A model generated the notes under the pieces. That model had not been told where the DNA came from and searched no databases. It saw only the letters and a list, made by a program, of their open reading frames with translations. A stretch of DNA of 64,000 nt from an uncultured Halomicronema sp. (GTDB lineage Bacteria; Cyanobacteriota; Cyanobacteriia; Phormidesmidales; Phormidesmidaceae): positions 1 to 64,000 of the forward strand of contig CALCCA010000006.1 in assembly GCA_937899725.1 (NCBI GenBank). The letters run 5' to 3'. How positions within the stretch are numbered: position 1 is the first letter of the stretch; each line of letters opens with the position of its first letter. This document shows, in pieces, positions 1 through 64,000 of this stretch. Made by a program: the position numbers and the translations under genes.

Positions 1-41
1 TGCTCTAAACTTTCGACCACTTTAACCGATTAGACCTTTAT

Positions 42-222
42 GCGGATTGCTATACTTGCCATACAGCAAATCACAGTTTTATTAGGTCATCCCCAATGGC
101 TGTAAGCATGATCGGGCAGACTTTTTAACTTCGTAGGGTTTGCCCTTTCCGCAGGGTCTGCCGAACTCTGCATTCCGTAGGGCCTTGCCCTTCCCGAAGG
201 GTATTCTGCAATAGCAATCCGC
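42..222. repeat. Repeat family A, complete copy with terminal inverted repeats
   Basis: A non-coding 181-bp element is bounded by a perfect 12-bp terminal inverted repeat, GCGGATTGCTAT at 42-53 and its complement at 211-222. The interior has a CCCCAATGGCTG block and several short GTAGGG/CCC hairpins ending in CCCGAAGGGTATTCTGC. Related partial copies lie near 37226-37336 and 49874-50004. No transposase is encoded, so it resembles a MITE or REP-like element. Together with the flanking bases it fills the left edge of the window before the first gene. Confidence 0.6.
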
Positions 223-412
223 AGTCCGGTCAGCTCACGACACGATTGGGAAAACGAACACCCAACAAATTGAGCGCAAGCATCTAAGGCTGTAGTGGAT
301 GACTGCTTTGTAAGGATAGAGGCGAGCGCCAACTCCTGCAGGTCTCTGAAAAGGGGTGCTCCTTTTTGACGGGTGACGTAAGCATAGCCAAGGTTGCGGT
401 TTTCATCCCTCG

Positions 413-1831
413 TTAACGGGCCTGCACGCGATCGCCCTCCTCTACCGATTCCGGATAGGCAATGACCTGATCGCCCTGACTCAGTCCATCTGCTACCGCT
501 GCGGCGAAGGTGTTTTTGAGGCCTAGGGTGACGGCAGTTTGCTGAGCGCGATTGTCCGCGACGGTAAAGACACAAGTGCCGGTGTCGCAGGGGAATAGCG
601 CACTCACAGGAACGCTGAGCACTGCTGTGGCGGCATCAATGACGATATGGGTATCGACCCGATAACCATCGCCTAGCGGCACCGCCGGATCGGTAAACTG
701 GGCAATCACGTTGACCCGCTGCTCTTCTACCCCCAGGGCGGACACTTTGGTAAAGGCAGCGGGTTCCAAATACTGCACTGCTGCCAACAACGTTTCGTCC
801 CCGCCCCACTGGGTAACTTGGATAGAATCGCCCGGTTGAATCTGCACCGCATCTTGAGAGAGGACGTCAATCACCATTTCCAAATTGCTGGGGTCACCGA
901 CCTCTAGCAGCGGCATGCCGGCAGTGACATAGCGTGCACTGGCTTCCACCACGCGCAGCACTTGGCCCTCTGAGGGAGCGGCAATATCGGTGCGGCGGGC
1001 ATCATCGGCGAGCCGGGCAAGTTCGGCTTCGACGCCGGCCATTTCCGCCTGATACGCCTCAATCAAATAGTCGGGATCTTGCTGTTCGGCCTGCAGGATT
1101 TCTAGATCCTGCTGAGTCGCATTGATCTCGGCGATCGCACTCTCCAGAGCCTGTTGGGCGGCGTTTCTCTCTTGCTCTCGGGCGGTAGCCGCTAACGCGG
1201 CTGATTCTCGCGCCTGCTCCGAAATCGCGCCCTGAGCAGCCAACTCATTCGCCCGCTGCAGTTCGCGCTGGGCCTGTTGCCAATTCGCCTCGGCTCGGGC
1301 CAGTTCTGCCTCGGCCTGCTGTTTTTCGGCTTGGGCCACGGCAATGCGGCTGGTAGCCTGCTGCAGGGCATCGTCCTTGGGGCGCAGGGTTTCGACCCCA
1401 GCAATTTGCGCTTGCAGCTCGTTCAGGCGGGCTTGGGACTGTTGCACCTGACTGGTCAACGGCAGCGGATCGATGCGCGCCACCACCTGATTGCCCGTGA
1501 CCGTATCGCCCGCTTCGAGGTCAATCCGCGTCAGGCGACCATCGACCGGGGCAGAAATGATGAAGCGATCGCGCACCCGTGTTTCGCCCTCGGCATCCAC
1601 CGTGAGCTGCAGGTCGCCCGGCTCTACTGTGACTAAATCCACCCGTTTAGGACTCGGACGCAACACCCAGACGCTTAGACCCACCACCCCCAAACCCGCC
1701 AATAGATAAAGCCAGCGTCGTCCGGGGGGGCGCAGCTTAAAGCGCCAGCGGGACTTGGGTGTTGGAGTTAGCGACTCGGTCTCGTGAGTTTCCTCAGTGG
1801 GTTGCAGACGCAAATCAGTGTCCTGAGCCAT
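413..1831 (-). CDS. HlyD/RND-type periplasmic adaptor (membrane fusion protein)
   Basis: A 472-residue efflux adaptor linking an inner-membrane ABC exporter to the cell envelope. A charged cytoplasmic N-terminus is followed by one membrane anchor at about residues 38-58. Next come the first lipoyl half, a long Gln/Ala/Glu-rich coiled coil (about 130-275), the second lipoyl half with the APSEGQVLRV strand, and a beta-barrel domain. It is the last gene of a leftward operon, 12 bp after the FtsX permease and behind the ATPase, as expected for a MacA/DevB-like adaptor. The ATG at 1831 fits the family start. The substrate cannot be read from sequence. Confidence 0.9.
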   Translation of the reverse strand: MAQDTDLRLQPTEETHETESLTPTPKSRWRFKLRPPGRRWLYLLAGLGVVGLSVWVLRPSPKRVDLVTVEPGDLQLTVDAEGETRVRDRFIISAPVDGRLTRIDLEAGDTVTGNQVVARIDPLPLTSQVQQSQARLNELQAQIAGVETLRPKDDALQQATSRIAVAQAEKQQAEAELARAEANWQQAQRELQRANELAAQGAISEQARESAALAATAREQERNAAQQALESAIAEINATQQDLEILQAEQQDPDYLIEAYQAEMAGVEAELARLADDARRTDIAAPSEGQVLRVVEASARYVTAGMPLLEVGDPSNLEMVIDVLSQDAVQIQPGDSIQVTQWGGDETLLAAVQYLEPAAFTKVSALGVEEQRVNVIAQFTDPAVPLGDGYRVDTHIVIDAATAVLSVPVSALFPCDTGTCVFTVADNRAQQTAVTLGLKNTFAAAVADGLSQGDQVIAYPESVEEGDRVQAR

Positions 1832-1843
1832 GACGACGCTCCT

Positions 1844-4207
1844 CTATTCACGGGTTTTGAGTACGGCAACTAAATCCAGCTGGGTAATCTGCCGCAAAAT
1901 TAACCAGCCCGACATCACAGCCGCGATCGCCACAATGCCAAAGGCCAAACCATAGGTAAGACGAGTGACCACCAGGGGCCAGCGATAGAGTTCGGTATTG
2001 TAGAAAGCACTCATTAAAGCCGCTAATCCGAACCCCAGGGCACTGCCGATAGGAATGGCGACCAAGAGCAGCAGCGTTTGTTCCCCCAGCAAAATGAATC
2101 CCACTTCGGCGCGACTAAAGCCAATGATGCGCAGGGTTGCAAGTTCCCGACCGCGCTCTGACAGGGCAATGCGGGCCGCGTTGTAGACCACCCCAAAAGC
2201 AATAATGGTGGCGAAAATCACCAGCACCGTGGTAAAAATTTTGAGGTTGGCCGCGATCGTTTCTTCAAACTGCTGCACGCTGTTTTGGCGTAGCGCCACA
2301 CTGGCCACGGCGGGCGTCTCTTTCAACTCGGCATAGATAGCATCTAACCGCTGGGGCTCGACCGCCAGGTACGCTCCGGAAAGGGTGGTGCCCTCGTGCA
2401 TCAGGTCGTTCAAAGCATGGATATCCATATAAGCGGCTACCCCCACCAGCTCATTCACCAGGCCAGTGACCGTGACCTCGCGGGTGGGGCGAGCCCCTTC
2501 TAGTACTTCTACCGTTAAGCGATCGCCCGGTTGCACATCTAAAATTTCGGCCAGTTTGTCGGTCAATAAGACACCTTGGGTCGGCAGCGTCTGGACGTTG
2601 AAATCACGATCCATCAGGCGACGCAATGTGCCATCAGTCGGCAACCCGGTAAGGCCCCCCAGATAAGCATGCTGCTGAAACCGTAGCCGCGCGGGCACTA
2701 CCCGAAACGGCTCCGCCCGAATCACGCCCGGCAGGTTCAATAGGTCAAAGCGGGCCCGGCTCGAGAGGGGTTCAGTAAATGAGAGGGTAATATCCTCCTG
2801 CTGGATCTGGTAAAACTGCACGGTGATCAGGTAATCCATCGCATCTTCAAAGGAATGGCCCACCACCAAAATCGCCACCGCCAGGGATAGGCCCAAAATC
2901 GTCAGGCCCGCTTTGATGGGCTGCCGTTCTACATTGCGGAGAATGATGCGGCCCGCTGGCGAAAAGAGGCGCTGCAACCCCAAGCGCTCCACCAGCGTCG
3001 GCTGAAAGTCGGCGGGCGGTTCGGGGCGCATGGCTTCTGCGGGCGGCAAATTGACTGCTTTGCCCACGGCGACGGCCGCCCCGATCGCCGCTGCCGTCAA
3101 ACTCACCCCCACCGAAATCACCACCAAGCTGGGCTCCACCCGAAAGGCTAAGAGCGGAAAGTGGTAGAAGTTGGCATAATTGCGCGTCGTCGCTTCCCCC
3201 ATCCACAGCCCGAGCCCAATGCCTAGCATGGCCCCGGCCAACACCACCAGGGTGACCAGCTTCAGGTAATGCAGCCCCACATCCCCATTGCTGTAGCCAA
3301 ACGCTTTCAACACCGCAATCTGATCGCGCTGGGTACTCACCAGCCTGGCCAGCAAAAGATTCAGCAGAAAGGCCGCAATGCCCAAAAAGATCGTCGGCAT
3401 AAATACGGCAGTCGCTTGCAAGCTGGTGATTTCATCCGACAAAAAGCGGTGAGAAATCTGATCATGGCGGGCGATCGCCCCCAGCCCCCCATAGGTCTCT
3501 AACAACTGATCCAACTGGAAAATGACTTGCGGCTCACTGGCTCCGTGGGTCAGCGTCAGGGTGACATCATTGAACGCGCCATCCATATCAAAGGCGATGC
3601 CCAGGGCTGCTCGCCCCATCCACATCACCCCAAACCGCTGATTGTCGGGCAACAAATCGGTGCCGCGAATCTCGTACACATACTCCGGTGAGAGGGCAAT
3701 GCCGACGATGCGCAGCGCTTGCCAGCGGCCATTGATTACCGCCCCCAGAGAATCCCCGATCGCGAGCTGATTGGCGTCGGCAAACGCTTCGCTTACCAGC
3801 ACTTCATCGCGACGACCCGAAGCAATGTAGCGCCCTTCTTGAATCGCTAGTCCATTCAGCACTGGCGGCTGCTGTTCAGGCACCGAAATCAAGCGTCCGG
3901 TCGCGGGTTCTTGCAGCCCCGGCACATCCACAATCACATCGCGCACCACCCGTGTCTGTACCTGCTGCACGCCGGGAATCGCTTGAATGCGATCGCGCAG
4001 CGACTCCGGCGCCCGCTTTAACGACACAAACACATCGGCAAAGCGATATTGGTCGTAGTAGGTCGCCTGAGTCAGATTCAGCGAGTCATAAGCGCTCAGC
4101 ATCGTCACCATGCTGGCAATGCCACAGGCCACAATCAGCACGATCGCGATCACCTGTCCCCGCAGGTGCAGGAGGTCACGGATGAGTTTGCGATCGAGGG
4201 AATTCAT
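1844..4207 (-). CDS. ABC transporter permease with two FtsX domains
   Basis: A 787-residue permease. MNSLDRKLIRDLLHLRGQ begins a canonical N-terminal helix region, so I chose the ATG at 4207. The open frame extends 124 codons further upstream, but that part overlaps the ATPase gene and a hairpin repeat and is not protein-like. Two halves each contain an extracytoplasmic MacB-like domain followed by a three-to-four-helix FtsX block: about 265-395 (with ARLVSTQRDQIAVLKAFGYS) and about 670-780 (with SERGRELATLRIIGFSRAEV). It probably pairs with the ATPase upstream and the HlyD adaptor downstream to export a lipid or peptide. It is longer than DevC (about 385 aa), so it is a fused double-domain type. 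Confidence 0.88.
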   Translation of the reverse strand: MNSLDRKLIRDLLHLRGQVIAIVLIVACGIASMVTMLSAYDSLNLTQATYYDQYRFADVFVSLKRAPESLRDRIQAIPGVQQVQTRVVRDVIVDVPGLQEPATGRLISVPEQQPPVLNGLAIQEGRYIASGRRDEVLVSEAFADANQLAIGDSLGAVINGRWQALRIVGIALSPEYVYEIRGTDLLPDNQRFGVMWMGRAALGIAFDMDGAFNDVTLTLTHGASEPQVIFQLDQLLETYGGLGAIARHDQISHRFLSDEITSLQATAVFMPTIFLGIAAFLLNLLLARLVSTQRDQIAVLKAFGYSNGDVGLHYLKLVTLVVLAGAMLGIGLGLWMGEATTRNYANFYHFPLLAFRVEPSLVVISVGVSLTAAAIGAAVAVGKAVNLPPAEAMRPEPPADFQPTLVERLGLQRLFSPAGRIILRNVERQPIKAGLTILGLSLAVAILVVGHSFEDAMDYLITVQFYQIQQEDITLSFTEPLSSRARFDLLNLPGVIRAEPFRVVPARLRFQQHAYLGGLTGLPTDGTLRRLMDRDFNVQTLPTQGVLLTDKLAEILDVQPGDRLTVEVLEGARPTREVTVTGLVNELVGVAAYMDIHALNDLMHEGTTLSGAYLAVEPQRLDAIYAELKETPAVASVALRQNSVQQFEETIAANLKIFTTVLVIFATIIAFGVVYNAARIALSERGRELATLRIIGFSRAEVGFILLGEQTLLLLVAIPIGSALGFGLAALMSAFYNTELYRWPLVVTRLTYGLAFGIVAIAAVMSGWLILRQITQLDLVAVLKTRE

Positions 4208-4239
4208 GGGGGTGGATGGGTGGATGGGTGGATGGGTCT

Positions 4240-4312
4240 GCAGGGGCGAGGCATTCTCGATGCTCCATGGTGGGTCATGACGAATGATTTTTCGAGAATG
4301 CCTCGCCCCTGC
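4240..4312. repeat. Repeat family D: 21-bp perfect inverted repeat
   Basis: Two 21-bp arms at 4240-4260 and 4292-4312 are perfect reverse complements (GGGGCGAGGCATTCTCGA and its complement at their cores), separated by 31 bp. The element lies between the ATPase stop and the permease start of one operon, so its transcript would form a strong stem-loop inside the mRNA. A second copy occurs at 13374-13443, also between two genes of a reverse-strand cluster. There is no T-run, so it is not a typical intrinsic terminator. Confidence 0.8.
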
Positions 4313-4322
4313 CGCGTGTAAA

Positions 4323-5075
4323 TTACCATTCCAATGCCTCTGGGTCAGTTTTGTGGGCGTTACGGTCAATGGCGCTGATTTCGCCACTACGCATGTGGAT
4401 GACGCGATCGGCCATGGCGGCAATACCGGCGTTGTGGGTAATGACGGCGGTGGTAGTGCCAAATTCTTGGTTGACTTGTTGCAGCGCTTTGAGGACGAGT
4501 TTGCCGGTGCGGAAGTCGAGGGCACCGGTGGGTTCGTCGCAGAGCAGGACTTCGGGACGCTTGGCGATCGCTCGCGCAATAGCCACCCGCTGCTGTTCGC
4601 CCCCCGAGAGCTGAGCGGGAAAGTGGTCGAGGCGATCGCTGAGGCCGACGATGGCCAGGGCTTTTTCGGGCGTGAGGGGGCGGCGAGCGATGTCGGTAAC
4701 TAGGGCCACGTTTTCGCGGGCGGTCAGGCTGGGGATCAGGTTGTAGAACTGGAAGATGAAGCCGACCGAGTCGCGCCGAAATTGGGTGAGGCGGCGATCG
4801 TTGGCGTGGGTGAGGTTTTGGCTGCGAAAGATGACTTGCCCACTGCTGGGAAGATCTAATCCGCCTAGGATGTTGAGCAGGGTAGATTTGCCGCTCCCGG
4901 AGGGGCCGAGCAGCACGACAAATTCGCCTTCGTATAGATCCAGATCGACGGAGCGCAGCGCCCGCACCTCGACCTCGCCCATGCCGTAGGTCTTGGTCAA
5001 CCCCTCAGCATGGAAGACGACCGGCGGGGTCGGCGTCGCTGTCAGCTGCACTAACGAATCTGACTGATTCACCAT
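4323..5075 (-). CDS. ABC transporter ATP-binding protein (MacB/LolD type)
   Basis: A 250-residue nucleotide-binding subunit of the export system encoded with the FtsX permease and HlyD adaptor. Visible motifs are Walker [10 protein letters not shown] near residue 57, the Q-loop in [10 protein letters not shown], the signature [14 protein letters not shown] near 155 and Walker [13 protein letters not shown]. The TARENVAL segment is typical of the MacB/LolD branch. The ATG at 5075 leaves an 18-residue leader before the ATPase core. It is first in the leftward operon and is separated from the permease by a 21-bp-arm hairpin repeat that could tune relative expression. Confidence 0.92.
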
Positions 5076-5374
5076 GGCGTCACCACAGAAGGAATCCTGC
5101 TTCGAGGCTAAGCCAAACGTGAGTCACCTGTGTTCAACTTCATCGAGATTCTTAACGATGGTCCGGTGATCTGGGTGGGCTCAGCCGGCAACATCGCCAG
5201 CTTGCATGGTGCGGTGGCTGATGCTGATTTGGATCAGGCATCGGGAATCCGGCATGCGTTCGCATGAGCATGGCATCCCAGCCATACCAGACTTTGGCCG
5301 TGCCCGGTGTCGGCCCAGCAAGCTCAGGATAGTCACCGACAGCCCATCCCTCGCCCCCAAGCCAGATTACTGAT

Positions 5375-5836
5375 TCATTGAGAGCTTGAGTTGTGGAGAA
5401 ATTCAGTATTCACTTTTTCCATCAGCTGGCCTACGGGACTGACTGTGAAGCCATAGCGGCGATACAACTCGTGAGCATCACCGGTTGCTAGCATCCATCG
5501 GCGCAGTCCCTGCAAATCGGGGTGGCTCAAAATGCATTCCACCAACCACTTGCCCAACCCTTGACCACGATATTGCGGCAGGACAAACACATCGGCCAGA
5601 TAGGCAAATGTGGTGCGATCGGTAATCACCCGCCCCAGCCCAATTTGCGCCGGTGTCCCTGAGGGAGGCGTTGCAAACAGACCAAAACAAAGCGATTGAT
5701 CCAACGATTGCACCACCGTTGTTTTGGCAATACCTTTAGCCCAATAGGCATCAGTGCTTAAAAACCGATGAATGAGCCCATCATCCAGAGCGGCTCGCTG
5801 ATCGGTGACGATAAATTGCTGCCGCTGCCATTCCAT
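5375..5836 (-). CDS. GNAT family N-acetyltransferase
   Basis: A 153-residue acyl-CoA N-acyltransferase. The core runs from IGLGRVITD through YLADVFVLPQYRGQGLGKWL, whose RGQGLG is the acetyl-CoA pyrophosphate-binding loop, to a C-terminal ELYRRYGF segment. Length and order match the small GNAT family. The gene stands alone, transcribed away from the L,D-transpeptidase, with an intergenic region on the 3' side in which I see nothing recognisable. The substrate is unknown. Confidence 0.85.
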   Translation of the reverse strand: MEWQRQQFIVTDQRAALDDGLIHRFLSTDAYWAKGIAKTTVVQSLDQSLCFGLFATPPSGTPAQIGLGRVITDRTTFAYLADVFVLPQYRGQGLGKWLVECILSHPDLQGLRRWMLATGDAHELYRRYGFTVSPVGQLMEKVNTEFLHNSSSQ

Positions 5837-5975
5837 AACACAACGAAGTTTAAATGCTGCTGATCATACCTTTTTCAACCCTGCCAAGAACAGACTTGCA
5901 ACTCCTTGAATGTTGAAAAATAGTGCGCTCATTACAAGAACCTCGATATCCTTAAAGCAAGGGTTTGATGAGAAC

Positions 5976-6551
5976 ATGCTGACTAATCCGCCCATTCGTC
6001 GAAGCATCATGCTGTTGTGTTTTGGAGCTGCAGGGCTATTGCTGGCAGCAGAATGGCGCATGTTGCAAGCGCAGGTGGAAATCGCGACCCCGCTGCAGTT
6101 TTCTCGCATCAGCCGCCTAGGCATGTTTCTAGAACAGTCTCCGATCGTCAGCATGGTGCATCAGCCCAAACTGGTCATTCGGCTGCAGTCCCGACAGCTC
6201 GAATTTTATGTGGATGACGAATTGGTAAAAAGCTACGACATTGCGGTGGGGCAAGCCGATTGGGAAACGCCTACCGGACAATTTACGGTTTTAGATCTGC
6301 GGCAAGATCCGCTGTGGCAACATCCGATTACCGGCGAAGCCGTCCCCGCCGGGCCAGAGAATCCCCTCGGCAGCCGCTGGATTGGGTTTACCTACGACGG
6401 TGGCTATCACATTGGCATTCATGGCACCAATCAAGAAGATCTCGTGGGTCAGGCCGTTTCTCACGGCTGTGTCAGAATGCGCGATCACGAAATTCAAGAA
6501 GTGTTTGCCGAAATTGCGATCGGCACGCCGATTATCGTCAGCGCCAATTAA
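5976..6551 (+). CDS. L,D-transpeptidase (YkuD domain), membrane-anchored
   Basis: A 191-residue cell-wall enzyme that would form 3-3 peptidoglycan cross-links or attach proteins to peptidoglycan. After MLTNPPIRR comes a hydrophobic helix (about 11-25), so the catalytic domain is periplasmic. The YkuD domain begins at VIRLQSRQLEFYVDDELVK and carries the signature HGTN...VSHGCVRM with the catalytic Cys near residue 172. I prefer the ATG at 5976; an in-frame start at 5910 would add 22 less convincing residues. It is divergent from the GNAT gene. Confidence 0.88.
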   Translation: MLTNPPIRRSIMLLCFGAAGLLLAAEWRMLQAQVEIATPLQFSRISRLGMFLEQSPIVSMVHQPKLVIRLQSRQLEFYVDDELVKSYDIAVGQADWETPTGQFTVLDLRQDPLWQHPITGEAVPAGPENPLGSRWIGFTYDGGYHIGIHGTNQEDLVGQAVSHGCVRMRDHEIQEVFAEIAIGTPIIVSAN

Positions 6552-6660
6552 ACTCGTACTGTTGGCTGAGCGTCAAAATTGAGGGGTTACTATCACCGGT
6601 TCATCAGCCAGATAGCAATTCTGCTTGGCTCGCCCGCCCTCCTGTCTGCAAGGTAAAGCG

Positions 6661-7251
6661 ATGAAATTTTTTGAGAAACCTGGTCCCGAAATGAGCGATC
6701 GCGTTCCCCCCGGTCAACACTTGGCCAAAGGATTTCCGGTGTTGACCTATGGCGACACCCCGCAGATTTCTATCGCTGATTGGCGTCTTAAAACCTGGGG
6801 CAAAGCTGAGCGCAAAACCTATACCTGGGAAGATCTGATGGCCCTGCCGCAGCAGGATTTCACCGCAGACTTTCACTGTGTGACGACGTGGTCAAAGCTG
6901 GATGTCAAATGGACGGGTATCGCGGTGCCTGACTTTTTGGCGACGCTGAACCGGGAGCCGTCGGCCACCCATGTGTTGCTGCATTGCTTTGGCGATTACA
7001 CGACCAACTTGACCCTGGCAGACTTTAATCGACCAGAGAATTTCTTGGCACACCGGCTCTACGGCGAACCTTTACCGGCCGACCACGGTGGCCCGATGCG
7101 GCTAGTCGTCCCCCATCTCTATGCCTGGAAGAGTGCCAAATGGCTTAGTGGCATTGAGTTTCTACCCCAAGAAAATCTCGGTTTTTGGGAAAGAAATGGC
7201 TATCATCCCCGAGGTGAGCCGTTTGCGGTAGAACGCTACAGTGGCCGATAA
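6661..7251 (+). CDS. Molybdopterin-dependent sulfite-oxidase-like oxidoreductase
   Basis: A 196-residue protein of the oxidoreductase molybdopterin-binding (SuoX fold) family. The segment DFHCVTTWSKLDVKWTGI places the expected molybdenum-ligating Cys near residue 79, and DHGGPMRLVVPHLYAWKSAK is the conserved cofactor-binding block. It contains only the central Mo-binding domain: there is no heme or dimerisation domain and no Tat signal, so a cytoplasmic location is likely. The ATG at 6661 follows an AAGG-type ribosome site. The in-frame start 36 bp earlier gives an atypical leader. The physiological substrate is unknown. Confidence 0.85.
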   Translation: MKFFEKPGPEMSDRVPPGQHLAKGFPVLTYGDTPQISIADWRLKTWGKAERKTYTWEDLMALPQQDFTADFHCVTTWSKLDVKWTGIAVPDFLATLNREPSATHVLLHCFGDYTTNLTLADFNRPENFLAHRLYGEPLPADHGGPMRLVVPHLYAWKSAKWLSGIEFLPQENLGFWERNGYHPRGEPFAVERYSGR

Positions 7252-7416
7252 CGCCACATATCTTCTCTCCACGGGCTGATCCTGGGTCGCGCAGTGCCTG
7301 GCCAAGGGGATTGCCCATTAATCAAAATCAAACATCACGGCAGCGATCACCACCAGGATGGAACGACCCGCTGCTGCTGGCGTGATGGCATGACGCCAAA
7401 ATTCATCGCCACAAGA

Positions 7417-7446
7417 AAAGGAGCATAGCAATTGCTATGCTCCTTT
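7417..7446. terminator. 30-bp perfect palindrome, bidirectional terminator candidate
   Basis: A perfect loop-less palindrome whose half is AAAGGAGCATAGCAA lies between the convergent oxidoreductase gene and sigF. Each arm ends in TTT when read outward. The stem would be strong in both directions, which fits shared termination of converging transcripts. Confidence 0.65.
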
Positions 7447-7507
7447 ACACACCCTATACGCAAGTTTGGTCGCGATCGACCTAGTCAAAAACCTGAGTTG
7501 ACAAAGT

Positions 7508-8293
7508 CTACGGCTCGGTTTGCAAGGTTTGAGGATGCAGATAAGTAATCATCTGATCGATGCCGCGCTGAATCCGGCGGGTTACGGTCATCGGGCTGAC
7601 GCCAATACGCTCGGCGACCTCTTTGCGTGACAGACCATTGAAGAACACAAACTCAATCGCAGAGCGAGTTTTATCTTCGAGCTGGGCCATAGCCCGCTGG
7701 AGCTGCTGACGGTCTTCTTCTAGCAGCTGCATCCGCTGATAGTAGGTGTCAGGTAGCGTGTCACCCAGCGTGATATTGGAGTCAATTTGCTGACACACAG
7801 TGGCGTCTAAGCTCAGTGGCATCCGGTTTTTGTTGGCCATCTTGACTTCGCGCCATTCTTCTACAGAGACGCTTAATGCAGTGGCCATCTCATAGTCGTT
7901 CGGTTGGCGTCCCAACTGGCGAATCATTTCGCCCTGACACTTTTGGGCCTCTTTTTGTAGATCTTGCCAGCGACGGGGAATCTTAACGGTAGTACCGCGA
8001 TCGCGCAGGAAGTGAAGCATCTCACCGCGAATGTAGGGCACGGCAAAGGAGCTAAAGGCACAGCCTTGAACGGGGTTAAACCGCTCAATGGCGCGGATGA
8101 GACCGAGATAGCCAATCTGTTCCAGATCTTCGTAGGGTTCTGAACATTGATGACTGACACGGTGGGCAATCTTTCTGACCAGACCAGCATTGAGGCGAAC
8201 GAGGCGGTTGCGCAGTTCAACGGAAGGCTTATTTTTATAGGCGATAAGCATTTCCATGCCGCGAGAGCGAAGCGAAGAAGTCGGGTTAGCCAT
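7508..8293 (-). CDS. sigF: RNA polymerase sigma factor SigF-like (group 3)
   Basis: A 261-residue alternative sigma factor. Region 2 spans about 28-100, with YEDLEQIGYLGLIRAIERF and FSSFAVPYIRGEMLHFLRDR. A region 3 helix set follows from about 110 (PRRWQDLQKEAQK), then region 4 with the helix-turn-helix GLSRKEVAERIGVSPMTVTR near 222-241. The domain layout and length match cyanobacterial SigF, which in Synechocystis controls pilus and motility genes. That role is inferred here, not shown. The ATG at 8293 starts MANPTSSLRSRGMEML. A 573-bp upstream gap leaves room for complex control. Confidence 0.88.
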   Translation of the reverse strand: MANPTSSLRSRGMEMLIAYKNKPSVELRNRLVRLNAGLVRKIAHRVSHQCSEPYEDLEQIGYLGLIRAIERFNPVQGCAFSSFAVPYIRGEMLHFLRDRGTTVKIPRRWQDLQKEAQKCQGEMIRQLGRQPNDYEMATALSVSVEEWREVKMANKNRMPLSLDATVCQQIDSNITLGDTLPDTYYQRMQLLEEDRQQLQRAMAQLEDKTRSAIEFVFFNGLSRKEVAERIGVSPMTVTRRIQRGIDQMITYLHPQTLQTEP

Positions 8294-8866
8294 TTCTTAG
8301 AATTCCCTTGCGTTTTAGAGCGTCAGTTTTAGGAAACTTGTCTTATTCTCGACGTCTACACCTCTTGTAACCATCGTTGTTATACGGGACTCTCAGTAGG
8401 CCTCTGAAAAAGTCTCCGTATATCCTCGGAATACACTTTCAAAGAGAATTGTTCAAGCCTGGTATCAGCGGGTTTCAGCTCTCTTCACACAACGAAAAAA
8501 CGTCAGTAAATACGCTCAAATGCGAGTTTTAACATCTTTTTTTCCGGAATTTATGGGGTTTGATCTATCGATTCTTTAACTGTTTCGATAGATATATGAA
8601 GTGTTTGCGAGGTTGTTTCTCTTGAGTTGACAACTTAAAACTTCTCTTCAATGGGACAGTGATAAAAATCGGAACGCAACGAAACGAGTTTTGAACAGCC
8701 TGGTTCTCAACCTGACGACTGGGTACTTTGACATCCAGTTATCCAAAGCCTTTTGTCTCTATTTCTGAACTCCACAACGATTCACTGAGTTGAGCTGAGG
8801 AGTGATCGAGTCCCCAGACCCTAGAATTGCCAAATGACTGATGCAGATCGGCAATCGAGCCTCTAA
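8294..8866. other. Intergenic region upstream of sigF
   Basis: This 573-bp AT-richer stretch lies between sigF and the LysR gene, both on the reverse strand. It should contain the sigF promoter and the LysR gene's 3' end. I see no convincing ORF, RNA motif or long repeat in it. Confidence 0.5.
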
Positions 8867-9727
8867 TCAGCCCTCACGCAACATCGAGATAAAAGCATCA
8901 ACGGCGGGTGAATGGGGGGTTTGGGCCAGAGTCGCCACGCCGATCACTCGTTCTAACGGTTCGGGCAGCGATCGCACCTGCACCCCATGAGGAATCGGCA
9001 AGGCGGCCAACCGGGGCAAAATGGCCGCGCCAAGACCCTGAGCAACCATGCTGACAATGGTCGAATCTTCTTTGATGACGTAGGCGACCTGCAGTTTTTG
9101 GCCCCAGCGGTTCCAGTGTTCGCGCACGACGCTCGTACATTCGGCGTAGTTGTACAGCACGAAATCCTGGTTCGACAGATCCGGCCAGGTGAGCCGCCGA
9201 GGGAGCGATCGCCCCTTTTTGGGCAATAGCGCGACGTACTCATCGCGGGCGACTTCCCAAACGCGAAACTCTTCAGAGCGCGGCAGTGGCACTAGCCCCA
9301 TGTCAACCTGGCCCTCACGCAGCGCTTGCTCCACCCCGGCGGGTTCAAGTTCTGACAAGCTGACGTCCACTCGCGGAAACTGTTCACAGAAGCGCGCGAG
9401 CACCGGCGGCAGTAGGTGAGTCGCCGCGCTGCGAAACGAACCGATGCGCAGGCTCCCCCCGTACAGTCCCTTTTCTAAATTGACCTCATACTCAATCAGT
9501 TCACGCAGGTCTAGAATTTGCTGGGCATGCTGCAGCACTCGCTCACCGAGCTGAGTGGGTTTGGCCCCAAAGCGCCCTCGCTTCAACAGCGGTGCCCCCA
9601 GCTCCTTTTCTAACGCGGCGATCGCCCGACTTACCGCCGCCTGAGACGTATCCAACACCAGGGCGGCATGGGAAAAAGTTCCTTCGCGAATAATCGTTGT
9701 CAGCACCGTCAAGTGGTGAATGTTCAT
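8867..9727 (-). CDS. LysR family transcriptional regulator
   Basis: A 286-residue LTTR. The winged helix-turn-helix occupies about 1-60 (MNIHHLTVLTTIIREGTF...SQAAVSRAIAALEKELGAPL). A linker helix and a periplasmic-binding-protein-like effector domain (about 90-286) follow. It is transcribed divergently from the cupin-like gene at 9844, with only 116 bp between the starts. A TTCG-N5-CGAA palindrome sits directly upstream of its start codon. By family precedent it probably autoregulates and controls the divergent gene. The effector is unknown. Confidence 0.9.
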   Translation of the reverse strand: MNIHHLTVLTTIIREGTFSHAALVLDTSQAAVSRAIAALEKELGAPLLKRGRFGAKPTQLGERVLQHAQQILDLRELIEYEVNLEKGLYGGSLRIGSFRSAATHLLPPVLARFCEQFPRVDVSLSELEPAGVEQALREGQVDMGLVPLPRSEEFRVWEVARDEYVALLPKKGRSLPRRLTWPDLSNQDFVLYNYAECTSVVREHWNRWGQKLQVAYVIKEDSTIVSMVAQGLGAAILPRLAALPIPHGVQVRSLPEPLERVIGVATLAQTPHSPAVDAFISMLREG

Positions 9728-9738
9728 GACGACATTCT

Positions 9739-9753
9739 ATTCGGTTATCGAAT
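9739..9753. promoter_or_regulatory. LysR-box (T-N11-A palindrome)
   Basis: ATTCGGTTATCGAAT is a 5+5+5 palindrome with the T-N11-A spacing that LysR proteins recognise. It lies 12-26 bp upstream of the LysR start codon, in the divergent intergenic region shared with the cupin-like gene. Confidence 0.6.
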
Positions 9754-9843
9754 GGATGGGACTCGCGGATTGTTTTGATTCTCTGTGAAAGAAGGCGTTA
9801 CCTTGACGGGCAAGCTGATACATGCTGATTGCGACAGGTTGCC

Positions 9844-10332
9844 ATGTTTGAACTGATCTCCTTTCACCGTTTCCGTGACACACCGAGTGTCCAGTTTTTT
9901 GATATTACTGTTCAAGAGTCCAATGCTCGCGATTTAGTCTTTCATAACGGTCCCGCAATCAGTCCTAACAACACGCGAGAAGGGGCGTGGCAGTTTTATC
10001 TGCACCCCAATCAAGAAGATAATCTGCTCGCGGTGTCAGGCGGTCGAACTTTTGACCTGGTCAATTTTTCTTGGCAGTATCCCCTCCATCGAGTTCGGCT
10101 GGATGCCAATCAGCACATTCTCCGGTTGCCACCGGGCACATTTCACCGCTCAGTCTCTGATCCGGATGGGTCATTAGTCATCAATCAAGCGGTGCGTACC
10201 CAAAGCGCGACCGTTGAGAGCGAGTTTCGGGTTTATGACAGCGCTGAGATTCCCCGTTTGCACCGCTTGTTGAACTCGGGTCTACAGCCGATGCGCCACG
10301 GCTTCGAAGAAGACTGGCCCATGGCTGCGTAG
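9844..10332 (+). CDS. Cupin-like hypothetical protein
   Basis: A 162-residue soluble protein without signal peptide or membrane segment. Strands such as AWQFYLHPNQEDNLLAVSGGRTFDLV and HILRLPPGTFHRSVSDPDGS resemble the two beta-barrel motifs of single-domain cupins, related to sugar epimerase-like folds. The usual metal-binding His set is incomplete, so catalysis is uncertain. The ATG at 9844 is preferred over a TTG 15 bp earlier. Its position opposite a LysR gene with a shared LysR box suggests it is that regulator's target. I do not recognise a specific function. Confidence 0.6.
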   Translation: MFELISFHRFRDTPSVQFFDITVQESNARDLVFHNGPAISPNNTREGAWQFYLHPNQEDNLLAVSGGRTFDLVNFSWQYPLHRVRLDANQHILRLPPGTFHRSVSDPDGSLVINQAVRTQSATVESEFRVYDSAEIPRLHRLLNSGLQPMRHGFEEDWPMAA

Positions 10333-10874
10333 CGCCAGAAGCGCTTAGATTGTATCAGCGTCACTCTAGGCTCTTTTACCCAGGAGCTGTCAACAAGGCT
10401 CATCGTTTTCGCAAGTTTTTGCTCAAGGGCTGTGAGCCTTGTTGTGATTGCTCTCTATCCGTTTTCTAGGCGATCAGTAGAAAGCCCTAACTATCGTAAG
10501 GTGTGTCATCGCCTCGCGTGACGCACCAAAACCAACCCTGGCGGTGCGTTGGGCTGTCGAAACAGCACCCCTACAGCAATATTTATTCATGGCTACCTAT
10601 TTTCTACTTATACCCGCAGTAGTCATTACTGGAGCAAAGTCGTTGGCAAAGCCTACTCGCCGACCATAAGCGATCTCTCGGCAACCAACTCATCAACGCA
10701 ACCGAACCTGGTTTTTGGGGCAGTATTGACGACTCTAAACCTGGCTTTATGGCGGCCAAAGCGCTTTCGCTTTCCTGCTTTCCCATGCCGACACAAATTT
10801 GAGCAACCATATTAAGGTAGACACGGTCTTATCCCGCCGATGGCTGGCACTTCTCAGCGTCAATATCACTGTTC
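10333..10874. other. Intergenic region with hairpin and degenerate repeat
   Basis: This stretch holds a 12-bp perfect inverted repeat (10391-10402 and 10433-10444). It also has a GTGCGTTGGGCTGTCGAAACAG block around 10540-10570, reminiscent of degenerate cyanobacterial interspersed repeats. Short open frames here lack coding character. Confidence 0.45.
10391..10444. terminator. Stem-loop downstream of cupin-like gene
   Basis: CAACAAGGCTCA and its exact complement flank a 30-base loop about 60 bp after the cupin-like gene. It lacks a strong T-run, so termination is only a possibility; RNA stabilisation is an alternative. Confidence 0.4.
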
Positions 10875-12218
10875 ATGACGATCTCTGTACTGTACTGGAT
10901 GCTGAAGATTGCTCAGAGCCTGCTCGGTGGGCTGGCGATTTGGGCGGCTTTGAACCTGCGAACACCTCTATTGGCAGGCGTTCGAGCTGAAGTCCTATGG
11001 CTGTTGCCGTTAGGCATTATGGGCGTACTGCTGATCGACACGCCGGAGTTGTGGCGTCGGTCCAGGCTGAACACCGTGAGATCTGCCAGTCGGTGGCTAA
11101 TTCTGGGGCTCTGCTCGGTCAGTTTGACGATTTTTGTGAGTCGCGAGATTTCGTTCTACCTGACCAAGGCTCGCGTCCTGCAGCAGGATGTCAGCCAACT
11201 CAACCGGTTGGGGCAGCATCTCGTCGTGGGCTATCGTGACTTTGATACTGTCAAAACGCTGATTGAAAAAGATGCGATTGGCGGCGTGTTTATCACGCTG
11301 CGCAATATTGAGGGTAAGTCTGCTGACACCATTCGAGCGGAAATTGCGTCGCTGCAGACGCTGCGATCGCAGCGGGGCCTACCGCCCTTGTGGATTGCGA
11401 CAGACCAAGAAGGCGGCGTTGTGTCACGTCTTTCACCGCCACTGCCTCAACTGCCCGCCCTCGCTGAGTGGATCAGCTCAGCCGCAACGGCAGCAGAACG
11501 GCAGCAGTTAGCCCAAGACTATGGTGAGCGGCAGGGCCAAGGGTTGGCCGACCTGGGCGTTAATCTAAATTTTGCGCCAGTGGTCGATCTCAACAAAGGC
11601 ATCGTGAATCCGGACGATCGCTTTTCGGTAATTTATCAACGGGCGATTTCGGCCGATAGAGCCGTGGTGACTGAGGTGGCGCAAACCTACTGTGCTGCCC
11701 TCGCCGCCCATGCGGTGCGATGTACGCTCAAGCATTTTCCGGGTTTGGGCCGCTTAGAGACCGATACTCACCTGGCGTCGGCTCATCTCGACACCCCGAT
11801 CGCTGAACTCGCTGAAGATGACTGGGTGCCCTTTCAACAAATCATGCAGCAGTCTGAGGCCTTTACGATGCTGGGGCATCCGGTGCTGACGGCAGTTGAT
11901 CCACAGCATCCGGCCTCTTTTTCTGAGGCTGTGGTGAATCAGATTTTGCGGCAGCAGTGGCGTCACGAAGGGGTTTTGATCACTGACGACTTCAGCATGG
12001 GGGCCGTATTCAAAAGTGCGGATGGGGTGGCTGGAGCGGTCGTCAAGGCGCTACAGTCCGGCATTGACTTGATTTTAATTTCCTTCGATACCGATTTGTA
12101 CTACAGCGCCATGGCAGCGCTGATCGAGGCCGAGCAGCAGCAGCTCATTACTCCTGAGCAGCTAAACGCCAGTCGCGATCGCCTGCAGCAAAACTATGCG
12201 TCACTGACCCAGCGCTAG
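10875..12218 (+). CDS. Glycoside hydrolase family 3, NagZ-like beta-N-acetylglucosaminidase
   Basis: A 447-residue protein with three hydrophobic segments at the N-terminus (about 8-30, 38-55 and 70-90) followed by a GH3 barrel. IATDQEGGVVSRL, NFAPVVDLN and the signature CTLKHFPGLGRLETDTHLAS (around residues 280-300) are typical of NagZ, and ITDDFSMGAV carries the catalytic Asp. NagZ normally removes GlcNAc from muropeptides during peptidoglycan recycling in the cytoplasm. The N-terminal membrane part is an unusual extra and could tether the enzyme to the membrane. No recycling partner is adjacent. Confidence 0.85.
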   Translation: MTISVLYWMLKIAQSLLGGLAIWAALNLRTPLLAGVRAEVLWLLPLGIMGVLLIDTPELWRRSRLNTVRSASRWLILGLCSVSLTIFVSREISFYLTKARVLQQDVSQLNRLGQHLVVGYRDFDTVKTLIEKDAIGGVFITLRNIEGKSADTIRAEIASLQTLRSQRGLPPLWIATDQEGGVVSRLSPPLPQLPALAEWISSAATAAERQQLAQDYGERQGQGLADLGVNLNFAPVVDLNKGIVNPDDRFSVIYQRAISADRAVVTEVAQTYCAALAAHAVRCTLKHFPGLGRLETDTHLASAHLDTPIAELAEDDWVPFQQIMQQSEAFTMLGHPVLTAVDPQHPASFSEAVVNQILRQQWRHEGVLITDDFSMGAVFKSADGVAGAVVKALQSGIDLILISFDTDLYYSAMAALIEAEQQQLITPEQLNASRDRLQQNYASLTQR

Positions 12219-12244
12219 AGAGCAAATCCACTATCGCCAGCCGA

Positions 12245-12703
12245 TTAAACAGCGGTATTGGCCGCCATCGATTGCAAAAAATCGAGTTGGGCCGCGCGCA
12301 TTTCAACCGTGGGATTGGCCTGGGCGATCGCCGCGATCGCCGCCTCATAGGTCGCGCCTGAGCGAATTAGGTATGCACCTAAAAACGTCGCTGTCCGTCG
12401 CCGCCCACTCGAACAATGCACCGCGACGGCTCTTTCCGCTGCTAGCTGGGCCGTGGCAAAAGCCCAAAAGTCATCCACCTGCTTCACAGTAGGGGCAGTC
12501 CCCCCAGTTGTGGGTAGCCAGAGGTGAGGCATGGCCGCGTCTTGATACCAGTCCAAATTGGCCGGATCATCCATCACCGAGACGATCGCCCCGATGCCCG
12601 CCGCTTGGAGGCTGGGCAATTCGTGAACAGCGGGCTTCTGCATGCCCGCAAGCTGACCGGGGCTGATCCACCAGATGCTTTCGGTCAAAGTTTGGGGGGG
12701 CAT
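12245..12703 (-). CDS. Dual-specificity/tyrosine phosphatase-like protein in the ars cluster
   Basis: A 152-residue phosphatase. The P-loop HCSSGRRRT (HCx5R) lies near residue 95, preceded by the general-acid-region segment LWLPTTGGTAPT. The start at 12703 (MPPQTLTESIWW) is 7 bp after arsH, whereas the longer open frame would overlap arsH. Being last in the arsH transcript, it may act in arsenic metabolism. ArsC-type arsenate reductases also derive from the tyrosine phosphatase P-loop, but this P-loop is of the dual-specificity type, and the extra cysteines needed for arsenate reduction are not obvious. Its role is therefore open. Confidence 0.75.
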   Translation of the reverse strand: MPPQTLTESIWWISPGQLAGMQKPAVHELPSLQAAGIGAIVSVMDDPANLDWYQDAAMPHLWLPTTGGTAPTVKQVDDFWAFATAQLAAERAVAVHCSSGRRRTATFLGAYLIRSGATYEAAIAAIAQANPTVEMRAAQLDFLQSMAANTAV

Positions 12704-12710
12704 GCGAACC

Positions 12711-13355
12711 TCACTGCACGGCTTTTTGGGCGGTTTCCGCAACGGCTTTGGCGGCTGCCGCTTTGCGTTCACTGTAGCGATCGGTCAGTTCTGCCGTTTT
12801 GTCGCGCAGCAGTAGGGTAAAGCGATACAGTTCTTCCATCACGTCCACGATGCGATCGCGGTAGGCCGATTCTTTCATCGTGCCGTCTTCATGGAATTCT
12901 TGATAGGCCTTCGCCACCGACGACTGATTGGGAATCGTGAACATCCGCATCCACCGCCCCAACAGCCGCATCGTATTCACCGCATTAAACGATTGTGAGC
13001 CCCCAGACACCTGCATCACCGCCAAGGTGCGGCCCTGAGTGGGACGAATCGCGCCCATCGCTAGGGGAATCCAGTCAATCTGAGTTTTCATCAATCCCGA
13101 AATGTTGCCGTGCAGTTCGGGACTCGACCACACCTGCCCTTCAGACCAGAGGGATAGCTCCCTTAACTCTTGCACTTTGGGATGGGTATCGGGTTCGGCC
13201 CCGTGCAGCGGCAAACCACGCGGGTCAAAAAAGCGCACCTCAGCCCCCAACTCGGTGATGATGCGGGCCGCTTCTTCGGCGGCCAAACGACTGTAGGAGC
13301 GTTCGCGCAGAGAGCCGTAGAGAAAGAGGATGCGGGGTGGGTGAGTGGAAGTCAT
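12711..13355 (-). CDS. arsH: ArsH NADPH-dependent FMN reductase
   Basis: A 214-residue flavoprotein. The start [22 protein letters not shown] holds the phosphate-binding loop GSLRERS of Ars[38 protein letters not shown] and [22 protein letters not shown] are highly characteristic of the family. ArsH oxidises trivalent organoarsenicals and also has quinone/Fe/chromate reductase activity. The C-terminus has an Ala/Lys-rich extension. It sits between the transglutaminase-like gene and the phosphatase, in a cluster with ArsI and two ArsR repressors. A family D hairpin lies just upstream of the start codon. Confidence 0.92.
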
Positions 13356-13373
13356 AGACGAAGAAGTTAGGTG

Positions 13374-13443
13374 GCAGGGGCGAGGCATGCTCGATTCAAC
13401 AGTATGGGGAATGGCGTTCCTTCATCACGAGAATGCCTCGCCC
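13374..13443. repeat. Repeat family D, second copy
   Basis: The left arm at 13374-13394 (GGGGCGAGGCATGCTCGA core) and right arm at 13428-13443 match the copy at 4240-4312 with one mismatch inside the stem and a diverged outer end. It lies 18 bp upstream of arsH and 22 bp downstream of the transglutaminase-like gene, inside the reverse-strand ars cluster. It may form a structured leader for arsH. Confidence 0.75.
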
Positions 13444-13465
13444 GTACGCAATGGAAAAATCCAGC

Positions 13466-14089
13466 CTAGCTCGCTGAAGCCAGCGTATCAGTGAGGATCG
13501 AGCACTGATATTTTAGTTGGAGATCGCACGCTGCCAAAACTTCAAACACAGTTTCGTCGCTCAATTTGGCTAGCTGAGGAGCCAGTGCCTGGTAACGCCG
13601 CAAGTAGGTCACGTAATAGGTTTGGTGCTGTTCAGGGGATAGATCAGGCGCGACTTGAACCACAAAGTCGTAGTCCTCAATGGTTTTGTTTTTGCCGTTA
13701 CAGTTGCCTGCAGTTAGGTCTACTCGATGGGTTGCATAAACCAAAAAGCAGTGACTCTGAGGAATAAAATCGAGGCCATAGGGGGCCAGCAAGGCATCGA
13801 CCCCGGTGACAATTTCATCATTGAGACGATAGAAGCCTAGATTCTTCTGAATGGGTAAACCCTGTTCTTGGGCCAACCGGGCGATCGCGCCGTGTTTGGT
13901 GGTGCAGTTGCCATAGCCTTCCTCAAACAGAATGAGAGAGTCTTCGCTATGGGAATTTGCACCATAGGGTAAACTCTGCACCCACTGACACGCGTCATGA
14001 AAGGTCGTCAACCCTTGCTGACAGAACTTCTCAGACATGATGCCGTGAGGCTGAAGGGTCACATCGGGTAATGTTTCAATCGGCTCCAT
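13466..14089 (-). CDS. Transglutaminase-like cysteine protein in the ars cluster
   Basis: A 207-residue protein. EEGYGNCTTKHGAIARLAQE places a conserved Cys before a helix (near residue 68), and PQSHCFLVYATHRVDLTAG supplies the following His and Asp. This is the Cys-His-Asp order of the transglutaminase-like superfamily. The ATG at 14089 has an AGGAGA ribosome site, so I discarded a TTG 15 bp upstream. It lies between arsH and an ArsR gene and is probably cotranscribed with them. Several cysteines (for example in SHCF, GNCNG and ACDLQLKYQCS) could bind arsenite, but this is inference. No precise function is known to me. Confidence 0.65.
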   Translation of the reverse strand: MEPIETLPDVTLQPHGIMSEKFCQQGLTTFHDACQWVQSLPYGANSHSEDSLILFEEGYGNCTTKHGAIARLAQEQGLPIQKNLGFYRLNDEIVTGVDALLAPYGLDFIPQSHCFLVYATHRVDLTAGNCNGKNKTIEDYDFVVQVAPDLSPEQHQTYYVTYLRRYQALAPQLAKLSDETVFEVLAACDLQLKYQCSILTDTLASAS

Positions 14090-14107
14090 CGGTTCTCTCC
14101 TCAAGGT

Positions 14108-14362
14108 TTACAGCCGTTCGACGAGGCGCTTGAACGTATCGAGCATATCGGTATTGAGCTGATAGCAGCGTCGCCGCCCTTCTAACTCGCCTTGAATAAA
14201 CCCGGCTCGCTGCAGCACTCTCAGGTGATTCAGAATGGTGGCTTCAGAAAATGAGTCGATGGCGATGACGTCGCCACAGATGCACTCTGAGCGAGTGGCC
14301 AAGACTCGTAGGAGCTGGAGCCGCACCGGATGAGACAGAGCTTGAAAACAATTCGCTAGCAT
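14108..14362 (-). CDS. arsR: ArsR/SmtB family repressor (second, small)
   Basis: An 84-residue winged-helix protein: FQALSHPVRLQLLRVLATR, then ECICGDVI with a CxC pair at the start of the helix where ArsR proteins bind As(III). The DNA-recognition segment SEATILNHLRVLQRAGFI and the wing EGRRRCYQL follow. It is short, lacking an extended C-terminal helix. It sits 9 bp after arsI and 18 bp before the transglutaminase-like gene, so it is within the operon. It probably derepresses the cluster on arsenite or methylarsenite. Confidence 0.85.
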   Translation of the reverse strand: MLANCFQALSHPVRLQLLRVLATRSECICGDVIAIDSFSEATILNHLRVLQRAGFIQGELEGRRRCYQLNTDMLDTFKRLVERL

Positions 14363-14371
14363 GGCAGTCTC

Positions 14372-14815
14372 CTAAGCACAGCAAGTGCTTTGCACTTGAG
14401 CCGGAGCATCACTGGCGGAGACATTGGCTTCAGGGCTCGTATCGGCCACCTTCACAACAAAGATTTCCCAGCGATTGTTGTCAGGGTCGGTGACCCAAAC
14501 TTTGTCCTGCAGGGCATAGCAGCAGTCGGTGTCTTTTTCTTCAAACGTGGCGAGCCCGGCCGCTTGAAAGCGCGCGATCGCGGCCTCAACGGCTGCAGAG
14601 CTATCGACTTGAATTCCCAAATGAGAGAGCGAGCCGCGATCGCTGCCGTCGCCGCCCACATTCAGCGTCAAGTTCAGCCCTGGATTCTCGACATCGAATT
14701 TGGCGTAGTCCACCTTGTGCTTAACCGGCTTGAGATCAAATAGAGCCTGATAAAACGCGATCGATTGACCTAAATCGTTGACGCGCAAGGCGACATGAGT
14801 TTTAAAGGTAGCCAT
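14372..14815 (-). CDS. arsI: ArsI C-As lyase (VOC family dioxygenase)
   Basis: A 147-residue vicinal-oxygen-chelate protein. THVALRVNDLGQSIAFYQALF begins the first beta-alpha-beta module with its metal His. SHLGIQVDS gives the second His, and DTDCCYALQDKVWVTDPDNNRWEIF contains the vicinal Cys pair that binds methylarsonite and the final Glu ligand. This combination is diagnostic for ArsI, which cleaves the C-As bond of trivalent organoarsenicals such as MAs(III). A Cys-rich tail (STCCA) is extra. It lies downstream of an ArsR gene and upstream of a second one. Confidence 0.9.
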   Translation of the reverse strand: MATFKTHVALRVNDLGQSIAFYQALFDLKPVKHKVDYAKFDVENPGLNLTLNVGGDGSDRGSLSHLGIQVDSSAAVEAAIARFQAAGLATFEEKDTDCCYALQDKVWVTDPDNNRWEIFVVKVADTSPEANVSASDAPAQVQSTCCA

Positions 14816-14873
14816 TGCTTACTCCTTTGGTATTTTTGCAAACATCGAAATAAAGAACAAGCCAACTTCGCAC

Positions 14874-15260
14874 CTAATCACAGCAGTCTGAGTCTTCGGG
14901 AGAACTGGTAACCAGCATCCCTAGCTCAATATCTTCTACGTCTACAACCTGGTTGCGGGTACAGCACTCCTCAAACAAAAAGTCGATGAGGTGCTTCAAC
15001 GCCTCGGCTCGAACGTTGTACCAGATCCACTGCCGATCTTTTTCCGCCTGCACGATTCTCACCTGACGGAGCTTGTCCAAGTGGTGTGACAAAGTTGGCG
15101 CGGCAATATCCAGTTCCTTCTGAATCTCACCCGCCGGCAACCCCTTGGGATGGGCCGACAGCAACAACCGCACAATTCGTAGCCGCGAGGGCTGACCGAG
15201 CGCGGCAAACGCGGCAGCAATATCGTCAATCGAGTGTTCGGCGTCCGCCTGTATTTCCAT
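14874..15260 (-). CDS. arsR: ArsR family repressor (first gene of ars cluster)
   Basis: A 128-residue winged-helix regulator. FAALGQPSRLRIVRLLLSAHPKGLPAGEIQ, the recognition helix in TLSHHLDKLRQVRIV and the wing AEKDRQWIWYNVRAE are visible. The C-terminal part carries EECCTRNQ and a terminal DSDCCD, suggesting the As(III) site is built from C-terminal cysteines rather than the helix-3 CxC of the smaller ArsR. The ATG at 15260 is preferred over a 103-residue upstream extension that has no domain. It heads the leftward cluster and so probably autoregulates it. Confidence 0.87.
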   Translation of the reverse strand: MEIQADAEHSIDDIAAAFAALGQPSRLRIVRLLLSAHPKGLPAGEIQKELDIAAPTLSHHLDKLRQVRIVQAEKDRQWIWYNVRAEALKHLIDFLFEECCTRNQVVDVEDIELGMLVTSSPEDSDCCD

Positions 15261-15765
15261 GTTTCGATAATCGTTGAAATACTCAAAACTGTCAAGCTTT
15301 CTGAAATTCGCGGAAGCGCTTCCGCGTCTGGCCCCTTCTTTTACCGGTTGGGAATATTCTCCTAATCGCCCTGAGTGTCTCAAGAAGCTGTCGCTGGGTG
15401 ATCCACAGCGTCCGCCGCAAGGCTTTGTCCTGCTCAAGAAACGGCGAACGAATCTTTGATTAGTGGCAATGGGACCGACGATTGAGCTGTGATTATGAGA
15501 GACGACCAGAGTCCCCTGAGGCCGTGATTTACATTGCCATGATTCGGCTGATGGTGAGGCGATTGGCATAATTGCTTACATCCCTAACCCTGGTCAAACA
15601 GTCTCTTAAGTGGACGGTATATTTCTTCAGCATAGACATAGCGCTTTGGGTGCTTTAACGCTAAGTTCCACAACACTGTTGCCTACCCTAATTTTTAGTC
15701 CTGACAATGCACTAAGGTGAATCTTCGGTTTGAACGCGAGACAACGCCATAACTTGCCGCCCATC
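15261..15765. other. Intergenic region upstream of the ars cluster
   Basis: This stretch of about 505 bp should contain the ars promoter. The segment TTTCGATAATCGTTGAAA right before the arsR start is an imperfect dyad that could be the ArsR operator. Short open frames here do not look coding. Nothing else was recognised. Confidence 0.4.
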
Positions 15766-15794
15766 AAAAAAGGAGCGGTTGTGCAACCGCTCCT
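15766..15794 (-). terminator. Intrinsic terminator of the first PEP-CTERM gene
   Basis: On the reverse strand a 10-bp GC-rich stem (AGGAGCGGTT/AACCGCTCCT) is followed directly by TTTTTT. It lies about 42 bp after the stop codon of the PEP-CTERM gene. Confidence 0.8.
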
Positions 15795-15835
15795 GTCATT
15801 CTTTAAACACTCACTTGTTTGCTTGAATCGGCGAC

Positions 15836-16465
15836 TTAAGCGGTCTCTTTGCGCGATCGCTTTTGCGCTAGAAGTCCTGCAGCAACAGCACCTAAGCCGA
15901 GCATCGCCGCAGGTTCAGGAACATCCACAACCTTCTCGATCTTGAGCCGCTTCAATTTGAAATCATCGTTGAAGCCGGTGGCCGCAAAGATAAATTCGTT
16001 GCCTTCATTGAAAGATGCTTGGGGAAAGAAGAAAGTACCGAAGTCGTTATCAAAGAAGCTTCCGCCAGGAATATCTGCTGAACCAATGATGCTGCCATCA
16101 ACGAACAACGTGAAATCATCGTTGAAGCCAACGCGACTAAACGTAGCAGACACCAAACTCACAGTGTGGTCAAAGAGAAACTTTAAGCCTTCGTTGGGAC
16201 CAAAGCCATCAACCTCAAAATCATCGCCACCGCCACCGTAAACGCCAAGGCCTAACCCTGAGCGAACAACGTCTCTGGGGCCATCTTGACTAACGCCTGT
16301 AACCGTTAGACCAATGCCATCTTCTTCGTATAAGAAGGAGCTTTCTAAGTCAAAACTGCCACCCAAGCCAAAAGTCGTAGCTTGAGCCGGGTCCAAAGCA
16401 ATTGCCGTAACGCCCAGTGTGGTGGCAAAACTAGCGATCGCAGCTTTTGCAATCAAATTTTTCAT
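15836..16465 (-). CDS. PEP-CTERM sorting-signal protein
   Basis: A 209-residue exported protein. A Sec signal peptide (MKNLIAKAAIASFATTLGV, cleavage after the Ala-rich PAQA near residue 29) precedes a beta-rich, Gly/Asp/Phe-rich middle with no recognised domain. The C-terminus has VPEPAAMLGLGAVAAGLL followed by a short basic tail, the tripartite PEP-CTERM signal processed by an exosortase. No exosortase is in the window. The C-terminal 28 residues are nearly identical to those of the protein at 17093-17665, so the pair probably arose by duplication of at least the sorting module. Confidence 0.85.
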   Translation of the reverse strand: MKNLIAKAAIASFATTLGVTAIALDPAQATTFGLGGSFDLESSFLYEEDGIGLTVTGVSQDGPRDVVRSGLGLGVYGGGGDDFEVDGFGPNEGLKFLFDHTVSLVSATFSRVGFNDDFTLFVDGSIIGSADIPGGSFFDNDFGTFFFPQASFNEGNEFIFAATGFNDDFKLKRLKIEKVVDVPEPAAMLGLGAVAAGLLAQKRSRKETA

Positions 16466-17020
16466 AATTAATTTCCGTTCGAGTACAACGACAGGTCAAG
16501 GTAGTAGATGTCAGGGGCCATCTAGATCTCAGTTGGGCACGAAATTGACCGATAGTTTCAAGACAACACGAAGTCTATAGTGCGTACGTATATTTACTAA
16601 TAATCTAGATGTACCACGTCAGATCCCTGCACCTCTAGCCGGAAGACTTAGTAAGTTCTCCTGAGCTGAGATATTAGATTTATAGTGGTTTTTAGTGTAA
16701 TTCAGTAGGATAAGGCTGTGAGTTCATCTAAACAACACACGATGTGCTGAGTATTCAAGGTTGCGATCGCCGAAAATTCACGGAAGCAGGTTATGCGTGT
16801 AAAAAAGTACATCTTTTCTGGATCGCGCAAGCTTTGTTCGCGCTGTCAGATTGCCGCTGAGACTATTCCGGTGGGGTAATGGCTGAAAGTCTCAGGCTGA
16901 GTACGCAGCCTAGACGACTAATTTTTATTGTTTAATACTGCAAAGGAGTGCCGGAAAACCTTAGCGCGGTCTCTGGGCTCTTTTTGCCATTGCTGGCATC
17001 TTTTTTCATCGCAGCAACAC
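16466..17020. other. Intergenic region between two PEP-CTERM genes
   Basis: AT-rich, over 550 bp long, with no convincing ORF. It contains the promoter region of the first PEP-CTERM gene and a pair of stem-loops at 16857-16911 followed by a T-rich stretch, listed separately. Confidence 0.45.
16857..16926 (+). ncRNA. Possible small RNA: overlapping stem-loops plus T-run
   Basis: CTGAGACT at 16857-16864 pairs perfectly with AGTCTCAG at 16888-16895. An adjacent hairpin, AGGCTG...CAGCCT at 16894-16911, shares two bases with it, so the two are mutually exclusive. ATTTTT follows at 16921. The structure could terminate or form a plus-strand small RNA between the PEP-CTERM genes. I do not recognise a known riboswitch family, and expression is unproven. 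Confidence 0.25.
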
Positions 17021-17050
17021 AAAAAAGGAGCAGTCATGCAACTACTCCTT
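17021..17050 (-). terminator. Intrinsic terminator of the second PEP-CTERM gene
   Basis: On the reverse strand an AAGGAG-type stem with one mismatch is followed by TTTTTT, 43 bp after the stop codon. It resembles the terminator of the other PEP-CTERM gene in sequence and position, consistent with duplication including the 3' flank. Confidence 0.65.
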
Positions 17051-17092
17051 CAATACAGTCGATTCATTATTCAGTAGCCGAGGCGGTGAGAT

Positions 17093-17665
17093 TTAAGCGG
17101 CCTCTTTCCGGGAACGCTTCTGGGCTAGTAGGCCCGTGGCAACGGCACCTAGACCCAGCATCAAAGCCGGCTCAGGAACCTTTTCAGCAAACGTAACTTC
17201 TGTATTAAGGCTCAAGACTCGGCTTGACGTTAAGGTCGCTGTGGCACCGTCCAACCCGTCTAATAGGTCTTCATAGGTATCAAAAATGTCGTTTACCTGA
17301 AAAGCACTATCAAAAGTAAACGTGGCCACCTCGTTGAAGCCGTCGTAGAGTCCGAAAAAGTCTTGCCCCAAAAAGAGCCGATTGATAATTCCTAGCTCTA
17401 AATCCTCAAAGGTGAAAGAAGACGGGCCGAGGTCAATTGAGAAGACTTCAACGGCATCAGGAAAGGCATCAAAGATGATACCAAAGCCAATATCAGCGCG
17501 TTCAGCATCTTCATCAAACTGGATATGGCCGCTCACGGGAGCAGCACTCGATGCAAAACGATACAGGCGGGCGGCTTCAGCAGACTCAAGTCCACTGAAA
17601 ACAGCGACGGTCGCAAATGAGCCCGCGATCGCAGCTTTCGTCATCACGCTTTTCATTCGTTTCAT
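17093..17665 (-). CDS. PEP-CTERM sorting-signal protein (paralog)
   Basis: A 190-residue exported protein. After MKRMKSVMTKAAIAG comes a signal peptide cleaved near AEA (about residue 31). The middle is acidic and Phe-rich (for example FGLYDGFNEVATFTFDSAF) without a recognised domain. It ends with VPEPALMLGLGAVATGLL plus a basic tail, the exosortase signal. The last residues are almost the same as in the protein at 15836-16465, while the mature regions are unrelated by eye. A role in extracellular matrix or surface is the usual assumption for this class, not something visible here. Confidence 0.83.
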   Translation of the reverse strand: MKRMKSVMTKAAIAGSFATVAVFSGLESAEAARLYRFASSAAPVSGHIQFDEDAERADIGFGIIFDAFPDAVEVFSIDLGPSSFTFEDLELGIINRLFLGQDFFGLYDGFNEVATFTFDSAFQVNDIFDTYEDLLDGLDGATATLTSSRVLSLNTEVTFAEKVPEPALMLGLGAVATGLLAQKRSRKEAA

Positions 17666-18193
17666 TCTTTAGTCGTTGATTTTTTACAGTAGTCATTGCG
17701 GCGACAGATGATGCCCAGCACAATCGACCGCCAGCTTGTGACGGGGAGGCATGATGGCTGCGGTAGACTTGCCTGTCAATACGGGCAAGCCAGAAACTGT
17801 CGCGATAGAGACCCAAGATTGAAGCGAGGCAGCGGGAGCGGATGTCTCGCTTAAGACATTCCCTGGTGTCGTGAATATCGCTGAGACCGAAAAGTTCCCC
17901 TGAAGCGCGTTCACCCGAGATGGCAGACGCTTCTTTGGGCCGGGCCGCTCGACGGCATTTAGAGATCAGCAGTCAGCGCTGAGAAGCCTTTCAGACAATG
18001 ACTTCAGCGATTTGAGGTGATCTAATCAAACTGCGGTTTCGACAGATAGGCCTGCGTAAAATAACTGTTCTTTGCACGCAAGAGCGATCGCGTTGATCGC
18101 GTTAAGTAGAAAACATCATCAAGACATAGGTTGGCTCATATAGCGGCTTCAGCGCAAGTCCTGTCCTGAGACTCAGGCTCGGCGGCGAGAGGT
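17666..18193. other. Intergenic region, no recognised feature
   Basis: About 528 bp between the PEP-CTERM gene and a hypothetical membrane protein. Several short open frames exist on the reverse strand, but none has a convincing start, domain or codon pattern. Confidence 0.4.
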
Positions 18194-19228
18194 CTAGCGT
18201 TGATCTAAAATCTGCTCGGCAAATTGACGAATCAGGCTAAACTGACCCAGCATTTGGCCGAGGGGCTGATTGCGGTTTTGTAGTAGCTTCTGAAGGTTGT
18301 CGGCCACAATGTAAGCGCCGCCAGGCGTCAGCAGCGTAAACTGCACCAAGTTGGGTTGGTCGGGAAGGATATCGGCGTCGAGGGGCGAGGCCTGAGGCAA
18401 CACGGTTTGGGCTAGCTGGACAATGGTTTCAGCCGCCGCTGCGACCTCAGGCTTTTCCCCCAAGCCGACAACGCCACTGCCCGGTGTGGGACAAAATGAG
18501 GCATCTCCCGACCGGAAAGCACTTAGCGAAATCGCCCACAGCTCTGACGTTGAGGCGTCTAACATCCCCACATCCATGAGCACGCCGTAGACGCGATCTC
18601 GTTCCTCACTGGCGCCCTCCGCTGGTTCCGGTTGGATGGCCCATATCGTCTCGCGCCAGCGCTCGTAGGCCGGGGAGACCACGAACCCTAACCCGCGACC
18701 ACTGGGACGATTGACTGAGGCCGGTGACTGCTGAGCTGCCCGGCTCCACAATTGTCGAATTGCTTGATACGCCGCTTGAACGCCGTCGCGATCGCGGTAG
18801 TACAGTAGCGTTTGGGGCTGAGCATCTTGGGCCACAAATTTGAGGCTATAAAACCACAGGGTGCCTTGGTTACCATCAGATTTTTTATGTCGCCGTTTGA
18901 AGTCAACCACACTGACGTCTTGCAGGGTCGATATTGGCAACTGCCAGTGCTGGGTGCCAAAAGGGGTTTTGCGATCGCAGCGAATCTGATCTGCTGTCCG
19001 ATCTAGGGTGAGGGTTTCTGACTTTAGCGCTCCCAACAGCGACGATCCGCCTAATCCTCCCACCAATAAGCAGATGAACACGACACCACCATTGAGGAAG
19101 CCCGCGATCGCCGCAATCCCCAGGCCCACTACCGCTAGCCCTAACAGCGCCCCAGGGAAAATCAACTTTTGTTTATCAACAAAGCTTTGAATTACTAGCT
19201 CGGTATCGGTTTGATGGGTCACTCTCAT
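18194..19228 (-). CDS. Hypothetical membrane protein
   Basis: A 344-residue protein. Two adjacent membrane helices occupy about 24-68 (LIFPGALLGLAVVGLGIAAIAGFL and VVFICLLVGGLGGSSLLGAL). A cytoplasmic beta-rich region of PH-like appearance follows (about 70-165, with TLDRTADQIRCDRKTPFG and VSVVDFKRR). The C-terminal half (about 185-344) has no domain I recognise. The ATG at 19228 replaces a TTG two codons earlier. It lies downstream of groEL but behind a strong terminator, so it is a separate unit. Function unknown. Confidence 0.65.
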   Translation of the reverse strand: MRVTHQTDTELVIQSFVDKQKLIFPGALLGLAVVGLGIAAIAGFLNGGVVFICLLVGGLGGSSLLGALKSETLTLDRTADQIRCDRKTPFGTQHWQLPISTLQDVSVVDFKRRHKKSDGNQGTLWFYSLKFVAQDAQPQTLLYYRDRDGVQAAYQAIRQLWSRAAQQSPASVNRPSGRGLGFVVSPAYERWRETIWAIQPEPAEGASEERDRVYGVLMDVGMLDASTSELWAISLSAFRSGDASFCPTPGSGVVGLGEKPEVAAAAETIVQLAQTVLPQASPLDADILPDQPNLVQFTLLTPGGAYIVADNLQKLLQNRNQPLGQMLGQFSLIRQFAEQILDQR

Positions 19229-19319
19229 AGCCAACGGGGATTCGTACGAAGGTCGGACTCAATGTATCACTGGATGGTGAAGGCGCTGTGGGTAGCAATA
19301 CTTCATATATCAGTTCAGT

Positions 19320-19357
19320 CAAAAAAACGCTGTTCCCCGATGAAGAGAAACAGCGTT
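19320..19357 (-). terminator. Rho-independent terminator of groESL
   Basis: On the reverse strand AACGCTGTT pairs with AACAGCGTT around a 14-base loop and is followed by a run of seven Ts. It lies 50 bp after the groEL stop. A second GAGTGCCC/GGGCACTC hairpin at 19372-19391 lies nearer the stop. Confidence 0.88.
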
Positions 19358-19407
19358 GTTGAATTAGTTGTTGAGTGCCCGTTGGGGCACTCGGTCGTTG
19401 TCTTGGC

Positions 19408-21084
<1,677 letters not shown>

Positions 21085-21259
21085 TCAGACGTGAAAGCTG
21101 ACCCGAGGGCGAGGGGATAGAGGAGCGGGGACAGGGTTCAAGGATTCAGAGTTGAGGGCTTCAAAGTTCAGGGGTGAGGTGCAAGGCGCTGACCTCTAAC
21201 CTGGTTCCTGGCACTTGGTACCGCTGACCTGATGCCTGATGCCTGACAACCGTTTGCTC

Positions 21260-21571
21260 TTAACCCAACGTGGCCAAAATGTCTTTTTCGGACAGCAAGA
21301 CGTACTCGTCGCCCCCGAGCTTGATGTCGGTACCGGCGTACTTGGAGTACAACACCTTATCCCCGGTCTTGACTTCCGGGGCCTGACGGCTACCATCGTC
21401 GTTGCGCTTGCCAGGGCCGACCGAAGTGATTTCGCCGACTTGAGGCTTTTCTTTAGCCGTATCAGGTAAGAGGATGCCGCCAGCAGTGGTTTCTTCAGAA
21501 GCGCTGACCTTGATCAAAACGCGATCGCCCAAAGGGGTGACGCTAGACGCACTCAAAGTAATAGCTGCCAT
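21260..21571 (-). CDS. groES: Co-chaperonin GroES
   Basis: A 103-residue co-chaperonin lid. [24 protein letters not shown], the mobile loop [23 protein letters not shown] and the C-terminal [14 protein letters not shown] cover the whole family length. The ATG at 21571 is clear; an upstream extension of 21 codons is spurious. It is first in the groESL operon, 83 bp downstream of the CIRCE operator. The 220-bp gap before groEL contains short imperfect repeats (GGTTCAAGGATTCAGAG-like and CCTGATGCCTGATGCCTGA) and no gene. Confidence 0.96.
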
Positions 21572-21653
21572 TACAAATTCTCCAGAATTGCTAACACCAA
21601 TGTGAATGTGTGCTTGCCTAGAAGAGGAAGCCAAAATAACTTCGTCTCTGACG

Positions 21654-21680
21654 TTAGCACTCTCACGCTTCGAGTGCTAA
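21654..21680. promoter_or_regulatory. CIRCE operator (HrcA binding site)
   Basis: TTAGCACTC, 9 bp, GAGTGCTAA: a perfect match to the CIRCE inverted repeat, upstream of groES. HrcA would bind here and repress groESL until heat stress. Confidence 0.95.
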
Positions 21681-21792
21681 TTTAGATCTCCGCCGGGGTC
21701 AACCACAACAGCGAATTGAGTGCGGTTTCCCGAACTTGGGGGCATCTAGTTGAAGATACTGAAGTATCGATGCGTGAAGACTAGGGCGAATT

Positions 21793-24489
21793 ATGCAACT
21801 CCATTGGCTGGCAGCAGCGACGATCGGCATGTGTGGTGGCGGGCTACTGAGCGCCGATCGCGGCGGGGCGAATCCGATTATTCCTGAGGCGGGTAGTCAG
21901 ACGCAGGTCGAGCAAACGGGCAATGAATTCACCATTACGGGGGGCATCTCCTCGGGGGACGGCCAGGCGCTGTTTCATTCCTTTGAGCAATTGGGCCTCT
22001 CTGCCGGACAAGTCGCCACGTTTATGGCTCAGCCAGAGCTGCAGGCCATTTTGGGCCGCGTGGTGGGGGGCGATGCCTCTTATATTAATGGGCTATTGAG
22101 CGTCAGCGGCGGGGCCGATCTCTATTTGATTAACCCCGCTGGAATTTTGTTTGGCCCCAATGCGCAGCTCGATTTGGCGGGCTCGTTTGCCGCCACCACC
22201 GCTAACGGCGTGCAGTTTGATACGGGTATTTTTGACGCGATCGCCGCCAATGATTATGCCCAGCTCACGGGCAGTCCAGTGGGCTATGTGTTTACTGGCG
22301 ACGAAGCGGCGGCGATCGCCAATGCGGGCAATTTAGCCGTCTCCCCCGGCGAAGCGATTTTGCTGATCGGTGGCCAGGTGATCAACACCGGCACGCTGAC
22401 AGCACCGGGCGGCGACATTGTGATTGCGGCAGTGCCTGAAGCGAATCTCGTCCGCATCAGCCATCCTGACATGGTGCTGCATCTAGAACTGGCGACGCTG
22501 CCAGAGGATCTGGCCACCTCGGGTACCACGTTCACACCTTTGGCGTTGCCCCAGCTGTTGACGGGGGGCGATGCCGCCTTGGCGACGGGACTCACCGTGC
22601 AGCCCGACGGTACCGTGGCACTGGTCAATACCGGTACAGAAATTCCCCACGGAGCGGGTACAGCGATCGCTGCCGGGACGCTAGATGTCTCGGGAACGAC
22701 GGGTGGTGACATCACGATGGTGGGCGATCGCGTGGCCCTGCTGGACGCTGCGGTGAATGCATCCGGCGCGAATGATGGCGGCACGGTGCGTGTGGGCGGT
22801 GATTTTCAGGGGCAAGATACGCTACCTGGTGCCCAGGTGACCTATGTAGACGGCGGCACCGAAATCCTGGCTAATGCGGGCACCGTGGGCGATGGCGGCA
22901 CGGTAATTCTTTGGGCCGATGGGGCCACCGCGTTTTACGGAGAGATTACGGCAGCGGGGGGCAGTGTCGCGGGTGATGGCGGTTTTGTGGAAGTGTCGGG
23001 GCAGGAAACCCTGGTTTATCGAGGCACAGTGACGGCGATCGCCCCCAACGGCCAGATCGGCACTCTGCTGCTTGACCCGACGGATGTCACGATTCGCAAC
23101 GGCACGGTAGACGGTGACGACTCGGATGGCAGCGCCTTTCAGCTAACGGAATTTACGTTTGCGGCGGCCGATGCGATTCCCACTGTGATTTACGAATCCG
23201 AGCTGGAAAACTCTCCGGGCAATATTGATTTGGGCATTCGCGCCAGCAACAACATTGTTTTGGAAGATTTGGCTGACGATGCGCTGACCTTTTTTACCGA
23301 CCCGGCGAATCCCGGCAGCATTACCTTTGAGGCGGGTAACGAATTTCGGTTTGCAGATAGTAATGATGCGATCGTGGCACCGCGGCGATCGCTGACCATT
23401 ACGGCCAATTCCATTAATGCCGGGATCCTCAACACTTCAGAGTCAGGCAGCTTTGGCGGCAACGTGACCCTCAATGCGACGGGAAACGTCTCTACTGGGG
23501 ACGTGATTACCCAAGGCAATTCATCGGGCGAGCGCAGCGGCGATGTCACCATTACCGGTAGCAATATTCAGACGGGCCACATTGATGCGGGCGGCGGCTT
23601 TACCGACAGCAGTCGAGTCGAATTGACGGCGACCACTGGTGATATTGTGGTTGAAACGATCACGGCGGGTGGTGGTGGACTCGAAATTAATGCTGTTCGA
23701 CGCTTTCAAGCCAGAGAGACCTTTGATGCTTTTGTGCGCATTACCCTGGATTCTTCAGTCGATGCGGCCCTGATTGATTTTCTCACGAGGGGCAATCCGC
23801 AGCCCTTAATTGATGCTGGATTCGTCGATACTGCTGAACAAGTGCAATTCACCATTCCGGCCAGTATTTTGGTCGGCCCTGAAGCCGGAGGTGGCCCCGT
23901 TGTGATTCGCCATGGGGGAGCCGCGACTAACAACTTCAGCAACGGCGATATTACTATCGAGGGCAGCGGCGCGTTTCCTGACATTCAGTTTGTTTCTGGT
24001 CCTAATAACGACCAAACCATCAGCATTGATCCGGTTGCCCCAAGTGCCACCTTTACTGGTTTCACAACGCTGTTTCCAGCGGGCACATTTCCTGACAACG
24101 CCAGCGGTACGATTGGCGCAATTTTGCGCGGTCAAGGGGATGCAACGCTCGTTACCTCTTTTCAAAACCAACCCTTTGTGCCGGTGGCGCCAGAACCGCC
24201 GGGGGGCTCGCCAACTCCTGGTCCCCCGACGGTCCCGATCGACGTCATCGGTGGCGGGTTAGAAAATGTGGCGGGCGACAATCAGCCAGAGGCCACCACC
24301 ACGCTGGAGAACCTCTCTGACGTTGAGAATGAAAGCGCTGCGGCAACGGCTGCAGCAGGGGAAGACGAGCCGCTCACGACCGATGACTCAACCGAGCCGG
24401 ACTGCCGGGCCGCGATCGCGGAACAGTCAGCTGACACGGTGGTGATTGCGGGCACTTGTGAGGCGGATACGGAGGAGAGTGGGGAGTAG
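21793..24489 (+). CDS. Two-partner-secretion exoprotein with filamentous haemagglutinin N-terminal domain (paralog 1)
   Basis: An 898-residue secreted protein. A signal peptide (about 1-26) precedes the TPS domain: NPIIPEAGSQTQVEQTGNEF, GGISSGDGQALFHSFEQLGL and LYLINPAGILFGPNAQLDLAGSF, the conserved NPNGI-like region. Repeated DGGTV and GNI strands then form a right-handed beta-helix. The C-terminal about 100 residues are Pro-, Glu- and Thr-rich, acidic, and end with a short segment containing two cysteines. A TpsB outer-membrane pore should export it, but none is encoded in the window. The next gene is a paralog, followed by a CHAT protein. Secretion is well supported; the ligand is unknown. 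Confidence 0.9.
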   Translation: MQLHWLAAATIGMCGGGLLSADRGGANPIIPEAGSQTQVEQTGNEFTITGGISSGDGQALFHSFEQLGLSAGQVATFMAQPELQAILGRVVGGDASYINGLLSVSGGADLYLINPAGILFGPNAQLDLAGSFAATTANGVQFDTGIFDAIAANDYAQLTGSPVGYVFTGDEAAAIANAGNLAVSPGEAILLIGGQVINTGTLTAPGGDIVIAAVPEANLVRISHPDMVLHLELATLPEDLATSGTTFTPLALPQLLTGGDAALATGLTVQPDGTVALVNTGTEIPHGAGTAIAAGTLDVSGTTGGDITMVGDRVALLDAAVNASGANDGGTVRVGGDFQGQDTLPGAQVTYVDGGTEILANAGTVGDGGTVILWADGATAFYGEITAAGGSVAGDGGFVEVSGQETLVYRGTVTAIAPNGQIGTLLLDPTDVTIRNGTVDGDDSDGSAFQLTEFTFAAADAIPTVIYESELENSPGNIDLGIRASNNIVLEDLADDALTFFTDPANPGSITFEAGNEFRFADSNDAIVAPRRSLTITANSINAGILNTSESGSFGGNVTLNATGNVSTGDVITQGNSSGERSGDVTITGSNIQTGHIDAGGGFTDSSRVELTATTGDIVVETITAGGGGLEINAVRRFQARETFDAFVRITLDSSVDAALIDFLTRGNPQPLIDAGFVDTAEQVQFTIPASILVGPEAGGGPVVIRHGGAATNNFSNGDITIEGSGAFPDIQFVSGPNNDQTISIDPVAPSATFTGFTTLFPAGTFPDNASGTIGAILRGQGDATLVTSFQNQPFVPVAPEPPGGSPTPGPPTVPIDVIGGGLENVAGDNQPEATTTLENLSDVENESAAATAAAGEDEPLTTDDSTEPDCRAAIAEQSADTVVIAGTCEADTEESGE

Positions 24490-24555
24490 AGGGTAGAGGG
24501 TGGAGAGTAGGGAGTAGAGGGTGGAGAGTAGGGAGTAGAGGGTGGAAAGTAGAGG
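24481..24555. repeat. 21-bp purine-rich tandem repeat
   Basis: The unit GGGTGGAGAGTAGGGAGTAGA occurs at 24498-24518 and 24519-24539, then a partial third copy to about 24555, with a degenerate copy before. The plus strand is almost free of C over about 100 bases, directly after the first exoprotein stop codon. It may be a slippage-prone spacer between the two TPS genes. Confidence 0.8.
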
Positions 24556-24838
24556 GTGAGGTTGGAAAAGCTGATGGTTCAGGTGAGTGATGTTTGACTT
24601 GGCGATCGCGATGGCGCGCTGATTGGCCGGTGTATTGCCGATTGGGCAACGTACGCTGTGAATGGCGAAAGCTTGTCAGACCACCTAAATTTGATAGGAT
24701 TCAGACACTCTGTGACCGCTTGCTGGCGATGGATGAGCCCCGCAATGGGATGTGGGGCTCACGCGGTTCGTGACAGTCTCGGGATGCCACTGGTGCAGGG
24801 GGCGGTTTTCGCAACGTGTTCTTCTTGGGTTCCTGACC

Positions 24839-27265
24839 ATGACGAATCTGGCGCTGATTTCTCCGATGCTGGTCTTCAGCTTGAGCGGCTTGGGCTGGCT
24901 GTGGGCAGGGGAAGCAGTGGCCAACCCCATTACCCCGGACACGGGCAGCACCACTCAGATTACGCAGTCGGGCAACGAATTCACTATTACCGGGGGCGTT
25001 CCCTCTGCCGATGGGCAAGCGCTGTTTCACACTTTTGCTGAGTTTGGGCTGTCGCCGGCCCAAATTGCGACCTTTCTCGCGCAGCCTGATGTGCGATCGA
25101 TTTTGGGCAGCGTCGTGGGTGGGGAGGCGTCCTATATTGATGGGCTGCTGCGGGTCACGGGCAGTCCGGCTGATCTGTACCTGATCAATCCAGCGGGCAT
25201 TTTGTTTGGCCCTAACGCTCAGCTCGATCTAGCGGGCTCCTTTGCCGCGACGACCGCCAGCGGCATTCAGTTCGACGATGCGGTGTTTCACCTGCTGGAC
25301 CGCAACGACTACGGTCAATTCACCGGCGCACCGACCGGATTCGTGTTTGCCGAGAATGCCGGAGCCGTGGTGAACGGGGCGGATTTGACCGTCACTGCCG
25401 GAGCCGCCATTACGCTGATAGGCGGCCAGGTAATCAACACCGGCACGCTGACGGCACCGGGGGGCGAGATTACCATTGCGGCGATTCCCGATGCGAATTT
25501 AGTGCGCTTCAGTCAGGCCGATATGGCCCTGAGCTTAGAGTTCGCCACACTGCCCGAGGCCGGTGAGGCGGCTCTGCCGTTTACGCCATTAACGCTGCCG
25601 GAACTGTTGACTGGGGACGGTGCCACCTTGGCTACAGGGGTAGCCGTAACGCCCGAGGGCACGATCGCCCTGGTGAATTCAGAATTTGCGATCGCGGAGC
25701 TGCCGGGCAGCGCGATCGCCGCTGGCCCGCTCGACAGTTCTGGCACAGTGGGTGGTGACATTACGGTGGTGGGCGATCGCGTCAGCCTGGTGCAGGCCGA
25801 TATTGACGCTTCTGGAACATTGGGGGGCGGCACCGTGCGGCTGGGCGGCGACTGGCAAGGCCAGCCCACCCTGCCCGGTTCTCGCCTGACCTATGGGGAT
25901 GGGGGCAGCACGATCGCGGCGGATGCGACGCTCGTTGGGGATGGCGGCACCGTCATTCTGTGGTCAAATGGCGCGACGGGATTTTTCGGTACGGTTTCTG
26001 CTCAGGGCGGCGTTCAAGGGGGAGATGGCGGCTTGGTCGAAGTGTCGGGGGCACAGTCTCTCGCCTTTCGCGGGGCGGTCAATACGGCGGCTCCGGCAGG
26101 ACAGCCGGGCGCCCTGCTACTTGACCCGGTCGATATCCAAATTTTCAACGGCACGGCGGATGGCAACGACAGTGACGGGTTTGCCACTCTGCTCAGTGAC
26201 ACTGATAGTCCCCTTGCGGCGGCGTTGCCCACCATCCTCTATGAGTCTGAGTTAGAAGGGCTGGCGGGCGATACGGCCGTGACACTGCGGGCCAGCAACA
26301 ATATCGCGATCGCCGATCTGGTGGACGATGAGCTGCTTTTCCAAACGGGGACGGGGGCAATTCGCTTTGAGGCGGGCAATGGATTCTCGATGGCGGCGAC
26401 CGATACGCTGGTGGCCCCTGGTCGAAACGTGGCGATTGTTGCCGGGGGCAGTATTGTGGCTGGCAGCATCTTCACCTTTGAGGTACCCGACAATGACGAT
26501 GGCAGCATTACGCTGATCGGCTCCGAGATTCAAGCGGGGGTGCTGAATGCCCTGCAGCCCACTCCAATTACCACGCTGGGCAATGGCGGCAACATCAGTC
26601 GCGTCTCCTTAGAATCCACCCAAGGGGGCATCGTGGTCGATAGCCTGCTATCCGGCTCCGGCGGCATTGTGGTGAACTCGGCGGGCCAGTTTCGGGCGGA
26701 GGGTACCGTCGATGTCGCCGCCCGACCGGAAAAGGGGGATGCCAGCATCGTGAATGACTTTACCCTGAGCATTTTGGCGGCAGTACCGCTGAATCCGGCG
26801 GAAGAACTGGCCACCGAGGGGCTCAATCAGGCTCAAACCGAAGCCTTTTTGCAACCTCGCAGTCTGATTGTGCGTCGAGGGACTCGGGTGGATGAAACGA
26901 CGGTGCGGGGCGTGGCGATCGCCTTCGACCTAGCCAATTTACTCCCGCCCCTACCGCTCGACTTTGTCATTGGCCCCAATACTGGCGGGGGCATCACGCT
27001 GGCACCGGGGGAAAACGGTACGGTGGGCGGCGTTTTTCGCACGCGCCCTGACCGCACCCTCGTGACGTCTTTTGAAAATCAGACGTTTTTGATCGACAGT
27101 ACGCTGGTGCCCGATATCACAGTGTTGGACAACCTGTCTGAGGGCCAAAACGAAAATGCAGCGGGAGAATCGGAGCCTGACGCCAATGCCACCGCCGCAG
27201 TTTTAGAGATTTGTGATGCGAACGCCGGAGAACCGGAGGAACGCTGTGAAGATGAAAGTGAATAG
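24839..27265 (+). CDS. Two-partner-secretion exoprotein with filamentous haemagglutinin N-terminal domain (paralog 2)
   Basis: An 808-residue paralog of the preceding protein. The signal peptide MTNLALISPMLVFSLSG ends near GEAVA, followed by the TPS domain (NPITPDTGSTTQITQSGNEF, LYLINPAGILFGPNAQLDLA) and beta-helix repeats. An acidic Asn/Glu-rich tail contains two cysteines (EICDANAGEPEERCEDE). The ATG at 24839 gives a normal signal peptide; a GTG at 24752 would add 29 residues with basic character and cannot be excluded. It is about 40-50 percent similar to paralog 1 by eye, best in the TPS domain and in the LLDPVDI...NGTADG block. It is followed 72 bp later by the CHAT gene, so they may be cotranscribed. 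Confidence 0.87.
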   Translation: MTNLALISPMLVFSLSGLGWLWAGEAVANPITPDTGSTTQITQSGNEFTITGGVPSADGQALFHTFAEFGLSPAQIATFLAQPDVRSILGSVVGGEASYIDGLLRVTGSPADLYLINPAGILFGPNAQLDLAGSFAATTASGIQFDDAVFHLLDRNDYGQFTGAPTGFVFAENAGAVVNGADLTVTAGAAITLIGGQVINTGTLTAPGGEITIAAIPDANLVRFSQADMALSLEFATLPEAGEAALPFTPLTLPELLTGDGATLATGVAVTPEGTIALVNSEFAIAELPGSAIAAGPLDSSGTVGGDITVVGDRVSLVQADIDASGTLGGGTVRLGGDWQGQPTLPGSRLTYGDGGSTIAADATLVGDGGTVILWSNGATGFFGTVSAQGGVQGGDGGLVEVSGAQSLAFRGAVNTAAPAGQPGALLLDPVDIQIFNGTADGNDSDGFATLLSDTDSPLAAALPTILYESELEGLAGDTAVTLRASNNIAIADLVDDELLFQTGTGAIRFEAGNGFSMAATDTLVAPGRNVAIVAGGSIVAGSIFTFEVPDNDDGSITLIGSEIQAGVLNALQPTPITTLGNGGNISRVSLESTQGGIVVDSLLSGSGGIVVNSAGQFRAEGTVDVAARPEKGDASIVNDFTLSILAAVPLNPAEELATEGLNQAQTEAFLQPRSLIVRRGTRVDETTVRGVAIAFDLANLLPPLPLDFVIGPNTGGGITLAPGENGTVGGVFRTRPDRTLVTSFENQTFLIDSTLVPDITVLDNLSEGQNENAAGESEPDANATAAVLEICDANAGEPEERCEDESE

Positions 27266-27337
27266 CCGCGCTTAAACAGATGGGGTTGGCGTTGCTTTCC
27301 AAATATTGTCCAAACTTCCCGCTTGAGTGGGGATCGC

Positions 27338-29767
27338 GTGATCTCAATTAAACGAAAATTCCTCTGGCCACTGATGCTATCGCTGCTAACGGCGGTGCTG
27401 GTAGCGGTCGCCGGATCGTTGCCTGCCGCACTGGCGACGCCCCCGCCCCTGATGCTGGCGCAAGCGACTGAGCCCAGCGCGAGTGAGGCCTTTCAAGCGG
27501 GGATGGTAGCCTTCCAAGCGAACGACTATGCGACCGCGATCGCCCAGTGGCAGCAGGCCGTTGCTGGGTTTGCAGCCAACGGCGATCAAGAAAATGTCGC
27601 GATCACCCTTAATGCCCTCGCCGCCGCGGCCCTATCTCTCAGTCAGCCCACCGCCGCGATCGCCTACAGCCAAGACAGTGCGGCGCTAGCCCAAACCCTA
27701 GAGCGACCTGACCTGGAGGCGCAAGCTTTGGGCAATTTGGGCATTGCCTATCAGTCATCGGGCCAGTTTGCCAATGCCGTTGCCACCTACGAGCAGGCGT
27801 TGACCCTGCTGCAGTCGGCCCCAGAGTCAGCCGCGTTGGCGCAGATCCACGGCTTATTGGGCAATGCCTACGAATCGCTGGGCGACTATGCCTCGGCGAT
27901 CACCGCTCAAAAAACCAGCCTCACCCTCGCCGCTGCGACCGCTTCCCCGTCCTTGGAAGCGACGGCCCAAATGAACTTGGGCGGGCTTTACGGGTTGTTG
28001 GGCGAGTACGACACCGCGATTACCTGGTATGAAGCGGGCATTGCCCTGGCCACCGACGCGGGCTTCTTAGGTTCAGCGGCCTATGGCCACAACAATTTGG
28101 GCGGTACCTATCAGCAACTGGGCGACTACACGGCGGCGATCGCCCAGTTTCAAGCCAGCCTGACCCTGGCAGAACAGACCGGGAATCGTGCCCTGCAGGC
28201 CACGGCCCTCACCAACCTGGGGGTCACCTATGAAGACACTGGCGACTTTGCTCAAGCCCGGCAAAGTCACGCCGCCAGTGTGGCGATCGCCCGCATGCTA
28301 GCCACGCCACGTCTATTGGCCAACGCGCTGAATAACTTGGCCCACACCGATCTCGTCTCGGGACAGCTGGCCGAGGCAGAAACGGCCCTGCAGGAGTCCG
28401 TGCAGCTGCTCTCCACCCTGCGAGAGGGGCTGGCCGATGCCGATAAAGTCAACGTCTTTGATACGCAGATCTACACCTATAACCTGCTGATGCAGGTGCA
28501 GGTTGCCCAGGGCGATTATGAAGCCGCTTTGGAAACCTCCGAGCAGGGGCGAGCCCGAGCCTTTGTCGAATCCGTTGCGGGGGCCGAGACGCCGCTGCTA
28601 CCAACCACTCTTGACCAAATGCAGCAGGTAGCGCGTACTCTCGACGCTACCCTGGTCGAGTATGCGATCGTGCCGGAAGATGATTTCACCGTGCAGGGCC
28701 GCCAGCGGGGCACCGCCGGGCAGATATTTGTTTGGGTGGTGTCACCAGCCGGAGGCGTCACCTTCGAAACCATTGACTTAACTGGGCTGGACGTGAGTTT
28801 GGCCGAACAGATCCAGCAAAGCCGCCGGGCGCTGGGAGCCTTCGGGCGCACACGGGGCATCGGCGTTCAGGCCACCACTGAAACCGTGCCCGACACCTCC
28901 CTGAGTGACCTCTATCAGCTGCTCATCGCTCCCATTGCAGCGGCATTACCCAGCAATCCCGACGATTTGGTGGTGTTGATTCCCCATGAGTCGCTGTTTT
29001 ATTTGCCCTTTGCCGCACTGCCCGATGCTGAGGGACGCTCCCTGATCGAGCGCCATACCCTGCTGACCGCGCCCGCCATTCAGCTGCTCGATCTCACCCT
29101 GACTACTGACGCCCCCAATGCCACCGCCGCACCGCTGATTGTGGGCGACCCGGAGATGCCGCCGGTGCCTGACTTCGCCCCTTTGCAGCCACTGCCCGGA
29201 GCCGCTGCCGAAGCTACCGCTATTGCCCGCATTTTTGATGCTGAGGCTATTCTCGGCAGCGCGGCCACCGAGTCGCAAATCACCGCCGCCATGCCGCAGG
29301 CTAGCGTGGTGCATCTAGCTACCCACGGCCTGTTGGACTATGTCGATACCCAAGAACGGATTCCGGTGCGGGGCGCGATCGCCCTCACTCCTTCTGACAC
29401 GGCGGATGGACTGTTAACCGCCCGCGAAATCGCTGATCTGTCGCTCTCGGCTCAGCTCGTGGTGCTGAGCGCCTGCGATACGGGCCTGGGCGAGGTGACG
29501 GGTGATGGTGTGGTCGGTCTGTCGCGATCGCTGATTGCGGCGGGCGCGCAAAGCACCGTAGTTTCCCTCTGGGCGGTGCCCGATGAGCCCACCTCGGCCC
29601 TGATGCAGTCGTTTTATCAAGCCCTGCAGCAGGGACAAAACAAGGCGCAGGCCCTGCGGCAAGCGATGTTGCAAACTCAGGAAATCTATCCTGAACCGCT
29701 GGCCTGGGCGGCGTTTACGCTGGTGGGCAACCCCGATCCGCTAACCTTGGCGGTCTCGCGTCACTAA
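27338..29767 (+). CDS. Exported TPR-CHAT domain protein
   Basis: An 809-residue protein. A basic-hydrophobic N-terminus (SIKRKFLWPLMLSLLTAVLV) looks like a Sec signal cleaved near ALAT. About 8 to 9 TPR units follow (roughly 40-350), with repeated LGNLGIAYQSSGQF-type helices. The C-terminal CHAT domain (about 480-809) keeps the caspase-like dyad: His in VVHLATHGLLD and Cys in VVLSACDTGLGEVTGDG. CHAT domains in cyanobacteria often accompany haemagglutination-domain proteins, as here. Predicted export implies a periplasmic peptidase or scaffold. The GTG at 27338 is my choice; TTG at 27323 and ATG at 27374 are alternatives. The stop codon lies inside a MITE-like repeat. Confidence 0.87.
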   Translation: MISIKRKFLWPLMLSLLTAVLVAVAGSLPAALATPPPLMLAQATEPSASEAFQAGMVAFQANDYATAIAQWQQAVAGFAANGDQENVAITLNALAAAALSLSQPTAAIAYSQDSAALAQTLERPDLEAQALGNLGIAYQSSGQFANAVATYEQALTLLQSAPESAALAQIHGLLGNAYESLGDYASAITAQKTSLTLAAATASPSLEATAQMNLGGLYGLLGEYDTAITWYEAGIALATDAGFLGSAAYGHNNLGGTYQQLGDYTAAIAQFQASLTLAEQTGNRALQATALTNLGVTYEDTGDFAQARQSHAASVAIARMLATPRLLANALNNLAHTDLVSGQLAEAETALQESVQLLSTLREGLADADKVNVFDTQIYTYNLLMQVQVAQGDYEAALETSEQGRARAFVESVAGAETPLLPTTLDQMQQVARTLDATLVEYAIVPEDDFTVQGRQRGTAGQIFVWVVSPAGGVTFETIDLTGLDVSLAEQIQQSRRALGAFGRTRGIGVQATTETVPDTSLSDLYQLLIAPIAAALPSNPDDLVVLIPHESLFYLPFAALPDAEGRSLIERHTLLTAPAIQLLDLTLTTDAPNATAAPLIVGDPEMPPVPDFAPLQPLPGAAAEATAIARIFDAEAILGSAATESQITAAMPQASVVHLATHGLLDYVDTQERIPVRGAIALTPSDTADGLLTAREIADLSLSAQLVVLSACDTGLGEVTGDGVVGLSRSLIAAGAQSTVVSLWAVPDEPTSALMQSFYQALQQGQNKAQALRQAMLQTQEIYPEPLAWAAFTLVGNPDPLTLAVSRH

Positions 29768-29872
29768 GAGAGTTGCTTAAAAATAGTCTCCTCGATCGTA
29801 GGAGTTTGGCACTGCCAAACCCCTACAGAAGATTGTCTGTTTTAGGGACTTTATTTAAGCGCAGATCCCTAA
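29764..29872. mobile_element. MITE-like repeat, family M1, copy 1
   Basis: A 109-bp non-coding element with imperfect terminal inverted repeats (CTAAGAGAG... and ...GATCCCTAA) and a central GTTTGGCACTGCCAAAC hairpin. It fills the whole gap between the convergent CHAT gene and phnJ. The stop codon of each gene lies in one end of the element (TAA at 29765-29767; the TAG of phnJ at 29869-29871 on the reverse strand). Other copies are at 37096-37205 and 44695-44800. No transposase is present in the window. Confidence 0.8.
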
Positions 29873-30756
29873 TCGGCAGGGGTAGCCAAAGCGTTGGGCT
29901 TATCCGACAGCGCGGCCTGCTGTCGTTGGTGGCAGTAATCAGTATCGGAGCAAATCCACAGGCGCGATCCCTGGTCATCAGTGACCACTTCATCGAGGTA
30001 GCTGTCGGTCGCGCCACAAAAGGCGCAGGCGGCGTCCCAGGTTTCTACCGTAAAGGGATGGTCGTCAAAGTCGAGACTCTTGACCGAGGTGTAGGGCGGG
30101 ATGGCGTAGATGCGTTTTTCGCGGCCCGCCCCAAACAGCTGTAGCGCCGGGCTCATGTGCAGCTTGGGATTGTCGAAGCGAGGGATAGGGCTGGGTTTCA
30201 TCAAATAGCGATCGCCCACCATGACCGGATAGTCGTAGGCCATGGCAATGTGGCCGAACTGAGTGACATCTTCGTAGAGCCGCACGTACATCGGCCCATA
30301 CTCTTCGAGGGCGTGCATTTTGTTGGCTTCGGTGCGCGACGGCTCGATAAAAAATAGGGGCTCGGGCATGGGCACCTGATACACCATGATCTGTCCCGGC
30401 TGCAGCGGCGTTTCAGGAATACGGTGGCGAGTTTGAATCAGGGTCGCCTCAGCGGTGCGATCGGTGGTGGCGACGCCACAGACTTTTTGAAAGAAGCGGC
30501 GAATGTTGACGGCATTGGTCGTGTCATCCGCGCCCTGGTCAATGACTTTGAGCGTATCGGGCTGACCAATCACAGCCGCGGTCACCTGCACGCCACCGGT
30601 GCCCCAGCCATAGGCCATCGGCATTTCGCGCGAGCTAAAGGGAATTTGATGCCCCGGAATCGCGACGGCCTTGAGGAGGGCGCGACGAATTGAGCGCTTG
30701 GTTTGCTCATCTAAGTAAGCAAAATTGAAGCCCGGTTCGGGACTCGCGGCAGTCAT
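29869..30756 (-). CDS. phnJ: PhnJ, alpha-D-ribose 1-methylphosphonate 5-phosphate C-P lyase
   Basis: A 295-residue radical-SAM enzyme that breaks the C-P bond in the C-P lyase pathway. FNFAYLDEQTKRSIRRALLK, REMPMAYGWGTGGVQVTA, DQGADDTTNAVNIRRFF and MHALEEYGPMYVRLYEDVTQFG align with E. coli PhnJ throughout. The cluster-binding and catalytic Cys residues are in ACAFCGATDSY and WICSDTDYC near the C-terminus. The ATG at 30756 gives the family's short leader; longer upstream starts add a low-complexity Pro/Ser stretch. It is last in the leftward phnG-H-O-I-J arm, convergent with the CHAT gene. PhnK, its usual partner, is not encoded next to it. Confidence 0.95.
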   Translation of the reverse strand: MTAASPEPGFNFAYLDEQTKRSIRRALLKAVAIPGHQIPFSSREMPMAYGWGTGGVQVTAAVIGQPDTLKVIDQGADDTTNAVNIRRFFQKVCGVATTDRTAEATLIQTRHRIPETPLQPGQIMVYQVPMPEPLFFIEPSRTEANKMHALEEYGPMYVRLYEDVTQFGHIAMAYDYPVMVGDRYLMKPSPIPRFDNPKLHMSPALQLFGAGREKRIYAIPPYTSVKSLDFDDHPFTVETWDAACAFCGATDSYLDEVVTDDQGSRLWICSDTDYCHQRQQAALSDKPNALATPAD

Positions 30757-30913
30757 TGGGTTGGCAGTCGGCGAGGAGGACGGTAAGGGAGGAGTCATCG
30801 GTGTCAGCACAGGAAACGACAGGAAATGGGGCGATAGGACAAGCAATGCCAAGACTGGGGAAATGAGACTTAAGGGGGGCGGTGAGGGAGTGGAGGGTTA
30901 CGCCCTGGAATCA

Positions 30914-32161
30914 CTAGGACTCGCAAGCCCCAGTGGCCTCCGCTGGGCCTAGGGTGGCGGGAACGGCGGCGGGTGAGGCGGCGACCGCCGGTGATGTCAG
31001 CGGCGGTGAAGCCGCGGTCGGGGGGGCAGGCGGCGACGATGGAGCGGTTTGACGCAGCTGGCGCACCAAATTCAGCTCCGCTTGAAAGTCGATATAGTGC
31101 GGCAGCTTGAGGTGCTGCACAAACCCCTGCGCTTCGACATTATCTGAGTGATAGAGCACAAACTCTTCGTCCTGGGCGGGATTGCTCACGGTTTCACCCA
31201 GCGCTTTGGCCTGCAAAGCCCGATCCATCAGGGCCATCGCCATGGCTTTGCGCTCGTTGTAGCCAAAGGTGAGGCCGTACCCCTGGGTAAATTGGGGCGG
31301 GGTCTCCTGGTTACCCTTGAACTGATTCACCATTTGCACTTCGGTCACGGTGATGTCGGCGATCGCCACCGCAAAGCCCAACTCTTCCGGACAGATAACC
31401 ACCTCGACCGCGCCCATGCGCACGTCCCCCGCGAAGGGATGATTGGTGCCATAGCCGCGCTGGGTGGAATAGGCCATCGACAGTAAAAAGCCTTCATCGG
31501 CGCGGGCCAAGTTTTGCAGGCGGGCATCGCGGGCCAGCGGTGTGTCTAACGGCTGGCGCGTCAGGTCGTAGGGCGGCGGCGTCTCGTTTTTGGCAGGCAC
31601 CGCTCCATAAGCTGGCACTGCCCCATCCTCAGTTGCCTGGGGCGGGGCCGGCATGGTAATCAGGTCTTCACGAGCCAGGGTATCGAGGGCGCGCGGGGTG
31701 GGGGCGATCGCCGCCTCGGTCGCTTGGCTCGGGGCGACAAACTGGTTGTCTTCGGCTGCTAGCTTAAAGTCCAGCAGGCGATGCACGTAGTCAAAGGTGG
31801 GGCCCAGCTTTTGCCCCCCCGGCGTGTCTTTAAAAATGGCCGAAATTCGCCGCTGCACCACCATCTTTCCGGTATCCAGCGGCTGGCTGTAATACAGGCG
31901 CGGCAGGGTGGTGCGATAGGCCCGCAGCAAAAACGCCGCTTCGACCAAATCACCCCAGGACTGCTTGATGGCCAAGGCTGCCAGATCCGGATCGTACAGG
32001 CTGCCTTCCGCCATGACGCGATTGACCGCGAGCTGCAGTTGCTGCTTGATTTGCTCTAGGGAGAGTTCGGGCACATCAGGGTCGCCCCGTCGTCGGGCCG
32101 CTAACAGCGCTTCTGCATTGCGAATGGCCTGCTCTCCGCCTTTAACCGCCACGTATGCCAT
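30914..32161 (-). CDS. phnI: PhnI, C-P lyase complex subunit
   Basis: A 415-residue subunit. MAYVAVKGGEQAIRNAEALL, YSQPLDTGKMVVQRRISAIFKDTPGGQKLGPTFDYVHRLLDFKL and MAYSTQRGYGTNHPFAGDVRMGAVEV are diagnostic. PhnI, with G, H, J and ATP, makes the ribose-1-phosphonate triphosphate intermediate. The C-terminal about 45 residues are a Pro/Ala/Ser-rich tail beyond the E. coli length (354 aa). It lies 157 bp upstream of phnJ and 28 bp after the acetyltransferase gene. Confidence 0.95.
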   Translation of the reverse strand: MAYVAVKGGEQAIRNAEALLAARRRGDPDVPELSLEQIKQQLQLAVNRVMAEGSLYDPDLAALAIKQSWGDLVEAAFLLRAYRTTLPRLYYSQPLDTGKMVVQRRISAIFKDTPGGQKLGPTFDYVHRLLDFKLAAEDNQFVAPSQATEAAIAPTPRALDTLAREDLITMPAPPQATEDGAVPAYGAVPAKNETPPPYDLTRQPLDTPLARDARLQNLARADEGFLLSMAYSTQRGYGTNHPFAGDVRMGAVEVVICPEELGFAVAIADITVTEVQMVNQFKGNQETPPQFTQGYGLTFGYNERKAMAMALMDRALQAKALGETVSNPAQDEEFVLYHSDNVEAQGFVQHLKLPHYIDFQAELNLVRQLRQTAPSSPPAPPTAASPPLTSPAVAASPAAVPATLGPAEATGACES

Positions 32162-32189
32162 GAAATCCTCTCAGTGATGTGCTAGCTGA

Positions 32190-32699
32190 CTATGGGGACG
32201 TTGAAGCTGGCGCGGTAGGAACCGCTGGGGCATCGTCATCCAGCGCGACGCAGAAGCTGTAGCCGTGACGCGTAAATCCCAGGGAATCGTAAAACGCATG
32301 GGCGCGATCGCGGCGCTGATTCGACGACAGCACCAGTTTGTAGCAGCCCGCCCGCTGGGCCTCGGCCATGGCCCACTGCATCATTTGGCGACCGATGCCC
32401 TGGCCCTGACACTGTGGATCAACGGCCACGGCTTCGACAATGGCGACCGGTGTGCCTTGATGCATCAGGTTATCCATCACCAGCAGCGTAAAGGTGCCGA
32501 CGATCTGATCTGACAACTCGGCCACCAGCAGCCGATAGCTGGGGTACTGCTGAATTTTCTCAAACAGTTGAGTGGCAGCGGCTAGCGACAGTGCCTGCCC
32601 CTGATCAAGGTCTGGCTGCTGATATAGCCGCAGCACGGCGGGCAGGTCAGCCACGTCGGCCACCCGAATCTGCAGGCTAGGAGAGGACGCTGGGGTCAT
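32190..32699 (-). CDS. phnO: PhnO-like GNAT acetyltransferase
   Basis: A 169-residue acetyltransferase. IVGTFTLLVMDNLMHQGTPVAIVEAVAVDPQCQGQGIGRQMM includes the acetyl-CoA loop QGQGIG. The AGCYKLVLSSNQRRDRAHAFYDSLGF end is shared with many GNATs. It overlaps phnH by 4 bp (ATGA), so it belongs to the C-P lyase operon. By position it is most likely PhnO, which acetylates aminoalkylphosphonates before C-P cleavage. The functional name rests on context, as the sequence alone says only GNAT. Confidence 0.75.
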   Translation of the reverse strand: MTPASSPSLQIRVADVADLPAVLRLYQQPDLDQGQALSLAAATQLFEKIQQYPSYRLLVAELSDQIVGTFTLLVMDNLMHQGTPVAIVEAVAVDPQCQGQGIGRQMMQWAMAEAQRAGCYKLVLSSNQRRDRAHAFYDSLGFTRHGYSFCVALDDDAPAVPTAPASTSP

Positions 32700-33295
32700 T
32701 CGCTAGCCTCCTCTTCTAGCACCTGCAGACGCGTGGTGCGCGGCAACCCTAACACCTGATCACCGCTAAACCACCAGCTATCGACCCCAAGGGGATAGCG
32801 GCTCGTCATCGCTTGCCACTGCGCCCAAAAGTCGTGGGATACCGGCAGGGCGATCGCCCGCTCGGCCAAAATGCCCGGCCCCTGCAGGGTAACTGGACTA
32901 CCGCCCGGCAGCGCCGGTAGCTGCACCAGCAAGGACGTTGACGTCTCTGGATATTCGGGACTGCCCCAGCAAAATGCAGTCAGAGGCGGGGCGGTGGCCA
33001 TCTGCCCAATTAGGGCAAAGTCAGCGGCTTGGGGGGCCTCAGTAAATTGACAGCCGGTATGAAACAGCAGCCAGTCCGGCACCGCCTGCGGTAGGCCGGG
33101 CTGCAGCCACACGGTCGTCTCTAGATCGAGCAGGGTCAGCGCCGCAGCGGCACAACTGGGAGTCAACCCAGCTGGGGGCGCAACTGCCACCGTGGTTTGG
33201 TACAGACCCGGCTGCGCCAGGGCATCGAGCAAGGCGCGAAAGGTCTGTTGGCTGTCGTGAACGGGATCGGCAAAGCCGGGCAGCTGGGTCAACAT
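32696..33295 (-). CDS. phnH: PhnH, C-P lyase complex subunit
   Basis: A 199-residue subunit. LPGFADPVHDSQQTFRALLDALAQPG is the typical PhnH opening, followed by the alpha/beta fold resembling a PLP enzyme without catalytic residues (LTLLDLETTVWLQ, FHTGCQF, GSPEYPETSTSLLVQLP, GPGI). PhnH bridges PhnG and PhnI in the complex. It starts 3 bp after phnG and overlaps the acetyltransferase by 4 bp, so translational coupling is likely. Confidence 0.93.
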   Translation of the reverse strand: MLTQLPGFADPVHDSQQTFRALLDALAQPGLYQTTVAVAPPAGLTPSCAAAALTLLDLETTVWLQPGLPQAVPDWLLFHTGCQFTEAPQAADFALIGQMATAPPLTAFCWGSPEYPETSTSLLVQLPALPGGSPVTLQGPGILAERAIALPVSHDFWAQWQAMTSRYPLGVDSWWFSGDQVLGLPRTTRLQVLEEEASE

Positions 33296-33298
33296 CGA

Positions 33299-33766
33299 CT
33301 AACTCTCGCCTCGCTTCAGGGTAAAAAAGTTAACCCGCGTCGCTTCGGTTTGAGCGGCGGCGGCAGCTTGTTGGGCCTGGGCTGCCGCCTGCAGCGGTGC
33401 CAGCACCTGAGCGTGAACGCCTTCAGCCCAGTCGTCATGCTGTAGCAGGGCATCACACAGGGCCGCCAGCTCGGCATGACGGTGGGAGCGCCCCGCCACA
33501 TAGCCAAAGCCTGCGATCGCGGGGTGATCAGGCTGAACGATTTGCACCACACACCGGGTCAAGGTCATCTCCCCCAGGTTAAACGGGTCGCCCGTACCCT
33601 CGGAGCGGCCTCGCACCATGGCCAGCCCCGTTTCCGACGGTCGAAGCAGCTGATAGTCCGGGAGCGGCCCCAGCGTCTTGAGACACTCCTCCAAAAGAAC
33701 TAAAGGCGCTTTTGCCAGCGCCGCCATCCAAGCCGCTCGGGCCGGAGAAGAAGCAGAATTCACCAT
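33299..33766 (-). CDS. phnG: PhnG, C-P lyase complex subunit
   Basis: A 155-residue subunit. ARAAWMAALAKAPLVLLEE, RPSETGLAMVRGRSEGTGDPFNLGEMTLTRCVVQ and GYVAGRSHRHAELAALCDALLQ match the family. A C-terminal Ala/Gln-rich helix (PLQAAAQAQQ) precedes a RVNFFTLKRGE end also known in PhnG. It is first in the leftward arm; a perfect TCTAGACGTCTAGA operator sits 21 bp upstream of its start codon. Confidence 0.93.
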   Translation of the reverse strand: MVNSASSPARAAWMAALAKAPLVLLEECLKTLGPLPDYQLLRPSETGLAMVRGRSEGTGDPFNLGEMTLTRCVVQIVQPDHPAIAGFGYVAGRSHRHAELAALCDALLQHDDWAEGVHAQVLAPLQAAAQAQQAAAAAQTEATRVNFFTLKRGES

Positions 33767-33786
33767 AAAATGAGCGCAGCAACTGG

Positions 33787-33800
33787 TCTAGACGTCTAGA
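33787..33800. promoter_or_regulatory. PhnF operator 1 (upstream of phnG)
   Basis: TCTAGACGTCTAGA is a perfect 14-bp palindrome 21 bp before phnG. The core TAGACGTCTA recurs upstream of phnF, phnC and phnM, which defines a local regulon for the GntR/HutC-family PhnF. Confidence 0.85.
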
Positions 33801-33945
33801 TGAATTTACCGGTTTTGCTTCATTCTAAAGCAGCCAAACGCCGGATGGATGTCACCCAGGCGACAGGTCGACGATGGATAAATTAACTTTTTTAAGGGGG
33901 ATTCCAGTGTGAGGGCTCCAGCTTGAGAGGTTAGAGTCTGTAGGG

Positions 33946-33955
33946 TAGACGTCTA
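33946..33955. promoter_or_regulatory. PhnF operator 2 (upstream of phnF)
   Basis: TAGACGTCTA, a perfect 10-bp palindrome 58 bp upstream of the phnF ATG, suggests autoregulation. A GTAGGCT-CC-AGCCTAC hairpin at 33975-33990 follows in the probable leader. Confidence 0.82.
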
Positions 33956-34013
33956 TTCTCTTCGTGGGTTGACTGTAGGCTCCAGCCTACTCGTCATTCT
34001 GCCATCACCGCTG

Positions 34014-34733
34014 ATGAGTCAAGAAGCCTTGCCGCTCTATCTGCAGATTGCCGATGAGCTGCGTCAAAACATTCAAGAATCCCTCTTTCGGGTGGGCGAT
34101 CGCCTCCCCACCGAAGCCGAACTGAGTGAACGCTTTGGGGTTAACCGTCACACTCTGCGGCGCGCCATGGAGGTGCTGCGCCAGGAGGGCATTGTGGATG
34201 TTGAGCGCGGGCGTGGCACCTTTGTAGTGTCAGCCCCCATCACCGTGCCGATTGGCCGCCGCGTACGGTTTAACGAATCGCTGAAAGCACAATCTTTGCA
34301 GCCCCAATCGCAAGTCTTGCAGGTGGCTGAAATCACCGCTGACCATCAGCTGGCCAAGCAGTTAGAGCTGTCGGTCGGTGATCCGGTGGTGCTGTACGAA
34401 CGCTTGACGCTCACGGATGAGGTGCCCCTCAATCTTGCCACCAGCTACTTTCCGAGCGCTTACTTGCCGGGATTGGCGGCCCATTGCCAAACCTATCGCT
34501 CAATTTCACTGATGCTGCAGACCGAATACGGCTGCGATCACATTCGCCAGTCCACCCGGCTCTCGGCGCGATTGGCCCGAGTGCCCGATGCGCGACTGTT
34601 GCGCATGCCCGCCACGAAGCCGATTTTGCTGTCAGAGTCGATCAATATCAATCAAAAAGGCATCGTCGTCGAATACGGCGTCACCCGATTTCGAGGCGAT
34701 CGCATGGAACTTGTGATCGAAAATGAGGGGTGA
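34014..34733 (+). CDS. phnF: PhnF, GntR/HutC family phosphonate regulator
   Basis: A 239-residue repressor. The N-terminal winged helix-turn-helix (about 5-75) has PLYLQIADELRQNIQ, LPTEAELSERFGVNRHTLRRAMEVL and VERGRGTFV. The C-terminal UTRA effector domain (about 90-239) has LYERLTLTDEVPLNLATSYFP and ILLSESININQKGIVVEYGVTRF. The ATG at 34014 starts MSQEALPLYLQ, a normal GntR beginning; the upstream extension is non-coding leader. It lies between the two arms of the phn locus and is the natural candidate to bind the TAGACGTCTA sites. Confidence 0.92.
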   Translation: MSQEALPLYLQIADELRQNIQESLFRVGDRLPTEAELSERFGVNRHTLRRAMEVLRQEGIVDVERGRGTFVVSAPITVPIGRRVRFNESLKAQSLQPQSQVLQVAEITADHQLAKQLELSVGDPVVLYERLTLTDEVPLNLATSYFPSAYLPGLAAHCQTYRSISLMLQTEYGCDHIRQSTRLSARLARVPDARLLRMPATKPILLSESININQKGIVVEYGVTRFRGDRMELVIENEG

Positions 34734-34849
34734 GCCATCGCCGCCGCAAGCGCTTGGGGCCTGATTCATAGCTCTTCCCTTAAACAAACTTTCACAGGAA
34801 ATTAATGTGCTGTGTATCTGCTCTTAAGTCCTGCCCCCAACAATGTGAA

Positions 34850-34878
34850 TTGTTCAATTGCATTCCTTCCCGTATAGA
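34850..34878 (+). promoter_or_regulatory. Putative sigma-70 promoter of phnC
   Basis: A TTGTTC -35 element at 34850-34855 and a TATAGA -10 element at 34873-34878 are separated by 17 bp. The -10 element overlaps the PhnF operator that begins at 34875, so repressor binding would block polymerase. Confidence 0.55.
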
Positions 34879-34884
34879 CGTCTA
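34875..34884. promoter_or_regulatory. PhnF operator 3 (upstream of phnC)
   Basis: TAGACGTCTA is a perfect palindrome about 90 bp before phnC. A degenerate second site, CAGCGTCTAG, lies at 34896-34905, so two repressor dimers might bind. Confidence 0.82.
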
Positions 34885-34974
34885 GCTTTTTAGGTCAGCG
34901 TCTAGAAAGGTCTGTAGCAGGGCATTGTGGCGGTTTAGAACTCGGTTAAGCTGAGGCAGGTGATTTGAGCAGTC

Positions 34975-35805
34975 ATGGAGATTTTAATGGATGTTTCCCC
35001 CCATCAGCCCGCTGTTTTAGTTGAGCGTTTATCTAAATCTTTCCGGGGAGTGGCGGCCCTGCAAGGGGTGGCTCTGCAAGTCGGCGCGGGTGAGCGGGTT
35101 GCCCTCGTGGGGGCCTCTGGCTCCGGTAAATCAACTTTGCTGCGTAACATCAACGGTCTGCAAATGGCCGATCAGGGGAGCGTCGAGATTTTTGGCAGTC
35201 CGCTGCAAGTTAATGGCAAGCTGCATTCTAAGGCCCGGCAGCTGCGCAGCCGCGTGGGCTTTATCTTTCAGCAGTTCAATCTGGTCAATCGGCTCACGGT
35301 TTTAGAGAACGTGCTGGTCGGCAACCTGTCCAAGGTTTCTCTGGGGCGATCGCTCTTCCACCACTTCTCTCCAGCCGAGAAGCTGCAGGCCCTGGCGGCG
35401 TTAGAGCGGGTGGGCATTTTAGAGCAGGCTTATAAACGCGCGGCGGCGCTCTCGGGTGGGCAGCAGCAGCGAGTCGCGATCGCCCGCTGTTTGATGCAGG
35501 GGGCACAAATCATCCTGGCTGACGAGCCGATTGCCTCCTTAGACCCCGAGTCAGCCCGCAAGGTTATGGAATTGCTGGTGCGTCTCAACGAAGATGCCGG
35601 CATCACGGTAGTGACGTCGCTGCACCAGGTACAGATGGTGCGTCAGTACTTTCATCGGGCGGTCGCGCTGCGAGACGGTGAGGTCCGGTTTGACGGCCCT
35701 ACCGTTGACCTGAATGATCACCGGCTGAATGAGATCTATGGCGCCGCTGCCGAAGAGTTGGTGCTGAGCGGTCATGCGGAGATGTTTACGACCTCTTCCC
35801 GCTGA
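34975..35805 (+). CDS. phnC: PhnC, phosphonate ABC transporter ATPase
   Basis: A 276-residue ATPase of the phosphonate importer. Walker A is GASGSGKST (near residue 48), the Q-loop is FIFQQFNLVNRLTVLENVLVG, the signature is [15 protein letters not shown] and Walker B is IILADEPIASLDPES. The switch His is in VVTSLHQVQMVRQYFHRAVAL, a PhnC hallmark. It opens the rightward transport arm and pairs with PhnD and PhnE. The usual ATG is at 34975; an ATG four codons later is possible. Confidence 0.94.
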   Translation: MEILMDVSPHQPAVLVERLSKSFRGVAALQGVALQVGAGERVALVGASGSGKSTLLRNINGLQMADQGSVEIFGSPLQVNGKLHSKARQLRSRVGFIFQQFNLVNRLTVLENVLVGNLSKVSLGRSLFHHFSPAEKLQALAALERVGILEQAYKRAAALSGGQQQRVAIARCLMQGAQIILADEPIASLDPESARKVMELLVRLNEDAGITVVTSLHQVQMVRQYFHRAVALRDGEVRFDGPTVDLNDHRLNEIYGAAAEELVLSGHAEMFTTSSR

Positions 35806-35914
35806 TTGGGGCCGCGTCGGTGGCCGCCAGACCGGGCATAGTGTTTGAGTTTCCGAATGTCTAGTGCTGCTGTTAACGGTTCCTGTTTGTTGACATTTAG
35901 TCTGAGGATTTACT

Positions 35915-36976
35915 ATGACAACTTCTGTTTTAACGCGCTGGTCGGCTCGCTTAACCTTAGCTTTGGTCGGGACAGCGCTCATTGCTAGCTGCAGCAGCAC
36001 TCCCACCGAGGAGGCGGCTGATACGACCGCTGATGAGACGGCAGAGGCTACCGCAGAAGGTGGCGTCTGTGCGCCGGAACTAGCCGAAATTGACTTTGGC
36101 ATCATTTCCACGGAATCTCAGGAAAACCTGGAAGAGCTCTGGGAGCCCTTTTTGGCCAAAATGTCGGAAGATATGGGTCGCCCAGTCAACGGCTTTTACG
36201 CCACCGACTATGCGGGCGTGATTGAAGCTATGGGCGCTGGCAAAATTCAGATTGCTTGGTACGGTGGCAAATCTTATATCGAAGCAGCGGCGCGCTCGGG
36301 GGCGGAAGTCTTTGTGCAAACCGTCGCCAGCGATGGTTCGAAAGGCTATTACGCTCACCTGATTACCAACGCCGAAAATCCCATCGTGCAGGATATCGAT
36401 CTCGAAGCGGGTGATGGCGATCAGTATGTGATTGAGAATGCGGGCGATTTGACCTTTGCCTTTAATGACCCCAACTCGACCTCGGGCTTTTTGGTGCCCA
36501 GCTACTATGTGTTCGCGCAAAACGGCATCAACCCCGAAGATGCTTTCAGCGAGCTGCTGTTTGCCGGTAGTCACGAAGCAACCGCTCAGGCGGTTGCCAA
36601 CGACCAGGTTGATGTCGCCACCAACAACAGCGAATCGATGTCGCGCCTGCAAGAAACCGATGCGGAAGCGTTTGAGCAAGTGCAAATTATTTGGACTTCA
36701 CCGCTCATCCCGAGTGACCCCATCGCTTATCAGACCGACATTCCCGACTGTCTGAAAGCTGAGTTTCAGGACTTCTTCGAAAACATTGACGACGAGTCGG
36801 TGTTGGGGCCGCTGGACTGGGCGGGCTTTGATCCGGCGGTGGATGCTGATTGGAACCCTATTCGTGAGCTGGATATTGCCCGACAGATGGAAGAAACCAA
36901 AAACGACACGGCCATGAATGAAGCCGACAAAGCGGCCAAGCTCGAAGAGTTAGAGAAGGAGTTAGCCGACCTCTAA
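35915..36976 (+). CDS. phnD: PhnD, phosphonate-binding lipoprotein
   Basis: A 353-residue solute-binding protein. The leader has a lipobox at LIASC (Cys near residue 26), followed by a Thr/Glu/Ala linker. The binding domain has IDFGIISTESQENLEELWEPFL, YATDYAGVIEAMGAGKIQIAWYG and FNDPNSTSGFLVPSYY, the anion-binding loop of PhnD/PtxB-type proteins. A Lys/Glu-rich helix forms the C-terminus. It is tethered in the periplasm and delivers phosphonate to PhnE/PhnC. The gap to phnE is 438 bp and contains a hairpin and two repeats, unusual for this operon. Confidence 0.94.
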   Translation: MTTSVLTRWSARLTLALVGTALIASCSSTPTEEAADTTADETAEATAEGGVCAPELAEIDFGIISTESQENLEELWEPFLAKMSEDMGRPVNGFYATDYAGVIEAMGAGKIQIAWYGGKSYIEAAARSGAEVFVQTVASDGSKGYYAHLITNAENPIVQDIDLEAGDGDQYVIENAGDLTFAFNDPNSTSGFLVPSYYVFAQNGINPEDAFSELLFAGSHEATAQAVANDQVDVATNNSESMSRLQETDAEAFEQVQIIWTSPLIPSDPIAYQTDIPDCLKAEFQDFFENIDDESVLGPLDWAGFDPAVDADWNPIRELDIARQMEETKNDTAMNEADKAAKLEELEKELADL

Positions 36977-37018
36977 GGCGATCCAGCAAGGCGATCAGGA
37001 GTTAACTATCTTGACGCT

Positions 37019-37065
37019 GCGAGCAGCCAGAAGCGTCGCCCCATGGCTGGCTTCTGGCTGCTCGC
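37019..37065 (+). terminator. Strong stem-loop after phnD
   Basis: A 15-bp perfect stem (GCGAGCAGCCAGAAG and its complement) with a 17-base loop starts 43 bp after the phnD stop. There is no downstream T-run. It may act as a partial terminator or a 3' stabiliser giving more PhnD than PhnE, as common for binding proteins. Confidence 0.6.
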
Positions 37066-37095
37066 GCTGATCTCCCCGAGCGATCACTCAGGCCG

Positions 37096-37205
37096 CTTAG
37101 GGAGGTGCTTAAAAATAGCCTCCCCGATCGCAGGGGTTTGGCACTGCCAAACCCTGACAGAAAATTGTCTGTCCTGGGGACATTATTGAAGTGCAGATCC
37201 CTTAG
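37096..37205. mobile_element. MITE-like repeat, family M1, copy 2
   Basis: A 110-bp element with CTTAGGGAG at the left end and ATCCCTTAG at the right end, and the central GGTTTGGCACTGCCAAACC hairpin. It is about 85 percent identical by eye to copy 1 at 29764-29872 and in the same orientation. It lies in the phnD-phnE gap. Confidence 0.8.
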
Positions 37206-37225
37206 CCTCTAGCAAACGGCAGTTT

Positions 37226-37336
37226 GATCCCTCACCCCCAATGGCTGAAATCATTCTTTGACAAATTGTTCAGCTCTGACTGGCAACCTTCGCAGGCCGT
37301 CGGGCTTGCCCCTTCCTGAAGGGAATGCTGCTATAT
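37226..37336. repeat. Repeat family A, partial copy
   Basis: Shares the CCCCAATGGCTGAAATCAT start and CTGAAGGGAATGCTGCTAT end with the element at 42-222, with a diverged middle. It directly precedes the phnE start region, so the upstream in-frame extension of phnE lies in repeat DNA. Confidence 0.55.
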
Positions 37337-37414
37337 TTGCCGCGATCGCCCTGCCCCCATACTTTACTGACCGCGCCCCCTCTGATTAACCCTCTCTCGC
37401 CAACTAGATCCACC

Positions 37415-38242
37415 ATGCCCCCAACCGCCGCCGTTGACTCGCCGACCTACTCACCTGAAGTCCATCGGGTGCTGTCACAATCCAAACCGGTCTGGACGCC
37501 CTGGACGATTCTGGGGGTGATTGTGACCCTGGGCATCTTGGTCTACTCCGGCATGGTGAGTGATTTGAGCTTTGTCGAGCTGTTTGAGGGGATCGGCTCG
37601 ATGGCCAACTTGATTTCCAAATTCTTCCCCCCCGATTTCACCCGCTGGGTCAATTACTTCGCCGCCACCATTGAAACCATTGCCATGGGCATTTGGGGCA
37701 CGCTGCTGGCAGTGATTGTCGCCATTCCGCTATCGATTTTGGCCTCCCAAAATATCTGCCCCAATTGGATCGTGTTTCCGGTGCGGCGGCTGCTCGATGC
37801 AATGCGCGCGATCAATGAGCTGGTGTTTGCCCTCATTTTCATTGTGGCGGTTGGACTGGGGCCATTTGCCGGCGTGTTAGCGCTGTTCGTGCACACGGCA
37901 GGCACCCTCGGCAAGCTGTTTTCTGAGGCGATCGAATCAATTGAGCCGGGGCCGGTGGAGGGCATTCGAGCCACCGGTGCCAGTAAGGTACAAGAGGTGA
38001 TTTTTGGCGTTATTCCCCAGGTGATTCCCTTATGGACGTCCTATACCCTCTATCGGTTTGAGGCCAATGTGCGATCGGCCTCAGTGTTAGGCATTGTCGG
38101 CGCCGGTGGCATTGGCGTGACGCTCTATCAAAACTTCCGGTCGTTTAACTATCAGAATGTCTGCGCTATCTTAATCATCTTGGTGGTGACTGTCAGCGTG
38201 ATCGATACGATTTCAGCGCGCATTCGTAACCATTTTGTGTAA
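37415..38242 (+). CDS. phnE: PhnE, phosphonate ABC transporter permease
   Basis: A 275-residue permease with about six membrane helices. The first is WTILGVIVTLGILVYSGMV (about 27-45). The cytoplasmic EAA loop is EAIESIEPGPVEGIRATGAS, the coupling site for PhnC, and FEANVRSASVLGIVGAGGIG is the conserved PhnE block. I use the ATG at 37415 (MPPTAAVDS) because the 30 codons before it fall in repeat-like sequence. It completes the PhnCDE importer and is followed 25 bp later by the TauE-like gene. Confidence 0.93.
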   Translation: MPPTAAVDSPTYSPEVHRVLSQSKPVWTPWTILGVIVTLGILVYSGMVSDLSFVELFEGIGSMANLISKFFPPDFTRWVNYFAATIETIAMGIWGTLLAVIVAIPLSILASQNICPNWIVFPVRRLLDAMRAINELVFALIFIVAVGLGPFAGVLALFVHTAGTLGKLFSEAIESIEPGPVEGIRATGASKVQEVIFGVIPQVIPLWTSYTLYRFEANVRSASVLGIVGAGGIGVTLYQNFRSFNYQNVCAILIILVVTVSVIDTISARIRNHFV

Positions 38243-38267
38243 TTCACGTTAGGGCGATGACTGACCT

Positions 38268-38630
38268 ATGGGATTTGAATGGGCACTTTTCCTGCTGTTG
38301 GGCTTAGGGGTGGGCACGCTGAGCGGGTTGATTGGCATCGGTGGCGGCGTTTTGATCACCCCGGCTTTGGTTTACTTGTTTGGCTTTTCTCAACATCATG
38401 CCCAGGGCACGACGTTAGCGCTGCTGGTGCCGCCAATTGGGCTATTGGGCGCGTGGACGTATTTTGAACAGGGCTATATCGATGTGCGCGCCGCGAGCTT
38501 CATTTGTCTGGGGTTTGTCTTTGGGGGACTGATCGGTGCCAAGTTTGCCGTCGATTTGCCTGAGCTGTTTTTGCGGCGGGCCTTTGGCACCTCCATGATT
38601 CTGTTGGGACTGAAGATGGTGATCCGCTAA
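38268..38630 (+). CDS. Half-size TauE/SafE family membrane protein
   Basis: A 120-residue protein with about four hydrophobic helices. LLGLGVGTLSGLIGIGGGVLITPALVYLFGF is a textbook TauE/SafE (TSUP) half-repeat. Full family members have two such halves (about 250 aa), so this one would need to dimerise. It lies 25 bp after phnE and before phnM in the phosphonate locus. A role as an anion exporter, for example of sulfite or of a phosphonate by-product, is inferred from family and position only. Confidence 0.8.
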   Translation: MGFEWALFLLLGLGVGTLSGLIGIGGGVLITPALVYLFGFSQHHAQGTTLALLVPPIGLLGAWTYFEQGYIDVRAASFICLGFVFGGLIGAKFAVDLPELFLRRAFGTSMILLGLKMVIR

Positions 38631-38790
38631 TCGCTAAAGGGGATCACACCGCGATCGCTCCCCGGCATTCAGAGCCCTGACGGAACCGCTTGCCACGACT
38701 GCCGCTGCGGTGACAGGAGATGGCAAACCGGGCCTGCCGCTATCGTCAAGATGGTTGGGGAAGTGCGATCGCGAGCCTAGAGGAGGCGTC

Positions 38791-38802
38791 CTAGACGTCT
38801 AG
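38791..38802. promoter_or_regulatory. PhnF operator 4 (upstream of phnM)
   Basis: CTAGACGTCTAG is a perfect 12-bp palindrome about 75 bp before the phnM start. It shows that phnM has its own PhnF-controlled promoter rather than depending only on read-through from phnE. Confidence 0.85.
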
Positions 38803-38875
38803 ACAAATTTTAACCAAAGGGCTAGGCTACGGCTGCTGGCCTGACCGCGCTGTGACACTTCTGGATATTTCGGCC

Positions 38876-40012
38876 ATGACTGAACAGGTTTACACAAATT
38901 ATCGGTTGCAGTTACCCGATCAAGAGGTGGTCGGGACGTTGACGGTGCGCGATGGGCTGATCGCTGATATTCAGCCGGGGGTAGTGGCCCACGGGCAAGA
39001 CGGCGACGGCCAGTATTTGCTGCCGGGTCTGGTGGAGCTGCATACCGATAACTTTGAGCAGCGCCTCGCGCCCCGCCCTCAGGTGAAGTGGCCGATCGCC
39101 CTGGCGGCGGTCTACCACGATCGCGATCTGGCGGCGGCGGGCATTACGACGGTGTGCGACGCGATCGCCGTCGGGGATATTACGCCCACGTCGATGCGGA
39201 TGACCCAGTTTGACCCGATGATTCGCGCCATTCACGAGGGGCAACTAGCGGGGCGCTTAGCGGTCGATCATCGCCTGCACCTGCGCTGTGAGCTGGGCTA
39301 TAACCAGGTGCATGAGGTCACGGCGACCTATGCCGACCATCCCCTCTTAGCCCTGATCTCCCTGATGGATCACACTCCTGGCCAGCGGCAGTTTGTGAAG
39401 ATCGACAAGTATAAGGAGTATTACCAGGGCAAGCATGGGGTCACGGCGGAAGCCATGGACGACTTCATTCGCGATCGCATCACGGCCCAACAGCATCACG
39501 CCGTCGACAATCGCCGCGCCCTGGTTGGGCTGGCCGCCAAGCACCAAATTTGCTTGGCCAGTCACGACGACGCCACCCCCGAGCACGTGCAAGAAGCGGT
39601 GCAAGATGGGGCCAAAATTGCGGAATTTCCCACTACGTTGGCCGCAGCTAAAGCCGCTCATAGCCAGGGTCTACAGGTATTGATGGGGTCGCCCAACCTA
39701 ATTTTGGGCGGTTCGCACTCCGGCAATGTTTCAGCGATGGAGCTGATTGCTGCGGGCCTGGTGGATATTATTTCCTCTGACTATGTGCCCCAAAGCCTGC
39801 TGCAGGCAATGTTTACCATTGCGCAACAGCAGGCCCAACCGCTGTATGAAATCGCGCGGCTGTTCACCATTAATCCGGCTCAGGCGATCGGTCTGGCAGG
39901 CGATCGCGGCAGTTTGGCGATCGGCAAGCGAGCGGATTTGGTCGCCCTGCAGCATGATGGCGTCGCTCCCAGGGTCACATCTGTCTGGCGGCAGGGCCAA
40001 CGCATTGCCTAA
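38876..40012 (+). CDS. phnM: PhnM, alpha-D-ribose 1-methylphosphonate 5-triphosphate diphosphatase
   Basis: A 378-residue amidohydrolase-superfamily enzyme. YLLPGLVELHTDNFEQRLAPRP gives the first metal-binding motif (the HxD-type ligands). Lys in QFVKIDKYKEYY, His in CLASHDDATPEHV and Asp in IISSDYVPQSLL complete the site. SPNLILGGSHSGNVSA is specific for PhnM. It releases pyrophosphate from the ribosyl triphosphate made by PhnGHI, feeding PhnJ. The ATG at 38876 is preferred to a GTG 24 bp earlier. It is last in the rightward arm. Confidence 0.94.
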   Translation: MTEQVYTNYRLQLPDQEVVGTLTVRDGLIADIQPGVVAHGQDGDGQYLLPGLVELHTDNFEQRLAPRPQVKWPIALAAVYHDRDLAAAGITTVCDAIAVGDITPTSMRMTQFDPMIRAIHEGQLAGRLAVDHRLHLRCELGYNQVHEVTATYADHPLLALISLMDHTPGQRQFVKIDKYKEYYQGKHGVTAEAMDDFIRDRITAQQHHAVDNRRALVGLAAKHQICLASHDDATPEHVQEAVQDGAKIAEFPTTLAAAKAAHSQGLQVLMGSPNLILGGSHSGNVSAMELIAAGLVDIISSDYVPQSLLQAMFTIAQQQAQPLYEIARLFTINPAQAIGLAGDRGSLAIGKRADLVALQHDGVAPRVTSVWRQGQRIA

Positions 40013-40066
40013 GGCCACTGCTGCTGTAGTGGTTTGGTAATTTTGATGCGGGACGTTACAAGAGAC

Positions 40067-40405
40067 TCAGGAATTTCCGCACAGCCAGTGGAATGAATCG
40101 TTTATTCGACCGGTCAATCCACGAGCAACAGATGAGGAAACTGTATCGCCGCGTGAACGAGCGATCACGGCAAAGATTTCACTCATTTCAGCATCGTTTT
40201 TCCAGCCACCAATGGTGCTACGGATTTTCGCTAGCCTTTCGGCATGACTGAGCCCCTGCAACGGATGAGACAAGGGTGACTGCTCGCCGACGGGATGCAC
40301 CAGCACGATGACTTCGACCGCTTGCCCTACGGGTAAGTCCGCCGATTGCACCTGAATTACGCCACCCGGTTGCACAACTGCGTTTTGTTTAACACCATTC
40401 AACAT
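40067..40405 (-). CDS. Antitoxin-like small protein without a toxin partner
   Basis: A 112-residue protein. VVQPGGVIQVQSADLPVGQAVEVIVLV resembles the beta-rich N-terminus of cyanobacterial antitoxin-like proteins that usually precede a PIN toxin gene. ERLAKIRSTIGGWKNDAEMSEIFAVIARSR fits their C-terminal toxin-binding helix. The residues after that helix (GDTVSSSVARG...) look atypical, so the 3' end may be frameshifted. Only 54 bp separate it from phnM and no PIN gene is present, so it looks orphaned. The assignment rests on memory of the family, not a search. Confidence 0.5.
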   Translation of the reverse strand: MLNGVKQNAVVQPGGVIQVQSADLPVGQAVEVIVLVHPVGEQSPLSHPLQGLSHAERLAKIRSTIGGWKNDAEMSEIFAVIARSRGDTVSSSVARGLTGRINDSFHWLCGNS

Positions 40406-40572
40406 GGAGGAGCCTGGCTAGGATTGCCTCTCAATTGTATCGACTCCGCCACAGGTAGCTCGTCGAAGAGACTTTAGGCTTAAATAAAGGGAACTTGCTG
40501 AAAGACTGACGTTCCGTCGGTTGAACGCGCCTTTCTGCATTCCGAACTCTGAACTCCGACTTCTGAACTCTC

Positions 40573-43077
40573 ATGGCAGATCGCGGCAAGTATCACGGGC
40601 AGCGACTCAAAGTCAAAGACGTGTTGCGGCTGTACGCAGCAGGCGAGCGCGATTTTCGCGGTGCCATCTTGCGCGGCTGCAACTTTCGGGGTTCCGACCT
40701 GTCAGAAGCCAGTTTCGGAAGCAGCAAGATTATTTCCTCTCGATTTTATTGTTGCAATTTACAGGGTGTGGACTTTTCTAAGGCCAAGTTTTACACACTA
40801 CTTCATTTACAAATAGCCTTTTCGTTTATTCCAATGTGTTTTTACGTGGTAAGTCTTTTTGTCCCAGCATTATTTTTTGGGGTTCTCATTTCATTTGTGA
40901 ACCTCGAAGCTGGATACAGCCTAGAAATTTCGGTTATTATCTACATTTTATTTTATTTTTCCCTGTTGCTGATAGTAGCTCATTTGGGTTTCTCACTAGC
41001 GTCCATAAAGAGCATATTTTTATCGACAATATTTACCACTTTAGCTTTTGGAATACTCTCTATCGAGAATTATACTTACACAAAAATCGGAATTTACAAT
41101 AGCCCCACAACATTTGTATACTTCAGTACATTGATATTTGTTTATCTTGCTTTGAATGCCGTCCTGTTCTTAAGTTCTTGCTTCTTTCTAATATCTTTCT
41201 TGTTTAGTAGCGGTGACATAAGGGGATTGCCAAACAAGCATAATAAGCATCTTTGGATTGTATGGTGTCTCTCAAGTCCCATCCTGATGATAGGTGGGAT
41301 TCTCTATGAATCCGCTATCAGTATTGTGGAGCTTGGTGGAGAAAATGCATTAGCAGCTTTTGTGCTAATGGTGATTTCGGCAACTGTCTTTAGCTTCTAT
41401 ATCTCATTTCAGACTGTTCTTGGAAAAGATGGATTTAGATTTGCTACACAATTTGGAGTAGCGTGGTCTTCTCTGCATGGAAATCATTTTGTAGGAACAA
41501 ATCTATTTGGGGCTAATTTTATTGATTCCAGGTTTAGTGACACAGTTTTCGTAGACACATTGCATCAAAAAAACAATCTGAATCTTGTTCGTTTTCATAG
41601 AGCAGAAGGGTTGGATTTTGTTGAGTGGAGTAAGACTATTCTGGCTACTCCTCAGGTGCGGAATTTGCTCGTGACTCTCAACGGCGTTGACCAAAATCTC
41701 TCCGATGCTGATCTACGGGGTGCAAACTTAGCCGGTGCCACGCTGCATCGCATCAACCTCAAAGGAGGTAATCTCAACGGCGGGACGCTGGCAGGGGCAG
41801 AACTCCATGGGGCCAACCTGACTAACGCGCAGTGTGTCGGCACTGACTTTACCTCAGCTCAACTCACCGGAGCCTGTCTCGAAGCCTGGAACATCGACGA
41901 GACCACGATTCTCAAAGACATTGACTGCGAGTACGTATTTCTCAAAGAGCAGCCAGATCGCTACGGCAACCGCGAACGCCGTCCCCACAATCCTGACAAG
42001 ATTTTCCAACCCGGCGACTTTGAGAAGTTTTTCCAAGAACTCACTTACCAAGTCCAGCTTCTCATCCGTAAGGGCATTCAACCAGAAGCTTTTTCTGTAG
42101 CTTTTCATCAATTGATGGAGAAATATACAGATATTACTCCTGAAGCAATTCAAGGGATTGAGAAACGAGATGATGATGTCGTACTAACAATACAAACGTC
42201 TGAGGATACTAATAAAGCAGATATTGAATATACATTTGATAAAAGTTATCAAGCTCATTTGCAACTGCTGAATGATCAAGCAACTCAAAGCTTTGACTTC
42301 GTTAATTTAGAGCATGGGGCCCTTGTTAGACGAGTAGAAGAGCGGTATGAAATTCAACTCATACAAAAGGAAATAGAAATCTCTAATCTTCATGAGACGA
42401 TTGCAATTTCTAAGGCTGAGCGGGAAGCAGAGCGCCAAAAGTTGATCCACCAGTACGAAACTGAACTTGCAAGCTTACAAGAAGAGTATGAAGACTCCAT
42501 TGATTCTCTTATTGAAGACTATGAACATAAGGCCAAGGAATTAGAAGACAAATATCAAACTCAATTACAACAGCAGCAATCTCACATCACTGAAATCCGT
42601 AAGCTCTTTGAGCTCTCTCTGAACCGCCAAATTGTTATTAAAACTGAAGCTACAGCTATGAATCACAGCAACAACCCTGACATTTCGGCCTCGGACGGCA
42701 GTTTCGTCAACACTGGGGACAACCTTCAGGGCAATGTCATTAGCCTGGGTGAACTCAGCGGTCAGGTGACGGTGCAAATTAATCAACTGCCCGATGCCGC
42801 CTCTAGCGCCGATCAGCCCAGCCTTAAAGATCTGCTCACCCAGCTGCAGGCAGCGGTCGAAGCCGACACCGAACTTAGCGAGGTCGAAAAGAAAGAAGCG
42901 CTGGGCGAAGTGGGTAAGCTGGCAGAGGCCGGGACGAAGTCCCAGGAAAATGCGATGCAGCGGATGGCGAAGCGGGCGGCGGCTAATTTGAAGTCGATTA
43001 CCGAGCCGCTGACCGAGGCTTCAAAACTGGCAACGATATGCAAGTCGCTGCTGCCGATGATTATGACGCTGTTTTAG
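40573..43077 (+). CDS. Mosaic pentapeptide-repeat, multi-helix membrane and coiled-coil protein
   Basis: An 834-residue protein. Residues 1-70 carry the start common to cyanobacterial pentapeptide proteins ([21 protein letters not shown], then A(N/D)LXX-like repeats). About 75-300 is an AT-rich segment with six to seven hydrophobic helices. About 305-450 returns to pentapeptide repeats ([20 protein letters not shown]). About 475-590 is a soluble region, 590-690 a charged coiled coil, and 700-834 a GC-rich tail ([20 protein letters not shown]) found at the ends of other cyanobacterial multidomain proteins. Base composition switches sharply at 40.78, 41.65, 42.10 and 42.66 kb, suggesting domain assembly. 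Membrane sensing or defence is possible; function unknown. Confidence 0.75.
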
Positions 43078-43097
43078 GCGGTCTGTAAGCTGGCCGA

Positions 43098-43295
43098 TCA
43101 GCTCGTCGTTGCCGCTGAAGCCTGACTTGTGATTGGCTTGGCGATGTGAACGAGGGCGTCACCTTGATGGATTAACGGGTTTTGGTTGTGGCTGTTCACC
43201 CACCCCTCAACCGAACTCCGCACCAGAATCGGCTGATCGCCTAAGGCATCCGTGATGTCGCCCAGGATAGCTTTAGGGGCGATCGCCTGTTCCAA
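43098..43295 (-). pseudogene. 3' fragment of a succinylglutamate desuccinylase/aspartoacylase-like gene
   Basis: A 65-codon frame reads LGDQPILVRSSVEGWVNSHN, then QNPLIHQGDALVHIAKP. This resembles the extreme C-terminus of this zinc-hydrolase family, where V.GW..G.T..PLV..GDAL.HIA is typical. The catalytic Zn-binding part is absent upstream, where the Uma2 gene begins, so I read it as a truncated remnant. A small independent protein cannot be excluded. Confidence 0.45.
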
Positions 43296-43388
43296 TGCTG
43301 GTGATGACGAAAGTCAAATCACCGGTCTGCTAAGGGGAGAAGCCGTCAGCGAGTCAGGCCGGTAGAGTTCGGAGCTCGGAATTCCACC

Positions 43389-44039
43389 TTAGAAATTTTT
43401 CAATGGGGGAGGCGACTGACCGGCATTCAACACTTGCTGGGCAGTCAGGGTGAGCGTGGGAAAGGTGGGGGACATCAGGGTTTGATCGCCTTGAAATAAT
43501 TGAATTTCATACTCGCCATCGACGAGCGTACAGATAGAGAGGGTCGGCTGTTTCGGTTTACCAATGTGGCGAATGCCGCCCAGTCCGGCATAGTCGGCGA
43601 TCCAATATTCTGGGATGCCCAGGGTGGCATAGTCTTCGACTTTGCGGGCATAGTCGTTTTGCCAGTTGCTGCTCACGACTTCAGCCACCAGCTTAATCGA
43701 TCGCCCGCGCGTCAAAATTGATTGCTCGGGCCAGAGGGGTTCGTTGCCCAACTCCGCGCGATCGACCACCGCGACATCGGGTCGAAATGCCGTCATGGCC
43801 CCATCGCTAGGGCGCAGTAACCCCCGCTGCAGTACCAACCAAGGCAAACTTGCGACATCGATTTGCACGCAGGCTTTGGCCGTGATGAAGGCCGCAACCT
43901 CTTCATGCTGGCCTGTGGGTTCCACATCAAAGACCTCACCATCAATCAGTTCGTAACGATTGTCATCGCCAAAGCGAGCCCAAAACTCGTTGAAGCTGAG
44001 GGGCGTTTGCTGGGTGAATGGGCTAGTTATCAGAGTCAT
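43389..44039 (-). CDS. Uma2 family endonuclease (DUF820)
   Basis: A 216-residue PD-(D/E)XK-fold protein of the family expanded in cyanobacteria. NRYELIDGEVFDVEPTG is the opening motif. RPDVAVVDRAEL gives the catalytic Asp, and IKLVAEVVSSNWQNDYARKVEDYATLGIPEYW gives the Glu-x-Val and Lys region. Length and architecture are normal. The biological role of Uma2 proteins is not established; transposon domestication or defence has been suggested. It stands alone. Confidence 0.9.
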   Translation of the reverse strand: MTLITSPFTQQTPLSFNEFWARFGDDNRYELIDGEVFDVEPTGQHEEVAAFITAKACVQIDVASLPWLVLQRGLLRPSDGAMTAFRPDVAVVDRAELGNEPLWPEQSILTRGRSIKLVAEVVSSNWQNDYARKVEDYATLGIPEYWIADYAGLGGIRHIGKPKQPTLSICTLVDGEYEIQLFQGDQTLMSPTFPTLTLTAQQVLNAGQSPPPLKNF

Positions 44040-44160
44040 CGATCGCCTCAGCCCTGGTGGGTGATGCCTTTAGCTTACCAAACCGGATTTTGGCCCCTGA
44101 TGAGTCCCATGAGTCATGGTTAACAGAACGTCAGTTCGGGTTAAAACCGAAGCCGGATAC

Positions 44161-44256
44161 TTCCCCTCCTGGGAGGGGCTGAGGGGTGGGTGAATCGCCA
44201 GTTAGCGCGATTGATCGGCACCCACACCGCCTTTGGCACCCCTCCCGAGAGGGGGA
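44161..44256. repeat. Repeat family E, copy 1
   Basis: A 96-bp non-coding palindromic element begins CCCCTCCTGGGAGGGG and ends GGCACCCCTCCCGAGAGGGG. It is the reverse complement of the element at 59696-59790, with conserved hairpins at both ends and a variable centre. It lies between the Uma2 and DUF3288 genes. Confidence 0.75.
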
Positions 44257-44322
44257 TTTAAGGCTCAATCGGCGGGTAAAAGCGTTACTTAGTTCTTATC
44301 CCGAACTCAAGTTAACAGAGCG

Positions 44323-44619
44323 CTAGCTCCAGTCTTCGCGATTGCGACCGAGGTCTTGATAAACGCCGCCTTCGGCGTGCAGGTCACGGGCTTTGGCGTA
44401 AAGCTCCTCTTCGGTCAGGCCGACCTGCTTGAGTGCCTTCGCCAAATCGCGTTGAATATCGCGGGCACCCGGAAACCCCTTGTAGCGAATGGTAAGCCGG
44501 GCCAGTTCCGCCAAATTGTAGTCTGTCGTTTCTGATGACAGGATCTGATTGACGACAGCGCGATCTTTGCGATACTGCGGATGTTCTTGATCCTGATCGG
44601 GGTCAGTTTGATAATTCAT
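44323..44619 (-). CDS. DUF3288 family protein
   Basis: A 98-residue soluble protein. DQDQEHPQYRKDRAVVNQIL, DYNLAELARLTIRYKGFPGARDIQRDLAKAL and LTEEELYAKARDLHAEGGVY match the compact cyanobacterial DUF3288 family as I remember it. The ATG at 44619 (MNYQTDPDQ) is the likely start; 20 upstream codons lack conservation. The neighbour on the same strand is gnd, separated by a MITE-like repeat, so they are probably not one operon. Function unknown. Confidence 0.75.
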   Translation of the reverse strand: MNYQTDPDQDQEHPQYRKDRAVVNQILSSETTDYNLAELARLTIRYKGFPGARDIQRDLAKALKQVGLTEEELYAKARDLHAEGGVYQDLGRNREDWS

Positions 44620-44694
44620 AGGGGTGTCTAAAACCGGGCCGCTTGGGGCAACGCTCAACTGTTCTGGATTGTGCCACAAGCAGCCCGGTGGTGA

Positions 44695-44800
44695 CTAGGG
44701 CGGTGTTTCCAAAACGTTCCCTTATCAGGGTTGGACACTGCCCAACCCTGATAGACAATTTTCTAGCCTGGGACGCGATTTTTAAGCACGGAACCCTTAG
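44695..44800. mobile_element. MITE-like repeat, family M1, copy 3
   Basis: A 106-bp element with CTAGGG at the left end and AACCCTTAG at the right end. A central hairpin CAGGGTTGG...CCAACCCTG replaces the core of the other two copies, but the surrounding pattern (GACAATTTTCTAGCCTGGGACG, then TTTAAGCACGG) is shared. The right end contains the gnd stop codon at 44797-44799. More diverged than copies 1 and 2. Confidence 0.7.
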
Positions 44801-46221
44801 ACCTTAGCCGGAGCCTTAGTCCATTCGGTGTGGAAGGTACCTTCCTTATCGACCCGCTCATAGGTGTGCGCACCAAAGTAGTCGCGCTGGGCCTGAGTCA
44901 GGTTTTGCGGTAGGCGATCGCGGCGGTAGCTATCGAAGTAATCTAACGACGCGCTAAAGGCGGGGACGGGAATGCCCAGTTCAGCCGCCATCGAGACCAC
45001 CTCACGCCAAGCCGCTTGGCGATCCAAAATGGTTTGCTTGAACTCGGGCGCCAGCAGCAGGTTGGCGAGACTCGGGTTCTCGTCATAGGCATGCTTGATC
45101 TTGTTCAAAAAGCGAGCGCGAATGATGCAGCCCCCTTTCCAGATGCGGGCCGTTTCGCCCAGGTCAATGCCATAGTCATAGGTCTGCGAGGCCTTGCCAA
45201 TCAGCGCCATGCCTTGGGCATAGGAGCAAATTTTGGAGCAATAGAGCGCATCGCGGATTTTGCCGATGGTCGCTTGAATATCGCCTTCAAACTTTTTACT
45301 CGGGCCACTAAGTTCCTTCGACGCGGCCACCCGTTCTGGCTTGATCGAAGACATGATGCGGGCATTCACCGCCGCCGTAATGGTGGGAATCGCGACGCCC
45401 ATCTCCAAGGCACTCATGACGGTCCAGCGACCGGTGCCCTTCTGACCCGCCGCATCCACAATCATTTCGACTAGGGGTTTACCCGTGTCAGCATCCAAAT
45501 TAGTGAAGATATCCGTGCTGATTTCAATTAGAAAGGAGTCCAGCTCTTCGGTTAAATTCCACTCGGCAAACACCTCATGGAGCTGCTCATGATTGAGGCC
45601 CAAGACGTTTTTCATCAGATCGTAGGCTTCGGCAATGAGCTGCATGTCGCCATACTCAATACCGTTGTGCACCATTTTGACGTAGTGACCAGCACCACCG
45701 GGGCCGATATAGGTGACGCAAGGACCATCATCGACCTGGGCCGCAATTTTGGTGACGATGTGCTCGATTTCGGCATAAGCGGCTTTCGTTCCCCCCGGCA
45801 TCATGCTCGGGCCGTTGAGGGCACCTTCTTCACCACCGCTGACGCCCATGCCAATAAAGCCCAAACCCGTAGGTTCTAGCTCTTTGACGCGACGCTCGGT
45901 GTCTTCATATAGCGAGTTGCCGCCGTCGATAATCATGTCGCCTTCATCAAGCAGGGGCTTGAGCTGACTAATCACGGCATCCACCGGGCCACCGGCTTTG
46001 ACCATCACCAAAATGCGCCGAGGCCGCTCTAAAGACGCGACAAAATCTTCTAGGGAGTAGGCGGCTTTGACGTTTTTGCCACCGGCTCGTTCGGCCATGA
46101 ATTTATCAGTCTTTTCGCGCGAGCGGTTGTAAACCGCGACGGGAAAGCCATTGCGTTCGACGTTTAAGGCCAGGTTTTCACCCATGACCGCCAGGCCGAT
46201 AACTCCAAAACTCTGTGCCAT
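44797..46221 (-). CDS. gnd: 6-phosphogluconate dehydrogenase (decarboxylating)
   Basis: A 474-residue enzyme of the oxidative pentose phosphate pathway, yielding ribulose 5-phosphate, CO2 and NADPH. The nucleotide loop is GVIGLAVMGENLALN at the N-terminus. GMGVSGGEEGALNGPSMMPGG and HYVKMVHNGIEYGDMQLIAE (with the catalytic Lys) are the substrate motifs. The C-terminal FGAHTYERVD and FHTEWTK are standard. It is full length. Its last codons and stop fall at the edge of a MITE-like repeat (C-terminus APAKV). Confidence 0.97.
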   Translation of the reverse strand: MAQSFGVIGLAVMGENLALNVERNGFPVAVYNRSREKTDKFMAERAGGKNVKAAYSLEDFVASLERPRRILVMVKAGGPVDAVISQLKPLLDEGDMIIDGGNSLYEDTERRVKELEPTGLGFIGMGVSGGEEGALNGPSMMPGGTKAAYAEIEHIVTKIAAQVDDGPCVTYIGPGGAGHYVKMVHNGIEYGDMQLIAEAYDLMKNVLGLNHEQLHEVFAEWNLTEELDSFLIEISTDIFTNLDADTGKPLVEMIVDAAGQKGTGRWTVMSALEMGVAIPTITAAVNARIMSSIKPERVAASKELSGPSKKFEGDIQATIGKIRDALYCSKICSYAQGMALIGKASQTYDYGIDLGETARIWKGGCIIRARFLNKIKHAYDENPSLANLLLAPEFKQTILDRQAAWREVVSMAAELGIPVPAFSASLDYFDSYRRDRLPQNLTQAQRDYFGAHTYERVDKEGTFHTEWTKAPAKV

Positions 46222-46521
46222 AAAAAGTCTCTCTGAATTTGCCTAAGCGAACAATCTGGAGGCTGATAGCAGGCTGGCCCTGAACTGACACGCGGGGTGA
46301 CTCTGGGGCCGTGCATCACAGCTGGATGTGTTTAGGGTAATCAACTTTTTCGGCAGGCGATTTATCTCAAAGGTTTTCTTTGGAATGCAGCGAAGAATAT
46401 CTATCAAAGGCCGGAATTTGTCATCAATCCGTGAAAACCAAGAGAGAACTACTTGCCCGGCTCCCCACTTCACGCTGCCTCAGAGCACCGCAATTTGCCT
46501 ATGCTGAGGTCAAGACCTGAG

Positions 46522-47076
46522 ATGAAACGAGACCCTATGGAGCTCACCACAGCGCGACTGCTCATTCGTGATTGGCAGCCGGAGTCGGATGCCGCCGCCG
46601 CGATCGCCATCTACGGCAACCCGGCAGTGACCCAGTGGATTGGCGATAAATCGCTAGATACGACCGTGGCGGCAGTGCAGGCGCGGCTAAAGCGCTATTG
46701 CGATCGCGCCAAAGACTTTCCAGGATTGGGCTGCTGGGCCGTGCTCGATCAGGAAACCGTTGTGGGCACCGTGCTGCTGATGCCCCTACCAAATGAAGAG
46801 AACGCCCCCAGCGGCAAGATTGAAATTGGCTGGCACTTGCGGCTCGAAAGTTGGGGCCAAGGCTATGCGACAGAAGCCGCTCAGGCGGTGATGACCTATG
46901 GCTTTGACACCCTGCAGCTAGATCAAATTTATGCCGTGACGCTGCTCGACAATGATCGCTCCGTCAAGGTGACGCAGCGGTTGGGCATGATGGAATTGGG
47001 CATTAGCCACGACTACTACGGCGGGCACGAACTGCGCCTGTTTTGTCGCCCAGCTACTACTGAGCCGGCACGGTGA
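46522..47076 (+). CDS. GNAT N-acetyltransferase (RimJ/RimL type)
   Basis: A 184-residue acetyltransferase. MELTTARLLIRDWQPESD is the usual opening strand, IEIGWHLRLESWGQGYATEAAQAV holds the acetyl-CoA loop, and TLLDNDRSVKVTQRLGM is the C-terminal helix-strand of the RimJ/RimL group. I took the ATG at 46522; one at 46537 is equally plausible, and the further upstream frame lacks family similarity. The substrate, a protein N-terminus or small amine, is unknown. It stands alone. Confidence 0.85.
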   Translation: MKRDPMELTTARLLIRDWQPESDAAAAIAIYGNPAVTQWIGDKSLDTTVAAVQARLKRYCDRAKDFPGLGCWAVLDQETVVGTVLLMPLPNEENAPSGKIEIGWHLRLESWGQGYATEAAQAVMTYGFDTLQLDQIYAVTLLDNDRSVKVTQRLGMMELGISHDYYGGHELRLFCRPATTEPAR

Positions 47077-47203
47077 TCGGGCACAGGTGCTAATTCGAGC
47101 GCCCCAAGGCTCAACAAATCAGGAAAACCCAAGAAAATCTCCCCATGCAGGAGATTTTAAAGCTACGCTTAGTGGAGAGTTTAAGGACTTAGCCTGAATC
47201 GTG

Positions 47204-47548
47204 ATGTTGAGTAAATTTTGTGCGGTTGTCTTGGCCATCGTGGCCACCGCCGCTCTCTGGTCGCTACAACCTGCGACCGCTTGGGCCGGAGCCGCTGAGG
47301 GCACACAGGTCTTTAAGGCCAATTGCGCAGCCTGTCATGCCCTCGGCACTAACCGCATCATTGTGGGCAAAAACTTGCAAAAAAATGCCCTCGAAAAGTA
47401 CGACATGTATTCGCAAGAGGCGATCGTGTATCAGGTGACCAATGGTAAAAACGCTATGCCGCCCTTTGGCAGTCGGCTCACCCCAGAAGAGATCGAGTCC
47501 GTGGCTGACTACGTGCTAGAGCAAGCCGATCTGGGCTGGCCTGCCTAA
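47204..47548 (+). CDS. petJ: Cytochrome c6
   Basis: A 114-residue thylakoid-lumen electron carrier between cytochrome b6f and photosystem I. The signal peptide (about 1-28, ending ATAWA) precedes a mature domain of about 86 residues. NCAACHALG is the haem-attachment CxxCH. ALEKYDMYSQEAIVYQVTNGKNAMPPFGSRLTPEEI contains the axial Met ligand in NAMPPFG, and YVLEQADLGW is a typical end. The start is the ATG at 47204, three bases inside a possible GTG. A perfect terminator follows at 47597. Copper-dependent exchange with plastocyanin is family knowledge. Confidence 0.95.
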   Translation: MLSKFCAVVLAIVATAALWSLQPATAWAGAAEGTQVFKANCAACHALGTNRIIVGKNLQKNALEKYDMYSQEAIVYQVTNGKNAMPPFGSRLTPEEIESVADYVLEQADLGWPA

Positions 47549-47596
47549 AGCTATCTTCGTTCATCTCTTTATAACAGCGTTTCATACGAACCTCGC

Positions 47597-47634
47597 CCGT
47601 CAGAGAAAGCTTTCTCTGACGGGTATTTTTTCGG
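47597..47634 (+). terminator. Rho-independent terminator of petJ
   Basis: A perfect 28-bp palindrome with half CCCGTCAGAGAAAG is followed by TATTTTTT, 48 bp after the petJ stop. Confidence 0.93.
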
Positions 47635-47664
47635 TCGTTTGGCGACATCGCTAACGATCGGGTA

Positions 47665-47806
47665 ATACCAGTTCTACAAATTACAGCTACACATCCAAGT
47701 CGGCTTTCTCCCTCGGGGAGACGCGATGTGAACGACTCCGCTCAGCCGACGTTCCTTGAGCGGAGTCGAAAGGAAGATCTGTAGTCCAGTTTCAGAGAAC
47801 TGGTAT
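47665..47806. mobile_element. MITE-like repeat, family B, copy 1
   Basis: A 142-bp element with 11-bp perfect terminal inverted repeats, ATACCAGTTCT (47665-47675) and AGAACTGGTAT (47796-47806). An internal CGACTCCGCTCA...TGAGCGGAGTCG hairpin is present. Its content is the reverse complement of the element at 50064-50229. Non-coding. Confidence 0.82.
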
Positions 47807-47989
47807 AAGCAAAGAGCCGTCATTAAAGGGTGGTACAGAGGGCGTTGCGGCGTTGCCCAACGCCCTGCCAGAGAGGCTTTAGGGCGTCATCGCTGGGCGT
47901 AACTCGTCCAGAGATCGTGATGGCCACCGACTTATCAGCGTCATAATGACGAGGGGCTGACCCGAGCCCGAGATGAGTTTTGCAGCAGT

Positions 47990-49597
47990 ATGAAGCGGTT
48001 TACCGAACTTTTTCAAGCGATCGACGCCACCACCTCGACTAACGCCAAGGTCGAGGCCATGCGCCAATACTTCGTCACGGAAACCCCAGCCAACGCCGTG
48101 TGGGCGCTGTACTTGCTGCTGAGCAAAACGCGACGGCGGCTGGTCACCTCGCGGGTGCTGCGCGACGTTTATCTCAGCATTTCAAACCTGCCGGAATGGC
48201 TGTTTAAAGACTGCTATGCCCACGTGGGCGATTCGGCTGAGGTGATCGCCCTACTGCTGCGCGATACCCCCTTGCAGGGTAGCTCCGCCGCTGATGTGCC
48301 TTTACATGAGTGGATGGAGCAGATTATTCCCCTCGTGAAGCAAGTTGAGTCAGAGGCCGAGCGCCACGAGCTAATTGTGTCTTGGTGGCGATCGCTCGAC
48401 GATGCCGAAATCTTTGTGCTCAATAAGATGCTGACCGGTGCTTTTCGGGTGGGGGCGTCAGCCAAGCTGGTGATCAAGGGGCTGGCCGCTGCCTCCGAGA
48501 TTCCCGAGGCGGTGTTGGCCCATCGTTTGATGGGTGACTTTGAACCCACCGTCGAGTTTTACGCCAATTTGCTCAGCCACGAGGCGATCGAAACGGCTCC
48601 CAGCCAGCCCTATCCCTTCTTTTTAGCCTCGCAGATTGACGAAGCAAAATTCCGTGAGGAGGCCATGTCTCACTGGTTGGCGGAGTGGAAGTGGGACGGC
48701 ATTCGCGCCCAGGTGATCAAACGAGCGGATGAGGTATTTATCTGGTCGCGGGGAGAAGATTTGGTCACTGAACAGTTTCCCGAAGTGGTGGAAGCGTTTC
48801 AGTCCTTTCCCAATGGTCACGTGTTAGATGGCGAGATTCTCTGCTGGCAGGGCGATCGCCCCCTCAGCTTCAACCATTTGCAAAAGCGCCTGGGTCGCAA
48901 GCGCGTGACCAAAAAGGTGATGGCCGAGAGCCCGGTTCACTTTGTCGCCTACGACCTGTTAGAACAGGCAGGCCAAGATATTCGTGAGCAGCCGCTGCGC
49001 GATCGCAAAGCCCAATTAACCGACCTGTTGGCAGCTCAGGTGGATGACCGCATCAGTCGGTCACAGCCATTAACGTTTGACTCGTTTGACGACTTGGTGG
49101 CGCTGCGGGCGCGATCGCGTGAGACCGGGGCCGAAGGACTGGTGCTCAAAGCTTGGGACAGTCCCTATCTGGTGGGTCGCAAGCGCGGCTATTGGTGGAA
49201 ATATAAGGTTGACCCGATGACGTTAGATGCCGTGCTGATCTACGCTCAGGCGGGCAGCGGCAAACGCGCTAATCTTTTCACCGACTACACCTTTGCCTTG
49301 TGGAAAGCAGATGAACTGGTGCCCTTTGCCAAGGCGTATTCCGGCTTAGACAATCAAGAAATCGACAAGCTCGACAAATGGATTCGCCGCCACACCGTTG
49401 AGCGCTTTGGCCCTGTGCGCTCGGTGCAGCCGCTTCACGTATTTGAAATTGGCTTTGAGGGCATCGCTGAGTCCAAGCGTCACAAGTCGGGCATCTCCGT
49501 ACGCTTCCCCCGTATTTTGCGCTGGCGTGATGATAAACCGGTGGCCGAAGCCGACACCCTCGAAACGGCTCAGGCCTTGCTGAACGCTTATCAATAA
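47990..49597 (+). CDS. ATP-dependent DNA ligase
   Basis: A 535-residue ligase. The N-terminal helical DNA-binding domain covers about 1-200 (LLSKTRRRLVTSRVLRDV, LNKMLTGAFRVGAS). The nucleotidyltransferase domain has motif I EWKWDGIRAQ, where the Lys near residue 233 accepts AMP, HVLDGEILCW (motif III) and GAEGLVLKAWDSPY (motif IV). WWKYKVDPMTLDAVLIYA is motif V, leading into the OB domain. This is the bacterial LigB/LigC-like type that joins nicks in repair, additional to the NAD-dependent LigA. Related ligases often neighbour Lhr helicase and metallophosphoesterase genes, but here it is flanked by repeats only. Confidence 0.93.
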   Translation: MKRFTELFQAIDATTSTNAKVEAMRQYFVTETPANAVWALYLLLSKTRRRLVTSRVLRDVYLSISNLPEWLFKDCYAHVGDSAEVIALLLRDTPLQGSSAADVPLHEWMEQIIPLVKQVESEAERHELIVSWWRSLDDAEIFVLNKMLTGAFRVGASAKLVIKGLAAASEIPEAVLAHRLMGDFEPTVEFYANLLSHEAIETAPSQPYPFFLASQIDEAKFREEAMSHWLAEWKWDGIRAQVIKRADEVFIWSRGEDLVTEQFPEVVEAFQSFPNGHVLDGEILCWQGDRPLSFNHLQKRLGRKRVTKKVMAESPVHFVAYDLLEQAGQDIREQPLRDRKAQLTDLLAAQVDDRISRSQPLTFDSFDDLVALRARSRETGAEGLVLKAWDSPYLVGRKRGYWWKYKVDPMTLDAVLIYAQAGSGKRANLFTDYTFALWKADELVPFAKAYSGLDNQEIDKLDKWIRRHTVERFGPVRSVQPLHVFEIGFEGIAESKRHKSGISVRFPRILRWRDDKPVAEADTLETAQALLNAYQ

Positions 49598-49643
49598 AAT
49601 CGTGCTTCCGCTGGCAACGACTGCCTAGACAAAAGGTTGACTC

Positions 49644-49764
49644 TAAGTAGTTGGGCTAATTCAAATGTAGGATGGGTTAGCGATAGCGTAACCCATGCGG
49701 GCGTTGGGTTTCGTCCCTTAACCTCAATCTACAGTGTCTTACGTTTAATTGGAACTTCCTACTT
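49644..49764. repeat. Repeat family C, copy 1
   Basis: A 121-bp element with TAAGTAG and CTACTT ends and an internal palindrome GGGTTAGCGATAGCGTAACCC. It is the near-identical reverse complement of the copy at 54330-54451. The palindromic block is a known type of cyanobacterial interspersed repeat. Non-coding. Confidence 0.82.
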
Positions 49765-49873
49765 GGCGGGTGACGTGGCCTGTCGATCTTCACAAAAGTG
49801 GTGGTGTAATGAGGGGATTTTGTGGACGATCGCCCCATTTTCTTGATAAATCAAGACTCCACAAGGGCCGTCG

Positions 49874-50004
49874 CCATAGCAAGCTAAAGTTTGATTCGGT
49901 TACCCCAGATGGCTGAAATCATGATTCGATAGGCTTTTTAATTCCAAATTCCGTAGGGCTTTTTAATTCCCGAAGGGTATTCTGCCTGCCGACTTCTGCC
50001 ATAG
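49874..50004. repeat. Repeat family A, partial copy
   Basis: Contains CCCAGATGGCTGAAATCAT, tandem CTTTTTAATTCC blocks and CCCGAAGGGTATTCTGCC, matching the interior of the element at 42-222. The terminal inverted repeats are degenerate. Confidence 0.5.
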
Positions 50005-50063
50005 CCTTTCGAGCCTGCCGATTGGGCGCAATTTTTCTGACCAGGGCAATCGCCAGATGGGTA

Positions 50064-50229
50064 ATACCAATTCTCTGACGCTGGACTACAGATCTTCCTT
50101 TCGACTCCGCTCAAGGAACGTCGGCTGAGCGGAGTCGTAAGCTCTACAGGCAGGCCAGGCCAACACGCAGTGTCTCCTACGGGGAGAAAGCCGACTTGTC
50201 TGTGTAGCGGTAATTGGTAGAACTGGCAT
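50064..50229. mobile_element. MITE-like repeat, family B, copy 2 (inverted)
   Basis: A 166-bp element with near-perfect ends, ATACCAATTCT and AGAACTGGCAT. It is the reverse complement of the 47665-47806 copy, with about 20 bp of extra internal sequence. The two copies flank the DNA ligase gene in inverted orientation. Confidence 0.8.
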
Positions 50230-50668
50230 AACAGCTGAACCGTCGTGACCGGTCGAGCGGCACTTCCGATCAGCCTTATCGGTCTGTGTCGAATCTTAAG
50301 ATTTACTTGAACTAATGCAAATGGTCAAATGAAATACTGTTGAATAATCAAGCAAATGGGCGTGATCGGGCGATCGTCGGAATTCCTGGTTCTGTACGCG
50401 CAGATTTGCCGGGTTTTCGCTGGGGCCTGTGATCATCGAGATTTTGTCTGGCTCGCAGTGCGGCATTGCCAGCTGCTAGTGGATGACGTGGGGGCGAAAA
50501 GATCTCGCCAAAAGCTTTTGGTCATTACTGTTGGCCATTACTGAATGATTTTCCCCCATGCGATCGCCCCAGGATTATGCAGTGATTTCTACCATCCCTG
50601 GTGATTGGGCTGGATTTTTCTGGAGCAACCGACGTTAAAAAACTCGTTAAAAACAAGGGATTTTCAAC

Positions 50669-51040
50669 ATGATTATCGGATTTCTAATTACGGTCGTAGT
50701 GCTCGCCGTCAGTCTCTGGCTGATTTCTCTACTGCCGACGGGGGTAGAAGTTGATAGCCCCGCCAAAGCTTTGATGGGCGGGGCTATCATCGGCGTCTTA
50801 AACGGGATTTACCACTTTTTGCCTGAGGGCCTGCGCACCTTTGGTGCTGTTATCAGCTTGGGGTTGATTCCTCTGACGATCAGCATCGTGGTCTTTGGCT
50901 TGGCGGCCATGCTGGTCGAAGGGTTTCGCCTCCGGTGGGGCATCATGAGCGCCATTATTGGAGCCTTGGCGCTGACGTTCATTAACAGCATTCTGACTTG
51001 GGTTCTCCAACTGATCGGGCTGGTGCCGAGCTTCTCCTAG
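50669..51040 (+). CDS. Phage-holin-family (4_2-type) membrane protein
   Basis: A 123-residue integral membrane protein with four hydrophobic helices. MIIGFLITVVVLAVSLWLISLLPTGVEVDS and GGAIIGVLNGIYHFLPEGLRTFGAVISLGLIPLTISIVVFGLAAML are typical of the small family annotated as phage holin 4_2, widespread in cyanobacterial chromosomes and not evidently phage-derived. An AAGGGA ribosome site precedes the ATG. It stands alone, with no phage genes nearby, so a housekeeping membrane role is more likely than lysis. Function unknown. Confidence 0.8.
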   Translation: MIIGFLITVVVLAVSLWLISLLPTGVEVDSPAKALMGGAIIGVLNGIYHFLPEGLRTFGAVISLGLIPLTISIVVFGLAAMLVEGFRLRWGIMSAIIGALALTFINSILTWVLQLIGLVPSFS

Positions 51041-51131
51041 TGCTGTCGCTGATCAACTCAAACCAATACTCATCGGCTGCTGCAGCCATCTGCAAGGGTA
51101 TAGCCGCACCTGCGCTCAAGCTGACCGATGC

Positions 51132-51767
51132 CTAGCTGCCGTTGATGAGGGCGAAGGCGGCAACGACTCCAAATAGCAGAAACAGGCCCCCACTCATGGT
51201 GGTCAGCCAGCGTTCTGACAATTTGCCCGCTATCCACTTGCCGCTGACGACCGCGATCGCCGCACAAATGGCATGACCTAACGTCGCGCCCACCATCACC
51301 CCCAACGGCGAATGGGTCGCCGCCAGCGTCAGCGTGGCCAACTGGGTGCGATCGCCCCACTCGGCCACAAAAGTGAGGGTAAAAGCTCGCAGCACCACTG
51401 CTGAGGCCAGCCCCCGACGAGATGAGACCGGTGCCTGCTGCTGAATCGCGGCACAGGCGGCAGCTTGCTCAGCTTCGAGAGTGTCGTTTGCCCCCATCGC
51501 CGCCGCGTCATATAGCAGCTTGGCCCCACCGCCGATAAATAAGACGACAGCCGCCCATTTGACGTAATGCAGCGGCATCAGGGCCGCCACTTGCCCGAGC
51601 AGCACTGACAATACTGTCATGGTAAACAGAGCCGCCGTCACCCCCACAAATACCCAGCGTCGAGGATGACGCATGGCTAACAACGCCCCGATAAAAAAGG
51701 TTTTGTCACCCAGCTCAGACAGGGTGATCAGCAATAACCCTGCGGTAAATCCAGTCAATATGTTCAT
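51132..51767 (-). CDS. mnx: TMEM165/GDT1 family manganese exporter (Mnx-like)
   Basis: A 211-residue membrane protein with six helices in two homologous halves. The family signatures are LITLSELGDKTFFIGALLAM in the first half and TFVAEWGDRTQLATLTLA in the second, the ExGDKT/R metal-transport motifs. Cyanobacterial Mnx moves Mn2+ out of the cytoplasm into the thylakoid lumen or periplasm. A yybP-ykoY manganese riboswitch directly upstream supports this role strongly. The two halves are joined by an acidic/Ala-rich loop (about 95-120). Confidence 0.92.
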   Translation of the reverse strand: MNILTGFTAGLLLITLSELGDKTFFIGALLAMRHPRRWVFVGVTAALFTMTVLSVLLGQVAALMPLHYVKWAAVVLFIGGGAKLLYDAAAMGANDTLEAEQAAACAAIQQQAPVSSRRGLASAVVLRAFTLTFVAEWGDRTQLATLTLAATHSPLGVMVGATLGHAICAAIAVVSGKWIAGKLSERWLTTMSGGLFLLFGVVAAFALINGS

Positions 51768-51789
51768 GCCTTAGCCGTCTGTAAGGTGG

Positions 51790-51972
51790 CTCAGCAGGCA
51801 TGACGAGTATCTAAGCAGACCTCACCAAGCCCACTTAAACCGTGGACTCAGTGAAGGTCTCGCTAACAAACGATCAATACTTGGCGCTTGCTGTCTAAAC
51901 CAGGTTCATCACCAGTATGTTGATTTAGACATTGGGATGGGAGATCCCAAAGCTACTCCCCTTCAGCTGAGC
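51790..51972 (-). promoter_or_regulatory. yybP-ykoY manganese riboswitch upstream of mnx
   Basis: Read on the reverse strand, the leader contains GGGGAGTAGC, ACATACTGG, GCAAGCGCC and GCGAGACCTTCACTGAGTC, then GGTGAGGTCTGC. These are the conserved loop L1, four-way-junction and L3 sequences of the yybP-ykoY class, in the right order. CTCAGC near 51965 and GCTGAG at 51790-51795 can form the closing P1 helix. The 22 bases to the start codon include an AAGG ribosome site. Mn2+ binding should switch on expression of the exporter. Confidence 0.85.
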
Positions 51973-52062
51973 TGAGGATATCACAAACTGCCATTAGTTT
52001 TGAGGGGCTCCACTGCATCAGTCGATATTTGGTCGTCTTTGTTTGAGCAATAACTTAAACTC

Positions 52063-52425
52063 CTATGAGTCGGTGGCAGAGGTTTCCAATGCTCGCAACT
52101 GGGAACTAAAATATCCCCCGATGCCTACTAGCGGCATTGCCATCGCACAGGCCGTGTACAACACCGCCATGCCTGCACCGACGCCACTGCCAAAACTGGG
52201 GGCCAACCAGCCCGTCAACTAGCTCCCAGAAATCATGGCAGGCTCTAGAATTTGATCGGCTAACGGCCCGGCGAGCAGCACCGCCAGGGCACTCACTCCT
52301 TGCAGCACCAAATCATTGGCGGCAAACACCCGGCCCTGATGTTCCGGCTGAATCTGAGTCATCCACAGGGCCGTTTCCGAACTGCCCAGCAGTGGAAAAT
52401 TGAGAGAGGAACAAAACTGAACGGG
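52063..52425 (-). pseudogene. Truncated MFS transporter remnant
   Basis: The reverse strand translates as VQFCSSLNFPLLGSSETALW, then GRVFAANDLVLQG and LAGPLADQILEPAMISG, continuing past an in-frame TAG to GAGMAVLYTACA. This is collinear with the last 120 or so residues of the intact MFS exporter at 58270-59535 (CSSLNFPLLGSCRSALWMAQ...). The first two thirds of the gene are missing and a stop interrupts the rest, so it is dead. It ends at TAG 52063-52065. Confidence 0.82.
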
Positions 52426-52834
52426 AATTCAGACAGCGGGCGATAGATGGGCTCGCCATGCTGGAGAGACGATAGACCCACACCAAAACCTGCCAAATCC
52501 CAGTGATTATCTTGACAGCTAAAGCCCAATCCAGCGAATGGCGTCAGTTTATTCAACTCAACGTCTTGCTGGTCATCACCAAACCGGACTATCTCCTCGT
52601 CCCGTTGAACCAAATCCCTCCTGCCTTTACCCATGAGCTCTAGCCGATGGTCAAAGGCAAAAGGTAAAAACAACGGTAAAAGACAAAAGCAATGAATATA
52701 GCTGTTGAATTCATAGGATTTGTCCTACTTACAGGACACCATGTCGAGCTTTGCGGGTTTGTGTAGACCTGTGCTCTTGCCGCAGGGTGCTCCATAGGGT
52801 TCTGCCCCACCCACAGAATATTTCAGATGCTTGC
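52426..52834. other. Intergenic region with a possible gene remnant
   Basis: The reverse-strand frame over about 52430-52670 reads DDQQDVELNKLTPFAGLGFSCQ and looks more protein-like than random, but I do not recognise it, and it runs into the MFS remnant in a different frame. It may be another broken gene. The rest shows nothing. Confidence 0.3.
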
Positions 52835-53071
52835 TTAAGTCGCCACCTCAGTTCGAGCTTCAGTACTCAGCACGAGTAGCGTGTCACCGTGGCAACCAAA
52901 TACCATCACCGGCGTATCTGGCACCAAAATGTAGCCCGCCTGAGGAATACAAAGACGTGCCTTCCAAGTGACGCCCATCACCCTGACATGGCCTGAAATC
53001 GGCCCAGCAATCACACTTTCCACTACACCGTACATAATCGGGTTCCAAACTGTAATAGGAGTCTGTTCCAT
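52835..53071 (-). CDS. Small NfeD-like OB-fold protein
   Basis: A 78-residue protein without membrane segment. GVVESVIAGPISGHVRVMGVTWKARL resembles the G.V..I.P.G.V...G..W.A pattern of NfeD C-terminal OB folds. TPVMVFGCHGDTLLVLS is the closing strand pair. Free-standing short versions like this occur in cyanobacteria. The ATG at 53071 is chosen over a GTG three codons earlier. Function unknown; no stomatin/flotillin gene is adjacent. Confidence 0.55.
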   Translation of the reverse strand: MEQTPITVWNPIMYGVVESVIAGPISGHVRVMGVTWKARLCIPQAGYILVPDTPVMVFGCHGDTLLVLSTEARTEVAT

Positions 53072-53893
53072 GGTTTCCACACAAAATTCCTAAACACACT
53101 GATTTTGAAAATCCCTCAGACCGCAATCGCAAACTGTGAGGCCACCTCGGCGCTGCTATAGAGCTGTCAGAAGCTCAAAAGTCACGAGAACACACATCGA
53201 TCTGACCTTCCTGGTACTGGCAGCGTCAAATCACGAAAGTAGAACTTACGCATCGCCCCTTTGCCTCTCCTCAGCTTGGAGGAAAGTGCATCCGGCTTCC
53301 CCAATATTGGGGAGCGAGGGGCTAAAACTGGACACCACTGCGTTAATCCTGAAAGCGTTGACACCGGGACTCGTACTGACCAGACAGCAGCACCGAACTT
53401 CAGGCAAGTCGTTGGCTTTGAGACAACAATAACTTACCCCAAAATATTTTGGGGTAAGTTATTGTTACAAATAATTTACCTGGAAGAATGATTGTGCTTG
53501 TAGACTAAGGGGGCAGGAAAATTGGCACCGGTGAAAAATCCATCTAGATCGCCAACTGCTGAGGACGTGACCGCAATCACGTCAGCTCACTATCGGGTGC
53601 ATAGAGTTTGCTGTATCTACCAAGTGCGAGCTTCTTCGCGGTTGCTTGGCGCCACAGATTGCCAAATTAGAGACTACGCTAACCCCATACCGTTCAATAC
53701 AATTCCTCCCATCAGGAAACTTCTAGCAACAAGACGATGACATCAAGCTTGGGGCTCACGCACGGGCCACTAACACCAGTCAGTGGGGGTGTTGCCTAGA
53801 TTTCCTTAGCCTAGGGATGAGACAGGACAAAAGCTGGAGGCAATTACATCAGTCCTGAAGCTAAATTTGATTACCTAGCTGATATTCAGACAC
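53072..53893. other. Intergenic region with a 42-bp palindrome
   Basis: An 822-bp stretch without an accepted gene. Short frames exist but none resembles a protein. It contains the exceptional palindrome at 53425-53466, listed separately, and the presumed promoter of the XRE gene at its right end. Confidence 0.5.
53425..53466. repeat. Perfect 42-bp palindrome
   Basis: Each 21-base half is AACAATAACTTACCCCAAAA plus T; the two halves are exact reverse complements with no spacer. It could extrude a cruciform, act as a bidirectional terminator, or mark a former insertion site. No other copy was seen in the window. Confidence 0.85.
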
Positions 53894-54220
53894 ATGAGCA
53901 ACCTGGATAACACACACTCAGAGCAATGGGACCTGACTAAACCCAAACTGAAAGAGCTGCGAGAAAATCTGCAAATTACGCAGAGGCAACTCTCTGACAA
54001 GTTGGGCGTCACTGAAAATACGATTGCTAATTGGGAAAACGGTCGTAGTATCAGCAAATGGCTCTATCAGATCAAGCTGCTGTGTCAAGCACTTGACTGC
54101 TCTTTTGAAGAGCTGACTGAAGACCTATCGACTCCCCTTTCGGCAGAAAATACGAACCCTTTTTCTTCCCTGAGAAAGGATTACCAGGACGCTATCAAAG
54201 AAATGGAGGATTTGCCGTAG
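53894..54220 (+). CDS. XRE family helix-turn-helix regulator
   Basis: A 108-residue DNA-binding protein. The HTH is LKELRENLQITQRQLSDKLGVTENTIANWENGR (about 19-52), followed by SISKWLYQIKLLCQALDCSFEEL typical of Cro/CI helices 4-5. The C-terminal about 30 residues are a charged tail. It precedes the unknown 648-residue gene at 54503 on the same strand, with a family C repeat between them. It may regulate that gene, but cotranscription is uncertain. Confidence 0.88.
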   Translation: MSNLDNTHSEQWDLTKPKLKELRENLQITQRQLSDKLGVTENTIANWENGRSISKWLYQIKLLCQALDCSFEELTEDLSTPLSAENTNPFSSLRKDYQDAIKEMEDLP

Positions 54221-54329
54221 ATTACTAAATATAAGACGGGTTAGCTGATTTCTAATTCTTGGTCGAGAGAACAATTTAACGGCATCAGCGATTGGACATC
54301 TTCACTTATTCGAGTCTGATTTTTTGAGT

Positions 54330-54451
54330 TAAGTAGGAAGTTTCAATTAAACGTAAGACACTGTAGGTTGAGGTTGAGGAACGAAACCCAACGCCTGCAT
54401 GGGTTACGCTATCGCTAACCCATCCTACATTTGAATGAGCCCAGCTACTTA
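54330..54451. repeat. Repeat family C, copy 2 (inverted)
   Basis: A 122-bp element bounded by TAAGTAG and CTACTTA. It is the near-identical reverse complement of the copy at 49644-49764 and lies between the XRE gene and the unknown gene. A TTG-started extension of the latter would begin within it, which argues for the downstream ATG. Confidence 0.82.
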
Positions 54452-54502
54452 ATAGCAACGGGAAGATGCACCGTTCAGTTTCTTTATTTGTTTAGTTCTA
54501 AA

Positions 54503-56449
54503 ATGTTCGCTCAGCGCAGTCATAAATACCTAATTGATGCTGCAACCATCATTGCAGGGCTAGAAGGCCAAGAAGGCTCTCTGGAATGCGCCTGCTTGGA
54601 TATTCTCTGGACGCTACTTGAATCAAACCAGATTGAGGTCATGATTCAGTCTGAAGAATGGAACAACTTGAGGAGTCATATCCACAAAAAAATCAAAGAG
54701 CCTGAATGTGCTGAGCAGCTCTTAAATCGGATTAGAAAAAATATTAAACCCGTACAAGAAGGGAAAGACGAAAGGGTCAAGCTCTTATACTTCACTACCC
54801 TGTTTCAGAACGCCCATCAAGATATCGTTTCTATTGAAGATATCGTTTCTCAGCATAGTCCCAAAGCCTCCTACAACAGTGCGAATGCCACCATCGAATC
54901 TCTGGTTTTTCTTTTCTCTGTTTGGTTGACTAAAGAAATTTTCGGCATTGAATTTAGCAGTATCGAAAACCTTGTTGATAATGTAGAAGACTTCTTAAAT
55001 CCTGACGACCTGAGACAAGCAGGTTTTTATAGGGCTGGCGAGGGAGATATTCATCAGAAAAGCTTGCTTTTCTCAGCTGGTGAACTCTCAGGTCAAGAGC
55101 TAAGTGAAAAGCTAGAACAGTATTATCTAGAAGGCAATTTGCCGACCGCCTCTGTCGTAGAATCACTAGCCGATGATTCAGGGCAATTGCTGGTTACACC
55201 TGGTTCAACCCGAGGTTTGGTTCCATCTAGTCAAGAACTCGCTCATCTACTACTTAACAGTCCAGAGCAGACGCTCTCGCTTATTCAAATTGCTTCTGGA
55301 AGTCACGATATGCCGATTAACAGGGCCTCGGATGGAGGATCGGATGGAGATGCCCTACACGCCAGTAGCTCTGTTTTTTATCAGGGCGATGAGCTGTCAG
55401 CGCGATCTCCCAGCTTTGATTACCGATATCTCATTTCCAAGGCGTCCTCGGAGAGCGATGCCGATGGCAAAACTACAGCTGATGACCAAACTACCGGTGA
55501 AGATGATGAACAAGAGACTGAAGACACTTTGGACCCGTCACCCCCATCAGGATTTACCCCCTTCAAAGATTTTGACCGTAACGACCATCCTCTGATCGAT
55601 GCGCCTTCAACGCCTGACAAGCCGACTCAGCCATCGCCAATATTGGGTCAGCCTGATCCAGCGACAGAACCTGATGCAACTGCCCGTGCTGCGAATGCCT
55701 CATCTTTTGGATTTGTTAGAGATGTTGATTCTACCGATCACTCAACCGATGACAGCCATGGCGATTGGATTCATGTGCGCATTTATGATGCCGAGGGTCT
55801 GTCAAATTGGTTATCGCTTGATACTAATAATGACGGAAATGCTGATTGGAAAGCTTTCTATACTAAGGATGAGGTCGGTGATTTTGTAAAACAGTCTACT
55901 AATAGGCTGGAGGACGAAACTGCTAGTCAGATTGATTTGCTCGAACAAGAACTGACTACCCTTCTAGATGATATTGACAAAGATTCGGTCTTTGATCTGT
56001 CTATTCCTACTGTCTCATTCAATGAACAGTTGCTCGAGCAAGTGATCGACGAAATTGGCACTGACTTTTTGGAAGTTTTAGACCATGAAGTCCCAGTAAG
56101 CTCTAAAGGTCAAAAGCAGCCTGGTAGAAATGCACTATCTCAAGCCGCCGTCGATGTAGATTTCTCAGAAAGCACTTCTGGCCTTCTGCTCATGGCCGAT
56201 GACTCCCTGCTGCAAGGAGGCCACGAAATAGTTGACAACCCTGAACGCTCTCTACCGTCGGAAAAGCTGGAAGATCCAATTGGCACTCAGCAATTTTCCA
56301 TGCTGTTTCAGCATCAGTCAGAAAGCTTTCAATTCGGCACGGGGCTACATTCGCTGCTCGATATAGACTCTTCTCATCAGCCTAAAGAATCATTGATTTC
56401 TGTTCCTAGCTTGGCTAGCTCTGGTGGCCCAACACTGTCAATGATGTAG
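54503..56449 (+). CDS. Large AT-rich protein of unknown function
   Basis: A 648-residue protein I do not recognise. Residues 1-180 are mainly helical (SHKYLIDAATIIAGLEGQEG, ESLVFLFSVWLTKEIFG); the LIDAATII start faintly recalls PIN-like nucleases. About 180-290 is helical with polar repeats. About 290-420 is an acidic, Ser/Asp/Pro-rich linker. About 430-470 has WIHVRIYDAEGLSNWLSLDT followed by NNDGNADWK, a possible Ca-binding loop like dockerin or thrombospondin type 3. The rest is low-complexity and acidic. There is no signal peptide or membrane segment. GC content is well below that of neighbours, suggesting transfer. It follows an XRE regulator. Confidence 0.6.
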   Translation: MFAQRSHKYLIDAATIIAGLEGQEGSLECACLDILWTLLESNQIEVMIQSEEWNNLRSHIHKKIKEPECAEQLLNRIRKNIKPVQEGKDERVKLLYFTTLFQNAHQDIVSIEDIVSQHSPKASYNSANATIESLVFLFSVWLTKEIFGIEFSSIENLVDNVEDFLNPDDLRQAGFYRAGEGDIHQKSLLFSAGELSGQELSEKLEQYYLEGNLPTASVVESLADDSGQLLVTPGSTRGLVPSSQELAHLLLNSPEQTLSLIQIASGSHDMPINRASDGGSDGDALHASSSVFYQGDELSARSPSFDYRYLISKASSESDADGKTTADDQTTGEDDEQETEDTLDPSPPSGFTPFKDFDRNDHPLIDAPSTPDKPTQPSPILGQPDPATEPDATARAANASSFGFVRDVDSTDHSTDDSHGDWIHVRIYDAEGLSNWLSLDTNNDGNADWKAFYTKDEVGDFVKQSTNRLEDETASQIDLLEQELTTLLDDIDKDSVFDLSIPTVSFNEQLLEQVIDEIGTDFLEVLDHEVPVSSKGQKQPGRNALSQAAVDVDFSESTSGLLLMADDSLLQGGHEIVDNPERSLPSEKLEDPIGTQQFSMLFQHQSESFQFGTGLHSLLDIDSSHQPKESLISVPSLASSGGPTLSMM

Positions 56450-56642
56450 CGCTGCGCGATCGCTTGTTCTCTCCCCATAGCGCGGCAAGTAAGTTGTCCA
56501 GCTGTATCGCTTAATTCGAAGCAGACCACGCCACCACTGGAAACGTATTCATTAGGCCTGAAACGTAGGGGATGTAAGCCGCTATCAACGACCCTCTCCT
56601 ACCTGTCTAATTCCACGTGGCTGACCACTCGCTGGTGTTTCT

Positions 56643-57443
56643 TCAAGCATCGATTTTTCGTAATCGTTCGAGTCGTAACTGGTGCTCTGGGCTAAACAAA
56701 ACCTGAAAGGCGAGCAGAATCACGCTAATGCAAGCGAGCGCAGTACCTGCAGCTAGGGTGAAGTAAATGATGATTTGATAGCGTACTGCGTTGGTTGGAT
56801 TCACCCCTGCCAGCATTTGCCCCGTCATCATGCCGGGTAAACTCACCAGTCCCAACACCATCATTGAGTTGATGGTAGGAATCATCCCAGTACGCAGAGC
56901 TTCTTTAAGCGTTTCATTCGCGGCTTCCCAACGGGTTGCTCCTAGCGCTAAAAGGGATTCAATCTGCGATCGCCGACTGACCAAATCTTCCATTAATCGG
57001 TCCAATGCTAAAGATGTTCCGGTCAGCGCATTTCCCAAAACCATCCCCAATAGCGGAATCACGTATTGCGGGTCATACCAAGGATGAATGTGAATAATGC
57101 CTTCTACCAATAACCCCGTCACAAAACCACTGGCTGCCAGAATTGAAACGAAACTGTTCCAGTAGATGGAAGGGAAGCGACGGCGGGTGCGGTTGACCGA
57201 AGCATTGCCAGCGATCGCACTCATCATGAACACTAACAGCAACACCCAAAGGGGATTATCCAAGGCGAAAATCCAACCCAACACATATCCCACTAAGAGC
57301 AGCTGTACCACCATCCGCAATGCAGCAATGCCTAATTTTCTGGCTAAGCCTAGCCGTAAACCCAGCGAGAGAGCAATGTTGATCAAAATTAGAGCGGCAG
57401 CAAGGGCCAGCTGCCAATTGTCAATGGGAATGTAGTTGTTCAT
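56643..57443 (-). CDS. fetB: FetB, iron-export ABC permease (UPF0014)
   Basis: A 266-residue membrane protein with about seven helices. LRMVVQLLLVGYVLGWIFAL, NASVNRTRRRFPSIY, PLLGMVLGNALTGTSLALDRL and MIPTINSMMVLGLVSLPGMMTGQMLAG are the family's conserved blocks. E. coli FetAB exports iron and protects against oxidative stress. It starts 3 bp after the fetA stop and is therefore in the same operon. The surrounding siderophore genes support an iron-related role. Confidence 0.9.
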   Translation of the reverse strand: MNNYIPIDNWQLALAAALILINIALSLGLRLGLARKLGIAALRMVVQLLLVGYVLGWIFALDNPLWVLLLVFMMSAIAGNASVNRTRRRFPSIYWNSFVSILAASGFVTGLLVEGIIHIHPWYDPQYVIPLLGMVLGNALTGTSLALDRLMEDLVSRRSQIESLLALGATRWEAANETLKEALRTGMIPTINSMMVLGLVSLPGMMTGQMLAGVNPTNAVRYQIIIYFTLAAGTALACISVILLAFQVLFSPEHQLRLERLRKIDA

Positions 57444-57446
57444 CAG

Positions 57447-58124
57447 TTAGGCGTGGGGGAGTGGGGAACCAGACAAAGCTAACTGGCAGTCGGTCACCCG
57501 TTCTATCTGCTCGGGGTCATGGCTGATCCAGATATAGGCTTTGAGAGCATCGGTTCGTTGCCATTGAGCAATCAGTATTTCTAATTGCTCGGTTGTGGTT
57601 TTATCGAGTGAAGCGGTGGGTTCATCTAACAGCAAGACCTGCGGTGATAATTGCAAAGACCGCAGACAGGCTACGATTTGTTTTTCTCCGCCTGAGAGGT
57701 GTTCTACGGAACGTTCTAGAAAGTCGGCAGAACGGTCTAAGCTTGACAAATAGGCCAGAATTTTGGCACGATCATAGGTTCTGTCGCGGTGGATGGCTAG
57801 TTTATAGACCTGCTGTAAGTTTGACTCGACACTGCCTTCAAATAAAGCCGGTTGCTGGTGTAGATACATTACTTGAGCTCGAAACTGAGGCATGTCTAGG
57901 GTAGACAGTGGGCAATTCTGGAAGATAATTTGCCCTGATTGGATCGAGTCCAGCCCAGCTAAAACCCTGAGTAATAGGCTTTTACCGGCACCCGAGGAGC
58001 CCACAATTGCCAAGCGATCGCCCGGAAAAAGTTCAAAGCTAATATTTTGCCAAATCCAGCGACCTTGAAACTGGCGGCCAATCTTAGAAACTGACAAAAC
58101 TGGGCTCAACTGAGTTGAAGACAT
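57447..58124 (-). CDS. fetA: FetA, iron-export ABC ATPase
   Basis: A 225-residue ATPase. Walker A is VGSSGAGKSLLLRVLAGLDS, the Q-loop MYLHQQPALFEGSVESNL, the signature LSGGEKQIVACLRSLQL and Walker B VLLLDEPTASLDKTT. The LHQQPALFEGSV Q-loop is typical of FetA. The ATG at 58124 gives MSSTQLSPVLSV; a 37-residue extension upstream is not conserved. It is first gene of the fetAB pair. A GATAAGAAT-N3-TCTCA motif lies 93 bp upstream of the start and also occurs before the TonB receptor gene. Confidence 0.88.
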   Translation of the reverse strand: MSSTQLSPVLSVSKIGRQFQGRWIWQNISFELFPGDRLAIVGSSGAGKSLLLRVLAGLDSIQSGQIIFQNCPLSTLDMPQFRAQVMYLHQQPALFEGSVESNLQQVYKLAIHRDRTYDRAKILAYLSSLDRSADFLERSVEHLSGGEKQIVACLRSLQLSPQVLLLDEPTASLDKTTTEQLEILIAQWQRTDALKAYIWISHDPEQIERVTDCQLALSGSPLPHA

Positions 58125-58216
58125 CGGTGTTTTGAATAACCTCAGCGTTAGTGGCCACGGAGCGAGCGCGGATTCACGCCAAACCGTTTGTGAAAGGCGG
58201 CGGCAATTAGTATAAA

Positions 58217-58233
58217 TGAGATTTATTCTTATC
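58217..58233 (-). promoter_or_regulatory. Shared GATAAGAAT-N3-TCTCA motif upstream of fetA
   Basis: GATAAGAATAAATCTCA reads toward fetA. The same GATAAGAATnnnTCTCA pattern occurs at 63586-63602 upstream of the TonB receptor. It resembles part of a Fur box (GATAATGATAATC type), so iron-dependent control is plausible. Confidence 0.4.
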
Positions 58234-58269
58234 AAAACTCCGCCGATTTAGCAAAACGGGATGGTCAAG

Positions 58270-59535
58270 CTAAAGCTGTTTAACCTTTGCTCTGAGGGAT
58301 GGGACAAAGAAACCGCTGATGCCAAGGAGGAGCAGTGCTGCGGAACATGCCGTATAGAGTACCGCCATGCCAGCACCCGCACCGCTGCCAAATAGAGGAC
58401 TGAGCCAATTGGCCAATCCACTATTGGACATCATGGCTGGCTCAAACAGGCGGTCTGCTAGTGGCCCTGCTAGCCCTGTAGCCAAAATGCTGGCGACCTG
58501 CGTCACGAGAGAATTGGCCGCAAAGACTCTTCCCTGAATATCTGGCGCAACTTGGGCCATCCACAAGGCGCTGCGGCAGCTGCCTAAGAGGGGAAAGTTG
58601 AGCGATGAGCAGACTTGGGCGGGCACCCAAACGGGGAGCGATCGCCCCAAGCCAAAGACCAATTTGCTGAGTCCTGCCCCCATGTATCCGGCTAATAGGC
58701 CCACAACCCGACGCTTGGGGCCACCCCAAAGACTCACTATCACGGCTCCGACCACCCCACCCACGCCAGCGGCCGCCGAGACACTCGCGAGGGCCTGAGC
58801 ACTGCCGCCGGTACGCGCCAGAATCATGGGCTGATAGAGCGCTGACCCCAGATCGTGGGCAAACACAAACAGGAGGGTGAAGAGGAGCAGCGCTTTGAGC
58901 TGGGGCTGCTGCCAGAGATGGCGCCAGCCAAACGTGAGCTGCCGAGTCCAGTGCTCTGACGGCGATTGCGTTGGTGACGGTTGGGGCATAGGGGCTAGCA
59001 GCAGCGTGATAAATGCGATCGCAAAGGTGACCAAGTCAATGCTCACAATGCCCGATAGCTGAATGACGGGATACAGCATTCCGGCTAGGGCGGGGGCAAA
59101 AATCTGTGAACCGTAATGCACGATCGCCCCCATACTGGCTGCCCGAGTGTATTGCTGCTGGGGCACTAATAGAGACAGTGAGGCCTGATAGGCCAAACTT
59201 TGAATTTGGCTAAAGCCCCCGGCCAGCATGGCAACCAAGTATAAGTGCCAAATCGCCAGCTGCTGGGTCAGGTAGAGGCCGCCAATGATCAGCGTGGCGA
59301 TCGCCGTCGTCGCATCCCCCAATAGCATCAGCGTTTTGCGATTAAAGCGATCGACAATTATCCCCGCAAATAGGGTGGTGGGAATTTGCGGTAGCTGAAA
59401 AAACAACCCCACCAGGGCCAAGGCCGTGGCGGAACCGGTAGCTTCCCAAGCCCATAGGGTGAGGGCAAAGAAGGTCATGCGGCTGCCAATGGCGGAGACT
59501 AGCTGACCGAACCAAATCAGAGTAAATGTGCGCAT
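58270..59535 (-). CDS. MFS transporter, EntS-like siderophore exporter candidate
   Basis: A 421-residue permease with about 12 helices. FTLIWFGQLVSAIGSRMTFFALTLWAWEATGSA is the first loop typical of the EntS/enterobactin-exporter branch, and FAGIIVDRFNRKTLMLLGD is the MFS motif-A equivalent. AALLLLGISGFFVPSLRAKV forms the end. The ATG at 59535 replaces a TTG one codon before. It lies between the siderophore-binding lipoprotein and fetAB, all leftward, supporting a siderophore role. A truncated relative is at 52063-52425. Confidence 0.82.
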   Translation of the reverse strand: MRTFTLIWFGQLVSAIGSRMTFFALTLWAWEATGSATALALVGLFFQLPQIPTTLFAGIIVDRFNRKTLMLLGDATTAIATLIIGGLYLTQQLAIWHLYLVAMLAGGFSQIQSLAYQASLSLLVPQQQYTRAASMGAIVHYGSQIFAPALAGMLYPVIQLSGIVSIDLVTFAIAFITLLLAPMPQPSPTQSPSEHWTRQLTFGWRHLWQQPQLKALLLFTLLFVFAHDLGSALYQPMILARTGGSAQALASVSAAAGVGGVVGAVIVSLWGGPKRRVVGLLAGYMGAGLSKLVFGLGRSLPVWVPAQVCSSLNFPLLGSCRSALWMAQVAPDIQGRVFAANSLVTQVASILATGLAGPLADRLFEPAMMSNSGLANWLSPLFGSGAGAGMAVLYTACSAALLLLGISGFFVPSLRAKVKQL

Positions 59536-59695
59536 CAAGGGGCTCAGTCAACGGTGTTTGAGAGGGACTGCGGACAACACAGCGCTCCGCCACAGTAGGA
59601 AAATCCCTCGGGGCTGGCTAGGGATTTTGCGCCCCAAACGCATCTTTTGGGGGCGCGGGTCTGCCCTTAGGATCGGGAACTTAATCATGTGCCGG

Positions 59696-59790
59696 TTTTC
59701 CCCTCTCGGGAGGGGTGCCGTAGGCGGGGTGGGTTCGCCCCCTTATCACTCAGGGACCACCCACCCCGCCGCCCCTCCCAGGAGGGGAAA
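59696..59790. repeat. Repeat family E, copy 2 (inverted)
   Basis: A 95-bp palindromic element runs from CCCCTCTCGGGAGGGGTGCC to CCCCTCCCAGGAGGGG. It is the reverse complement of the copy at 44161-44256. It occupies the gap between the siderophore-binding lipoprotein gene and the MFS gene. The remaining bases of that 300-bp gap show nothing else. Confidence 0.75.
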
Positions 59791-59839
59791 TGTTATCTGG
59801 CTTAGCCTCAATAATTTATGTAATCCTCGTTCCTTAGCA

Positions 59840-60859
59840 CTAGCCAGCCGGTGTCAGGTAGGTCAACAAGTCATCCAAAATCAGGTTGGCGGCAATGTAG
59901 CTGCCCAGCCCCCAGTAGGGGCCAACCTCATACACTTGATCGGTCTGCACGGCCTGCAGTTGGGGCCAGAGGGGACTGGCCTGGGTGCGGTCAATTTCAG
60001 CCCGTACACCAGCTGCCATTTCCGTCTCACTTTGAGGGGTCAGAATAAACATGACATCCCCGTCAATTTCATCGAGAGCTTCCAGAGAGATGTTCATGAG
60101 ACCAGGCCCTTCGGCTTGGGTGGGGGGGCGTGATAGCTCGGCATCGGCTAAGACGGTGCCAGGAAAGGTGGCTTTCCCCATGGTGCGGATCCGACCCGGA
60201 GTTAAAAAGATGATCGAGGCGGTGATGGCTTCGAGGTGTTGGGGCGCTTGTGATTTGAGCTGCGCTAGCTTGGCTTCGTAGTCTGCTGAGAGCTTTGCCG
60301 CTACGTCCTGTTTGCCTAATGCCTCAGCGCAGAGGCGGGTCAGCGCTCGCCATTCGAGCCTTTCATCGATGTCAAAGGCAACAGTGGGGGCGATTTGTGA
60401 CAAGAGGGGGTAACTCTCTCCCCCGAGTCGTTCAGTCGTGAGAATCAGGTCTGGGTTCAGGGCGGTAATTCTCTCCAGATTCGGACGTTCGGGCGTGCCC
60501 ACGTCGGCGATCGCGTCCTGATCTAACTCCAAGTAGGTCATTTCATTCAGAATGATGCCCGGTGCCCCAATGGGTTGTACGCCGAGGGCCACTACCGTTT
60601 CGACTAGGGTGTATCCCAACACAATGATGCGGGCAGGGTTAGCCGGTACGGCAGTCTCACCAAAGGCGTGTTGAATGACCTGATCGGTCTCAACATCAGC
60701 GGAGGCCAGATCAGCCTCCGCCTGCGGTGACTGATCTGGCCCACAGGCGGCGACCAGCGCCGCCATGCCCATGAGCAAGGCAAATCGACGTTGGCGATTG
60801 AGGGGTTGACCCCAATGGTTCGCAAACCGCGTTTGTATAGACTGCATGATGGTCGGCAT
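59840..60859 (-). CDS. Iron-siderophore ABC substrate-binding lipoprotein (FecB/FepB-like)
   Basis: A 339-residue periplasmic binding protein. The leader ends in a lipobox LVAACG (Cys near residue 39), followed by an acidic linker. VIQHAFGETAVPANPARIIVLGYTLVETVVALGVQPIG begins the first Rossmann-like lobe. The long helix and the second lobe with LEALDEIDGDVMFILTPQ follow the class III fold. It would capture ferric siderophore after the TonB receptor. It lies 58 bp downstream of the receptor gene. The matching FecCD permease and ATPase are not in the window. Confidence 0.88.
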   Translation of the reverse strand: MPTIMQSIQTRFANHWGQPLNRQRRFALLMGMAALVAACGPDQSPQAEADLASADVETDQVIQHAFGETAVPANPARIIVLGYTLVETVVALGVQPIGAPGIILNEMTYLELDQDAIADVGTPERPNLERITALNPDLILTTERLGGESYPLLSQIAPTVAFDIDERLEWRALTRLCAEALGKQDVAAKLSADYEAKLAQLKSQAPQHLEAITASIIFLTPGRIRTMGKATFPGTVLADAELSRPPTQAEGPGLMNISLEALDEIDGDVMFILTPQSETEMAAGVRAEIDRTQASPLWPQLQAVQTDQVYEVGPYWGLGSYIAANLILDDLLTYLTPAG

Positions 60860-60917
60860 AAATCCCCTGCGTCCTCTATTTCAGCACTCAAAGCTGAATC
60901 GATGAGCCCTCAATCAC

Positions 60918-63524
60918 TCAAAATTCAACCGAAACGGAACCAATAATGGTCAGCCCTTCTCCTGGGCGGTTTTCAATGAGCCGACTGCCTTCAGAGCTGT
61001 CAATATATTGCACATCAAACAGATTGCGAATATTCAGACCGGCTCGCCAATTGTCACGCTGATAGGAGATGGCGGCATTCGTCAGGAAGTACTCTTCGAG
61101 CACAAAACTGTTGTCATTATCGCCAAAGCGATCGCTGACGTAATTGACGCCAATGCCAAACTCTAAGCCAGCGAGATCACCGGTCTGAATTTCGTAAGTG
61201 GTCCACAGATTGGCGTTGTGTTCCGGAACGCCAAACAAGCGATTGCCCTCTAAACCTGTATTGTCTTCCGTGATCTCGGTATCGGTGTAGGCGTAGTTGG
61301 CCACAATATTCCAACCCGGCAAAATTTCACCAATCATGTCTAGCTCAATGCCCCGGCTGCGCTGCTCGCCGGTGGCCACCACAAAGTTTTCCCCCGGTAG
61401 CGCATTCGGATCAGCAGTCGCGACATTTTGCTTGGTAATGTCAAACAGTGCCAGGTTAGCGAAGAGGCGATCGCCCAGCAGCTCTGCCCTCACCCCGATT
61501 TCAAACTGTTCCCCTTCCTCTGGGTCGAGGATATTACCGTCGCGGGTGGTGCCGGAGTTCGGGCCAAACGAGGTGCTGTAGCTGGTATAAAGCGAAATTT
61601 CATCAATGGGTTGGTAGACGATGCCAATGCGCGGCGTGAAGGCATCATCGCTCTGATCAACATCAGTATTTAACTCGAAATTTTCGGTCTCTTGAGTAAC
61701 CGTGTCATAGCGCAGCCCCGCCAGTAAGAACAAATGGTCTGACAGGGCCACCTGATCTTGCACGTAAAGACCCAGGTTATCAGTGCGAAATTCGGTGATC
61801 AAGGGTGGCGGCTCGCTAAAGCTATCGGGACGGGGGACGCCATACACCGGGTCAAAGATGTTGAACAGCGGCTGGCGGCCAAAGTCAATGCGGCGGCGAT
61901 TTTGCCCATCGCGACGATATAAATCGATGCCTGCGAGGAGGGTGTGCTCAATGGAGCCGGTGTTAAATTCGCCGACAACGTTCGTTTGCAATTCATAACT
62001 TTCGCTGGGCTGTTCGTTCTGAATCCACACCCGGAAAAGGTCGCCGGTATCCTCGTTGATCGCTCTGGCGACCACGTTAGAGACAAATTCGCTGTCGAGG
62101 TCGATATACCGGAAGCTGTTGCGCACTTTCCAGTTATCGCTGAAGCGATGTTCAAACTGGTAGCCGACTCGCAGAAATTCATTCTGGGCATCATCGCCCG
62201 GTTCTCCGGTAATGCGGTCAAAGGGCACATCAGCTACACGATCGCCCAAGGCCGGTAAGCCGTTAAAATCAGCTGGTCGGGTTTCATTGCTGTATTCCAG
62301 CTCTATGAGGAGGTCGGTGCGATCGCTAATCGCCCAGCTGACGGTGGGTGCAATAAACGCCCGTTCGATCGGGTCATCAAAATCACGGTAGAAGTCTTCT
62401 CGACGAAATAGCGCATTTAAGCGATAGAGCACTCGCCCATCACTCGTGAGCGGTCCGGTCAAGTCGATACCGGGTTCGACGAGAAAACGACTGCCTACCC
62501 GGACGTCAACTTGATAAAACGGCTCTGATAATGGCCTTTCGGTGACCAGGTTGATTGCGCCACCCGGTTCGACAGCCCCAGCTAAAATCGCGGCAGGGCC
62601 TTTGAGCACTTCAATCTGCTCAATATTCGCCAGTTCCTGAAAACCCGCGTTGCCGCCCGCGCCGTCGGTCTGGCGAAAACCGTCCCGCAAAATCGATGAG
62701 CTGCTAAAGCCGCGAATAATAAACCGTTCGCCGCGATGATCAATCGAGTTGGATACCACCCCGCTGGCGTTGCGGAGGGCATCACCGAGGCGAATCACCT
62801 GCTGATCTTCCAACACCGCTTGGGGAATCACCTGAATCGATTGAGGAATTTCGTTCAGCGGCGTATCGGTGCGGGTCGCCGTAGAAGCTGCCGGTACGTA
62901 ATAGTCGCTCCCTGCTGGCGCGCCTTCAACGCCGAGGCGAATGGCCTCTGCATCATCCGCAATGTCAGCCGCAATCCCCGGCACGACCCCTAGCACTAGG
63001 GTGTCACCCGTGGCGTCAATCTCGACCTGCGGGGGGGCGGTGGTGCCGGTGATGGCAACCTGCACGCCGCCGTCGCCCTCAGAAACGCTGATCAAAGCAA
63101 TGCCGGTGGCGGGCGCAAACTGCTCAGCCTGCGCGGCATCGGTTAGATTTAGCGCGGCAGCGGGCAGGTCAATCACGAGCGCATTGCCGGTCACGCGGGG
63201 CGAATCAGCTGATAAAGGGCCGGTTGCTTCAATCGCGATCGCCAATCCGGTGGCGGTTTCTTGCACTTGCACAGCGGTGATGGTGATCAGCTCATCGGTG
63301 GCTTGAGCCATCCAGTCGGACACGGTTGCAGCAGCAGCTGACTCTGGCTGAGTCTCGGGTGCCGACTCTGGCACCGTGGCGGCGATCGCTTTTGCCGTGG
63401 GCATGGCGTCTTTGGCCTGCTGGTTAACCGGCTCCATCAGCTCTGGTTCAGCTGCCGCTCTGGCTGGCAGCGAGGTGGCCCACACACTCAGCGGCAATAA
63501 CCCTAGCCCCAATCGTTTGATCAC
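60918..63524 (-). CDS. TonB-dependent siderophore receptor with N-terminal AMIN domain
   Basis: An 868-residue outer-membrane receptor. A signal peptide (about 1-23, ending ARAA) is followed by an Ala/Pro/Glu linker and an AMIN domain (about 80-185; ITAVQVQETATGLAIAIEATG), common before cyanobacterial receptors. The plug has NEIPQSIQVIPQAVLEDQQVIRLGDALRNASGV and GGAINLVTERPLSEPFYQVD, and the barrel continues to the terminal Phe (TIIGSVSVEF). I chose GTG at 63524 because GGGAG precedes it; a TTG at 63545 is an alternative. It is the head of the leftward siderophore operon. Confidence 0.92.
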   Translation of the reverse strand: MIKRLGLGLLPLSVWATSLPARAAAEPELMEPVNQQAKDAMPTAKAIAATVPESAPETQPESAAAATVSDWMAQATDELITITAVQVQETATGLAIAIEATGPLSADSPRVTGNALVIDLPAAALNLTDAAQAEQFAPATGIALISVSEGDGGVQVAITGTTAPPQVEIDATGDTLVLGVVPGIAADIADDAEAIRLGVEGAPAGSDYYVPAASTATRTDTPLNEIPQSIQVIPQAVLEDQQVIRLGDALRNASGVVSNSIDHRGERFIIRGFSSSSILRDGFRQTDGAGGNAGFQELANIEQIEVLKGPAAILAGAVEPGGAINLVTERPLSEPFYQVDVRVGSRFLVEPGIDLTGPLTSDGRVLYRLNALFRREDFYRDFDDPIERAFIAPTVSWAISDRTDLLIELEYSNETRPADFNGLPALGDRVADVPFDRITGEPGDDAQNEFLRVGYQFEHRFSDNWKVRNSFRYIDLDSEFVSNVVARAINEDTGDLFRVWIQNEQPSESYELQTNVVGEFNTGSIEHTLLAGIDLYRRDGQNRRRIDFGRQPLFNIFDPVYGVPRPDSFSEPPPLITEFRTDNLGLYVQDQVALSDHLFLLAGLRYDTVTQETENFELNTDVDQSDDAFTPRIGIVYQPIDEISLYTSYSTSFGPNSGTTRDGNILDPEEGEQFEIGVRAELLGDRLFANLALFDITKQNVATADPNALPGENFVVATGEQRSRGIELDMIGEILPGWNIVANYAYTDTEITEDNTGLEGNRLFGVPEHNANLWTTYEIQTGDLAGLEFGIGVNYVSDRFGDNDNSFVLEEYFLTNAAISYQRDNWRAGLNIRNLFDVQYIDSSEGSRLIENRPGEGLTIIGSVSVEF

Positions 63525-63585
63525 GTTTCGGAATCTCCCAAGCAACGGTCATCAAGCGCAAGTCTCAACTGGCCACGCCGCACCA

Positions 63586-63602
63586 GATAAGAATGCTTCT
63601 CA
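63586..63602 (+). promoter_or_regulatory. Shared GATAAGAAT-N3-TCTCA motif upstream of the TonB receptor
   Basis: GATAAGAATGCTTCTCA lies about 60 bp upstream of the receptor start and on the opposite strand to the gene. It matches the fetA motif at 58217-58233 in every non-N position. It may be an iron regulator site. Confidence 0.4.
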
Positions 63603-63643
63603 AATAGTTGTTGTCAAACTTATCGGGCCAGCGAGATCGGATG

Positions 63644-63684
63644 CTCTTTGATCGGGACTTTTTTCTCTTTGATCGGGACTTTTT
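63644..63684. promoter_or_regulatory. Tandem 21-bp direct repeat, candidate AraC operator
   Basis: CTCTTTGATCGGGACTTTT occurs twice with a 21-bp period (63644 and 63665), between the AraC-type gene and the TonB receptor. Two direct half-sites about two helical turns apart fit AraC-family binding. The second copy reaches the stop codon of the AraC gene. Confidence 0.55.
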
Positions 63685-64000
63685 ATCCCTTGGGGCAATT
63701 CGCCAACTGATAGGCCTTGGGTGCAATGCCAAATTTTCGCCGAAAGGCACCGCTAAAGGCGGTGGGGCTGTCGTAGCCCACCGTGGCCGCCACCACGGCC
63801 ACCGACCGTTTTTGCTGGAGCAATCGGCAGGCGGTTTCCATCCGCTGTTGGGTCAGGTAGCCAAACACGGTGGTATCCAGCACCTCGCGAAAGCCTTGTT
63901 TGAGTTTGCGATCGTTAATGCCCACCTGTCGCGCTAATTCCATTAGCGAGGGCGGCGTGCGCAAGCTTTGCTGGAGAATATCTTGGGCCTGACGGATGCT
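63683..64000 (-). CDS. AraC family transcriptional regulator (cut by window end)
   Basis: Partial; the C-terminal 105 residues are visible and the N-terminus lies beyond the window. Two helix-turn-helix motifs of the AraC domain are clear: SLMELARQVGINDRKLKQGF and VAVVAATVGYDSPTAFSGAF, followed by RRKFGIAPKAYQ. The DRKLKQGFR...FGYLTQQRME pattern is that of PchR/YbtA-type siderophore regulators. Its position directly upstream of the receptor operon, with direct repeats between, makes it the likely activator of siderophore uptake. Confidence 0.88.
   Translation of the reverse strand, partial: SIRQAQDILQQSLRTPPSLMELARQVGINDRKLKQGFREVLDTTVFGYLTQQRMETACRLLQQKRSVAVVAATVGYDSPTAFSGAFRRKFGIAPKAYQLANCPKG

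Follow-up and report, generated by a model that had tools for sequence, protein, structure and literature searches.

A putatively exchangeable membrane core in a family of cyanobacterial pentapeptide-repeat proteins with a possibly defence-linked tail

A mosaic gene with two AT-rich tracts

A single intact open reading frame (ORF) of 834 amino acids, with an ATG start, occupies positions 40573-43077 on the forward strand of the window, the 64,000-nucleotide stretch of DNA analysed here; all features of the gene described below lie on this strand. Its neighbours are an amidohydrolase ORF and a Uma2 ORF, with no NACHT/STAND-like partner or other defence gene beside it. The product runs from pentapeptide repeats through a membrane cassette, a second pentapeptide block, an alpha/beta domain, a coiled coil and an Asn/Gly/Ser-rich segment to a helical tail. 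Pfam detects pentapeptide repeats in two stretches, N-terminal and central (PF00805, 85.2 bits against a cut-off of 20.2), and no model beyond the repeats, as searches with the core, linker and tail gave weak matches below cut-off only. The pentapeptide models of NCBIfam fall far under their cut-off on this protein, the core, tail and coil have no match in PHROGs, and no enzyme domain is present.

An AlphaFold2 model, for which the input was the window protein with 61 family members, has a mean pLDDT of 80. The conserved N-terminal module (aa 1-60, 40573-40752) contains a helix at residues 14-22 and the start of a pentapeptide solenoid. It is followed by a variable AT-rich cassette (aa 61-360, 40753-41652) that comprises the membrane core and the first part of the second pentapeptide block, and within which seven predicted helices (77-112, 117-137, 142-167, 183-212, 228-253, 257-282 and 286-302) would form a membrane bundle (aa 77-302, 40801-41478). 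The solenoid then extends to about residue 460, with a conserved portion, P2b, at aa 361-460 (41653-41952). Beyond it the model places a small alpha/beta domain (aa 482-548, 42016-42216; helix-strand-helix-strand-strand-helix, RRM/ferredoxin-like) and long helices at 548-610 and 618-695; a family-specific linker used as a search query corresponds to aa 439-564 (41887-42264). The C-terminal end consists of a disordered stretch in the Asn/Gly/Ser-rich segment (aa 696-740, 42658-42792; pLDDT <50 up to residue 723) and of helices at 725-833, which make up the tail (aa 725-834, 42745-43074). Confidence is high for the solenoids, the alpha/beta domain (pLDDT 93-96) and the tail, and low for aa 161-260 (pLDDT 42-57, below 60 throughout). 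From this layout of helices and solenoids, the membrane bundle is predicted to be an insert between two pentapeptide blocks; a Foldseek search with the full model returned pentapeptide proteins among the 50 matches listed.

The initial annotation had described a mosaic of segments of different base composition, and the GC profile bears this out. Values per 100 bp are 0.57-0.61 at 40550-40699, fall to 0.30-0.44 at 40750-41649, recover to 0.56-0.60 at 41650-41899, fall again to 0.31-0.46 at 42050-42699 and recover to 0.53-0.61 at 42650-43049, giving two down-up steps within one gene. Expected GC3 was calculated for each segment from its amino-acid content and from codon usage in 41 further ORFs of the window (mechanically called, at least 150 aa, non-overlapping), and is 0.56-0.61 throughout. 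Observed GC3 is near expectation for aa 1-60 (0.59, z 0.2), aa 361-500 (0.61, z 0.2) and aa 696-834 (0.68, z 1.7), and far below it for aa 61-360 (0.33 against 0.57, z -9.1), aa 501-564 (0.14, z -7.0) and aa 565-695 (0.36, z -4.9). Among 570 control windows of 100 codons from the 41 other ORFs, the lowest z is -6.3 and 1.2% lie below -5; the 12 lowest all fall within a single ORF at 54431-56449. Four of six hydrophobic control ORFs have no dip (z -0.9 to +2.6) and two have a moderate one (z -4.0 and -4.4); a permease ORF at 37325-38239, one of the hydrophobic controls, has z +1.8 and no dip. Because the GC3 steps remain after amino-acid matching, synonymous sites are affected, and not merely hydrophobic residues.

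The second AT-rich tract (aa 501-695, 42073-42657) covers most of the alpha/beta domain together with the coiled coil, and has an end-to-end match in one other genome only (G012, 59%). It starts at about aa 501, inside the conserved domain and not at the coiled coil, and so the borders of composition differ from the borders of domains. An earlier assignment of the AT-rich inserts to a membrane domain and a coiled coil is therefore correct as to the existence of two tracts and has to be amended as to where the second begins, while the coil and C-terminal helical tail that were also proposed are both present in the AlphaFold2 model.

In-place exchange of the membrane core in relatives

At E <= 1e-8 the family-specific linker is found in 146 of the 388 class genomes. 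When relatives of the whole protein were sought, each of 59 genomes had a match, in many cases via the repeats only. From the linker matches listed, 60 loci, mostly with ORFs of at least 600 aa, were fetched as a hand-chosen set that is not a random sample. All 61 family members match PF00805 at E <= 0.01, and two of the 61 carry CHAT at the C-terminal end. The N-terminal module and the tail, described at the outset as conserved, are indeed both kept across many cyanobacteria, as are the second pentapeptide block and the alpha/beta domain. P2b plus linker was matched in 38 of 72,556 plasmid records, all of them named as cyanobacterial and all below 60% identity, with 33 of the 38 matches spanning at least 80% of the query; the same query gave nothing in viral contigs, and neither the whole window gene nor part of the L071 gene, searched as DNA against plasmids, produced a result. 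A variant in genus g12 is patchy (9 of 26 genomes at E <= 1e-40), with no defence genes seen at its locus as judged by eye. The window's own genome holds a paralog on contig C128, 74% identical in the tail and 57% over aa 2-71, that is broken by a frame change. The family is widespread in cyanobacteria and, so far as these searches show, uncharacterised; among the open-access papers listed by the searches, no title or abstract opening describes core exchange in this family.

Genomes G016 and G242 carry a family gene (L065 and L071, respectively) at the same place. Upstream, their DNA aligns at 90.3% identity over 4.9 kb, and the gene region aligns at 80% for its initial 243 bp, after which 855 bp are unaligned; alignment then resumes over 3.8 kb at 89.7%, from inside the gene into downstream sequence, and over a further 2.5 kb at 89.6%. 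The protein frames are 87% identical (dN 0.062, dS 0.63) and the flanks 91% and 92% identical, with cores that are saturated and share 20% identity, the level of shuffled sequence (z 1.3). Gradual divergence as the origin of such unrelated cores was rejected on this combination of frame dS 0.63, flanks of 91-92% and unrelated cores. In their cores, L071 is related to L074 of another species (blastp 1e-9; E 4.8e-13) and L065 to L068 and L073 (59 and 57%), relationships contradicted by the frames and flanks, which pair L071 with L065.

A comparison of G004 with G001, in the window's genus, gives flanks of 89% (716 bp) and 87% (2.4 kb), a frame of 71% and a core at z 0.6; here the alpha/beta segment is 38% identical against 86% for P2b, and the tail is also replaced, differing from about aa 740. 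The 3' flank of the window gene (43078-43274) can be aligned with that of the homologous G004 gene, and so a short piece of DNA beyond the stop codon has been retained with the gene. Cores that are much more diverged than frame and flanks and are still related were found in G207/G342 (core dS 3.7 versus 0.39, z 15) and G226/G106 (z 7.8). The N-module of G106 lies outside the ORF. Between L065 and L066, flanks of 95-96% accompany cores of 99% identity, and so cores seem to change in jumps.

Pairs were listed at a frame identity of at least 62% (172 of 1770 possible) and, separately, of at least 70% (92); L072 is broken and was excluded from the pair counts and the tree. Unrelated cores (z < 3) occur in 11 of the 92 pairs, the lowest frame z being 97, with L071 involved in five of the 11 and L064 in four. 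Mapped on the frame tree, core class shows no clustering: 60 members need 24 changes against a shuffled mean of 20.2, the starred branches forcing 11 of them, and a strict subset of 41 members needs 14 against 13.9. The tree is a quick one, with 22 of 57 forks open and four long rows, and serves for the absence of clustering only. Silent cassettes were sought with tblastn of the N-module, core, M segment and tail against the 60 fetched loci and the window, with about 2 kb of flank at 40 loci and more at the other 20, and none was found. Matches outside the genes were apparently pieces of the same genes (L072, L080, L091, L096 and L114) or, for the N-module, what we take to be other pentapeptide genes (L094, L098, L102 and L122), and silent cassettes close to the loci were rejected on this basis.

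The argument for exchange is thus made from syntenic replacement and conflicting histories, and not from composition. Judged by comparison of sequences, the membrane core is replaced in place as a block at two or more independent syntenic loci of relatives, tail and coil likewise vary as modules, and the exchange of modules in the family is real and recurrent. For the window gene, DNA comparison with five relatives and with the paralog loci found no syntenic counterpart, and exchange of its own core is therefore proposed by analogy. Homologs with identical full architecture and a uniform vertical phylogeny in all segments had been named as evidence against a mosaic; the architecture does prove common to the relatives, and the histories of the segments differ.

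Cores with and without an alternating Ala/Gly-type run of at least 12 residues (29 and 31, respectively, of 60 aligned cores) are here called repeat and non-repeat, two kinds that intergrade and are split by this run length. A profile of the repeat type, covering the first 85 residues and built from 17 of the same 60 members, recognises 52 of the 60 cores at E <= 0.01, with that of the window among the eight unrecognised. The window core is not wholly unlike all of the 59 others, reaching z 5.8 with L102, 4.0 with L099 and at most 3.1 with the rest. The AT-rich, little-repetitive cores in the GC-rich genes L067, L074, L077 and L079 are still similar to the repeat type in its first two helices, and the word unrelated applies chiefly to L001, L064, L071 and L109. 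Searched against the 388 class genomes, the window core (aa 74-300) found itself and one marginal match with stops (E 0.0066), and so the predicted bundle has no convincing relative there. The 50,697 phage records contained none either, nor did viral contigs and genome contigs, where the searches detect close relatives only. No donor was found for either of the two non-repeat cores searched, those of the window and L071. In MAFFT alignments of these weakly similar segments, dN/dS of alignable cores is 0.18-1.05 where computable, against 0.02-0.36 for frames, and so is raised and not clearly above 1.

The helical tail and the alpha/beta domain

No Pfam model matches the tail. It does match the C-terminal part of component B of PADLOC PDC-M14 (PDC-M14B), where PDC presumably stands for phage defence candidate. 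The term is absent from PMC9252829. Used alone, tails match PDC-M14B at 3.2e-9 (L069), 7.7e-9 (L065) and 4.5e-5 (window). Thirty of the 61 family members match at E <= 1e-3; among eight members inspected singly, the match is the tail in five, at model positions of about 145-265 of 267, and the full-length proteins of the other three (L117, L121 and the window protein) have no match. At E <= 1e-6, matches occur in 15 of 95 relatives, a count that takes in family members, and in one of 14 control genomes (Methanosarcina acetivorans), with none in the window's own genome.

With the tail of another member as query, matches were found in 61 of 194 genomes, and 15 of 30 loci were picked for their different or short ORFs, six of the 15 being scanned with Pfam. 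The same tail is joined to CHAT (L128, Pfam 1.4e-11), to Band_7 (L134, Pfam 4.1e-31), to pentapeptide-membrane proteins and to short ORFs with no Pfam match; eight of the 15 loci resemble pentapeptide-membrane proteins, with repeats checked by Pfam in L127 and L142, and the remainder are short or partial. The Band_7 fusion has no match to PDC-M14B. Nine neighbourhoods (L172-L180) were inspected, of which L172-L177 derive from PDC-M14B matches outside the family. In each of these six, a larger gene adjoins the small PDC-M14B-like protein; it is NACHT or nSTAND above the Pfam cut-off in L173-L176, below it in L177 (4e-5), and has no Pfam match in L172. In five of the six (not L176), the product of the larger gene begins, within its first 70 residues, with an Asn/Gln/Ser-rich segment similar to the one in the small protein. 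L178 adjoins an SNF2 helicase and L180 a pentapeptide gene.

The effector-associated domains of Kaur et al. offer an analogy from which we infer that the tail is an adaptor module, and a function in defence or cell death is plausible from it. A resemblance to defence and cell-death proteins, suggested in the initial annotation, is therefore upheld for the tail, through its PDC-M14B matches, its fusions to CHAT and Band_7 and the NACHT/STAND genes beside stand-alone tails, and not for the window gene's own neighbours. Inspection of tail homologs, which had been proposed as a check, likewise gives NACHT/nSTAND above cut-off beside four of six small PDC-M14B-like proteins, and amidohydrolase and Uma2 ORFs beside the window gene.

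The alpha/beta domain (aa 482-548) has a predicted fold of the RRM-like type. Its structural matches are generic ferredoxin-like folds at Z 5-6, none at E <= 0.001 in Foldseek; several C-terminal domains of MscS are among them at tied Z. Membership of TRADD-N was considered and rejected despite the predicted fold type and the context. At the beta2-beta3 turn, Gly is present in 53 of 60 members and is followed by Asp in 32 of 60 (Asp-Asp in the window protein), and the conserved Ser of TRADD-N is found in only 2 of 60. No TRADD-N Pfam match was obtained in 61 members at E 0.01, no TRADD is among the 7 PDB sequences matched in a profile search at E <= 10, and none was among the 50 matches listed by each of Foldseek and VIA-align.

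Origin and role of the variable core

The AT-richness of the core had been taken as a sign of acquisition. Of the 36 members in which frame GC3 is at least 0.5, 34 have lower GC3 in the cassette than in the frame, including those with ordinary repeat-type cores, and in several AT-rich hosts the cassette lies above the frame; it is at least 0.15 under the frame in 23 of 60 members, in other genomes as in this one. The AT shift of unrecognised cores is not significantly greater than that of the rest (Mann-Whitney p 0.49, 8 vs 52). Core GC3 (mean 0.40, sd 0.10) follows the host weakly, with a slope of 0.24 on the central block across 60 members, against 0.72 for N (n=58), 0.71 for P2a, 0.81 for M and 0.88 for the tail (n=59). 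This pattern fits alleles moving between hosts, or a mutation equilibrium in a lightly constrained stretch, and does not identify a donor. AT-rich therefore foreign, as a sole argument, was rejected on the grounds that cores at this position typically have low GC3. Of the claim of acquisition there remains the exchange of cores in relatives, and not the argument from composition. It is quite improbable that both AT-rich tracts came from an AT-rich donor outside the family: the sharp GC3 borders and a core with no convincing relative in 388 class genomes would agree with such a source, but low core GC3 is usual at this position, the one end-to-end relative of the M+coil tract is within the family (G012, with GC3 0.53/0.50), and searches of phages, viral contigs and genome contigs yielded no donor. 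That the mosaic comes from a chimeric contig or from errors of sequencing is hardly credible, since, although the assembly is a draft of 216 contigs, the frame stays open across all four composition borders and the low cassette GC3 recurs in the family.

As to role, we give about an even chance to a membrane-anchored signalling protein with a constant frame, an exchangeable cassette and an adaptor tail, acting in a stress, anti-phage or cell-death response. The variation could be neutral, with dN/dS of alignable cores not clearly above 1, and an unlikely account is that of a plain membrane anchor, in which hydrophobicity is all that the core needs, exchange of divergent cores is neutral and tolerated, low GC3 comes from AT-biased mutation and relaxed codon selection in a segment under weak constraint, and the protein is a scaffold unrelated to conflict, like other cyanobacterial pentapeptide proteins. 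The weak tracking of host GC3 by the core, which exceeds the frame in several AT-rich hosts, the raised dN/dS and the filler-like alternating small-residue runs in 29 of 60 cores are what such an anchor would give. Gradual decay, however, cannot yield unrelated cores at a frame dS of 0.6 with flanks 91-92% identical, nor explain the 99% identical cores of L065 and L066; the second AT tract spans much of a conserved domain and is not filler, and the links of the tail to CHAT, Band_7 and NACHT are left unexplained. More doubtful is a membrane-pore effector, in which the variable bundle would be a toxic output that the pentapeptide and alpha/beta domains silence until coil and tail oligomerise and release it. 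Outputs are carried by the family in the two members with CHAT, and the combination of constant adaptor and variable module is known from conflict systems (PMC7159879), but the fold of the bundle is not confidently predicted (aa 161-260) and the core has no Pfam or PHROGs family match. A further reading, also rather unlikely, is a polymorphic immune or self-recognition locus with a hypervariable transmembrane domain, where recombination via pentapeptide flanks at a fixed chromosomal place would swap bundles between strains under balancing or diversifying selection and a constant adaptor tail would feed an NLR/caspase-like (NACHT/CHAT) network.

For the membrane-anchored signalling protein, homologous recombination through the conserved pentapeptide flanks would import divergent alleles from related strains, an exchange that the solenoid may tolerate because the bundle is a self-contained insert. 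A tail of the effector-associated type would couple the protein to NACHT/STAND and CHAT-type partners, and the variable cassette might be in contact with a rapidly changing counterpart, either a partner or a product of a phage, serving a stress, anti-phage or cell-death response as its sensor or as its output at the membrane.

In bacterial conflict proteins, variability usually resides in extracellular, ligand-binding or catalytic regions. In the present family the exchanged part is predicted to be membrane-embedded and changes in place, with the remaining gene under purifying selection. If selection maintains this variety, the family offers a natural set of membrane alleles on one frame with which to probe the targets of cyanobacterial phages or neighbours, and the shared tail links a large class of cyanobacterial pentapeptide proteins to NACHT/CHAT-type signalling in a way that is directly testable.

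Among described systems, the cyanobacterial genes labelled 'pentapeptide repeat-containing protein' (PF00805; PLSDB labels) share the solenoid, but their labels name the repeat only and not cassette exchange or a tail. HglK-type proteins are also cyanobacterial, with membrane helices first and pentapeptide repeats after; they have helices and repeats in common with the present family and are not known to have its frame or tail. PMC8145042 names such proteins. The helical tail is like the C-terminal part of the PDC-M14 component B models, and five of six small B-like proteins adjoin NACHT/nSTAND-like genes, one of the five below the Pfam cut-off; the window gene differs in being single, with no such partner, and in having pentapeptide, membrane and alpha/beta parts outside the B model.

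Also among the closest are the TRADD-N/EAD systems known from multicellular bacteria (Kaur et al., eLife 2020, PMC7159879; eLife 2021, PMC8195603). In the portions of these two papers drawn on here, they couple a constant adaptor to fast-varying modules, a pattern that PMC7159879 ascribes to conflict systems, are predominantly cyanobacterial with pentapeptide repeats and caspase-like and STAND partners, and have a predicted RRM-like fold between other domains. The same portions describe whole domains changing between proteins and do not mention a membrane core that is exchanged in place at one fixed locus, and the beta2-beta3 Ser of TRADD-N is missing from nearly all family members, with no Pfam or PDB profile match. 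The family works like the TRADD-N/EAD systems, and is not filed as TRADD-N.

Exchange and breakage in the pentapeptide-membrane family

The family gene at locus L077 (7489-9729, minus strand) carries a different C-terminal segment instead of the helical tail, yet its gene flanks are syntenic with those of the family member at L064. The tail is thus, judging from these two loci, subject to exchange as well as the core. The paralog in the genome of the window itself (L072, G000:C128, 7256-9393) shares frame and tail with the family gene and has a reading-frame break in its second pentapeptide block, and its core is similar to that of L079 from another species (51% over 192 aa). Pieces of the gene apparently lie just beyond the ORF at L096, L091, L080 and L114, so broken members may be frequent in the family.

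An AT-shifted ORF in the window

A 672-aa ORF (window 54431-56449, plus strand), for which a Pfam scan gave no match at E 0.01, contains all 12 of the most AT-shifted 100-codon windows among the 41 ORFs, itself included, that were compared with the pentapeptide-membrane gene (lowest z of GC3 against expectation, -6.3), and is possibly a recent import.

Likenesses to known proteins

Several C-terminal alpha/beta domains of MscS are among the tied structural matches listed for the predicted alpha/beta domain (model mc69b0a8e209b, residues 49-131; Z 5-6), a likeness that may reflect merely the widespread ferredoxin-like fold. At L172-L177, a gene for a small PDC-M14B-like protein adjoins that of a larger protein, mostly NACHT/nSTAND, which at 5 of the 6 loci opens with an Asn/Gln/Ser-rich segment resembling the small protein's own; this common segment may be the means by which the two partners assemble.

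Follow-up and report, generated by a model that had tools for sequence, protein, structure and literature searches.

The window, the whole 64,000-nucleotide stretch analyzed here, comes from contig C6 in a genome of 7.0 Mb that its relatives mark as cyanobacterial, and it contains a gene pair that is best explained as an autoregulated, toxin–antitoxin-like module. It would be composed of a small XRE regulator with a docking tail and a large pseudo-PIN partner that is possibly tethered to the membrane and may serve as a sensor. We give this composite reading about an even chance. At the level of sequence, it is carried by the conservation of the two genes as a pair, the predicted PIN fold and the loss of its catalytic residues, a locus-associated palindrome resembling an operator, and the co-occurrence of an XRE tail motif with the PIN domain.

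The conserved gene pair

53894–54220, + strand: XRE (Cro/C1-type HTH) regulator, 108 aa
54503–56449, + strand: large partner protein, 648 aa

Both ORFs are intact. The smaller protein matches HTH_3 (E = 2.2e-12; 47.2 bits against a curated cut-off of 23), and belongs to the XRE (Cro/C1-type) regulators, as the original prediction had it. The prediction of a 648-residue neighbor was also borne out by the ORF from ATG 54503 to 56449. This frame is already open from TTG 54431, and the orthologues start near ATG 54503. The large protein had been called an orphan; indeed no named family fits it, but full-length homologues exist in G005 (619 aa) and G058 (614 aa). In the family-level search (63 genomes, the same number as in the order-level search), the large protein was found in three genomes, namely, its own, G005, and G058, and these are the only known members of the window type. 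An XRE gene lies directly upstream in all three, with a spacing of 282 bp in the window and 51 and 20 bp in the other two. The association with an XRE gene, on which the original prediction had made itself depend, is conserved in these genomes. A small DNA-binding gene that adjoins its partner and is conserved with it as a pair is also a feature of type II toxin–antitoxin systems.

The two proteins are unevenly conserved. The XRE orthologues of G005 and G058 show 71–75% identity to the window copy, and for the large protein, identity over residues 1–180 is 34–48%, whereas the tails of the large proteins share ~25% identity pairwise and are hardly alignable. The pN value is well below pS (which is saturated) for both the XRE gene and the PIN part, so these seem to be under purifying selection, with the tail far freer.

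The PIN fold and its lost active site

54521–54856, + strand: PIN-fold domain, residues 7–118, catalytic acids not conserved (structure models, PDB matches, and alignment)

The N-terminus had been described as faintly PIN-like, with structure prediction proposed as a check, and this proved right as to the fold. In a model built from the three orthologues only, residues 7–118 show the strand and helix order of PIN domains, and the top structural matches are PIN/VapC chains (Z score 9.3, 100 residues, rmsd 3.3). A second model from 19 aligned sequences, PIN proteins included, agrees with it (Z score 9.8). The Pfam PIN_3 match stays below the cut-off. The N-terminal domain of the large protein is assigned a PIN fold by prediction. 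Profile comparison of the window family with the wider PIN family gave a weak link (E = 3e-4, probability 39%), and the place of the window family in the PIN group rests mainly on the fold, the gene order, and the XRE partner.

In the alignment, D12 of the window protein is replaced by Asn in G005 and Ser in G058, and the window family lacks both the D(F/Y)E-A and the T-D-F segments found in canonical PINs. The sequences form a series. Canonical PINs stand at one end, XRE partners with a D(F/Y)E-A-type segment follow, and the series ends with the window family and the f24 tail proteins, in which this segment has been lost. The PIN part of f24, searched as a sequence profile against solved structures, gave only weak matches to an unrelated enzyme. 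Because the catalytic acids are not kept, nuclease activity of the large protein is unlikely.

These observations bear on a true type II toxin–antitoxin or anti-phage pair, in which a PIN toxin is checked by the XRE protein and freed by stress or infection. Such a pair would suit the XRE–PIN layout, the predicted fold, and the putative autoregulatory palindrome and antitoxin-like XRE tail described below; relatives also carry CHAT proteins, which are known from conflict systems. The substitution of D12 and the missing acidic segments argue against it, as do a length of 648 aa and a hydrophobic helix unlike VapC and the lack of a PADLOC family for the large protein, and we consider this reading quite improbable. 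PADLOC gave no match for the large protein and generic HTH matches only for the XRE protein, and PHROGs likewise had no match for the large protein. The original prediction had suggested that the large protein could be the effector of a defense or stress module. This part of it is not supported: the catalytic residues are lost, neither PADLOC nor PHROGs offers a matching family, the anatomy is regulator-like, and the analysis turned up no evidence of defense or toxicity. A defense role may exist all the same, most plausibly at the relatives of this locus that encode CHAT proteins.

The hydrophobic helix and the acidic tail

54881–54943, + strand: hydrophobic helix, residues 127–147, possible membrane anchor (Kyte–Doolittle)
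55043–56446, + strand: acidic, cysteine-free, fast-evolving tail, residues 181–648 (25 K+R and 87 D+E)
55820–55846, + strand: calcium-loop-like DTNNDGNAD, residues 440–448
55970–55996, + strand: second loop-like segment DIDKDSVFD, residues 490–498 (DTDNDSIFD in G005)

Residues 127–147 are helical in both structure models. Their Kyte–Doolittle peak is 1.43 in the window protein, which is borderline for a transmembrane helix, and 1.44 and 1.86 in the orthologues. A hydrophobic helix occurs at the same position in eight relatives and is unambiguously transmembrane only in L059 (2.94). The tail was modeled with very low confidence (pLDDT mostly <40), and for this reason weak β matches at residues 418–469 (Z score ~5) were set aside. 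Pfam, NCBIfam, PADLOC, and PHROGs contain no named family matching it. The DTNNDGNAD loop of the original prediction is present, and a second was found; two such motifs stand against a mean of 0.02 in shuffled sequence, and the G058 orthologue has none. RTX nonapeptide repeats (HemolysinCabind, PF00353) were not matched in the large protein.

Given its tail, the large protein might instead be exported or displayed at the surface, with the XRE protein as no more than its regulator. The acidic tail would then do the work, as in the RTX proteins encoded divergently beside several relatives, and the PIN-like part would be a leftover or an assembly domain. The acidic, cysteine-free composition resembles these RTX neighbors, loop-like motifs occur in both the window and G005 proteins, and divergent RTX genes lie beside the XRE gene in G058, G254, G213, and G189; these neighbors are a lead rather than proof because RTX repeats are common in these genomes and G213 and G189 belong to the same genus. 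However, the conserved part of the protein is the PIN domain and not the tail, and the XRE motif described below follows the PIN domain irrespective of the attached module. We regard a surface or exported product as unlikely, and prefer the regulator pair.

The palindrome upstream of the XRE gene

53425–53466, no strand: perfect 42-bp palindrome in the divergent intergenic region, proposed XRE operator
53434–53457: 24-bp palindrome core, TTACCCCAAAATATTTTGGGGTAA
52835–53080, − strand: divergent NfeD-like small ORF, 81 aa (NfeD match below the cut-off)

G005 has the core at the equivalent position, as does G058 with one mismatch. Elsewhere in these two genomes and its own, it does not occur at ≤3 mismatches, and no regulon sites were found. 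The spaced palindrome pattern was found in one other genome among the 388 of the class, at an unrelated gene. In relatives, CCTAAANNNNTTTAGG occurs ~50–370 bp upstream of the XRE gene, often twice, and the paired sites are 44–45 bp apart, or about four helical turns. Such a site with ≤1 mismatch is present at 10 of 16 loci, compared with 0.03 expected in Markov sequences. Across 17 genomes, all exact matches to the extended operator but one lie at these XRE loci. The exception (L112; G189, contig C68, 43728–43747) has a membrane protein and hypothetical proteins among its nearby ORFs. The window core fits the 16-bp register of the relatives' site, from which it differs by T-to-C changes placed symmetrically in the two arms. 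The palindrome of the window lies ~440 bp upstream of the XRE gene, farther than in relatives, and no second operator copy was found in the window family. Upstream of the L059 XRE gene, no site of this type was found. The conserved, locus-tied site suggests that the XRE protein may regulate its own gene with the palindrome as operator.

A terminator was considered for the palindrome and disfavored because the flanking genes diverge and the arms in the window meet without a loop. No known RNA family was found near the locus. On the far side of the palindrome, the window and G005 have an NfeD-like ORF in place of the RTX genes. The G005 counterpart is 58.5% identical by tblastn, and its NfeD match is also below the cut-off; it is uncertain whether this ORF is part of the module.

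The C-terminal motif of the XRE proteins

54155–54202, + strand: C-terminal XRE motif, residues 88–103, NPFSSLRKDYQDAIKE, proposed PIN-docking helix (co-occurs with a PIN neighbor)

In XRE proteins encoded adjacent to a PIN gene, the C-terminus is longer and contains a short motif once or twice (NPFSSLRKDYQ in the window). A motif expression matched 15 of the 18 XRE proteins with a PIN neighbor and none of the 11 without (p = 1e-5), a value that overstates the association because the pattern derives from these very sequences and the XRE proteins are related. On a tree of the HTH domains, five label changes are needed, two of them forced by well-supported branches. Among the three misses, L020 and L071 show a variant of the motif by eye, and L042 is a real exception; it is the same locus as L059, where a PIN domain is present with neither motif nor operator. 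At L047, the motif was seen first and no PIN gene was found downstream, and a profile search then gave a PIN ORF upstream on the same strand. The motif accompanies the PIN domain regardless of the module behind it, cytoplasmic-looking ones included.

Related XRE–PIN loci

XRE homologues, mostly with 37–51% identity, occur in 33 of the 388 genomes of the class-level search, including the own genome and the two that bear orthologues. About half of the homologue loci examined adjoin a PIN-domain protein, and ~17 XRE–PIN loci were found in the 388 cyanobacterial genomes. The PIN domain is followed by different modules. In L050, L052, L053, L056, and L057, it precedes a hydrophobic helix and an acidic or low-complexity tail, and in L071, it is joined to pentapeptide repeats. 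The L059 protein (G113, 7752–9794, − strand), encoded downstream of the XRE gene, combines a PIN domain, a strong transmembrane helix, TPR, and Peripla_BP_6, and has the appearance of a PIN domain joined to an extracytoplasmic sensor. In L049, L051, L054, L055, and L063, the XRE gene is followed by a PIN protein with a DUF1822-type C-terminus, which is Pfam-supported in L049 and weak in L054, and then by a CHAT-type protein; this arrangement could represent a conflict module equipped with an operator of its own. The PIN gene of L051 is split into two ORFs. The N-termini of the f24 and DUF1822-type proteins are related (hhalign E = 4e-9).

Other arrangements were also observed. The XRE domain is fused directly to pentapeptide repeats in L041 (G207, 508 aa) and to a uridine-kinase-like domain in L045 (G139, 282 aa). 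A scan of genome contigs with strict peptide patterns gave a locus of Oscillatoria sp. CS-180, a same-genus relative, as the sole match. Upstream of its XRE gene lies a 331-aa ORF (L060, 3459–4454, − strand) with repeats of the YLxxNPDVAxAVxxGxxxSxxEHYxxxGxxExR type and no Pfam family over the cut-off.

Genomic surroundings

52090–52428, − strand: MFS fragment, 113 aa, 65% identical to the intact MFS transporter
54330–54451, no strand: ~122-bp MITE-like interspersed repeat between the XRE and large genes, with ends TAAGTAG/CTACTTA
58270–59538, − strand: intact MFS transporter gene

The XRE–PIN module sits between the MFS fragment and the intact MFS gene. Besides this copy of the repeat, the genome contains at least seven others, which are 92–97% identical, and one of them is in the window at 49644–49764. 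The original prediction saw the gene pair as bracketed by repeats and a broken gene, and the repeat between the genes and the MFS fragment upstream agree with this. Its low-GC island is real as a dip (0.41–0.49 per kb from 53001 to 57000, compared with 0.51–0.63 in most of the window), but the low GC and the repeats are local features, involving an inserted repeat and an MFS remnant, with no sign of a mobile island. A mobile-island or plasmid gene was rejected, as there were no plasmid matches, and PHROGs gave generic regulators for the XRE protein and nothing for the large protein.

The same surroundings could mean that the locus is in decay in this strain, as the remnant of a system still functional in relatives. 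The repeat is inserted between the two genes, the MFS remnant is nearby, and the two divergent ORFs that lie between the NfeD-like ORF and the XRE gene in G005 (222 and 331 aa) have left no traces in the window. Yet both ORFs of the pair are open, selection on the XRE gene and the PIN part appears purifying, and the palindrome is perfect across 42 bp. A relic is, in our judgment, very improbable.

Comparison with known systems

The regulator pair resembles VapBC type II toxin–antitoxin systems in that a small DNA-binding protein is encoded upstream of a PIN-fold protein, a palindrome lies upstream, and a short C-terminal segment of the DNA-binding protein tracks the PIN partner. It differs in having an XRE protein where the usual antitoxins are RHH, AbrB, or Phd, and in a 648-aa partner with a hydrophobic helix, a long tail, and a PIN active site that is not kept. 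Membership in the type II systems is not claimed because of the active site. In the available text of Makarova et al. 2009 (PMC2701414), Xre is among the neighbors of PIN genes, with 67 cases; the PIN-Xre combination is called under-represented, Xre pairs with membrane proteins are set aside, and that text contains no operator, tail motif, or fused modules.

Another study (PMC8195603) describes cyanobacterial DUF1822 together with ECF sigma factor and caspase-type genes. Similarly, the sister XRE loci fuse a PIN domain to a DUF1822-type C-terminus with a CHAT protein adjoining. The window differs from these systems: DUF1822 is absent from the large protein in Pfam, and no CHAT-like gene adjoins the locus.

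A possible likeness in design exists with pairs of the FecI/FecR type, which are sigma/anti-sigma pairs in transmembrane signaling. In both, a membrane partner with a segment on the outside would hold a cytoplasmic regulator, an arrangement clear only in L059, and an XRE protein and a PIN fold here replace the sigma and anti-sigma domains.

Proposed mechanism

Here, we propose how the regulator pair could operate. The XRE protein would bind the palindrome upstream of its own gene and control its own operon and perhaps the divergent gene too. Its short C-terminal helix may dock on the PIN-fold domain, by analogy with the tail of an antitoxin on a VapC toxin. Without its catalytic acids, the PIN domain is probably a binding or regulatory domain rather than an RNase. 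Through the hydrophobic helix and the acidic tail, the complex may be anchored at the membrane, and the fast-evolving tail would lie outside, possibly as a calcium-binding sensor or a surface segment. A signal at the outside segment may then alter the occupancy of the operator by the XRE protein.

More tentatively, and with well under an even chance of being right, the loci may represent a new class of transmembrane gene-control circuits in cyanobacteria, in which a dead PIN domain is a portable adaptor that holds an XRE protein and is joined to interchangeable sensor or output modules (a surface tail, a periplasmic-binding domain, pentapeptide repeats, or a CHAT protease). The circuit would be sigma/anti-sigma-like and made of toxin–antitoxin parts. 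Term searches of the literature, in which few subscription journals were covered, returned no description of the operator, the XRE tail motif, or this set of architectures. If the proposal is true, a toxin–antitoxin-like pair has been domesticated, with a nuclease fold that keeps its grip on a DNA-binding partner and loses its active site. It would also offer a concrete operator and a concrete docking peptide, together with a key to the partners of numerous cyanobacterial XRE genes that lack annotation.
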